Shown one piece after another: positions 1 to 30,064 of a stretch of 30,064 bases of DNA. Source of the DNA: a virus. Both the position numbers and the translations under genes were made by a program. The stretch is from IMG/VR virus record IMGVR_UViG_3300036791_000816, positions 1-30,064 of that record; one strand, written 5' to 3'. Within the stretch, counting starts at the first letter, position 1. The number at the start of each line of letters is the position of its first letter. The notes beneath the pieces are model-generated. The model was not told the origin of the DNA. It saw only the letters and a program-made list of their open reading frames with translations, and did no database searches.

Positions 1-400
1 AGAGCACGATGTAGAGATCGCCCGCGACCGCGCCGGCTGGCGGCTGGCCCAGCGCATCCGTCGCGCCCTTGTAATGAACCGCTGCTGGCAGGTTGACCAA
101 GCTCGGATCGAGCATGCCGTTGGAATTCAATCGTGGCCATTTGGTCGCCGCTGCTGGCCCGCCGGTGGCGAAGGTCTGCGATTGCTGGACATAGCGCCCA
201 TCGGCGGCGGTGAGATCGAGCGCGCCGCCCAGATAGGGGCAATTTTCGAACTGAGTCGCGCCGTCACCGATCCGCGCCTTGACCTGACCCGGACCCGTGC
301 GCTCGAGCGCAATTTCGCCGTCGCCCAGAATCAAATTGTTCGCCTGCCAGTCGGCGCTGGCTCCGACGATCTGGCGCATGCGGGCGAGCGTATTGGCCAT
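1..400 (-). CDS. Phage tail fibre, N-terminal part (cut by window edge)
   Basis: The reading frame starts at ATG 400 and stays open to base 1, so only the first 133 residues are visible. The start is supported by AAGGAG eight bases upstream and by lying 13 bp after the stop of the preceding tail gene. Residues 15-60 resemble the N-terminal fold of phage fibres and tropism determinants: W18 is followed by a segment reading LILGDGEIALER and then KARIGDGATQF. This pattern is typical of proteins that attach to the tail tip and carry a receptor-binding domain further on. A GATDALGQPPAGAVAGD segment near the edge looks like the start of a shaft or linker unit. The gene follows the tail tip genes, as expected for a fibre. 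The receptor-binding end lies outside the window. Confidence 0.75.
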   Translation of the reverse strand, partial: MANTLARMRQIVGASADWQANNLILGDGEIALERTGPGQVKARIGDGATQFENCPYLGGALDLTAADGRYVQQSQTFATGGPAAATKWPRLNSNGMLDPSLVNLPAAVHYKGATDALGQPPAGAVAGDLYIVL

Positions 401-413
401 GACAAAAACTCCT

Positions 414-1112
414 TTAGAAACTCGACGGGGCGTCGGGCGTGCCGGCTTCGACCCAATCGGTTGCGGGCGCGCCGGGCGTGCCGCCAATGAAGATATTGGC
501 CGAAGGCGCGTTCGGCTGACCACCGACCAGCCAGCCGCCCAGCGCGACCGGCGGCGCGGTCGTGTGCGCATCGTTCGACAATTCCGCCGCGACGGTGATG
601 CCAACCCAATCCCAGCCATCCATCGACACCGCGAGATCGCTGGCAAAGCGCAAGATCTCATAGCGCAGATTGGTGGGATCGGGCGGTTCGCCGGCGTACA
701 TCGTCGAGACCGGACAGTGAAAAAAAGAATAGGCGTTGGCGTTGATCCAGGTTTGCCAAACGAACAGCTGCTCGACGCGCATGTGAAACGTGAGCGCGAT
801 CATGTGCGGCATGATATTGTAGGCGCGGCGCTGGCGCGAATTGCCGGCGGCGAACTCGCTGCGCACCAGGCCCATGTCGACCGAATACGAATAGGGCGAC
901 TGGTCTGCGACGGTGAAATCGGCGGGATAGACCGAGAGATCATCGTCGAAAGTGGGTGGCACCAGGACGGGATCGCGCGCCGCGATGACCGGCGGCAGAA
1001 TCGTTGGTTTCGTTGGTGCGGATTCGCTGCGCGTTGGCCTGACCGCTGGGCCAACCGATGCCAGCGATGCGGCGCCGTTCTGGGTCGCTCTGAGAGGCGA
1101 AAATATGCTCAT
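414..1112 (-). CDS. Minor tail protein of unknown role
   Basis: A 232-residue protein whose ATG overlaps the stop of the tail tip gene (ATGA at 1109-1112), so it is translationally coupled to it. The first 60 residues are Pro/Ala/Thr-rich and probably flexible. Residues 60-150 form a compact aromatic-rich segment, with YPADF, YSYSVDMGLVRSE, RQRRAYN and WQTWINANAYSFF. The order of these elements recalls small phage tail proteins of the lambda minor-tail type, but I cannot name the family. The C-terminal 50 residues are rich in Gly, Pro and Ala. Its position between the tip and the fibre suggests an adaptor or tip component; that is inference from context. Confidence 0.7.
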   Translation of the reverse strand: MSIFSPLRATQNGAASLASVGPAVRPTRSESAPTKPTILPPVIAARDPVLVPPTFDDDLSVYPADFTVADQSPYSYSVDMGLVRSEFAAGNSRQRRAYNIMPHMIALTFHMRVEQLFVWQTWINANAYSFFHCPVSTMYAGEPPDPTNLRYEILRFASDLAVSMDGWDWVGITVAAELSNDAHTTAPPVALGGWLVGGQPNAPSANIFIGGTPGAPATDWVEAGTPDAPSSF

Positions 1113-3604
1113 ATCGGCACCGTCATCCAGGGCAAGGTGTTGGCATAGTTGGCCGGATCATAGGCGACGGCTTCGACCGCGACCGCGACACCGCCCTGGT
1201 GCGCGATGTTGGCGATGGAAAAATCCGCCACCTGCTCGATCGCCGTTCCCAGCGCGTAATGCGTCGGCTCCTGCGTGCCGGTGCCGTAGAGCGGAAAGCT
1301 CGGCAGCGCGGCGAGGATCACCTCGAAATCGGTCGATCCCGGCGTGATCGCGATCGGATCGCTGGGCTCGCCATATTGGTTGCGCAGGATGACGAAATAA
1401 CCGCCCTCGAGCGCGCTCCAGTCGACCGCAGCATCGAGCCGCAGTCTGGTACCGGACACTGCCGAAACCACGCCTGCCGAGGCCCAGCGGGGCAATTGCG
1501 TGGCAATCGCGACCCGATCTCCGAGGCGCGGAATCAGGCCCTCGAGCTCGGTGGTGAATTTGGCGGTCTTGCGCTGACCCTGCTGCTTTTGCCAGAGCAG
1601 CCGCGCGAAACCGAGCGCCTGGTTCGCGTCGGTGCAACCAAACAGATCGACGGCATTGGGATCGAGCGAGCCGGCTGGCCAGAGCGCGTAGAGCGCATTC
1701 CAGGTTGCCGGATCGCGGTAGGCGACGCGCACGCCGTCGTGATCGCCCGGCTTGTCGAACGCATAGCCGATCGACAGCGAACCCTTGACCATATTGGCGT
1801 CGGAAAAGAACTGCGTGCGCATCGCCTTCACGCCGTCCTGGGCGACGCTCATCAGCTGGCCCAAAGGCAGCGGCGCGGCGCCCGCCGTCTGCATGACGAT
1901 GCCGAGCGCTTCCCAGATCGTCGATTTTTGCGCGAAACCACCATTGAACACGGCTTGGCCAGCCCAATGCGCCTGCAGCCGCTGCAATTCGGGGATATCG
2001 ATCTCCGAGAGCGGGCGCCGCGCGCCGTAGACCGTGCTCGAGTAGATATCGACGAACGCGTCCGCCGGATCGCTGGTCGCGCGCAAAGGCCCGCTGCCGA
2101 GCGCGGGCAGCCGCCGGGTCACATCGGCGGTGATCCGCGAGCTCGCAGTGCCGGCGATGCCGTTGGTCGCGCGGATCCGCAGCACGAGCAGCGTGGCCTG
2201 GCCGTAGACGGGCCCGGTCGCGTTCACGAGGCGGAATTTCAGCGCGCTCCAGACGAAGTTCGATTGCGCGCGGCCCGATGGCGGCGGCGGCGAGGTTTGC
2301 ACCACCTGCACGCGATAGCGCGCGGGCGCGACATCGATCTGCCGGGTGATCCGCACTGGCGTCGTCGTCGCGTTGGTGACGCTGACCGGAAAGGTGCTCC
2401 AGCCGCCGATCGGATTGCCATTGGCGTCGACCTGCTGATACTGGATATCGAACGTCGCGGTCATGTTCGAAATCGCGCCCGTGCTCTGGTTCACATCATA
2501 GAGCCCCTGATCGAACACAAAATCGCAGATGATCCGGTTGCCGATCGCGCCAGGCTTGGCGGCGATGAACGGGCCCGATGTGTTCGCGGTCTCGCTCGAG
2601 TTGTACCAACGCATCGTGAAAGTTCGCGTGCCGCCTTCAAAATTCTCGGCAACTATCGTGTTTTCGTTGACAATAATGGTCCAGGTGTTGCCATCCTGAC
2701 CGGGGCTGTAGCCGGCGACGGTGTAGGTGCGATCGTTCGAATCGGTGCCGCTCACTTGCAGCCAGTCGTAGCCGGTCACATTCGAGAGCGGCCCGATCAC
2801 CACGTTGTGGATCGTGTTCGGGGCGACAAAGGTCGCGACCAGCTGCGAGGCCTCAAACACATTGCCGACGACCGGCGGCGCCTGGCTGAACTGCTGGTTG
2901 TTGACCTCGGGACTCGAGACCACATTTTCCATGATCCCGGTCGCGGCCTCGATGCGGCCCATCACCTGCTGGTGATCGCTGGGGCCAAATTTCCAGAATG
3001 TGACGGCATCGCTTTGCAGCGCCGACACCGGCGTGGTGTCGCCGATCAGCACGTCGTTGAGATCGAACTCACCCCAGCCGATGCACAAAATCTCGGCCAG
3101 GTACTGATTGTTCGCGTCGAAATAGGTGTAGGGCTGCGCGGCGAAATCGGGCGTCGTCAGCATGCGCCCATAGAGCACCGGCACCGGATCTCCGAGCCGC
3201 GCGGCGTTCTGCGCGCCGCTGATCGAATAGATCGGATCGGCCTGCGGAATGGTGCTCGAGGCGGGCGCCTTGGGCTTGCCAAAGATGAAATTGAAAATCA
3301 GCGCGGTGACGCCAGAGATCGCAGCGCCGATCAGCGCCTGAATGAGCAGCGTGGTGAACGCGATATGCACGCCGGGATGCACCACGATGGTGATCAGGTC
3401 GCCAGGCTCGGTCACGAAATCCGCGTCGGCAACCTCGACCTCGCGCCCATTGCGCATCAAGGTGATGCCGCCGCCGAAACCCTGCGGGTAGTGCTCGGTC
3501 AACCAGTCGATGAACCAGCCGCCGGCATCCTCCTCGTGGACCTCGCGCCGCGCCGCGTCGAGCGGATTGCGCTGGACCGCAATGGTGACGGGGAGCTCGC
3601 TCAT
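1109..3604 (-). CDS. Tail tip / host specificity protein, gpJ-like, with gpI-like N-terminus
   Basis: An 831-residue protein that would form the central tip below the tape measure. Residues 1-77 look like a ubiquitin/MoaD-type beta-grasp unit (GREVEVADADFV, then EPGDLITIVVHPG), as in lambda tail assembly protein I. Residues 80-107 are hydrophobic and Gly/Ala-rich, like the membrane-active segment of gpI or J proteins. From about 115 the gpJ-like signature begins (ISGAQNAARLGDPVPVLYGRM). The middle contains beta-rich domains, and residues 500-750 carry the baseplate-hub-like part with the ADVTRRLPA and RLLWQKQQGQRKTAKF segments. Start and stop overlap both neighbours by ATGA. A gene order of peptidase then J with no separate gpI supports an I-J fusion. 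Confidence 0.85.
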   Translation of the reverse strand: MSELPVTIAVQRNPLDAARREVHEEDAGGWFIDWLTEHYPQGFGGGITLMRNGREVEVADADFVTEPGDLITIVVHPGVHIAFTTLLIQALIGAAISGVTALIFNFIFGKPKAPASSTIPQADPIYSISGAQNAARLGDPVPVLYGRMLTTPDFAAQPYTYFDANNQYLAEILCIGWGEFDLNDVLIGDTTPVSALQSDAVTFWKFGPSDHQQVMGRIEAATGIMENVVSSPEVNNQQFSQAPPVVGNVFEASQLVATFVAPNTIHNVVIGPLSNVTGYDWLQVSGTDSNDRTYTVAGYSPGQDGNTWTIIVNENTIVAENFEGGTRTFTMRWYNSSETANTSGPFIAAKPGAIGNRIICDFVFDQGLYDVNQSTGAISNMTATFDIQYQQVDANGNPIGGWSTFPVSVTNATTTPVRITRQIDVAPARYRVQVVQTSPPPPSGRAQSNFVWSALKFRLVNATGPVYGQATLLVLRIRATNGIAGTASSRITADVTRRLPALGSGPLRATSDPADAFVDIYSSTVYGARRPLSEIDIPELQRLQAHWAGQAVFNGGFAQKSTIWEALGIVMQTAGAAPLPLGQLMSVAQDGVKAMRTQFFSDANMVKGSLSIGYAFDKPGDHDGVRVAYRDPATWNALYALWPAGSLDPNAVDLFGCTDANQALGFARLLWQKQQGQRKTAKFTTELEGLIPRLGDRVAIATQLPRWASAGVVSAVSGTRLRLDAAVDWSALEGGYFVILRNQYGEPSDPIAITPGSTDFEVILAALPSFPLYGTGTQEPTHYALGTAIEQVADFSIANIAHQGGVAVAVEAVAYDPANYANTLPWMTVPI

Positions 3605-4029
3605 GGGCGCCGCCCATGGGCATCATAGCGCCCGAATTCATGGCCTGGGTGCATGAGCGCGAACAGCGCCAGCGGGTTCCAGGTGACGCCCGCCGGCTCG
3701 TCGGCCTCGAGCACGCCGCCGCGCCAGAAAATGCCGACGTGCGCGGGCCGGCTCGCGGGCATCGACAGGACGATGCAACCTGGCGCGGGCGAGGCGAGCC
3801 GCTGCCAATGGCTCTCGTGCTCGGCGGCGATCGTGCGCAAAACCCAGGCGCGGTTTTTCTGCCCCTTGACCCAATCGGGCAGATCGATGCCGAGCACATC
3901 GCGGTGCCAGCACCAGACCAGCCCCCAGCAATCGACGCCGCGCTGGTCGCGGCCATCCCAGGCGAACGGCGTGCCAATCCAGCCGTTCACGAAGGCGTCG
4001 GCATCGGCGAGGGCAAAGGCCTCGGTCAT
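3601..4029 (-). CDS. NlpC/P60 family peptidase, tail assembly (gpK-like)
   Basis: A 142-residue cysteine peptidase of the NlpC/P60 type. The catalytic Cys34 sits in GVDCWGL and the catalytic His97 in RPAHVGIFW, with about the usual spacing. In siphophages of the lambda type the K protein sits just before the tip protein, and related peptidases cut peptidoglycan cross-links or help tip assembly. The N-terminal segment with WIGTPFAWDGRD is typical for the family. It is linked by ATGA overlaps to the DUF1833 gene upstream and the tip gene downstream. The separate JAB-domain half seen in lambda gpK is absent. Whether it acts on the cell wall or only in assembly cannot be told from sequence. Confidence 0.9.
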   Translation of the reverse strand: MTEAFALADADAFVNGWIGTPFAWDGRDQRGVDCWGLVWCWHRDVLGIDLPDWVKGQKNRAWVLRTIAAEHESHWQRLASPAPGCIVLSMPASRPAHVGIFWRGGVLEADEPAGVTWNPLALFALMHPGHEFGRYDAHGRRP

Positions 4030-4523
4030 CGATCGAGCCCCGGAAAGATATCGACCTCGTAGAGAATCGACGGGAAAGCGCGATTGAGCACGTCGGTGCG
4101 CGAGGCAGTGGCGTCGACGCGCGTCAGGCTCGCGCTGATATCGCTGATCGACAGCGCAATCGGATCAGAGCCGGGCGCCGACAGATCGGTGCTGGCATAG
4201 GCGCGGTAGATGAGCACGATCTGCTGGCGTGGGTTCTGCGCGGCGCGCTCGAGCTCCATGATGATCTCGCGGTCGACGTTGTCGATCGAGATCTGCAGAT
4301 CCTGCGTGCCGCCCGAATTGGCGCCGGGCAATTTCGCGGTGAACGGCAGGCAGATGAAATCGACCAGCTGGCCGGTTTCGAGATTGGCCGAGAACGGCAG
4401 CGAGGTGTTGGTGATGAACCAATACTGGCTGAACAGCGGGTGGCGGAGCTCGAGCGTCTCCCAGATCTGCTCGGCATCGGGCGCGCTCGCGTAGATCCGC
4501 TGGAGCTCGAGACTGATCGTCAT
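4026..4523 (-). CDS. DUF1833 family tail protein
   Basis: A 165-residue protein matching what I know of the DUF1833 phage family: an early ETLELRHPLFSQ strand, then ITNTSLPFSANLETG, a central LQISIDNVDREIIMELERA segment, and a late DVLNRAFPSILYEVD segment. Members sit between the tape measure and the NlpC/P60 peptidase in many alphaproteobacterial siphophages and are likely to be distal-tail or hub components. That role is from gene order, not from a known structure. The start is fixed by the ATGA overlap with the tape measure stop at 4520-4523. Confidence 0.85.
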   Translation of the reverse strand: MTISLELQRIYASAPDAEQIWETLELRHPLFSQYWFITNTSLPFSANLETGQLVDFICLPFTAKLPGANSGGTQDLQISIDNVDREIIMELERAAQNPRQQIVLIYRAYASTDLSAPGSDPIALSISDISASLTRVDATASRTDVLNRAFPSILYEVDIFPGLDR

Positions 4524-6625
4524 CCGTAAGCCCCCGCATAGCGGCCCACGCCATAGGTGCGCTCGAGCGCGCGCGAGACCGGGTTGCCGCCGCGCGCAAT
4601 GTCGTCGGCCAGCTGCCGGCGGACGATGTCGATCTGCACGCCCTGCGGCGACTGGCTGACCGCGACGTCGGCGCCGCCGTGATAGTTGTTGACGGTCACC
4701 TGCGGCTGCGTGGCGCCGACACCGAGGTTGCCGCTGGCATCGCGTTTCAGCGGCGCGACCATCTCGGGGCCCGCCTCGCCGACGATGCCAATGCCGCCGG
4801 GCGTGGTGCCGACGATGCCGCCCGATGCGTAGGCGGGCAGGTTGGGAATGCTCACAGTCGCGGCAGCTTGCGAGATCGCGCCGGTATCGATCGTGCCGAT
4901 GTTCGAGGGAAACAGGCCCGCGAGCAGTTTGGTCGCCAGTTTTTCGAGCGCGAGCTTGGCCAGCTGCGAAATGATCGTCGCGACCATCCGGCGCACGGCG
5001 GTGCCGATCGACTCGGTGTTCTCGATGATCGATTGCGTGGCCTGGGCGGCGGCATCGGCAACAAATCCCCAGGTATCCTTGAGCTTCTGCAGCATTTCGG
5101 CGTGCTGCTGGATCGCCAATTGGTTGGCCTTGTAGGCGTCGGAATTCTCGTAAAGTTTTTGCGATTGATCGTCAAAGCGCTGGGTGATGGCCTTCATCTC
5201 GAGATCGAAGGCGGCTTGCGAGAGGTGGGTGTTTTTCTGGACCTCGAGCAGCTTGGCGGAATCTTCCATGTACTGGCGCAGCGGATCGGCGGCCTTTTCG
5301 AGCGTAACGGCGGTTTTGTCCCAGGCCTCGCGCTGCGTGAGCGTCACCTTCAGCGCGTCCTCGGCGGCATTCTCATAGAGTTTGAGCTGCTCGGTGAGCT
5401 CCTTCATGGCATCGCGATACGAATGGTCGACCGGCACCTTGACCTTTTTCGCCTTCGGATGCTTGGTCAGATCGGGCAGATCGGTGCCTTCGGGCTCCGG
5501 CTTGGCCTCCGGCGCGGCACTGAGTTGGGCAACGCCGGCCAGATAATCGGCGCGCAGCTTCAGCGCGTTCGCGTGGCCCTGCGCAACGTCGGCATTCATC
5601 TGCATCGACGTGGCGTGGATTTCCGCAGTGACCGCCTTCAAATCGGCGGCGACTTGCTGGGGCTGGCCGTGCGTGAAATCCCAGAACGCTTTTCCGGCGA
5701 AACCCGCTGCTATGCCAAAGCCCTTAATGGCATCGAGCGCATCGATGATCGCGCCCTTGAAAATCTCGAATCCGCCGACCAGTTCGACCAGCCGCGCGCC
5801 GATCCACTCGCCGATCTGGAGGAAAGCCGAGCCCGAGCCCTTCGCGTTCATCAGCTGCTTGGCGACCGCGTCGAGCGCCGGCGCCAGGCCCGCCAGCAAT
5901 TTGTCGGTCAGCTTGCCGACCTCGGCGTTCAGCACTTTCACGTGATCGGTCAGTTCGGCGACCGCCGTCACCTCCTGGTCGGTCAGGTGCGTGCCCCAAT
6001 TGTCGGAAACCTCGTCGATCTCCTTGAGCAGTTCGCCGCTCTTGTTGAGCATCGGGATCAGCTGGGCGCCGGCCTTGCCGAACTCGAGCATCGCCAGCGC
6101 GGTCTTCTGCGCGCCATCGGGCATTTTCGCGAACTGCTCGGACAGCTTGGTGAAGGCCTCGTTGACATCGGTCCCGGCGGTGATGCCGAGATCGCGCAGA
6201 TATTTGGTCGCCGGACCGCCCTTGCCGGCCAGGTCGACCATATTTTTCGTGAGAAGTTCGAGGCCCTTGTGAAGCTGCTCGACATTGGTGCCGGTGAGGT
6301 TGGCGGCAATGTCGAGATCCTGCAGGTTCTTGACCGAGATCCCGACCTTCTGCGAGGCGAGCGCCAGGCCCTCCATTTCCTCGGCGGCGCCCTTGAGCTT
6401 CTCGACGATCCCCTCGAGCGCGAAGCCGGCGACGATTTTCGCGCCCATCTCCTTGAACTGCTCGCCGACCTTGGCGCCGGCCTCCTCGAGATATTTGAGC
6501 GATTCCGCTGACTGCTCGGCGGCACCGCGCAGCTTCAGCAGTTCGGCTGCCATCTTGCGGACTTCGTCGTCGCCGATCGATTTCAGGACGAGTTCGACAA
6601 TCCGCTGTTCGCTGCTGCTGGGCAT
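4520..6625 (-). CDS. Tail tape measure protein
   Basis: A 701-residue, mostly helical protein. Residues 1-330 are Ala/Leu/Lys-rich helices with long coiled-coil character. Residues 250-330 contain hydrophobic stretches. Residues 330-560 form another long helical part with many Glu, Lys and Gln. The C-terminal part at about residue 605 has the well-known tape-measure segment GIVGEAGPEMVAPLKRD. It follows the frameshifted chaperone gene directly, the standard position. Using the usual rule of about 0.15 nm per residue, the tail would be around 105 nm long; that is an estimate. The ATG is preceded by AAAGGGA. Confidence 0.93.
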   Translation of the reverse strand: MPSSSEQRIVELVLKSIGDDEVRKMAAELLKLRGAAEQSAESLKYLEEAGAKVGEQFKEMGAKIVAGFALEGIVEKLKGAAEEMEGLALASQKVGISVKNLQDLDIAANLTGTNVEQLHKGLELLTKNMVDLAGKGGPATKYLRDLGITAGTDVNEAFTKLSEQFAKMPDGAQKTALAMLEFGKAGAQLIPMLNKSGELLKEIDEVSDNWGTHLTDQEVTAVAELTDHVKVLNAEVGKLTDKLLAGLAPALDAVAKQLMNAKGSGSAFLQIGEWIGARLVELVGGFEIFKGAIIDALDAIKGFGIAAGFAGKAFWDFTHGQPQQVAADLKAVTAEIHATSMQMNADVAQGHANALKLRADYLAGVAQLSAAPEAKPEPEGTDLPDLTKHPKAKKVKVPVDHSYRDAMKELTEQLKLYENAAEDALKVTLTQREAWDKTAVTLEKAADPLRQYMEDSAKLLEVQKNTHLSQAAFDLEMKAITQRFDDQSQKLYENSDAYKANQLAIQQHAEMLQKLKDTWGFVADAAAQATQSIIENTESIGTAVRRMVATIISQLAKLALEKLATKLLAGLFPSNIGTIDTGAISQAAATVSIPNLPAYASGGIVGTTPGGIGIVGEAGPEMVAPLKRDASGNLGVGATQPQVTVNNYHGGADVAVSQSPQGVQIDIVRRQLADDIARGGNPVSRALERTYGVGRYAGAYG

Positions 6626-6638
6626 CGCCTAGTCCCTT

Positions 6639-7333
6639 TCAGGCCGGCGGCGGACCAGGCGCGGGCTTGCGCTGCCGGGCCAGCCACGCCGCGTCGAGCG
6701 AATAGATCGCATCGATCGCCCAATCGGGCAGGCGATAGCGATCAACATAGGCCCAGATCGCGGTCGCCGGGATCGGGCCAAAACCGGCGAGCCCGATCGC
6801 CCGGCAGGTGGAGAGCTCAAAAAACATCTGCAGCAGCCAGTCAACGCCGGCGATCTCCGGGCGCCGATGCTCTGGCCGGATTCGCCCGGTGCGGGCGAGA
6901 TAGTCATAAGCTTGCTCCCGTCCGGCCCATTCGGCTTGCCAGCCGATCAGGCCTTCAACTTTTTTACGGTTTCGATCGCCTCGTCGTCTTCGGCCTCGGC
7001 CATCTCGGACGCCTTGGCGAACAACGCCTCGAGCGCGGGGCGATATTCACCGGCGAGCTTTTCGCGGGTCATGCCCTCGGGCATCCCCGTCACGCAGTGC
7101 TCGAGGAAGGCCTCGTGGCGCGCGTCCTGCCAGGCGAGAAAATCGGTCTGGGTGAAGTCCGGCTTGCCGTCTGAGCCCAGCCGCATCTTCACCGCGCGCT
7201 GCTGCGCGTGCTGATATTCGCGGTTGTATTTCGATGGCAGCCGCACGCGAAAGGTCGCGCCCTTGGCGCCGGGCAGATCGATATTGACGCCCTCGCGCAC
7301 CGAGAGCGGGACGCGATAATGTTCAAGATCCAT
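6639..7333 (-). CDS. Tail assembly chaperone, long form by -1 frameshift (G-T type fusion)
   Basis: The downstream frame 6639-6959 has no convincing start of its own at its beginning but is open across the end of the upstream chaperone gene. At 6959-6965 the mRNA reads A AAA AAG in exactly the X XXY YYZ phase (GTA AAA AAG), a classic -1 slippery site. Slipping back gives 125 residues of the short form followed by 106 residues starting VEGLIGWQAEW and ending KPAPGPPPA, 231 in total. This matches the gpG/gpGT arrangement of lambda and most siphophages, where the long form recruits tail tube subunits to the tape measure. The downstream part has an MFFELSTCRAIGLAGFGPIP helix pattern as in T-like domains. 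Frameshifting is inferred and not shown. Confidence 0.8.
6947..7333 (-). CDS. Tail assembly chaperone, short form (gpG-like)
   Basis: A 128-residue protein starting at ATG 7333, chosen over the upstream frame extension because GAGGAG lies seven bases before it. The N-terminal part is a small beta domain (FRVRLPSKYNREYQ), followed by helices and a Glu/Asp-rich tail with EAEDDEAIETVKK. It lies between the tail tube gene and the tape measure gene, the fixed position of tail assembly chaperones. The last codons contain the slippery site that leads to the long form. In the lambda model the short form coats the tape measure and is lost from the finished tail. Confidence 0.85.
   Translation of the reverse strand: MDLEHYRVPLSVREGVNIDLPGAKGATFRVRLPSKYNREYQHAQQRAVKMRLGSDGKPDFTQTDFLAWQDARHEAFLEHCVTGMPEGMTREKLAGEYRPALEALFAKASEMAEAEDDEAIETVKKLKA
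6959..6965 (-). promoter_or_regulatory. Programmed -1 frameshift slippery heptamer A AAA AAG
   Basis: Six T on the plus strand (6960-6965) preceded by C give the mRNA heptamer A AAA AAG. It is in phase with the upstream gene, whose codons are GTA, AAA, AAG. The zero frame ends only four codons later, while the -1 frame runs on for 106 codons. This is the same heptamer that drives frameshifting in E. coli dnaX. No strong downstream stem was worked out. Confidence 0.85.
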
Positions 7334-7344
7334 GGTTGTGCTCC

Positions 7345-8583
7345 TCACCAGTAATAAACACGCAGCGCCGAAGCGCCGCCGGGACCGACCTTGGCCTGGC
7401 CGGTCGCGGCGATCATCACCTGGGCGTTCTGGCCGGTGGCTGCGGGATCGGGAAACGACAGCTGCACGGCGGCGAGATCGAAAGCATAGCCGCCATCGGC
7501 GTTGCTCGTCGCGAACAGCATGCCGACCGGCGTGGCATCGAGCTTGGCTGGCATGAACGCGTCGTAAGCAGCGTCGGCGAGGTAGATCGAGGCGTCGACG
7601 GTGATCGCGGCGGTGCCCGCGTTGTACCGGGTCGGCGCGGGCTTGCCGAGGCAGTTCTGCGGCGTGTTGCCATTGACCAGCGCGATCTTCATCGATTCGA
7701 TGCAGTAGGCGGTCGGCACGCCCTCGACGGTGACCAGGCCCATATCGATCGAGGCGTTCAGCTGCAGCGCGGTGCCGGCATTGGCGACCGCGCCGCCGGC
7801 GGCGAGGATCTGCTGCGCCATGCTCGGCGCCTCCTGCAGATAGCCATTGGCGAGCAGATTGAACACGCAGGTGACGATCGCGCCGTAGGTGAGCGTGACT
7901 TCGAATCCATTGACGATGCCGCCCGTATAGCGCTGTGAGTGCTCGTCGCTCGAGGCGAGATGGGTCACGTCGGTATAGGCCTTGGAAAAACTCGCGGCGA
8001 TGACGTCGGCGCCGATCTCGACGTAGCTAGGGCCCATGACCGCAACGCCCGCCGGAATCGCGACGACATCGATCGCCTCGCGCTTGGCGGTGATCACCAT
8101 CGCCAGACCGCCGGGATCGAGCGAGACAATCTGCGCGGGCCCATTGTTCGCCTCGTTGGCAAAGCCGGTGACCAGCAAGAGTTCGCCGACCGCAAAGCTG
8201 GTGGCGAGATCGCCCGAGGCGATCGTCACGTCGGCCAATTGCGGATTGCCGCTATCCTTGGTGTAGGCGCCGCCGGACAACGAAACCGGCGCCGTCGCCG
8301 CCTGCGGCGAAGCGTCCATCATCCCCATCTGGAACAATCGCTGGTAGACCTCGTCGGGCGAGAGCTCGCCATTGATCGCGCCGCCGACCGTGAGTCCGGT
8401 AACGATCTGCCCGCCGCTCATCCGGTCGATGCGGTTCTCGGTGCTCGCGACGGTGGTCGGTGTGCCTGAGAGCGTCTCGGTGGTGAAGCGGATCCGCGCC
8501 GCCTGCGCCGCCTCGAGCGGCGGCGTGATGCCATACGTGTCCTCGGGCAGCATCACCAGTTCGACAGCATTGGCGCTCGACAT
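7345..8583 (-). CDS. Major tail tube protein, short paralogue
   Basis: A 412-residue protein that would polymerise into the tail tube. It is close to the N-terminal 412 residues of the long tube protein at 11745-14585, sharing long identical stretches such as FTTETLSGTPTTVASTEN, MSGGQIVTGLTVGGAINGEL and DVTHLASSDEHSQRY. Typical tail-tube features are the LNASIDMGLVTV strand and the late NAQVMIAATGQAKVGP strand. It ends with VYYW, exactly where the long form continues into extra domains. The start is supported by GAGGAGG seven bases upstream. Its place just before the chaperone genes is the normal place of the main tube gene, so this copy is probably the bulk subunit. Confidence 0.88.
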   Translation of the reverse strand: MSSANAVELVMLPEDTYGITPPLEAAQAARIRFTTETLSGTPTTVASTENRIDRMSGGQIVTGLTVGGAINGELSPDEVYQRLFQMGMMDASPQAATAPVSLSGGAYTKDSGNPQLADVTIASGDLATSFAVGELLLVTGFANEANNGPAQIVSLDPGGLAMVITAKREAIDVVAIPAGVAVMGPSYVEIGADVIAASFSKAYTDVTHLASSDEHSQRYTGGIVNGFEVTLTYGAIVTCVFNLLANGYLQEAPSMAQQILAAGGAVANAGTALQLNASIDMGLVTVEGVPTAYCIESMKIALVNGNTPQNCLGKPAPTRYNAGTAAITVDASIYLADAAYDAFMPAKLDATPVGMLFATSNADGGYAFDLAAVQLSFPDPAATGQNAQVMIAATGQAKVGPGGASALRVYYW

Positions 8584-8595
8584 GTTCCGTCCTCC

Positions 8596-11500
8596 TCAAT
8601 CGGGCTTCTTGCGCTTGCGCACCGATGCGCCGTTGCGTTTGCGCGCATAGGGTGCGCCGCCGCCGCCGCGCGTCCGGGTCGCGCTGCTATCCCAGGGCGA
8701 GAATCCCGCCGGCGGCGTGCCGGGAATGGTGGTGACCTGGTCGCCGGTCGCCACCTGCGCGTAGGGGTAATAGGTGCCGGCATTGAACACATAGCCGCCG
8801 GTGCCCGCGACCGGATCGCCGTCGATCGAGGCGCCGTTCAGGATGAACCAGGCGAGACTGGCATCAAAATCGACGCAGATCTCGACCGTGTCGCCGCTGG
8901 TGAAAGTCGGCACGCCGGTGATGTCCGAGGCATGAAAAGTGACGTGCCCGTAGCCGACATATTGGAGCACCCAATCGTCGAGCGTCGTCCAGGGCGGCGC
9001 GGTGAGATCGGCGCCCGACCAGGCCATGCCGATCGCCACCGTCGTCGAGGGATTGGCATCGACGTGATAGGCGAAATGCCACTTGCCGGTGCTCGGCGAT
9101 GGCGTCACGCCGCGCACGCCTTCGTAGGAACTGGCGCCGCCGTTTGCCGCCGTGTGGTTGGCGTTGGACAGGGCCAGATCGGGATTCTTGTCCGCCGGAT
9201 TGAACGCGACACCGGCGGGCGTGGCCGTCGCGCTGACGGTGACGGCGGCGGTATCGGGGGCGGTGATAGTGCCGCCCAGGCCGTGCGCGGTCGAGCGCAG
9301 CACCAGCGAACCAGCCGAGGCGGGTATGACCGTCGCGCCGGTGCCGATCGCGGTGCCGGAGAGCAGCCATTGCCGGGTGAAACTCGTCGCATCGCTGGCG
9401 GCGCCGTCGTGCGCGGTGAAGGTATCGCCGACCAGGCCCGATGCGGGCGTGATCGAGGGCTGCGTGGTGAAGGCCGGCGGCGGTGTCGGCGTCGGGGTTG
9501 CGGTCGCGCCCTGCAAGGTGCGCCTGTCGGAAAACGAGACCTTGGTCGCGGCCTCGGTGGTATTGCCCGTATAGAAAATGCCGAATTGGCCGGGATCGCC
9601 GGCGCCGCAATCCGAATAGACAAAAGGCTCGTCGCCGAACTGCATGATCCGGGTCCAGAAGGATCCGTCGTCGCGCGAGAGCCAAACGCCGTAGCCGGTA
9701 TAATCGGGCGGCGCGTAGTTGCCGTTCAGCCGATAGCCGAGCACATAAATGACCGGCGCTTCGCCGGCGAGCGCCGGAGGGCCAAAACCGATGCCGTCGA
9801 CCTGGCTGAAGGTCGTGCCCAGGCCCAGATTATCGGTGCCGTCCACATTCGCCCAGCTGTGCCCGTTGTCGAGCGAGCGCCGCAGCGCCAGCGAACCGTC
9901 GCAGCCATGATGCCACCAGTCGACCGCACTGCGCTGGAACAGCTTGCCGTGCCAAAAATCGCCGGTGTAGCTCTCGATCGGGCCGTTGAGAATCCGCTGG
10001 AAACTGCGGCCATAGTCGAGCGTCTCCCAAAGCCCGCGACAAGCCAAAAAATTGGGATCGGAAGGATTGTTGCCATTGCCCGTCCAATTGAGCAGCGCCC
10101 TTCCGGGAACATAGCGATCGGCGACCAGCGCGCGGCGCGCGATGAAATAGGCGTGGTGGCTGGTCTGATCGAGCCCGTTGCCGATCGTCACCTGCGCGTA
10201 GCTGCGGCCCCCGTCGGTCGTGCGCCAGAGGCCCTGGTCGCTGGTCAAGAGCCGCAGCCAAATGTCATCGGTCAAGACCGCGACGCAACCGCCGCCGGCA
10301 TAGCCGCCCGGCGCGGGGCCAACCGCATTTTGCAAGCCATTGCCGGTATCCTGCCAGCTCGCCCCGCCGTCCGAGCTCATCAGATCGGGGAACGCGTAAA
10401 TCGGCACGACCAGCCGGTTCGGATTTGCCGGATTATAGTCGACATCGCCGCCGTGATAGATCGCGCGGTTGGTGCCGACATAGCCGTGCGTTGCCGGAAA
10501 CAGCACGCCGGCCTCGGCGCGCGGGATCGCAAACACCGGGCGGTCCATGCCGGCGAAAAAAGCCTTGCCGTCGCCCCTGACGCGAATGTTCTGGGTGACG
10601 ATATCCTCGATGCCGATCGACTGCTCGTAGAGCGCGAGCGCGTAGTCGCCGGGGGCCGTCAACGGGGCCTGCACCTCCCAATAGCCGATGCCTTCGGCGA
10701 TGCAGAGATTGTCGTTGACCACGTCGACGATCGCCTTGCCGTGCGACATGTACCATTCGTTGGTCACGTCGAACCATCGGATGTGCGTGGCGTGCTGGGT
10801 GAAATGGACAAATCCCGTCCAGGTCGCGCCGTTGTCAAACGAGCAGGCCAGCTGCCCGGCCCCGTTGACGATATAGACGTTTCCCGGATGCACGGTGGAG
10901 AGGCAAACCGATTCGCCGCTCGGGCCCGCTGCCGACCAGGCGCCGGCGGCATAGCGATAGTAGGGGCCGTCGGCGCTCGCGCCCGTACCGGGACCGCAGA
11001 TGTGGATGACCCCATCGAGGCCAATGGCCAGCGTGCTGCACGCCGCCGGCGAGCCCGGCATCAGCGCAAACGACGCACCGCCATCGGGCGAATGGTAGAG
11101 GCCATGGCCATACGAATGGATATAGATGCCTTGGGTTCTGCCGGCGGTGACCGGCGACGAGCGATCGAAGGCGATCGAATAAGGGCGTCCGCCGCCGTCC
11201 GACGTGTCGCCCGATGCCGGGATCGTCGTCAGCGGCACCGGCGTCCAATTGTCGCCCCCATCGATCGAATAGGAGACGCCGTTGACGGGTCCGCCCCACC
11301 ACATGACAGCGGGATTGGCCGGATCGATCTCGAGCGGGCTGCCGTGGATCTTGTTTTGATAGTCGTTCGACCAGGCATAGCCGTCGGCGGGAAAGTTCGG
11401 GAGCAGCGTGACATTCGCGCCGCCGTCGATCGTCTTCCACAGTTCGCCGCCGATATGGCTGACCATGACGTTCGAATTCGACCAGCAAATCGCGGAAGTG

Positions 11501-11733
11501 TAGGTGCCCGACCAGTGCCGGCCCGTCGGCAGGTAGTTCTCGCCAAAGCGCAGAAACGGCGTCCATTGGGGATCGCTCGGCTTGCGGTAATAGGGCCGCG
11601 CGACGTCGTTCGAAACGAGCTTCGTGCCATCGCCGGCCTGGCAGAGTTTGATCGACCAGCCGCCAGCGCCGATGATCTTGCGCGTGCGCGACCAGGTTCC
11701 GTGCAAGTTGCCAGTGGCAGGATCGACGGTCAT
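8596..11733 (-). CDS. Large beta-propeller protein with Asp-box repeats, Ig-like and SPRY-like domains
   Basis: A 1045-residue protein. ATG 11733 was chosen over TTG 11739 because GAGAGGA lies six bases before the ATG. Residues 1-735 contain at least eight Asp-box (BNR-type) motifs such as YSIDGGDNWTPV, HSPDGGASF, CSFDNGATWTG, RTTDGGRSYAQV and RSLDNGHSWANV, as in GH74 xyloglucanases and sialidases. A Thr/Pro linker near 740-755 leads to an Ig-like segment (about 755-835), then a SPRY/concanavalin-like domain (about 840-1010, with KWHFAYHVDAN and VEICVDFDASLAWFILNG). The end is basic. It probably binds or cleaves surface polysaccharide. I could not assign catalytic acids, so enzyme activity is open. 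It sits between the two tail-tube genes, an odd place for a receptor protein. Confidence 0.8.
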   Translation of the reverse strand: MTVDPATGNLHGTWSRTRKIIGAGGWSIKLCQAGDGTKLVSNDVARPYYRKPSDPQWTPFLRFGENYLPTGRHWSGTYTSAICWSNSNVMVSHIGGELWKTIDGGANVTLLPNFPADGYAWSNDYQNKIHGSPLEIDPANPAVMWWGGPVNGVSYSIDGGDNWTPVPLTTIPASGDTSDGGGRPYSIAFDRSSPVTAGRTQGIYIHSYGHGLYHSPDGGASFALMPGSPAACSTLAIGLDGVIHICGPGTGASADGPYYRYAAGAWSAAGPSGESVCLSTVHPGNVYIVNGAGQLACSFDNGATWTGFVHFTQHATHIRWFDVTNEWYMSHGKAIVDVVNDNLCIAEGIGYWEVQAPLTAPGDYALALYEQSIGIEDIVTQNIRVRGDGKAFFAGMDRPVFAIPRAEAGVLFPATHGYVGTNRAIYHGGDVDYNPANPNRLVVPIYAFPDLMSSDGGASWQDTGNGLQNAVGPAPGGYAGGGCVAVLTDDIWLRLLTSDQGLWRTTDGGRSYAQVTIGNGLDQTSHHAYFIARRALVADRYVPGRALLNWTGNGNNPSDPNFLACRGLWETLDYGRSFQRILNGPIESYTGDFWHGKLFQRSAVDWWHHGCDGSLALRRSLDNGHSWANVDGTDNLGLGTTFSQVDGIGFGPPALAGEAPVIYVLGYRLNGNYAPPDYTGYGVWLSRDDGSFWTRIMQFGDEPFVYSDCGAGDPGQFGIFYTGNTTEAATKVSFSDRRTLQGATATPTPTPPPAFTTQPSITPASGLVGDTFTAHDGAASDATSFTRQWLLSGTAIGTGATVIPASAGSLVLRSTAHGLGGTITAPDTAAVTVSATATPAGVAFNPADKNPDLALSNANHTAANGGASSYEGVRGVTPSPSTGKWHFAYHVDANPSTTVAIGMAWSGADLTAPPWTTLDDWVLQYVGYGHVTFHASDITGVPTFTSGDTVEICVDFDASLAWFILNGASIDGDPVAGTGGYVFNAGTYYPYAQVATGDQVTTIPGTPPAGFSPWDSSATRTRGGGGAPYARKRNGASVRKRKKPD

Positions 11734-11744
11734 ATCCAATCCTC

Positions 11745-14585
11745 TCAGGCAAACAGCGTCTCGAGGTGCGCGCGCAGCGCCGCCTCGGTCGGGCCAAAGG
11801 TGACGTTGTTGGCGATGGCGAAAGCGTAGATGCGGAAATCGGGCGTCTGCGATCCCGGTCCGGTGTCCGCCGCATGGTTGCCGAGCGTCAAGCCATTGAC
11901 CGTGGTGTTGCCAGCCCAGCCGCCGGCGGGCGGCGTGGCGCCATCGGCAGCCAGCCAGGAAGCGCCCGAACCATGGTTTTCAAGAATCGTGTGATTGACG
12001 CCAACCGAGACCGGGCATTCCGTCGAAGGCGCCGCGCCGTCGTAGGTACCGAGATTGGCCGCATCCATCTCGTAGAGCAGGCCCGTCGAGACGCCATCGC
12101 CCGAATGGAACAGCCGGGCGCTGACGCTGGCGACGTTGATCATCAGCGCGCTCATCCGCTGCCAAACGCTGCCGGTGTAGAGTTGCAGCGCCGTGTTCGA
12201 CAGCCGCGAAGCCGGCGAATTGGGCGTCAGCCATTTGAGCACGCCGGTCGCGTCGAGATTGAGAATCCAGTGATCGCCGCCGGTGGGCATCGTCAGGTGA
12301 TTGCCGTGGCCCGAAAGATCATTGACCCGGCGCACCGGATCGCCCTGGGCGGTCGCCGGCACCGTGCCAGCGGTATCCTGGAACACCGCGCCCGCCACCT
12401 TGATCTCATAGCCGGCGGCATATTGCGTATAATCGTAGGGCGGATCGTCGCTCGGATCGTTGATGATCGTCACGTCGATCGCGACCGAATTGCTGACATT
12501 GCCGCCGAGATCGGTGCCGCTGACCGTTGCCGACAGCGATGGCGCGGTCTCGTAATCGGTCAAACCGTCGCCGACCAGGCGCACCATGAAAGAGCTTCCC
12601 GGCTGCATGCCGGCGAACTCGAATGAGCCGCCGTTGGTGCCGGCGAGCGCCGGATAAACGGGTTCGCTGAACGAGACCGGAATCGCGACATGCAGATGCT
12701 CGTTCAACGTCACGCTGCCGCCGCCCGATGCGACCGGCGGCGTGGTGTCGCCCCATTTGAGCACATTCCCGTAGGGGCCAATCGTGCCGCCCGAATTGCG
12801 CCGCAGCGCGACGAACACCTCGCCCGCGCTGGCGGTGATCGCCTCGAGGCCCGGAAACACCAGCGCTCCGCCGTTCCCGGTCGCAACCCAGGCCGAAGTG
12901 AACAGCGGGCTGCTCATATCGAGATTCGGCGAGACCACCACCTGCAGCTGGTCGGTCGACGGGACCAGCGCGAGATCCGCCGACAGTTCGATCGGATAGG
13001 TCGTCTGGGTCGCGGTGGGCGCGATGGCCGGCATCGCCAGCGGCGAGCTCGTACTGGTCACAAACAACGTCAGCGTCGTATCGCGCGGACTGTTGCTGGC
13101 CGAGGCCAGCGTCTCGCGAAGGGTAAACGGCGGAGTGGGCGCGCTGGCAAAGTCGAGCGGCGCGGCGCCCCGCACCACGTTGGTGCCCGACAAAGCGACC
13201 ATGCCGCCAGCGTCGTCGGTCAATGTCAGGCTCGAGCCGCTGCGCTTGCCGAGAATCGCCCCGGCGATGTCGCCCTGCCCGGCAGTGTCGGGCAGCGTGA
13301 ATGTGCCGGTCAAGGCGGCGAGCGTCGCCGGCGGCATCGGCGTCGGCGGCGGTGCGCCCCAATAGTAGACGGTGAGCGCAGAGGGATCGGCGGGCGGTCC
13401 AACTTTGGCCTGGCCGGTCGCTGCAATCATCACCTGGGCGTTCTGGCCGGTCGCGGCGGGATCGGGAAACGACAATTGCACGGCGGGCAGGCGAAACGCA
13501 TAGCCGCCGTCGTCATTGCCCGCCGCGAACAGCATGCCGATCGGCGTGGCATCGAGTTTCGCCGGCATGAACGCGTCGTAAGCACCGTCGGCCAGATAGA
13601 TCGAGGCGTCGACAGTGATCGCGGCGGTGCCCGCATTGTACCGGGTCGGCGCCGGCCTCCCCAGGCAGTTCTGCGGCGTGTTGCCGTTCACCAGCGCGAT
13701 CTTCATCGATTCGATGCAGTAGGCGGTCGGCTGCCCGTCGACGGTGACCAGGCCCATGTCGATCGAGGCGTTCAGCTGCTGGCCGGTGCCGGCGCCCAGG
13801 ACCGCGCCGCCCGCAGCCTCGATCTGCTGCGCCAGGCTCGGCGCCTCCTGCAGATAGCCGTTGGCGAGCAGATTGAACACGCAAGTGACGATCGCGCCAT
13901 AGGTGAGCGTGACTTCAAACCCGTTGACGATGCCGCCCGAATAGCGCTGCGAGTGCTCGTCGCTCGAGGCGAGATGCGTGACGTCGGTGTAGGCTTTGGA
14001 AAAGGTCGCCGAAAACACCTGCGAGCCGATCGCCAGCGAGGCGGGGCGCGTGACCAGGCCGCTCGCGGTGCTGACCTCGTCGACGGCTTGGGTTTTGACC
14101 GCTGCCTGCAGATGGGTTTCGTCGGTGATCGCGGTGATCTGTGCCGGGCCGTTGTTGGCCTCGGTGGGAAAGCCCGAAAGCATCAGCATATCGCCGACAG
14201 CATAGTCGCTCTGGAAGGCCGCGCCGGCGAGCGCGAGCGTGGCGAGTTGCGGGTTGGTTGCGTCCTTGGTCAAAGTGATCGCGCCCGCCGGCTGCGCGAG
14301 CTCGGGCAGCGGCGCGCTCATCATCCCCAGCTGAAATAGATACTGGTAGGCGAGATCGGGCGAGAGCTCGCCATTGATCGCGCCGCCGACCGTGAGCCCG
14401 GTGACGATCTGCCCGCCGCTCATGCGGTCGGTGCGGTTTTCGGTGCTGGCGACCGTCGTCGGTGTGCCGCTCAAGGTTTCGGTGGTGAAGCGGATCGCCT
14501 GAGCGGCGGCGACATCGGGCGCGGGCGTCTGGCCATAAGCGGCCTCGGGCACCAGGATCAGTTCGACAGCATTGGCGCTCGACAT
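11745..14585 (-). CDS. Long tail tube protein with C-terminal Ig-like and lectin-like domains
   Basis: A 946-residue protein starting at ATG 14585 (GAGAGGAA seven bases upstream; the frame extension to 14627 lacks such support). Residues 1-412 are a tail-tube domain highly similar to the short paralogue at 7345-8583. After VYYW comes a Pro-rich linker, then a beta domain (about 420-500) and fibronectin/cadherin-like segments (about 520-725, with SGTDLGGNVSNSVAIDVTI). A final domain (about 735-946) resembles phage LamG/concanavalin-type modules (GAVFQDTAGTVPA, then RRVNDLSGHGNHLTM). Such a protein could be built into the tube and display sugar-binding domains on its surface, as tail-tube Ig domains do in other siphophages. 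That display is inference. Confidence 0.83.
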   Translation of the reverse strand: MSSANAVELILVPEAAYGQTPAPDVAAAQAIRFTTETLSGTPTTVASTENRTDRMSGGQIVTGLTVGGAINGELSPDLAYQYLFQLGMMSAPLPELAQPAGAITLTKDATNPQLATLALAGAAFQSDYAVGDMLMLSGFPTEANNGPAQITAITDETHLQAAVKTQAVDEVSTASGLVTRPASLAIGSQVFSATFSKAYTDVTHLASSDEHSQRYSGGIVNGFEVTLTYGAIVTCVFNLLANGYLQEAPSLAQQIEAAGGAVLGAGTGQQLNASIDMGLVTVDGQPTAYCIESMKIALVNGNTPQNCLGRPAPTRYNAGTAAITVDASIYLADGAYDAFMPAKLDATPIGMLFAAGNDDGGYAFRLPAVQLSFPDPAATGQNAQVMIAATGQAKVGPPADPSALTVYYWGAPPPTPMPPATLAALTGTFTLPDTAGQGDIAGAILGKRSGSSLTLTDDAGGMVALSGTNVVRGAAPLDFASAPTPPFTLRETLASASNSPRDTTLTLFVTSTSSPLAMPAIAPTATQTTYPIELSADLALVPSTDQLQVVVSPNLDMSSPLFTSAWVATGNGGALVFPGLEAITASAGEVFVALRRNSGGTIGPYGNVLKWGDTTPPVASGGGSVTLNEHLHVAIPVSFSEPVYPALAGTNGGSFEFAGMQPGSSFMVRLVGDGLTDYETAPSLSATVSGTDLGGNVSNSVAIDVTIINDPSDDPPYDYTQYAAGYEIKVAGAVFQDTAGTVPATAQGDPVRRVNDLSGHGNHLTMPTGGDHWILNLDATGVLKWLTPNSPASRLSNTALQLYTGSVWQRMSALMINVASVSARLFHSGDGVSTGLLYEMDAANLGTYDGAAPSTECPVSVGVNHTILENHGSGASWLAADGATPPAGGWAGNTTVNGLTLGNHAADTGPGSQTPDFRIYAFAIANNVTFGPTEAALRAHLETLFA

Positions 14586-14598
14586 CTGCCCGTTCCTC

Positions 14599-15030
14599 TC
14601 AAGCGCAGACCACGCTGGTGTAGCCAAGATTCGACGTCCAGCCGTGCCAGCGCCCGCTGATGCGGATCGCGGCGCCCTGGAAGTCCGAGAAATGCTCCAT
14701 GAAATCGATCAGGTAGGATCCCAGGCGCTTGCCCCGAAACATCGAGACCAGCTGCTCGCCATAGGTGAGCGCGCGCGCCGAAGATTCGCCGGTCGGCATC
14801 ACCAGGTGGAAGATGACCACGCCCTGCTCTTCCCACGAATGGTTCTCGATCTGGCCGATCGCCGCCAGCCGCTCGGGGCCGCCGATGAACTGGATCAGCA
14901 GCATCGCGTCGGCATCGCCCTGCGGGATGTCGTCAAAGCTCGCATAATCGGACAGATCGAATACGGGCGTCGCCGTCCAGTTGGCGGCGAGCTCGGCCTT
15001 GATCGCCGCGCGCAGGCCCGGATTGGTCAT
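14599..15030 (-). CDS. Tail terminator protein, DUF4128-like
   Basis: A 143-residue protein; ATG 15030 overlaps the stop of the gp10-like gene (ATGA at 15027-15030). It contains the LRAAIKAELAANW start, VFDLSDYASFDDIP, and a central VVIFHLVMPTGESSARALTYGEQLVSMFRG segment typical of DUF4128/tail terminator proteins. These cap the tail and join it to the head. It sits directly before the tail-tube genes, which fits. Length is close to the usual 130-145 residues. Confidence 0.8.
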   Translation of the reverse strand: MTNPGLRAAIKAELAANWTATPVFDLSDYASFDDIPQGDADAMLLIQFIGGPERLAAIGQIENHSWEEQGVVIFHLVMPTGESSARALTYGEQLVSMFRGKRLGSYLIDFMEHFSDFQGAAIRISGRWHGWTSNLGYTSVVCA

Positions 15031-15782
15031 GACTTGGGCCCCTGACCGCGCCCGATGCCGCGCCGTAGCCGCAGGCCGCGTCCCTCGCGCCGATACGGGC
15101 GCTTCTCGCGCTTGCCGGCGTTGACATTGCGCCGCGAAGTGGTGCCGGCTTTGACCGTCGATCCCGGATTGCCGATCGACACATAGGGCACCATGTACGG
15201 GTGCTTGCCGACCTTGCCGCCCGGCTTCCATTTCTGCCCGCCAAAGCGGTCGGGATTGGCGTAGCCATAGTGAACCGCGACGCGCTTGCCGAAACTGCGC
15301 GCGAGGCTGGTATAGGCGGCAAACAGAATCCCGCTCGGATAGTGGACCTCGAGCCAGGATGCATAAGGCGCCATGTCCATCAGCATGACGTTGCCCTTGG
15401 TGCCAACCTCCTCGGCACTCGGGCGCGCGCGGACCGGCTTGCCGTTCAACACCCATTGCAAGCTATGCACATAGTGGCCGGTCTTGTGCGGCGCGCGCTG
15501 CTGGATGAACGCGTCGAGCTGCGTCAGCGCCTTATCGATCGGACCGAGCGCGGAAACATAGCGGATATTGCCAAAGATCCTGACGCTGGCGATGTCGTCG
15601 CTTTTTTTGCCGTCGACGAAGGTCGTGACCGGATCCTCGAGATTGCCTTGGGCCTGCTCGAGCGCCAATTCCTCCTTCGCGGTCGCGGGCAACAGATTCT
15701 TAAACCACAGCACCGCGTCCTTGAGATCGTCGATCTCGTTGATCGGAATGGTTTTGACGATCGAGGCCGATGCGGCTGCCAT
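15027..15782 (-). CDS. HK97-gp10-like head-tail joining or tail completion protein
   Basis: A 251-residue protein. The middle has APHKTGHYVHSLQW and, further on, APYASWLEVHYPSG, the two marks of HK97 gp10-like proteins (a P-x-T-G element and a later P-Y-A element). The N-terminal 80 residues are helical, with a VRIFGNIRYVS strand after them. The last 50 residues are very basic, rich in Arg, Lys and Gly, and could contact DNA or be disordered. It lies between the stopper and the tail terminator, the standard place. It starts four bases before the stopper stop ends, with no overlap. Confidence 0.75.
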   Translation of the reverse strand: MAAASASIVKTIPINEIDDLKDAVLWFKNLLPATAKEELALEQAQGNLEDPVTTFVDGKKSDDIASVRIFGNIRYVSALGPIDKALTQLDAFIQQRAPHKTGHYVHSLQWVLNGKPVRARPSAEEVGTKGNVMLMDMAPYASWLEVHYPSGILFAAYTSLARSFGKRVAVHYGYANPDRFGGQKWKPGGKVGKHPYMVPYVSIGNPGSTVKAGTTSRRNVNAGKREKRPYRREGRGLRLRRGIGRGQGPKS

Positions 15783-15785
15783 GGC

Positions 15786-16148
15786 CTATCCCCGCAGCTG
15801 CAGTTCGATGCCGAAAATCGCGGCAGCGCCGCTGCGCGTGGCATCATCATGGTTCAGGACCGAATAGAGCCGCCCGCGCCAGAGCACGCGGTCCTTGCGC
15901 TCGAGCCGGCGCCCGATCGCGGGAAAGCTGGCGGCGTTGAACAGGCCCTTGACATCGCCCTGCTCGATCGGACCGCCAGGCACGAGCTCCTCGCGGCGAT
16001 AGGCGCCCATCACCGCCTTAGCGCCAAATTCATCGAAACCGCCGGCGGCGTTGGCGAGCATGATGATCACCGGCTCACCGAGCGCATCGAGCATCGCATA
16101 GGTCTCGCGGCCCCATTCCTGAATCTGCGCGGGCGTGGGGAAGCGCAT
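15786..16148 (-). CDS. Head-tail stopper / head completion protein
   Basis: A 120-residue protein with one-base TGATG coupling to the connector gene. The early helix (PTPAQIQEWGRETYAMLDALGEPVII) followed by a beta-barrel-like part (GLFNAASFP, DRVLWRGRLYSVLNHDDATRSGAAAIFGIELQ) agrees with gpFII/stopper-type proteins, which close the head after packaging. The assignment rests on length, predicted beta content and gene order between connector and gp10-like genes. No single motif proves it. Confidence 0.6.
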   Translation of the reverse strand: MRFPTPAQIQEWGRETYAMLDALGEPVIIMLANAAGGFDEFGAKAVMGAYRREELVPGGPIEQGDVKGLFNAASFPAIGRRLERKDRVLWRGRLYSVLNHDDATRSGAAAIFGIELQLRG

Positions 16149-16852
16149 CAGGCAATTCCGATCGCGGGCGCGCGCGTATAGCCGTCGAGCACCGCCGTCA
16201 CTGAGGGCGGCAGAATCCCCCAGGTGTTGTCGCCGCCGCCCTTGCTGCCCTGGTCGGCGCTGGTGGCGAGCTCGACGGCGTAGGCGCCGACGACCGAGAA
16301 GCGCTTGACCGCGTCAAACGCGGCGGCGCCGACGTCGCCGACCGGCACGCCGGCGCCGGGCGTCGTCGACCAGAGGATGTCGAATATGAGGGTCAAGGCC
16401 CAGGCGAGATCGACGGGCGCGGTCTGATAGCCGCCCGTATAGAGGCAGCGGATGACCGGCCAGGTGCCGCCCGACCAGGCGCCGCCAATCCAGCCCACGC
16501 CCTGCTGCCAGCCGCCGTACCAGTTCTGGTAGCCATAGCCGCCCGGCCAAACGAGGCCCTTGGCCGGATCGGTGCGCAGCCAGGCGATCGGCGTCGGATT
16601 GGCGATCGGCGTGTCGAGATCGCTGCCGAGCGTCAGGCTGTCGATCGACGCGATCGGATAGCGATGCACCTGGAAGCTCGAGTTCACGCCGGGAAAGGTC
16701 TCGTCGTCGGGCCCGTAGTCGAACGCCCGATCGCAATAGGTTTCGGCGAGCGCCTGCGCCTGGGTGGCCAGCATCTCGATCGTCAGATCCTGCGTGGTGT
16801 CCGATGGATCGATGCCGAGCCGGGCTTTCAGCGTGGCGAGATCGAGCAGCAT
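16148..16852 (-). CDS. Head-tail connector protein (gp6-like)
   Basis: A 234-residue protein starting at ATG 16852, one base overlapping the fibre gene stop (TGATG). The N-terminus, MLLDLATLKARLGIDPSDTT followed by a helix with AQALAETYCDRAF, is the hallmark of the gp6-like phage connector family that binds the portal. The middle is unusual, with many Gly, Trp and Tyr (PGGYGYQNWYGGWQQGVGWI), probably an inserted loop. The C-terminal helix (LAWALTLIFDILWST) matches the family again. The usual length is 95-200, so this one is long because of the insertion. Confidence 0.82.
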   Translation of the reverse strand: MLLDLATLKARLGIDPSDTTQDLTIEMLATQAQALAETYCDRAFDYGPDDETFPGVNSSFQVHRYPIASIDSLTLGSDLDTPIANPTPIAWLRTDPAKGLVWPGGYGYQNWYGGWQQGVGWIGGAWSGGTWPVIRCLYTGGYQTAPVDLAWALTLIFDILWSTTPGAGVPVGDVGAAAFDAVKRFSVVGAYAVELATSADQGSKGGGDNTWGILPPSVTAVLDGYTRAPAIGIA

Positions 16853-17808
16853 CAGATCATCCTCTGCCAGCTGCCCGAATCGGTGAGCGGATCGGAGTTG
16901 TCGGGTTTGAGCGACAGCCACAGCGTTGGTCCGCCGTGCATGACCGCCGACACCACGTCGCCGCGCCCATAGCGCTTCGAAATGTGAAAGGGCCCGGCGA
17001 AGCCGACGATCGCGGCGCGGCCTGGCGCGGCGGGTTCGGTCATCAGATCGAGCTCGATCGGCTCGGCCTGAACGCGCGCGTCGGCATAGCGCGGCAGGAT
17101 GGCGAGATGGGCGTGGGCCGGATCGCGGACCAGCGCCAGGCCGGTGAGACCAGGACCAGGTTCGCCCTGCGCGCCGGGATCGCCCTTGGCGCCAGGCTCG
17201 CCGGTGCGGCCTCGGCGTCCGACCACCTGCATCTTCTGCCAATTGTCCGCCGTCCTGGGATCGAGCGGGTTGCCGGGAAAATCGCAGAGCGCGACATAGT
17301 CATGGTCGCCGTCGCGCAAGATGTCGCCGGCGATGATCCCCCAGCCGCGCTGCTGCCAGTCGTGCGGCAGATAGCCGGCGGGCAGGCGCCAGCTGACCTC
17401 GTGCGCCTGGCCATCCGAGGTGCGGATCGTACAGCTGGCGCGGCGCTGGCTCAGATCCTCGGCAAATTCGATGCCGGCGATGCCCGGCACCAGGCACTTC
17501 CAGCCGGCAGGATCGTTGTCAGGATCGCCCGCTGTCTCGCGGATCGCCTGCCAAATCCCCTTGCCATGGTGGATGATCTCGTTGCGCGGGCAGCGCTGGG
17601 CGGGACCGATCGCGGCAGGAACACACACTACCCGATCGATCCCGTCCCCCCCGTCGCGACCCGGCGGGCCCGGCTCCGGCGCGGGCAGGGCAGCGATTTG
17701 CGCCGTCACCTCGCCGCGCACCTCCTCGATGGCTTTGGCGGTGTTGGCATCGCTCTCGGCGAGCAGCGTGCCGACCGCCTTCATCAGCCGCTGGTGATCA
17801 AGGGGCAT
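16852..17808 (-). CDS. Collagen-like structural protein with carbohydrate-binding-like modules
   Basis: A 318-residue protein. The N-terminal helix (residues 1-42) is followed by a short collagen stretch (GPPGRDGGDG), then a module with GKGIWQAIRETAGDP resembling small chitin-binding-like domains, and another module. A second collagen stretch (GEPGAKGDPGAQGEPGPG) comes at about residue 205. The C-terminal module has YGRGDVVSAVMHGGPTLWL and ends WQRMI, again like a small carbohydrate-binding domain. Likely a trimeric fibre or head decoration; collagen repeats trimerise such proteins. It overlaps the portal stop by 11 bp and couples to the connector start, so it is expressed together with neck genes. 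Confidence 0.8.
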   Translation of the reverse strand: MPLDHQRLMKAVGTLLAESDANTAKAIEEVRGEVTAQIAALPAPEPGPPGRDGGDGIDRVVCVPAAIGPAQRCPRNEIIHHGKGIWQAIRETAGDPDNDPAGWKCLVPGIAGIEFAEDLSQRRASCTIRTSDGQAHEVSWRLPAGYLPHDWQQRGWGIIAGDILRDGDHDYVALCDFPGNPLDPRTADNWQKMQVVGRRGRTGEPGAKGDPGAQGEPGPGLTGLALVRDPAHAHLAILPRYADARVQAEPIELDLMTEPAAPGRAAIVGFAGPFHISKRYGRGDVVSAVMHGGPTLWLSLKPDNSDPLTDSGSWQRMI

Positions 17809-19819
17809 GGCGCGCCTCCCGTTTCGCCTTGCGCAACTGGAGCAGCGCGAGCTCCTCGGCCTCGTCGGGATCGAGTGCAGGATCGCTGGCTTCGATCATC
17901 GTGCGCAGCTGTTCGCTGCGCGCATCGAGTCCGGCCAGCGCGCCAGCGAGCCCGACCAGCGCCTCCTCGAGCGGGGCGATGCGTTCGGCGGTGGTTTCGG
18001 TCACCAGCGCGAGGCCCTGCTCGAGCGCGCCCTGCAGGCTGATCTGCTGTTCGGCCAGCGGCGCGGTGCGCGTGCGCAGATCCGCCGCGAGCTCGGCCAG
18101 CGCCGCCTCGAGCGGGGCGAAGCGCTGCGCGGTCTCCTCGGCCTGGCGCGCGAGCAGCGTTTCGGTGGCTGTCTGGTGCCCGGCGACCAGGTCGAGAAGT
18201 GCGGCGCGTCCGGTTGTGGCAGTTTCGGCAGTACGCGTCTCGGCCTCGAGCCGGCGCGCCTCGCTGGCCTCGAGGGTTCCTGCGAGCTCGGCCAGCGTCG
18301 CCTCGAGCGGGGCGATGCGCGTGGCCGCGCCCTCGGCCTGGTGCGCGACCAGGCCCTCGAGATCGCCCAAGTGCGCGAGCAGTTCGATCCGCTCGCCATT
18401 GTGCGCTTCGGCGGCGCGCGTCTCGGCCTCGCGGTGGCGCGCCTCGCTGGCCTCGAGCGCCTCGGCCAGCCGGGTGATCTGCGTCTCGAGCGCCTTGGCC
18501 GGCGGCGGTTCGGCGATCGGCGCCGATGGCGTGGCGGGTGTCGCGGGTGTGGCACCATCCCCCGACGGGGGCACCTCGGGCGTGGGCGCGCTCGGCGCCG
18601 GCTCGGCATTGATCTGCGAGAGGGGCACCACCTGGGCTTGCACGCGCGGCTCCTCGCCGCCCTCGACGTTGGGCAATCCCTCGCGGGCGCGCGCCTCGTT
18701 CGGCGAATAGAGGCCGCCGCTGATCGCCTTGGTTAGCCCGTCGATCCGATCGGCGAAGGCCGTGCGCAAAAGCGTGTCGGTATCGAACTCTGTGAACTGA
18801 CCGGGCGGCAGAGCGAAGAATTTGTCGAAAGCGACCTCGATGTGCTCGACCAGGAAACCGAGCCCCGTCGAAAGCCAGAACGAGATCAGCTGCTCGATCG
18901 AATTGAACTTGACGTTCTCGAGTTCGCCGATGATCGGCAGCGGCACGCCGAAAGCGCGGGCGATGTCGATGACGGTCATTTTGAACGCCTCGATCAGCTG
19001 CGAATCCTGACTGGTCATCGTCAGCTGATTGAACTTGAGCCCACCGCCGAGGATCGGCACCTGGCCGGCGGAAACGCCCTGCGTGCGGTTCTGCCAGGCT
19101 TCGCGCAGCATCGTCATCTGATCGCCCGACAGCGGCTGATCGCTCGAGAGGAATCCCGATGGCTGGCTGGCCTGGGCGAAGAATGCGGCCTGGCTCGCCG
19201 AAATCGCGGTGTTGGTGCTCTGCGACAGCGCGGCCCAGGCGAGCGGCGTGATGCCGGCGAGCGGATAGCCGGGACGCGTGCGGCAGCGGACATGCAAGAC
19301 ATCGCGCTGCGGGATCGCATAGTCGAGCTCGCCGGCGAGCGGGTTCTCGGCGAGGCCGTAGAAAATCGCGCGGCTCTCTCGATCGATCAGCACCGTCGTC
19401 CCGATCGCCGGAATCGGGTGGAGCGCGGTGACGTCCTGGCGCGCGCTGCGTTCCGCCCAGGCGTAGGCGTTGCCGCGAAACAAGAGATCGCAGACCAGGT
19501 TCAGCATGAAATCGCTGCGCGTCTGGTAGGAATTCGGCGTGCGCAGGATTCGCGACAAAGCGCTGGTGGTGATCTCGATCTGACCGCCGTCTGGGCCCTT
19601 GCGGTAGTGGGCGCCCGGCAGCTGCGCGATGGTCTGGGCATAGGCGTTGACGCAGGCGTTAACCGTCGCGCATTCGCCGCTCTGGTAGGGGAACAGCCCC
19701 TTCTGCCAGTAATTCGCTGGCCAGCCGACCGGGATGCCGCCGTTCGATGTCCAGTTGATCGGACCGACCGGACCCGAAATCCAGCTGCGCAGGCGCGCGA
19801 TCAGGCCGCGTTCGGCCAT
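17798..19819 (-). CDS. Portal protein (HK97 family) with long coiled-coil C-terminal extension
   Basis: A 673-residue protein. Residues 1-395 are an HK97-type portal: NACVNAYAQTIAQLPG, LLFRGNAYAWAER, DVLHVRCRTRPGYPLAGITPL and DIARAFGVPLPIIGE are characteristic. The portal forms the dodecameric gate through which DNA enters the head. Residues 400-440 are a Pro/Ala/Thr linker. Residues 441-673 are a helical extension with two repeats of about 61-65 residues, each beginning LEASEARxxEAETR, and further copies of the RxAPLExxLxxLA element. The usual family length is near 400, so the extension is extra. The start follows the previous stop by three bases. Confidence 0.92.
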   Translation of the reverse strand: MAERGLIARLRSWISGPVGPINWTSNGGIPVGWPANYWQKGLFPYQSGECATVNACVNAYAQTIAQLPGAHYRKGPDGGQIEITTSALSRILRTPNSYQTRSDFMLNLVCDLLFRGNAYAWAERSARQDVTALHPIPAIGTTVLIDRESRAIFYGLAENPLAGELDYAIPQRDVLHVRCRTRPGYPLAGITPLAWAALSQSTNTAISASQAAFFAQASQPSGFLSSDQPLSGDQMTMLREAWQNRTQGVSAGQVPILGGGLKFNQLTMTSQDSQLIEAFKMTVIDIARAFGVPLPIIGELENVKFNSIEQLISFWLSTGLGFLVEHIEVAFDKFFALPPGQFTEFDTDTLLRTAFADRIDGLTKAISGGLYSPNEARAREGLPNVEGGEEPRVQAQVVPLSQINAEPAPSAPTPEVPPSGDGATPATPATPSAPIAEPPPAKALETQITRLAEALEASEARHREAETRAAEAHNGERIELLAHLGDLEGLVAHQAEGAATRIAPLEATLAELAGTLEASEARRLEAETRTAETATTGRAALLDLVAGHQTATETLLARQAEETAQRFAPLEAALAELAADLRTRTAPLAEQQISLQGALEQGLALVTETTAERIAPLEEALVGLAGALAGLDARSEQLRTMIEASDPALDPDEAEELALLQLRKAKREARHAP

Positions 19820-19822
19820 CGC

Positions 19823-20101
19823 TCAATCGTCCTCGGCGGCGGGCTTTCCCGGTGGGCGCCCGCGCCGCGCCGGCGGCGACGGCTCGGTCGGTTTCAACGG
19901 CGGCAATTCGGCGGTGATGGTGGGTGCCGGCGCGCTCGGTTTCTCGTCTGACGGCGGGATCCGCGCGCGGCGCTTGGCCTTGGGCGCGAGCTTGGCCACG
20001 CCCCGTTTGACCAATTTGTCGGCGAGCTTGTCCTCGACCTCAAAGAATCCGAGCCGGCGGCCCATTTCATCGGCGCGGCGGTGAACCAGAATAACAGCCA
20101 T
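19823..20101 (-). CDS. Small basic protein of unknown function
   Basis: A 92-residue protein between capsid and portal genes. Residues 1-40 could form a small fold (MAVILVHRRADEMGRRLGFFEVEDKL has an initial strand and an acidic helix). From 41 it is Lys/Arg- and then Pro-rich and probably disordered. The ATG is preceded by AAGGAGG, which lies inside a stable hairpin (see 20102-20160). I do not recognise a family. It could be a head accessory protein from its position; this is only context. Confidence 0.65.
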   Translation of the reverse strand: MAVILVHRRADEMGRRLGFFEVEDKLADKLVKRGVAKLAPKAKRRARIPPSDEKPSAPAPTITAELPPLKPTEPSPPARRGRPPGKPAAEDD

Positions 20102-20160
20102 CGGGCCCTCCTTGGTGCGAGGGCCCTGGAGTGAGATCGGGAGATCGCCCCAGGGCCCTC
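20102..20160 (-). promoter_or_regulatory. Overlapping inverted repeats covering the ribosome-binding site of the 92-aa gene
   Basis: On the mRNA three related segments follow each other: GAGGGCCCTGG (20150-20160 region), CCAGGGCCCTC (20119-20129) and GAGGGCCC (20103-20110). The middle one can pair with the first (11 bp, 20-nt loop) or with the third (8 bp, 8-nt loop). The third contains most of the AAGGAGG ribosome-binding site. The two pairings exclude each other, so this looks like a translational switch or attenuator between capsid and the next gene. No U tract follows, so a simple terminator is less likely. Confidence 0.55.
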
Positions 20161-20201
20161 TGTTTTCCGCTTGTCGTCAGCCGGTGCTGCGCGGAAAAAT
20201 C
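20161..20201 (-). other. Short untranslated spacer after the capsid gene
   Basis: Forty-one bases between the capsid stop and the first hairpin arm. Nothing recognisable apart from an A/T run on the mRNA just after the capsid stop. Confidence 0.4.
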
Positions 20202-21647
20202 TCAGGTCGTCTTCGGGAAGCCGGTGACGAGCCCGACCATGCTCGCGCGGCGCATGGCCCAGTGCAGCGGCAGCACCATGCGCAGGGCGATGGCGTACTG
20301 CTGGAACATGCTCAGAGCCTGATATCCGGCGGTGCCGACACCGGCGGCGCCGCCGGCAACATGGATGCCGAGATCGTGGCCGACCTCGCCCGCAACATCG
20401 AGCGTGCCATCGGCCTTGACCGCCTGCGTCGGCGGCGTGGCGTCGGCGGTCGCCATGGTGAGCGTGGCCTCCTCGCTGACCGAGTAATCGGGCACGCCGA
20501 CCCCATTGGCAAAGTCGGCAGCATCGACCGCGATCAGATCGCCGGCGGGCACGTTCAGCGAGGCGATGTACGGATAGCCGGCGAGGATCCCCTGATCGAT
20601 ATCGGGGAACGCCGGGGTGCCGTTCAGCGTGGTCGCGGCGGCGACGATCAGCTTCGACATCGGATTCATGATCAGCACGATGTCGCGCCCACCGCCGGCC
20701 TGGATGATCGGGCCCAGGACGTTGGAGAGATCGATGCGGATCGCCTCGGGGGTGTCGCCGGTCGATGGCACGCCAACGACATTGTACAAGAGCCCAGCCG
20801 GACGCACATTCGGGCGTGCGGCCAGAGCCGAGAGCAGCGCCAGATCGATGACGTTGGCCGTGTCATCGCGCAGGCCGTTCGTCAGAATCGTCTCGATCTG
20901 CCCGTTGGTCGCCGCCTGCAGTTCGCGGGTAAACGTGGTCACGCCCGCGACCTTCGTGGGCGTCAACAGGATCGAGGTGAGCGTGCCCTGCAGCACCGGA
21001 ATCACGCCGGCCTCGCCGATCCACGATCCGCCGAGCCCGCCGCGATTGCGGCCCGGAATCGAGATCGCGCCGGCGCCGTCGAAGTTGACCGATGGCGCCT
21101 GCGGGCGCGAGCGCAGCGCGGCAAACACCGACAGGTTCTTGAGCGCGTCGACGAACTCGCCGATGTCGGTGCGGATCAGATTCTGCGCCCAGCCAGGCGT
21201 CGTCATGTCGGCGATGTTGGATGCGGCCTTGCGCGTATAGTCCCAGCAATCCTTGATGCGGTCGTCATCGCGATAGCGCTCGGCGATGATCTCGTTGTGC
21301 GGGCGCCCGGTGAGGTGCGCGAGCACCGCGATGGTGGCCATCTTGCCGATGATCGCACCAGGCGCTTCCTTGACCGCAAAGCGCGGCTCGACGCGCAGCG
21401 CCGGCGCGGTCTGCCCCATCGGGCGCGCCCTGGCCGCGAGCGCGGCCTCGGTGGCGGTCAAGGTATCGATCGATTTGATGACCGATGTCTTTTCCTCGGC
21501 GAGCGCGGTCAATTGCTCGTTTTCCTCGGCGGTCAAATCGCGGTCGTCATCGTTGGCGGCAGTGGTCGTGATGGTATTGATTTCGTCGTCGAGCGCGGCA
21601 GCACGCTGCTGGTGCGCAACGATTCTTTCAGAAACGGTGCGGGGCAT
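20202..21647 (-). CDS. Major capsid protein from an internal start within the fusion gene
   Basis: ATG 21647 (residue 215 of the fusion, MPRTVSERIVAHQQRAA) is preceded by AGGAGT with a seven-base gap, a better site than that of the full gene. Starting here gives 481 residues: the scaffold-like helical segment plus the whole capsid domain. The start falls exactly at the expected N-terminus of an HK97-type capsid precursor. Because hundreds of capsid copies but few protease copies are needed per head, an internal start with a strong site makes sense. Whether both products occur is inference. Confidence 0.75.
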   Translation of the reverse strand: MPRTVSERIVAHQQRAAALDDEINTITTTAANDDDRDLTAEENEQLTALAEEKTSVIKSIDTLTATEAALAARARPMGQTAPALRVEPRFAVKEAPGAIIGKMATIAVLAHLTGRPHNEIIAERYRDDDRIKDCWDYTRKAASNIADMTTPGWAQNLIRTDIGEFVDALKNLSVFAALRSRPQAPSVNFDGAGAISIPGRNRGGLGGSWIGEAGVIPVLQGTLTSILLTPTKVAGVTTFTRELQAATNGQIETILTNGLRDDTANVIDLALLSALAARPNVRPAGLLYNVVGVPSTGDTPEAIRIDLSNVLGPIIQAGGGRDIVLIMNPMSKLIVAAATTLNGTPAFPDIDQGILAGYPYIASLNVPAGDLIAVDAADFANGVGVPDYSVSEEATLTMATADATPPTQAVKADGTLDVAGEVGHDLGIHVAGGAAGVGTAGYQALSMFQQYAIALRMVLPLHWAMRRASMVGLVTGFPKTT

Positions 21648-22289
21648 GGCCCTGACTCCTGTTGAAGGGTTTGGAGGCGCCGGGGCGCGCTGTCGTCCCG
21701 CCGCACCGGCGCCAGCCGCAACGGGGCCAGCGGGATCCGAACACGTCAGGAAGATTCGGGTGTCGATCGCGGCGGGCGTGAGCCCGCGCATGATCAGGGC
21801 GTCGGGATTGGCCGGCACCGAAACCAGGCTGCACTCGAGCAGTTCGCTTTTGGTAAAGCGCACGCCGCCCCATGGGTCTTTGGGATCGATCGGATCGGCG
21901 GCGAGCGCGCGAAAGCCGATCGAGACCGCGCGTAAGATCCGCTGCTCGATGAAGGTGCGCAGCCGATCGACCAGCGGGCTGGTGCCGGGATCGGCCAGCG
22001 TCAACTTGCCGACCAGCTGGCCTGCCTGCTTGGTCACCTGCGACCAGGTGCCGATCGGCATCGTCTGATCGTGATTCAACAGCGCGATCGGATTCTGCTT
22101 GAAGCCCGTTAGATCGATGCCGGGGATCTCGACGATGTCGCCGACCCGATCGACCGAATCCGTCGACATGACAAATTGGTAGGGATCGCTCGCCGACTGC
22201 GCGGCCTGACGGGTGAAGATCTCGCCGGGAAAAAAGCGGCGCGGTTCGCGCGGGGCTGCTCTAGCAGCGGATACGAGCGTCTTGGGCAT
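20202..22289 (-). CDS. Prohead serine protease fused to major capsid protein (HK97 type)
   Basis: A single 695-residue frame. Residues 20-170 are an S78-type prohead protease with His73 (LLNHDQTMPIG) and Ser123 (RAVSIGFRAL), followed by the family's ECSLVSVPANPDA element. Residues 180-213 are a Pro/Ala linker. Residues 215-295 are a charged helical segment like the HK97 scaffold (delta) domain. From about 300 it is an HK97-fold capsid protein (TPGWAQNLI, SWIGEAGVIPV, DIVLIMNPMSKLI, GYPYIAS). In HK97 protease and capsid are separate genes; here no stop separates them. An internal start at 21647 can supply the capsid alone. This is the first gene after the control region. Confidence 0.93.
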   Translation of the reverse strand: MPKTLVSAARAAPREPRRFFPGEIFTRQAAQSASDPYQFVMSTDSVDRVGDIVEIPGIDLTGFKQNPIALLNHDQTMPIGTWSQVTKQAGQLVGKLTLADPGTSPLVDRLRTFIEQRILRAVSIGFRALAADPIDPKDPWGGVRFTKSELLECSLVSVPANPDALIMRGLTPAAIDTRIFLTCSDPAGPVAAGAGAAGRQRAPAPPNPSTGVRAMPRTVSERIVAHQQRAAALDDEINTITTTAANDDDRDLTAEENEQLTALAEEKTSVIKSIDTLTATEAALAARARPMGQTAPALRVEPRFAVKEAPGAIIGKMATIAVLAHLTGRPHNEIIAERYRDDDRIKDCWDYTRKAASNIADMTTPGWAQNLIRTDIGEFVDALKNLSVFAALRSRPQAPSVNFDGAGAISIPGRNRGGLGGSWIGEAGVIPVLQGTLTSILLTPTKVAGVTTFTRELQAATNGQIETILTNGLRDDTANVIDLALLSALAARPNVRPAGLLYNVVGVPSTGDTPEAIRIDLSNVLGPIIQAGGGRDIVLIMNPMSKLIVAAATTLNGTPAFPDIDQGILAGYPYIASLNVPAGDLIAVDAADFANGVGVPDYSVSEEATLTMATADATPPTQAVKADGTLDVAGEVGHDLGIHVAGGAAGVGTAGYQALSMFQQYAIALRMVLPLHWAMRRASMVGLVTGFPKTT

Positions 22290-22320
22290 TCCGGCCTTGT
22301 CCTTGCGGACAGGCCGGAGT
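22290..22320 (-). promoter_or_regulatory. Hairpin with GCAA tetraloop at the start of the protease-capsid gene
   Basis: The mRNA just before ATG 22289 reads CCGGCCTGTCC, GCAA, GGACAAGGCCGG. This is an 11-pair stem with one bulged A and a GNRA tetraloop, ending one base before the start codon. The only candidate ribosome-binding site (AAGGA) lies in its loop and 3' arm. It should reduce initiation of the long fusion and favour the internal capsid start, an inference from structure. Confidence 0.6.
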
Positions 22321-22424
22321 TACGAGTTGGGATCCCGATGTCGGGGCCGTCTCACCGTTGCCTGTGGGCCGAAAATCCCGATGCTCCTTGCGAGGGCGCG
22401 ATCGGTCTGCGGTCATGGGCGCGG

Positions 22425-22452
22425 AAAATACCTTTTCACGCACAAAACGCAA
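22425..22452 (-). promoter_or_regulatory. Candidate promoter of the structural operon
   Basis: On the minus strand TTGCGT (22447-22452) and TATTTT (22425-22430) lie 16 bases apart, an imperfect sigma-70-type match. The site is in a locally AT-richer stretch, just downstream of a terminator-like hairpin and 136 bases before the first structural gene. Weak evidence from sequence; position makes it plausible. Confidence 0.35.
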
Positions 22453-22459
22453 GATGGCC

Positions 22460-22515
22460 AAAAGGCGAGCGGCTCCGAACCGGCCAGCAAGGGGGTGGGG
22501 GGATCGGAGCCGCTC
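22460..22515 (-). terminator. Probable intrinsic terminator between early and structural regions
   Basis: A perfect 12-bp inverted repeat (GAGCGGCTCCGA at 22467-22478 and its complement at 22504-22515) with a 25-nt loop. On the minus-strand RNA it is followed by GCCTTTTGG, a short U run. It lies downstream of all early genes and upstream of the candidate promoter, where a terminator is expected. Confidence 0.55.
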
Positions 22516-22613
22516 TCAGGAGGAAAACGAGCACCGGAGGATGCCCGTTCACGGGTCGCGGCAGATACTTAGCCGAGCGCGCGATTCTCGCAAAGGGGGC
22601 GCGGGCGTTTTCC

Positions 22614-22629
22614 CCGCGTTGCAACGCGG
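22614..22629. promoter_or_regulatory. Perfect 16-bp palindrome, possible operator
   Basis: CCGCGTTGCAACGCGG is fully self-complementary. It lies in the control region, one base from a DnaA box, and could be a binding site for a dimeric regulator or initiator. No repressor gene is visible in the window. Confidence 0.5.
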
Positions 22630-22630
22630 C

Positions 22631-22639
22631 TGTGGATAA
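22631..22639 (-). promoter_or_regulatory. Consensus DnaA box
   Basis: The minus strand reads TTATCCACA, identical to the high-affinity E. coli DnaA box. Only one exact copy was noticed here. Next to a palindrome and between modules it may mark a replication origin or a DnaA-controlled switch. Confidence 0.5.
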
Positions 22640-22691
22640 ATGGGCCGGCCCTGACAGGGCGCTTGGGTTAAGGGCGGACCGGCCCAAGGTC

Positions 22692-22721
22692 ACCGGGAAC
22701 TAAGGGGATAGGATTCCCGGT
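22692..22721 (-). terminator. Hairpin after the last early gene, possible terminator
   Basis: An 8-bp perfect inverted repeat (ACCGGGAA with TTCCCGGT) separated by 14 bases begins 15 bases after the stop of the 118-aa gene. No U run follows on the minus strand, so it may be a weak or factor-dependent terminator, or only an RNA 3' end stabiliser. Confidence 0.35.
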
Positions 22722-22735
22722 CGGCAACGTCCGTT

Positions 22736-23092
22736 CTACCTGTCGGGCTCTAGGGGTTGCAGGGCCCCGAAGGCGCGGACAATCATGGCAACGCGTAGAT
22801 CGCAGATAAAGCGGTCCTCGCTGTAATTAACCAGCATGCCACCGGCGAGTGTCAGCATGCAAAAAGCCCCTTCGGCATCATTGCGGCCCTTGATCGCATA
22901 GGGCGCGAGACCGCCGTTGGGCTCGAGCGAATTGTTTAGCGTGAAATGCCAATCGGCCAGCTTGGCGGTAACGATGCCAAGTGGCAGCGGATCGCCGTCG
23001 ATCAGCGGGCAGAGCTCGTCGGCGATGGCGGTCAGCGCCAGCGTCCAGGCTTCGCTGATGACCGGATCGGTCATGCCAACCACGCTGGCCAT
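22736..23092 (-). CDS. Hypothetical protein, last gene of the early block
   Basis: A 118-residue protein I do not recognise. ATG 23092 overlaps the previous stop by one base (TGATG) and has GGAGGT four bases upstream; an alternative start at 23074 would remove six residues. The N-terminal helix (PVISEAWTLALTAIADELCPLI) and a beta part near the C-terminus (FCMLTLAGGMLVNYSEDRFICDLRVAMI) suggest a small globular alpha/beta fold. No membrane segment. It is the last gene before the control region. Confidence 0.65.
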   Translation of the reverse strand: MASVVGMTDPVISEAWTLALTAIADELCPLIDGDPLPLGIVTAKLADWHFTLNNSLEPNGGLAPYAIKGRNDAEGAFCMLTLAGGMLVNYSEDRFICDLRVAMIVRAFGALQPLEPDR

Positions 23093-23295
23093 CAGTACCT
23101 CCAGGTGAAATCGCCCTGCTCGATCAGCGAAGCGATGGTTTCGGTCTCGAGCGCGGCGTTATGCCGTCCGGTGCGATGGTGCTCGCCGGCGCGCAGGCGC
23201 AACTGGTGCGCGATCAGCGAACAATAATAGCCGTTGTCGCTGTCCTTGAACCATTGCGTTAGCGACATCTCGGCGGCGTGCCGGGTCTTCGCCAT
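23092..23295 (-). CDS. Small hypothetical protein
   Basis: A 67-residue protein starting at ATG 23295. The start is set by a strong purine-rich site, GGAGGAGGAAAGG, directly upstream; the longer open frame to 23397 overlaps the preceding gene and lacks such support. The sequence is mixed helical (MSLTQWFKDSDNGYYCSLIAHQLRLRAGEHH) with several His and no known motif. It is translationally coupled to the 118-aa gene. Confidence 0.65.
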   Translation of the reverse strand: MAKTRHAAEMSLTQWFKDSDNGYYCSLIAHQLRLRAGEHHRTGRHNAALETETIASLIEQGDFTWRY

Positions 23296-23315
23296 GACCT
23301 TTCCTCCTCCGGTTG

Positions 23316-23358
23316 CGGAGGCGCCCTTGCGCGATTGAAACAAACAAAGGCGCCTCCG
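23316..23358 (-). promoter_or_regulatory. 10-bp inverted repeat in the gap between two small genes
   Basis: CGGAGGCGCC (23316-23325) and its perfect complement (23349-23358) enclose 23 bases, which on the mRNA are U-rich (TTTGTTTGTTTC). It starts a few bases after the stop of the Pro-rich gene and ends shortly before the ribosome-binding site of the 67-aa gene. It may slow or protect the transcript. The U run is in the loop, so it is not a standard terminator. Confidence 0.5.
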
Positions 23359-23363
23359 GCTAG

Positions 23364-23777
23364 TCAGGATTGCCCGCCGGGTGCGACAGCGGCCCACATG
23401 GCTGCTTCGCGATAGCGGACGATCGCCGTCTCGCGCTCGAGCGTCTCGGGCAGATTGGCCTCGAGGTAGGCGACCATCGCCTGCGAATTGGCGATGGCGA
23501 TGGCGCCCGGATCCTGCGGCACTGGCGGATCGGTATCGATCACCGGCGGTTCCCCCGGATTCTCGGGCTGACCCGGCGGCAGCACAATCGGGTGCTCGGG
23601 GTGCGGCTGCGGTGCCGGACCGCCAATGTCGGGGTACGGATCGATCGGACCGCCCTCGATGTGTGGCGGGTTTGCCCCGCCGGGATTGTACGGCGGTTTG
23701 GTTTCGCCCTCGGGCGGGATTTCGTCGGGGGGCCTCGGGATCGGGACCGGGGTCGGCGTCTTCGATTCATCGGTCAT
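23364..23777 (-). CDS. Proline-rich hypothetical protein
   Basis: A 137-residue protein. Residues 1-90 are extremely rich in Pro, Gly, Glu and Asp (PPYNPGGANPP, QPHPEHPIVLPPGQPENPG) with hardly any hydrophobic core, so probably extended or disordered. Residues 90-130 form an amphipathic helix (AIANSQAMVAYLEANLPETLERETAIVRYREAAMW). Start at ATG 23777 with AAGGAGAG upstream. I do not know the family; it might be a linker or an interaction partner. Confidence 0.65.
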   Translation of the reverse strand: MTDESKTPTPVPIPRPPDEIPPEGETKPPYNPGGANPPHIEGGPIDPYPDIGGPAPQPHPEHPIVLPPGQPENPGEPPVIDTDPPVPQDPGAIAIANSQAMVAYLEANLPETLERETAIVRYREAAMWAAVAPGGQS

Positions 23778-23790
23778 GTCACGCTCTCCT

Positions 23791-23814
23791 TGCTAAAATT
23801 GCTAATCTGCTAAT
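23791..23814 (-). repeat. Three short direct repeats TTAGCA before the Pro-rich gene
   Basis: The mRNA contains ATTAGCA, ATTAGCA and TTTAGCA spaced 8-9 bases apart, covering the end of the Cys-rich gene and the leader of the Pro-rich gene. They are unusually AT-rich for this sequence and abut the ribosome-binding site. They could be a protein-binding leader or chance. Confidence 0.4.
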
Positions 23815-24469
23815 CGTCAGGCGGCAGCAGCGCCTCGATCTCGGCGGTGCGCCGGGCGAGTTCGCGCAGGGCTGCATCGCGCGGCGCGCCGGGTGCTTCG
23901 CGCCAGCATTCCTGCACGAGCAGCGGCATTCCTGAATCGATCGAGGCGCTGACCTCGGCGCGCGTGGCCTCGCGGCCTTCGCACCACCACTCGACCTTGT
24001 GCGGCTCGCCGAGCGCGAACAGGTAGCTGCGGCCCGCGCGGAAGCGCTGGGTCTTGTGCGTCTCGATCCAGACGCAGGCCACGCCGGGATTGCGCCGGAT
24101 GCCGCTCTCGGACCAGTTCACTTCCACCGGCAGTTTGGATTCGGGTATCCTGCCCATTCTCGGTTGCGACAAGAACGGGCAGCGCCGGGCTGAGAAGCGC
24201 GCGCAGTCGACATGGCTCTGCGGCTCGGAAATCGTGCGGGTGATCGCGCACATTGGACCGATCACCGAGGCGCGAATGTTGCCGAGTTTCTCGCCGCAGA
24301 CCCAACACAGATTGAAGGTCTGCGCGCGCTCGATCTTGTCCATGCCGATCACCGGGAACTGCGGCTCGCCGTGCTCGTCCCAATGGACGAACCAGGGCAC
24401 CGGGAAACCGCGATGATCGACGCGCAGCCGGCGCATGCGCTCGGGCAGATCGGGGAAGCGCTCGGTCAT
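23810..24469 (-). CDS. Conserved phage protein with Cys cluster, possible zinc-binding
   Basis: A 219-residue protein starting by ATGA overlap with the IS110-like gene. Cys55 and Cys58 (CWVCG), Cys74 (GPMC), Cys89 and Cys97 (RRCPFL) form a cluster that could bind zinc. Further marks are GIRRNPGVACVWIETH and EWWCEGREATRAEVSASIDSGMPLL. I recall proteins of this type from many proteobacterial phages and genomic islands, always without a known function; I cannot check this here. It may work with the two genes before it (175-aa and IS110-like), as these three are tightly overlapped. Confidence 0.75.
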   Translation of the reverse strand: MTERFPDLPERMRRLRVDHRGFPVPWFVHWDEHGEPQFPVIGMDKIERAQTFNLCWVCGEKLGNIRASVIGPMCAITRTISEPQSHVDCARFSARRCPFLSQPRMGRIPESKLPVEVNWSESGIRRNPGVACVWIETHKTQRFRAGRSYLFALGEPHKVEWWCEGREATRAEVSASIDSGMPLLVQECWREAPGAPRDAALRELARRTAEIEALLPPDD

Positions 24470-25923
24470 GCCGCAAGCTCCTCGCCGGTGTCATCGGAAA
24501 GCGGGCGGCGCGCATAGGGCGGTTGGTCATTCGAGATCCCACAGGCACGCCGCCACGCCTGCCACGCCTGCCGTAGCAGACGCTTTTCCATGTAGCGTTG
24601 AGAATCCCGATGAATGTGCAACGCCGGCCAGGGCGTTTCGCGCTCGGCATTGCGCGCCACTTGCCAGGCCTTACGATCAAGATAGAGCTGCCCAAATTCG
24701 CCGATCGCCCGGCTCTCGCCTTCGATGCGTTTGCCATCCGCATCCTTGGGCGCGCGCAGCTGCTGCTTGAGAATGGCGGTACCGATATTCCACATCAGCG
24801 TGCGGCGTTCGTGCGCATAGCCTTGGATGAGCGCCTCGGCGCCACGCACGCGGCGTTGCCGTTCGCCATTGATGACTGCGAGACCCATGCGTTTCCAGAG
24901 CGCCGCAACGCTGCGATAGGCGCCTGGCCCGATCGCGGTTTCCGCAATCAGGCCGCCGAACGAGATGTCACCGAGACCGCTGATCGCTTTGGCCCAGCTG
25001 TAGATTGGCAGCGCGCCGGCAAGCTTGGCGATTGTCCGATCGAGATCCCGCTGCGCCGATTGGAGCGGCTCGATGGCTGCGAGAAACGGCCCAAGCCAAC
25101 CGCGCAACGAATGGACCGGATCCGCTTTGACCTCATCCCAGAGCTTTTGCCCCCTGTCCTTGTCGCCATCGCACAAGCGACGGCAGACCGCCTGCGCCTG
25201 GTTGCCGAGCCGAACGCGGGCGCGGACCATGTCCTGCCGCAGCCGCCATTGCTCGATCAGCGCGGCGAGCAGATCGTTCCCGGCGGCAGGTTTCCCATGG
25301 GCAGCGGCCTGTTGCTGGCCGCCGGGAACAGGGTGGGCGCGCGCCTCCGTGGTGGAGAGCGATTTTTTCATGGCGCGCCCGATGGGTTTCCCGGCGGCTG
25401 TACCTGGATGGGCAGCGTGCTCGAACTGGCCGCCGGGAACGGGGTGGGCGCGCGTCGCTCCTTTGGGTGCCGAGCCTAGACTGGCGCGCCCGATGGGTTT
25501 CCCGGCGGCGCTGTCTCGGGGGGCATCGTGTTGGGCCTGGCCGCCGGGATCAGGGTGGGCGCGCGTCTGTCGCTTGGGGGACGAATCTTTCTTGGCGCGC
25601 CCGATGGGTTTCCCGGCGGCGGAGTTTCCATGGGCGTCGGACAGGTGCTGGCCGCCGGGATCAGGGTGGGCGCGCGAGTGGAACGTGGTCGGCGTTTGGG
25701 ACTTGGCGCGCCCGATGGGATTCCCGGCGGCGGCGTTCCCGTGGGCATCGGGCTGGCGATGGCCGCCGGGAACAGGGTGGGCGCGCGTCTCTCGATCGGG
25801 AGGCGGAATTTTTCTGGCGCGCCCTAACTTCGGGCGGTGCAGGCAGTTTCCGGGTTCCGCAGACAACTTGGCACCGCCCTCCAGCGCCGCAATTGCGGCG
25901 GGAATCCAGGGTTCATTCGGCAT
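24466..25923 (-). CDS. IS110-type transposase-domain protein lacking the nuclease domain, with repeat array in its N-terminal part
   Basis: A 485-residue protein starting at ATG 25923 (GAGGAG six bases upstream, 11-bp overlap with the previous gene). Residues 34-216 are repeats of 37 residues, each with RAHPxPGG[QH] and AAGKPIGRA blocks. After a helical part (LLAALIEQWRLRQDMVRARVRL), residues 305-375 resemble the C-terminal Transposase_20 domain of IS110 enzymes: AISGLGDISFGGLIAE, then YRSVAALWKRMGLAV and a Gly/Arg-rich loop. The C-terminus has HRDSQRYMEKRLLRQAW. The N-terminal DEDD RuvC-like domain of IS110 is missing, and no clear catalytic Ser is seen after GLAV, where Asn-Gly-Glu-Arg follows. 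Thus probably not a normal transposase; perhaps a nucleic-acid-binding protein. No IS ends are visible. Confidence 0.75.
   Translation of the reverse strand: MPNEPWIPAAIAALEGGAKLSAEPGNCLHRPKLGRARKIPPPDRETRAHPVPGGHRQPDAHGNAAAGNPIGRAKSQTPTTFHSRAHPDPGGQHLSDAHGNSAAGKPIGRAKKDSSPKRQTRAHPDPGGQAQHDAPRDSAAGKPIGRASLGSAPKGATRAHPVPGGQFEHAAHPGTAAGKPIGRAMKKSLSTTEARAHPVPGGQQQAAAHGKPAAGNDLLAALIEQWRLRQDMVRARVRLGNQAQAVCRRLCDGDKDRGQKLWDEVKADPVHSLRGWLGPFLAAIEPLQSAQRDLDRTIAKLAGALPIYSWAKAISGLGDISFGGLIAETAIGPGAYRSVAALWKRMGLAVINGERQRRVRGAEALIQGYAHERRTLMWNIGTAILKQQLRAPKDADGKRIEGESRAIGEFGQLYLDRKAWQVARNAERETPWPALHIHRDSQRYMEKRLLRQAWQAWRRACGISNDQPPYARRPLSDDTGEELAA
25277..25824. repeat. Array of alternating inverted 28-bp repeats with 27-28-bp variable segments
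   Basis: Period 111 bp. Each unit has a left block (full copies at 25371-25398, 25482-25509, 25593-25620, 25704-25731; partial at 25815-25824 and 25277-25287) and a right block (25316-25343, 25427-25454, 25538-25565, 25649-25676, 25760-25787). Left contains GGCGCGCCC and TTCCCGGCGGC; right contains GCCGCCGGGA and GGGCGCGC, so they are inverted relative to each other. Between them lie variable segments of exactly 28 nt (left-right) and 27 nt (right-left). Across copies the blocks differ at only three positions, two of them changing the amino acid. The array is in frame in the IS110-like gene (37 codons per unit). Confidence 0.9.
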
Positions 25924-26440
25924 CGCGCGTCTCCTCAAACAGCTGCTCGAGCGCCTTGAGCGTGAGCGCGGTCTCGCACTTGTTATGCCGTCCAACCCGC
26001 TCGGCGACCTTGGCCAACCAGCGCGCGCGATGGCCGAGCGTCTGCGCGCTCTGGCCATATTCGTCGGCAGCGCGCGCGATCTCCTCGCGGTTCGCTGATC
26101 CCAGCCGTTTGCCGCCGGGCAACGGGAAATCGAACAGGCTCATGGCGATGACCGATCGCAACCGCGCGCCGCCCTGCTCGAGATCGGGCGTCAGCGATGC
26201 GGTGCGCAATGTGCTCAGATGATGGCGGATCTGTTCGCGGCACCAGTCCTGCAAGATTCGCGGCAGCAATGCGCCGAGCAGCACTGAATCTTTGGCCAGC
26301 GTGGCATAGAGCTTCCCGGCAGCTGCCGGCACATCGCCTTCGCATTGTTGCCAGGCCTCGCGAATGTACTCGGCGGCAACCGGCGCGTCGGGATTCTCTG
26401 GCGCGGGCTGCGGCGATTCGGTCTTCGGGCTTTCAGGCAT
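25913..26440 (-). CDS. Conserved hypothetical phage protein
   Basis: A 175-residue protein. Two ATGs lie six bases apart; 26440 is preferred because AAGGAG is seven bases before it, but only one base before ATG 26446. A Pro/Glu-rich start is followed by helices (EYIREAWQQCEGDVPAAAGKLYATLAKD, LQDWCREQIRHHL) and a distinctive stretch SLFDFPLPGGKRLGSANREEI, then QTLGHRARWLAKVAERV. I associate this pattern with a helical protein found next to IS110-like genes in phages, but have no function for it. It overlaps both neighbours and probably acts with them. Confidence 0.75.
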   Translation of the reverse strand: MPESPKTESPQPAPENPDAPVAAEYIREAWQQCEGDVPAAAGKLYATLAKDSVLLGALLPRILQDWCREQIRHHLSTLRTASLTPDLEQGGARLRSVIAMSLFDFPLPGGKRLGSANREEIARAADEYGQSAQTLGHRARWLAKVAERVGRHNKCETALTLKALEQLFEETRDAE

Positions 26441-26615
26441 GGCCATGCTCCTTCGATGGGAATTGCGGATCGGGCGGCATCATACGCAATGTCACCCGAG
26501 CGACAGGCCAGCCGTGATCATGAATTTCGCTGATCAGCATCACCAAGTCGAAGTCATCGAGCGCGCGAATCTTCGCGATCTCCTCTGGCATCACATGCTG
26601 GTTATCGCCGATCAT
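26433..26615 (-). CDS. Small hypothetical protein
   Basis: A 60-residue protein with start ATG 26615 fixed by the ATGA overlap with the preceding gene (26612-26615). The longer open frame to 26696 would overlap that gene out of frame. One helix-strand pattern is visible (EEIAKIRALDDFDLVMLISEIHDH, then WPVARVTLRMMP). No motif recognised. Confidence 0.6.
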   Translation of the reverse strand: MIGDNQHVMPEEIAKIRALDDFDLVMLISEIHDHGWPVARVTLRMMPPDPQFPSKEHGHA

Positions 26616-26797
26616 TGCCGCGTGCTCCCGCGCGCCGCGAGAGCCTCTTCGAAAACGACTTCCAGCGAAATATAGCGTTGAGCTATTGCGCTGCATTCAG
26701 CGCGGCGTCTTTCCAATTCGGCGCATGACATCCGCGCAGCGGCAGCCATTGCGCTTTGCATGAGCGCCTCAAGCCCCGGTGACTCGAGGGCTGTCAT
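26612..26797 (-). CDS. Small helical hypothetical protein
   Basis: A 61-residue protein; ATG 26797 overlaps the previous stop by ATGA (26794-26797). Almost entirely helical: LEALMQSAMAAAARMSCAELERRRAECSAIAQRYISLEVVFEEALAARG. Two Cys and several Arg/Glu pairs suggest a coiled coil or helical hairpin. The function is unknown. Confidence 0.6.
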   Translation of the reverse strand: MTALESPGLEALMQSAMAAAARMSCAELERRRAECSAIAQRYISLEVVFEEALAARGSTRQ

Positions 26798-26976
26798 GCC
26801 GCACCGCCACGTTCTTCGGCACGCGCGCGAACATATTCGCGGATCTCGCGGGCATGCAGTCTGAGTCCCGCCGCCATTTCGGGGCCCGCGTCCGCGAACG
26901 GCGGTGGCAAGATCGGCGCGGCAAACCAGTCCCGGATACGGCGGAAAATATGCTCGAGCAATTCGGGCGTCTTCAT
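26794..26976 (-). CDS. Small hypothetical protein
   Basis: A 60-residue protein; ATG 26976 overlaps the previous stop by one base (TGATG). An N-terminal helix (TPELLEHIFRRIRDWF) is followed by a Pro-rich turn and a second basic helix (LRLHAREIREYVRARAEERG). Function unknown; part of the coupled chain of small early genes. Confidence 0.6.
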   Translation of the reverse strand: MKTPELLEHIFRRIRDWFAAPILPPPFADAGPEMAAGLRLHAREIREYVRARAEERGGAA

Positions 26977-27464
26977 CAGCGCTCTCCACTAGCTGAACGG
27001 ATCGCAGGTGAAACATGGGCCTCGAGCTCGTCCGCGAGCTTGCGCAACTGCTTGGCCACGCGAAGCGCGATTCGAGCATCGCGCTGCCCTCGGGCCTCAT
27101 CGCGGGCCTGATCTTTTGCGGTGTAGATGCCGTCAATAAGCTCGGGCACATGATCAATGAACGGGTAAAGTTCATTCGTCCGGTCAGCCCAGAAGTCGGC
27201 GACCAGATCGGCGATCGAGCCGGTAAAGATCGCGTCGGTTTCGCAAGGCCCGGAATTGCCGAGCGGCACTTCGAGTGTCAGTCGCAAAAGATCGTCGTCC
27301 GCGACTTCGCCGCAATCGTCCAGATCCCAGGCGAAATCCAACATCGGCGCTGAGTCCGCAAAAGCCTTGCACAAAGTGGCGTTGATCACTTCATCGGATT
27401 CGCCGTCGCCGAACCAGCCGCGCGTGTCGATGGGAGCATCCGGGATCGCTCTCAGGCAGATCAT
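26976..27464 (-). CDS. Acidic hypothetical protein
   Basis: A 162-residue protein linked by ATGA to the gene upstream. Residues 1-100 are strongly acidic and probably beta-rich (DFAWDLDDCGEVADDDLLRLTLEVPLG). Residues 105-150 form a charged helix (AKDQARDEARGQRDARIALRVAKQLRKLADELEAHV). The acidic character could point to a DNA mimic or a protein that binds a basic partner, but nothing in the sequence proves that. No family recognised. Confidence 0.65.
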   Translation of the reverse strand: MICLRAIPDAPIDTRGWFGDGESDEVINATLCKAFADSAPMLDFAWDLDDCGEVADDDLLRLTLEVPLGNSGPCETDAIFTGSIADLVADFWADRTNELYPFIDHVPELIDGIYTAKDQARDEARGQRDARIALRVAKQLRKLADELEAHVSPAIRSASGER

Positions 27465-27916
27465 GACCCACCGTCCCGCGCCGCCATCACCGCATCGTAA
27501 AGCTCGTCGAGAATCTTGGCCTCGGCCAGGGTTTCGGCGGCCTTCTGGTGCTTGTAGTTGCGAGCACTATCGAGCCATTCGGGATTGTCGATCAGGGTCG
27601 CGACATGGATGTGTTCATCCAGTTCGGGAACGTAGTGCAGATCGCCTTGCAGGCGCGAAACAATCGTGCGGAAGCCTTCGGCAATCTCGGCGAAATCACC
27701 CTGACCGGGATCATGCTTCGCTTTGATGTGACTCTTGACGGCGCCGGCCACGCCTGCGCGAAACATCTTGTCCGCGCCTTCGCGTTCGGCGGCATCGACG
27801 GTTTCGGGGAAGGCAACGCCGATCACCTTGTCGGTGATGGCTGCCGGGTTTGCGCCGACAGCGGCCCGTGCCAAATTAACCAGATCGTAGAAATGGGCCA
27901 GCTTGTCAGTCAACAT
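27461..27916 (-). CDS. Hypothetical protein
   Basis: A 151-residue, mostly helical protein. ATG 27916 has GGAGAG about six bases upstream and overlaps the ParB-like stop by 11 bp; the open frame up to 28039 is not needed. Segments: KLAHFYDLVNLARAAVGANPAAITDKVIG, DAAEREGADKMFRAGVAGAVKSHIKA and a C-terminal AAETLAEAKILDELYDAVMAA. I do not recognise it. Its neighbours are the ParB-like gene and the acidic protein. Confidence 0.65.
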   Translation of the reverse strand: MLTDKLAHFYDLVNLARAAVGANPAAITDKVIGVAFPETVDAAEREGADKMFRAGVAGAVKSHIKAKHDPGQGDFAEIAEGFRTIVSRLQGDLHYVPELDEHIHVATLIDNPEWLDSARNYKHQKAAETLAEAKILDELYDAVMAARDGGS

Positions 27917-28727
27917 CGGCTCTCTCCAATACGAGGGTGAGAAAATCGCGCGCACGGCGAATATAGGCGAGCGAGCGCAGGCGTTGGGCGGCATCGAGAA
28001 AGGCCCCCAGGATCGTGACAATCTCGATCTCGCCGGCATCGACTTGCGTCATCAGCTGGCGGCAAGGGCTGACCACGTTGAGCAGCATGCGAAAAGCCGG
28101 GTCATCGACGTACGTGGGATTGCGGTTGGCGCGGCGCGGTGCCCGGCAACCTTTGAGACCCCATTCCGCCGCCGCGATGACCGCCTCGCGCATCGCGCGC
28201 TTGTCCTCGAGATTGATCTCGCACTGTTGGTCTTTGGGCAGGCCGGCGAGCGCGGCGGCGACGGAAACCGGGACGGTGCCGTGATCAACGGCGGCGACCA
28301 GTTCGGGAATGCCCTCGCGCTGAACCGTGCGAGCGCTGGCAACAGCCCGCGTGCTCACGTTGAGCAGTTCGGCAGCTTCGGCGCGCGAGGTTGTGCAAAT
28401 TTGCACATGCTGATTGTCGCCCCGTTCCATCGTCGCCAGCCGCGCCGCGACCATCGCGCGCTGGCTTTCGCTCAGGTGCCGCCGGTGCAGATTGGTGCTC
28501 ACCACGAAGGCGACCGGGTCGCTGCCAGTGAAGGTCTCGAAGCGCGGCGCGATTCCGGCCTCCTCGCAAGCGCGCAGCCGGTTGCGCCCGTCGAGCACCG
28601 CTTCGCCCGCGAGCGTGATGGGCTGGATCAAGCCATGGGCGCGGATATCCTCGACCAGGTCGGCAAAGGCGCTGCCCTCGAGCAGCGGAAATGCAGTTGC
28701 TGCCGGATGAATATCGAGCGCGTTCAT
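27906..28727 (-). CDS. ParB-like DNA-binding / nuclease-domain protein
   Basis: A 273-residue protein. Residues 12-85 form a ParB N-terminal domain: FADLVEDIRAHGLIQPITL, then VLDGRNRLRACEEAGI and VVSTNLHRRHLSESQRAMVAARLA, the standard order. Residues 113-140 look like a helix-turn-helix (SRAEAAELLNVSTRAVASARTV). The C-terminal part is helical with RRANRNPTY and a helical end. Such phage proteins can bind DNA, act as CTPases or nick DNA, or regulate transcription. No ParA partner is seen, so partition is less likely than regulation. It overlaps the preceding gene by ATGA. Confidence 0.88.
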   Translation of the reverse strand: MNALDIHPAATAFPLLEGSAFADLVEDIRAHGLIQPITLAGEAVLDGRNRLRACEEAGIAPRFETFTGSDPVAFVVSTNLHRRHLSESQRAMVAARLATMERGDNQHVQICTTSRAEAAELLNVSTRAVASARTVQREGIPELVAAVDHGTVPVSVAAALAGLPKDQQCEINLEDKRAMREAVIAAAEWGLKGCRAPRRANRNPTYVDDPAFRMLLNVVSPCRQLMTQVDAGEIEIVTILGAFLDAAQRLRSLAYIRRARDFLTLVLERADVD

Positions 28728-29011
28728 GGCACGCCGTTCAGGCCGATCTCGTCGATCGCCTGCATCAGCGCCTGCGCCGCGAACTCATCCATGCCGAGCC
28801 GCACGCAATGGTTGCGCACCAGCTGCGCGGCGCGCTTGCGCACATAGAGCGCGCCGTCGGTTTCGAACTGCAGCCGGTAGACGGCGGCGGCGACGATCTC
28901 GAGCGGCTTGCCCTCGGCAGCGCGGCAGAATCGCTCGGCAAATTCGCCGGCGGATCCTTCGAACGTCAGCACCGGCATACTGGCCAGCCGACCAGGCGGA
29001 TCGCGGCTCAT
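28724..29011 (-). CDS. Hypothetical protein
   Basis: A 95-residue protein with ATGA overlaps at both ends (29008-29011 and 28724-28727). It has a beta start (MPVLTFEGSAGEFAERF), a helix with EIVAAAVYRLQFETDG and a C-terminal helix with FAAQALMQAIDEIGLNG. Unknown function. Its tight coupling with the ParB-like gene suggests related use. Confidence 0.65.
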   Translation of the reverse strand: MSRDPPGRLASMPVLTFEGSAGEFAERFCRAAEGKPLEIVAAAVYRLQFETDGALYVRKRAAQLVRNHCVRLGMDEFAAQALMQAIDEIGLNGVP

Positions 29012-29202
29012 GGGCGCGGCTCCTGGGGCGGCGCTTCGAACAGATCCGGCTCGGGCGCCCGCTTGGCCCTAGCGCGGCGCGTGGGACGCCTCGAGGCGGG
29101 CATGAGGGTGTCGACCGCATCGACGGCGCCCTGCGCGCGCGTGCCCGGCAATTCGGGCTCGGTGCTGGTCGGCGGGCGGGCAAAGCGGCGCGGGCGGCTC
29201 AT
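29008..29202 (-). CDS. Small basic, disordered protein
   Basis: A 64-residue protein with ATG 29202 supported by GGAGA six bases upstream. It is rich in Arg and Pro (SRPRRFARPPTSTEPELPGT, RRPTRRARAKRAPEPDLF), so probably unstructured and able to bind nucleic acid or protein. The larger frame upstream to 29676 overlaps the next gene and is a shadow. Function unknown. Confidence 0.55.
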   Translation of the reverse strand: MSRPRRFARPPTSTEPELPGTRAQGAVDAVDTLMPASRRPTRRARAKRAPEPDLFEAPPQEPRP

Positions 29203-29215
29203 GGGAGATCTCCGT

Positions 29216-29788
29216 TCAATCATCACGTTCATCGGTCCAGTGCGGCGCGGCAGGCCGCAGGCGCTGATAGGCTGATTCCTCGCGCTGGCGGCGAAGCAAG
29301 GCGACCTTGCGCCGGCTCTCGTCGTCGTCCTGGCGCTCGAGCCAGTCGATATATTCGACCGCACGCCATTGATCGAATTCGATAATCCAGCGCATGCGAA
29401 AATTGCCGGCTTCGGCGAGCGCGGCGTTTTTGCGCGCGGCCTGCTCCTCGAGCGGCAACACCGGGCCCGGCGCGGCCCTGCCGTGCTCGCGCGCGAGTTC
29501 GACCAGTTCGCTGGCCTTGGGCAGATAGGGCCGCGAGACAACCCAGCGCTGGATGGCATAGCGCAGCGCCGCGACAGGCAGATCGGCGACGTCGGCGGCG
29601 AGCAGGGCCAGGCGACCAGCGTGCGCCTCGATCTCGGTTCGTTCGCTCGGACGATAGCGCAAGCCGAGCTCACCAATCAGCGCTCGGATCGGGGCCGGAA
29701 TCGATCTCGGCTTGGGCCTGACGGAGCATGGCAAGTGCAGGATCTGGCCGGACTCCGGTTCGGTCGGCGGGGTTGGCTGGTCGTCCAT
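29216..29788 (-). CDS. Hypothetical early protein, possibly helicase-loader-like
   Basis: A 190-residue protein; ATG 29788 was chosen because GAGGA lies ten bases upstream, although this start overlaps the previous gene by 119 bp. The N-terminal part is Pro-rich; residues 40-110 are helical with AALRYAIQRWVVSRPYLPKASELVELA. The PYLPKASELVELA element resembles the N-terminal domain of phage replication proteins that bind the helicase. The C-terminal part is a charged helix with DWLERQDDDESRRKVALLRRQREE. The position after the replication protein fits a loader, but no AAA+ motif is present, so the role is only suggested. Confidence 0.6.
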   Translation of the reverse strand: MDDQPTPPTEPESGQILHLPCSVRPKPRSIPAPIRALIGELGLRYRPSERTEIEAHAGRLALLAADVADLPVAALRYAIQRWVVSRPYLPKASELVELAREHGRAAPGPVLPLEEQAARKNAALAEAGNFRMRWIIEFDQWRAVEYIDWLERQDDDESRRKVALLRRQREESAYQRLRPAAPHWTDERDD

Positions 29789-30064
29789 GTTCGGAAGTTC
29801 CTCGGGTCTCATCGGCCTTGCAGATCCACGTTCGCCAGGCCGCTTGCCAATCGTGCTTGCGAGCGTGGGCGCCGCTCGCCGCTTGCCAATAATCGCGGAA
29901 TTTTGAGAGCTCGCGTTCGATCCGACCGGGTTTCCAGCTGTCGACGATCTCGCGGTGCATCGTGCCGGCGGTGAGCTCGCGAGGCGCGAAATCATCGGGC
30001 AAGCGATGCGCGGTGGCCGGATCCGCGCGCGCGCGTTTTGCGGTGGGCGGGGGGGTTATAAGGG
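29670..30064 (-). CDS. Phage replication protein, C-terminal part (cut by window edge)
   Basis: The frame is open from the window end to the stop at 29670, about 131 codons, and no start is needed inside it. Its end has RLPDDFAP, then IERELSKFRDYWQAASGAHARKHDWQAAWRTW. This FRDYW-x-K-DW-x-W pattern is typical of the C-terminus of phage replication initiators of the O/DUF1376 type. The last 45 residues are a Pro/Asp-rich tail that overlaps the next gene. The DNA-binding N-terminal part lies to the right of the window. Confidence 0.75.
   Translation of the reverse strand, partial: LITPPPTAKRARADPATAHRLPDDFAPRELTAGTMHREIVDSWKPGRIERELSKFRDYWQAASGAHARKHDWQAAWRTWICKADETRGTSEHGRPANPADRTGVRPDPALAMLRQAQAEIDSGPDPSADW

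What the first reader, a model, noticed from the sequence alone, without database searches (positions are those of the whole stretch)
25277..25824. CRISPR-sized array of alternating inverted repeats with variable segments inside an IS110-domain gene
Seen: 28-bp blocks nearly identical between copies, alternating in orientation, with intervening segments of exactly 28 or 27 nt that differ strongly between copies. On RNA each pair can fold as an 11-bp stem, a constant 6x7-nt internal loop and an 8-bp stem, with about 30 nt of variable loop; the neighbouring pair can fold around the other variable segment. The invariant blocks are more conserved than coding needs (two of three changes alter the protein), while variable segments keep only faint shared positions. 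Known: IS110 enzymes use a structured RNA (bridge RNA) with variable loops as guide. Inference: the array could supply guide-like or target RNAs, or be a diversity-generating repeat protein, or an array of protein-binding sites for the protein that encodes it. The same array is also an open reading frame, so both RNA and protein roles are possible.
Basis: partly seen in the sequence, partly recalled or inferred. Interest (0 to 1): 0.88.

Follow-up and report, generated by a model that had tools for sequence, protein, structure and literature searches.

The report
Phage guide-RNA array inside its effector gene
The repeats are a phage's array of eleven small hairpin guide RNAs of the recently discovered TIGR-Tas family, unusually written inside the coding sequence of the Tas protein they should program, next to a conserved second gene; relatives in well-studied mycobacteriophages make the system's unknown targets and guide turnover testable.

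Summary
The array is real and is a TIGR stem-loop guide array. On the minus strand it forms 11 hairpins (25879-25275), each with a loop of 30 nt that reads CA-N9-CG-N4-CCA-N9-Y: box C (CCA), box D (CG), two 9-nt spacers. This is the published TIGR-Tas geometry. The gene encodes TasA: a nuclease-free Nop domain whose best solved relatives are TasR (9MTY, E 1e-26) and TasH, ahead of IS110 recombinases. Across 43 relatives 39 carry such hairpins, always on the tas-sense strand. Without any motif filter, 171 hairpins have loops of exactly 30 nt against about 3 for other lengths. Between near-identical systems stems are 96% identical and spacers 26% (chance). Three features go beyond the paper. (1) Here, and in about 20 of 43 loci, hairpins lie inside the tasA reading frame; N-terminal length grows by about 20 residues per hairpin, and indels keep frame. 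(2) A conserved helical partner gene next to tasA (window 25913-26446) occurs in 37 of 39 array loci and none of four array-less ones. (3) Mycobacteriophage arrays swap spacer pairs hairpin by hairpin. No target was found. RNA processing, translation of the array and DNA binding are inferred, not shown. New variant of a known kind.

The parts
24466..25923 (-). tasA-like gene, 485 aa; ATG at 25923 preceded by Shine-Dalgarno GAGGAG (25936-25931); overlaps the TGA of the upstream gene
   Evidence: phmmer/hmmsearch and Foldseek best hits TasR 9MTY and TasH
24511..25296 (-). Nop (TasA) domain with coiled coil, AlphaFold residues 209-470, mostly pLDDT over 88
25275..25879 (-). TIGR stem-loop array, 11 hairpins, inside the tasA reading frame; encodes a predicted disordered N-terminal tail (pLDDT 32-47)
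   Evidence: RNA fold z = -7.1
25832..25879 (-). hairpin 1 (own stem GGGCGGTGC); spacers AGTTGTCTG / GAAACTGCC
25779..25824 (-). hairpin 2 (stem type 1, 8 bp GGGCGCGC); spacers GAAAAATTC / ATCGAGAGA; box C' reads CCG
25720..25773 (-). hairpin 3 (stem type 2, 12 bp); spacers TCGCCAGCC / CGGGAACGC
25668..25713 (-). hairpin 4 (type 1); spacers AGTCCCAAA / CGTTCCACT
25611..25660 (-). hairpin 5 (type 2); spacers GCACCTGTC / TGGAAACTC
25557..25602 (-). hairpin 6 (type 1); spacers AGAAAGATT / AGCGACAGA
25500..25549 (-). hairpin 7 (type 2); spacers GGCCCAACA / CCGAGACAG; box C' reads CCC
25446..25491 (-). hairpin 8 (type 1); spacers GTCTAGGCT / AAGGAGCGA
25388..25439 (-). hairpin 9 (type 2); spacers GTTCGAGCA / TCCAGGTAC
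25335..25380 (-). hairpin 10 (type 1); spacers TGAAAAAAT / CCACGGAGG
25275..25330 (-). hairpin 11 (type 2, 13 bp); spacers GCAACAGGC / TGGGAAACC
25913..26446 (-). conserved partner gene, 177 aa, all-helical, no Pfam or PHROG match; translationally coupled to tasA
   Evidence: (found in 37 of 39 array loci, 0 of 4 array-less loci)

Best explanation
This is a phage TIGR-Tas system of the stem-loop-array type with a nuclease-free TasA effector. The transcript of the operon folds into 11 hairpins. Each loop carries spacer A and spacer B (9 nt each), anchored by box C (CCA) and box D (YG). A cellular RNase, helped by TasA, would release single hairpins (by analogy with the published stem-loop tigRNAs). 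A TasA dimer would bind one guide, and the two spacers would pair with opposite strands of an adjoining DNA target (target top strand = A + 0-2 nt + reverse complement of B), so TasA acts as an RNA-guided DNA binder that blocks, bends or regulates rather than cuts. Unusually the whole array lies inside the tasA reading frame. The same RNA is therefore mRNA for TasA and precursor of its guides, and cutting out guides should remove the tasA start region, which would make the amounts self-limiting. A small helical partner protein encoded next to tasA is a likely second component. SHOWN by computation: geometry, boxes, covariation, Tas/Nop fold, frame maintenance, spacer turnover, partner association. 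INFERRED: processing, translation of the array, DNA targeting, self-limitation, partner role.
For: Loops of exactly 30 nt = 2+9+2+4+3+9+1. Logo of 313 loops: invariant CA / YG / CCA / Y and two flat 9-nt spacers. Loop-length histogram without motif: 171 at 30 nt against about 3 for other lengths. Motif on tas-sense strand 311 times, antisense 9 and none with a stem of 6 bp or more. Stem covariation in motif-first instances: 71-93% paired at stem positions 2-10, against 38-77% in re-paired controls; all Watson-Crick types occur. TasA: hmmsearch 9MTY E 1e-26 and TasH E 7e-13; VIA Z 17.8 TasR, 16-17 TasH, 13 IS621, 8 Nop5. Published box C 'CCA', box D 'UG', 9-nt spacers, stem-loop arrays and TasA (PMC12045711). 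In-frame array: tas frame open for a median 360 nt upstream of the domain against 83 and 76 nt in the other frames, p 5e-7 and 1e-6; SD starts upstream of the hairpins and 20 aa per hairpin, rho 0.87; frame-keeping indels, including one 66-nt insertion holding a whole extra hairpin, between L011 and L012; GenBank CDS of Gordonia phage LonelyBoi gp46 spans hairpins. Spacer turnover: stems 96%, spacers 26%.
Against: No RNA-seq, proteomic or binding data. No guide target found: own and related loci at or below control level, four viral scans at or below the rough chance expectation, no exact ungapped 18-mer in 50,697 phage records. Two of 11 hairpins in the array have a one-base change in box C', and hairpin 1 has CCG as well. 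Box D is CG here, not UG (TG is the minority form in the family). Translation through such GC-rich hairpins may be inefficient. The published stem-loop array stands outside the gene.
Confidence: 0.9

Rival explanations
1. The hairpins are functional tigRNAs, but the open frame through them is incidental and TasA is made from a start inside or after the array.
For: The region is GC-rich, so open frames are cheap: several long frames run through it. Some relatives have later start codons. The array-coded segment is predicted disordered.
Against: No in-frame ATG/GTG/TTG between the last hairpin and the domain in the window and 12 other loci; a strong SD sits on the upstream ATG. The tas frame is much longer open than the other frames. 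All indels between L011 and L012 keep frame.
Confidence: 0.2
2. The repeats are a DNA element (replication iterons or binding sites for the encoded protein), as in phage origins embedded in initiator genes.
For: Inverted repeats inside a gene for a nucleic-acid-binding protein; near replication genes in some relatives.
Against: Stem sequences differ freely between hairpins but keep pairing. Loop length is fixed at 30 nt and the loop motif is strand-specific. Spacers are unconserved even between 97%-identical proteins. The protein is a Tas protein.
Confidence: 0.03
3. A purely protein-level repeat (diversity-generating or repeat protein), with DNA similarity only from recent duplication.
For: The unit is 37 codons; hairpins 2-11 in the window look like a five-fold amplification of a two-hairpin unit that exists once in L006.
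Against: Hairpin geometry is kept in non-coding arrays of relatives, e.g. mycobacteriophages and L010/L014. Stems covary. The encoded tail is disordered and its sequence is not conserved.
Confidence: 0.02
4. An IS110-type bridge-RNA/recombinase relic.
For: PHROG label 'transposase'; fold relation to IS621.
Against: No RuvC/DEDD domain; solved Tas proteins are closer in sequence and structure than IS110; a tandem of single-unit hairpins instead of one two-loop RNA.
Confidence: 0.02

Closest known systems
TIGR-Tas, stem-loop arrays with TasA (Faure et al. 2025, PMC12045711; Peromyscus gut contig)
   Same: Nuclease-free Nop-domain TasA; tandem hairpins; two 9-nt spacers between box C (CCA) and box D; palindromic stems that vary between units
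   Different: Array inside the tasA reading frame; fixed 30-nt loop; a conserved partner gene next to tasA; box D mostly CG; two alternating stems amplified five-fold
TIGR-TasR / TasH (dual-repeat arrays; PDB 9MTY, 9W03, 21KL)
   Same: Homologous Nop domain; box C/D and 9-nt tandem-spacer geometry
   Different: No nuclease domain here; hairpin stems instead of edge repeats
IS110/IS621 recombinase with bridge RNA
   Same: Related RNA-binding Nop fold; guide pair that reads both DNA strands
   Different: No RuvC/DEDD domain, many single-unit guides, no transposon ends
Box C/D snoRNP (Nop5/Nop56/58)
   Same: Distant Nop fold; box C/D guide logic
   Different: DNA target presumed, no L7Ae or fibrillarin, no K-turn
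CRISPR arrays
   Same: Repeats with variable spacers
   Different: Split 9+9-nt spacers in hairpin loops, no cas genes, spacers replaced within hairpins rather than added at a leader end

Membership tests
TIGR-Tas (stem-loop type, TasA) | Effector with a Nop domain of the Tas family | tested here: met
   hmmsearch 9MTY 1e-26, TasH 7e-13; VIA Z 17.8 and about 16-17
[quoted passage not shown]
   11 hairpins in the window, 313 in all loci, two flat 9-nt spacers
[quoted passage not shown]
   The array is at the tas locus, but inside the tas reading frame instead of beside it; in relatives it is upstream, inside or downstream, and mixed loci connect both forms
TIGR-Tas (stem-loop type, TasA) | Array transcribed and processed into single guide RNAs bound by Tas | not testable with these tools
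   needs RNA sequencing of a pull-down
TIGR-Tas (stem-loop type, TasA) | Tandem-spacer DNA targeting | tested here: inconclusive
   no target found; only self, relatives, phage records and a few viral scans tested
IS110 transposase | N-terminal RuvC/DEDD catalytic domain | tested here: not met
   N-terminal 208 residues are mostly array-coded and predicted disordered; Pfam none
CRISPR-Cas | direct repeats with 25-36-nt spacers and cas genes | tested here: not met
   alternating inverted arms, 9-nt split spacers; no Pfam cas match among the ten neighbouring genes scanned
Known Rfam RNA family | match to a covariance model | tested here: not met
   no match up to E 1 among 4227 families

The most novel reading that the evidence does not exclude
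A two-protein TIGR system in which guide array and effector are literally the same coding sequence: one RNA serves as tasA mRNA and as guide precursor, guide maturation destroys the mRNA (built-in feedback), the array-coded tail tolerates any spacer, and the previously unrecognised partner protein takes part in guide processing, loading or spacer exchange, with spacer pairs swapped hairpin by hairpin between co-infecting phages.
Probability: 0.45. Interest if true: 0.9.

Novelty: new variant of a known kind. Interest (0 to 1): 0.8.

Why it matters
TIGR-Tas was described in 2025 with its natural targets, array evolution and any accessory proteins unknown. The window led to (1) guide arrays overlapping the effector's own coding sequence, (2) a conserved partner gene that the paper's main text does not mention (it describes TIGR systems as generally a single protein with the array), and (3) more than 70 sequenced mycobacteriophages of one laboratory host whose arrays differ mainly in spacers and shuffle them hairpin by hairpin. 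That makes TIGR array evolution and target hunting testable in Mycobacterium smegmatis.

Tried and rejected
Self-targets of guides (A + rc(B) or rc(A) + B, gap 0-2, up to 3 mismatches) in each own locus: no excess over swapped spacers; an apparent excess came from matches inside the guide's own hairpin. Cross-locus targets: none; counts were below controls (12 against 21-26), not understood. Four window guides against viral contigs: 0, 2 (one lineage, a DnaB-type helicase gene), 0 and 3 hits, at or below my rough chance expectation of about 4 each, which assumes about 45 Gb. Exact ungapped 18-mers of all 11 window guides against 50,697 phage records: none; an 18-mer positive control was detected at E 2 in a 42-nt query, but the two 90-nt queries put the same match nearer the E 10 limit, so that negative is weaker. 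A DNA consensus of the window's own stem was not found in other viral contigs. Rfam: nothing. Foldseek for the partner protein: nothing significant. The zero stop count was partly by construction (loci chosen for an open frame), so the unbiased upstream-frame test is used instead. Supplementary files of the TIGR-Tas paper could not be read, so in-ORF arrays or the partner gene may be shown there.

Full report
OBSERVATION. The window is a 30-kb phage contig with head, portal and tail genes on the minus strand. The ORF on the minus strand holds a 111-nt unit repeated five times. Read on the gene-sense strand each unit holds two hairpins. Type 1 is GGGCGCGC-loop-GCGCGCCC; type 2 is (TGT)TCCCGGCGGC-loop-GCCGCCGGGA(A). 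Every loop is exactly 30 nt. With one more hairpin just upstream of the reported span there are 11. A strict motif scan finds 8 on the minus strand, 0 on the plus strand, 0.05 expected.

WHAT THE LOOPS ARE. Relatives of the C-terminal domain, first L002 (IMG/VR), Rhizobium phage RHph_X2_25 and Gordonia phage Morrissey, carry different stems but the same 30-nt loops. The loop reads CA-N9-YG-N4-CCA-N9-Y, where the closing stem base pair adds the C of CCA and the G of YG. This is the arithmetic of a TIGR guide: box C, spacer A (9), box D, linker, box C, spacer B (9), box D (PMC12045711, where TasR boxes are CCA and UG, spacers are 9 nt, and TasA systems with stem-loop arrays are described). A logo of 313 loops from 43 non-redundant loci and a few duplicates shows the two 9-nt spacers to be flat and the boxes nearly invariant. 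Without any motif, hairpins of at least 9 Watson-Crick pairs near tas genes number 171 with a loop of exactly 30 nt and 0-10 at any other length. The motif occurs 311 times on the sense and 9 times on the antisense strand, and never with a stem on the antisense strand. In motif-first instances stem positions 2-10 pair in 71-93% of cases against 38-77% in controls with re-paired flanks; from position 4 on the controls are at 38-46%. All pair types are present.

THE PROTEIN. No Pfam family matches; PHROG calls it 'transposase'. phmmer against the PDB finds TasR 9MTY (E 9e-7), a 25-sequence profile finds 9MTY (1e-26) and TasH (7e-13) and nothing else. AlphaFold2 gives a confident all-helical domain (residues 209-470, mostly pLDDT over 88) and a disordered array-coded N-terminus (pLDDT 32-47). 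Foldseek and VIA rank TasR (Z 17.8), TasH (15.7-16.6), IS621/ISCro4 (about 13) and archaeal Nop5 (about 8). There is no nuclease domain: it is a TasA.

ARRAY INSIDE THE READING FRAME. The window's tasA starts at ATG 25923 with SD GAGGAG, overlapping the stop of the upstream gene; no in-frame start lies between the last hairpin and the domain. Of 43 non-redundant loci 39 have hairpins; in 20 of them 85 hairpins lie inside the N-terminal coding part after an SD-bearing start, and in 13 no later start exists. N-terminal length grows by 20 residues (one hairpin) per hairpin, rho 0.87. Upstream of the domain the tas frame is open for a median of 360 nt against 83 and 76 in the other two frames (p 5e-7 and 1e-6, 35 loci). 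Between L011 and L012 (97% identical TasA) every gap in the array-coded part is a multiple of 3, including a 66-nt insertion that holds a whole extra hairpin. GenBank's own CDS for Gordonia phage LonelyBoi gp46 spans five N-terminal hairpins. On a TasA tree the in-CDS state changes about 10 times, so arrays move into and out of the frame repeatedly. Translation itself is inferred.

SPACER TURNOVER. In 45 same-locus hairpin pairs with nearly identical stems spacers share 31%. Eight orthologous hairpins of L011/L012 have stems 96%, boxes 92%, domain DNA 89% and spacers 26% identical. In ten mycobacteriophages (array region matched in 74 records) flanks and stems are nearly identical while spacer pairs come as alleles that recombine: 6 alleles at hairpin 1 and 5 at hairpin 4 give 8 combinations in 10 phages. 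For example Rufus has hairpin 1 of Buttons and hairpins 4-5 of Euphoria; Pelly has hairpin 1 of ConceptII and hairpin 4 of Buttons. The window's five-fold amplified unit exists once in its nearest relative L006, and its spacers have since diverged. Recombination with stems as borders is the simplest reading (inference); where new spacers come from is unknown.

PARTNER GENE. The gene before tasA (25913-26446, 177 aa) has relatives next to tasA in 37 of 39 array-bearing loci and in none of the four array-less Nop homologues (Fisher p 1e-4); profiles built without close relatives still find each one (E 5e-10 to 5e-37). In L016 it lies downstream of tasA. It has no Pfam family, PHROG 4604 (unknown) covers nine members, AlphaFold gives a helical fold at pLDDT 88 without a significant PDB match. 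[quoted passage not shown] supplements could not be read.

TARGETS. By the published cut geometry (8-nt 3' overhangs, cleavage 5' of the nucleotide paired with spacer base 5) a target strand should read A + 0-2 nt + rc(B) (my derivation). No such target was found in own loci, related loci or public phage records at the depth tested.

VERDICT. Membership in TIGR-Tas (stem-loop, TasA) is met on protein and array anatomy, untested on processing and targeting. The in-frame array, the partner gene and hairpin-wise spacer exchange are the new parts.

Noticed in passing
window 25913-26446 (-) and relatives in 37 loci: Conserved small helical protein encoded next to tasA, absent from array-less Nop homologues; candidate second component of stem-loop TIGR systems.
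   Followed up: partly
L063, L064, L066-L073 (Mycobacterium phages Euphoria, Buttons, Anglerfish, Rufus, ConceptII, Forsytheast, Bob3, Altman, Corvo, Pelly): Fromanvirus mycobacteriophages (74 records) carry partner, array and tasA annotated as 'transposase', 'HTH' or hypothetical; spacer pairs are allelic and shuffled between phages hairpin by hairpin.
   Followed up: partly
L028 3863 and 3977, L035 3722, L036 3605, L065 2909 and 2972: Guide hairpins lying within the coding sequence of the Nop domain itself rather than the N-terminal tail.
   Followed up: no
L023, L027, L034, L049: Nop-domain relatives without any 30-nt-loop hairpins and without the partner gene; they may use another RNA or none.
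   Followed up: no
window 27906-28727 (-): ParB-like gene (PHROG 4715, E 1e-14) in the same operon direction, about 1.5 kb upstream of the partner gene; the TIGR-Tas paper reports tasParB next to tasA in dual-repeat loci.
   Followed up: no
window 7345-8583 and 11745-14627 (-): Two related copies of a tail protein gene (both PHROG 290), the second with a long extra C-terminal part.
   Followed up: no
all held loci: Guides match other TIGR loci less often than swapped-spacer controls (12 against 21-26 hits at up to 2 mismatches); possibly avoidance, possibly noise.
   Followed up: no
L002 2092-2133, L006 4226-4255: A further guide hairpin sits at the 3' end of the tasA coding sequence in several relatives.
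   Followed up: no
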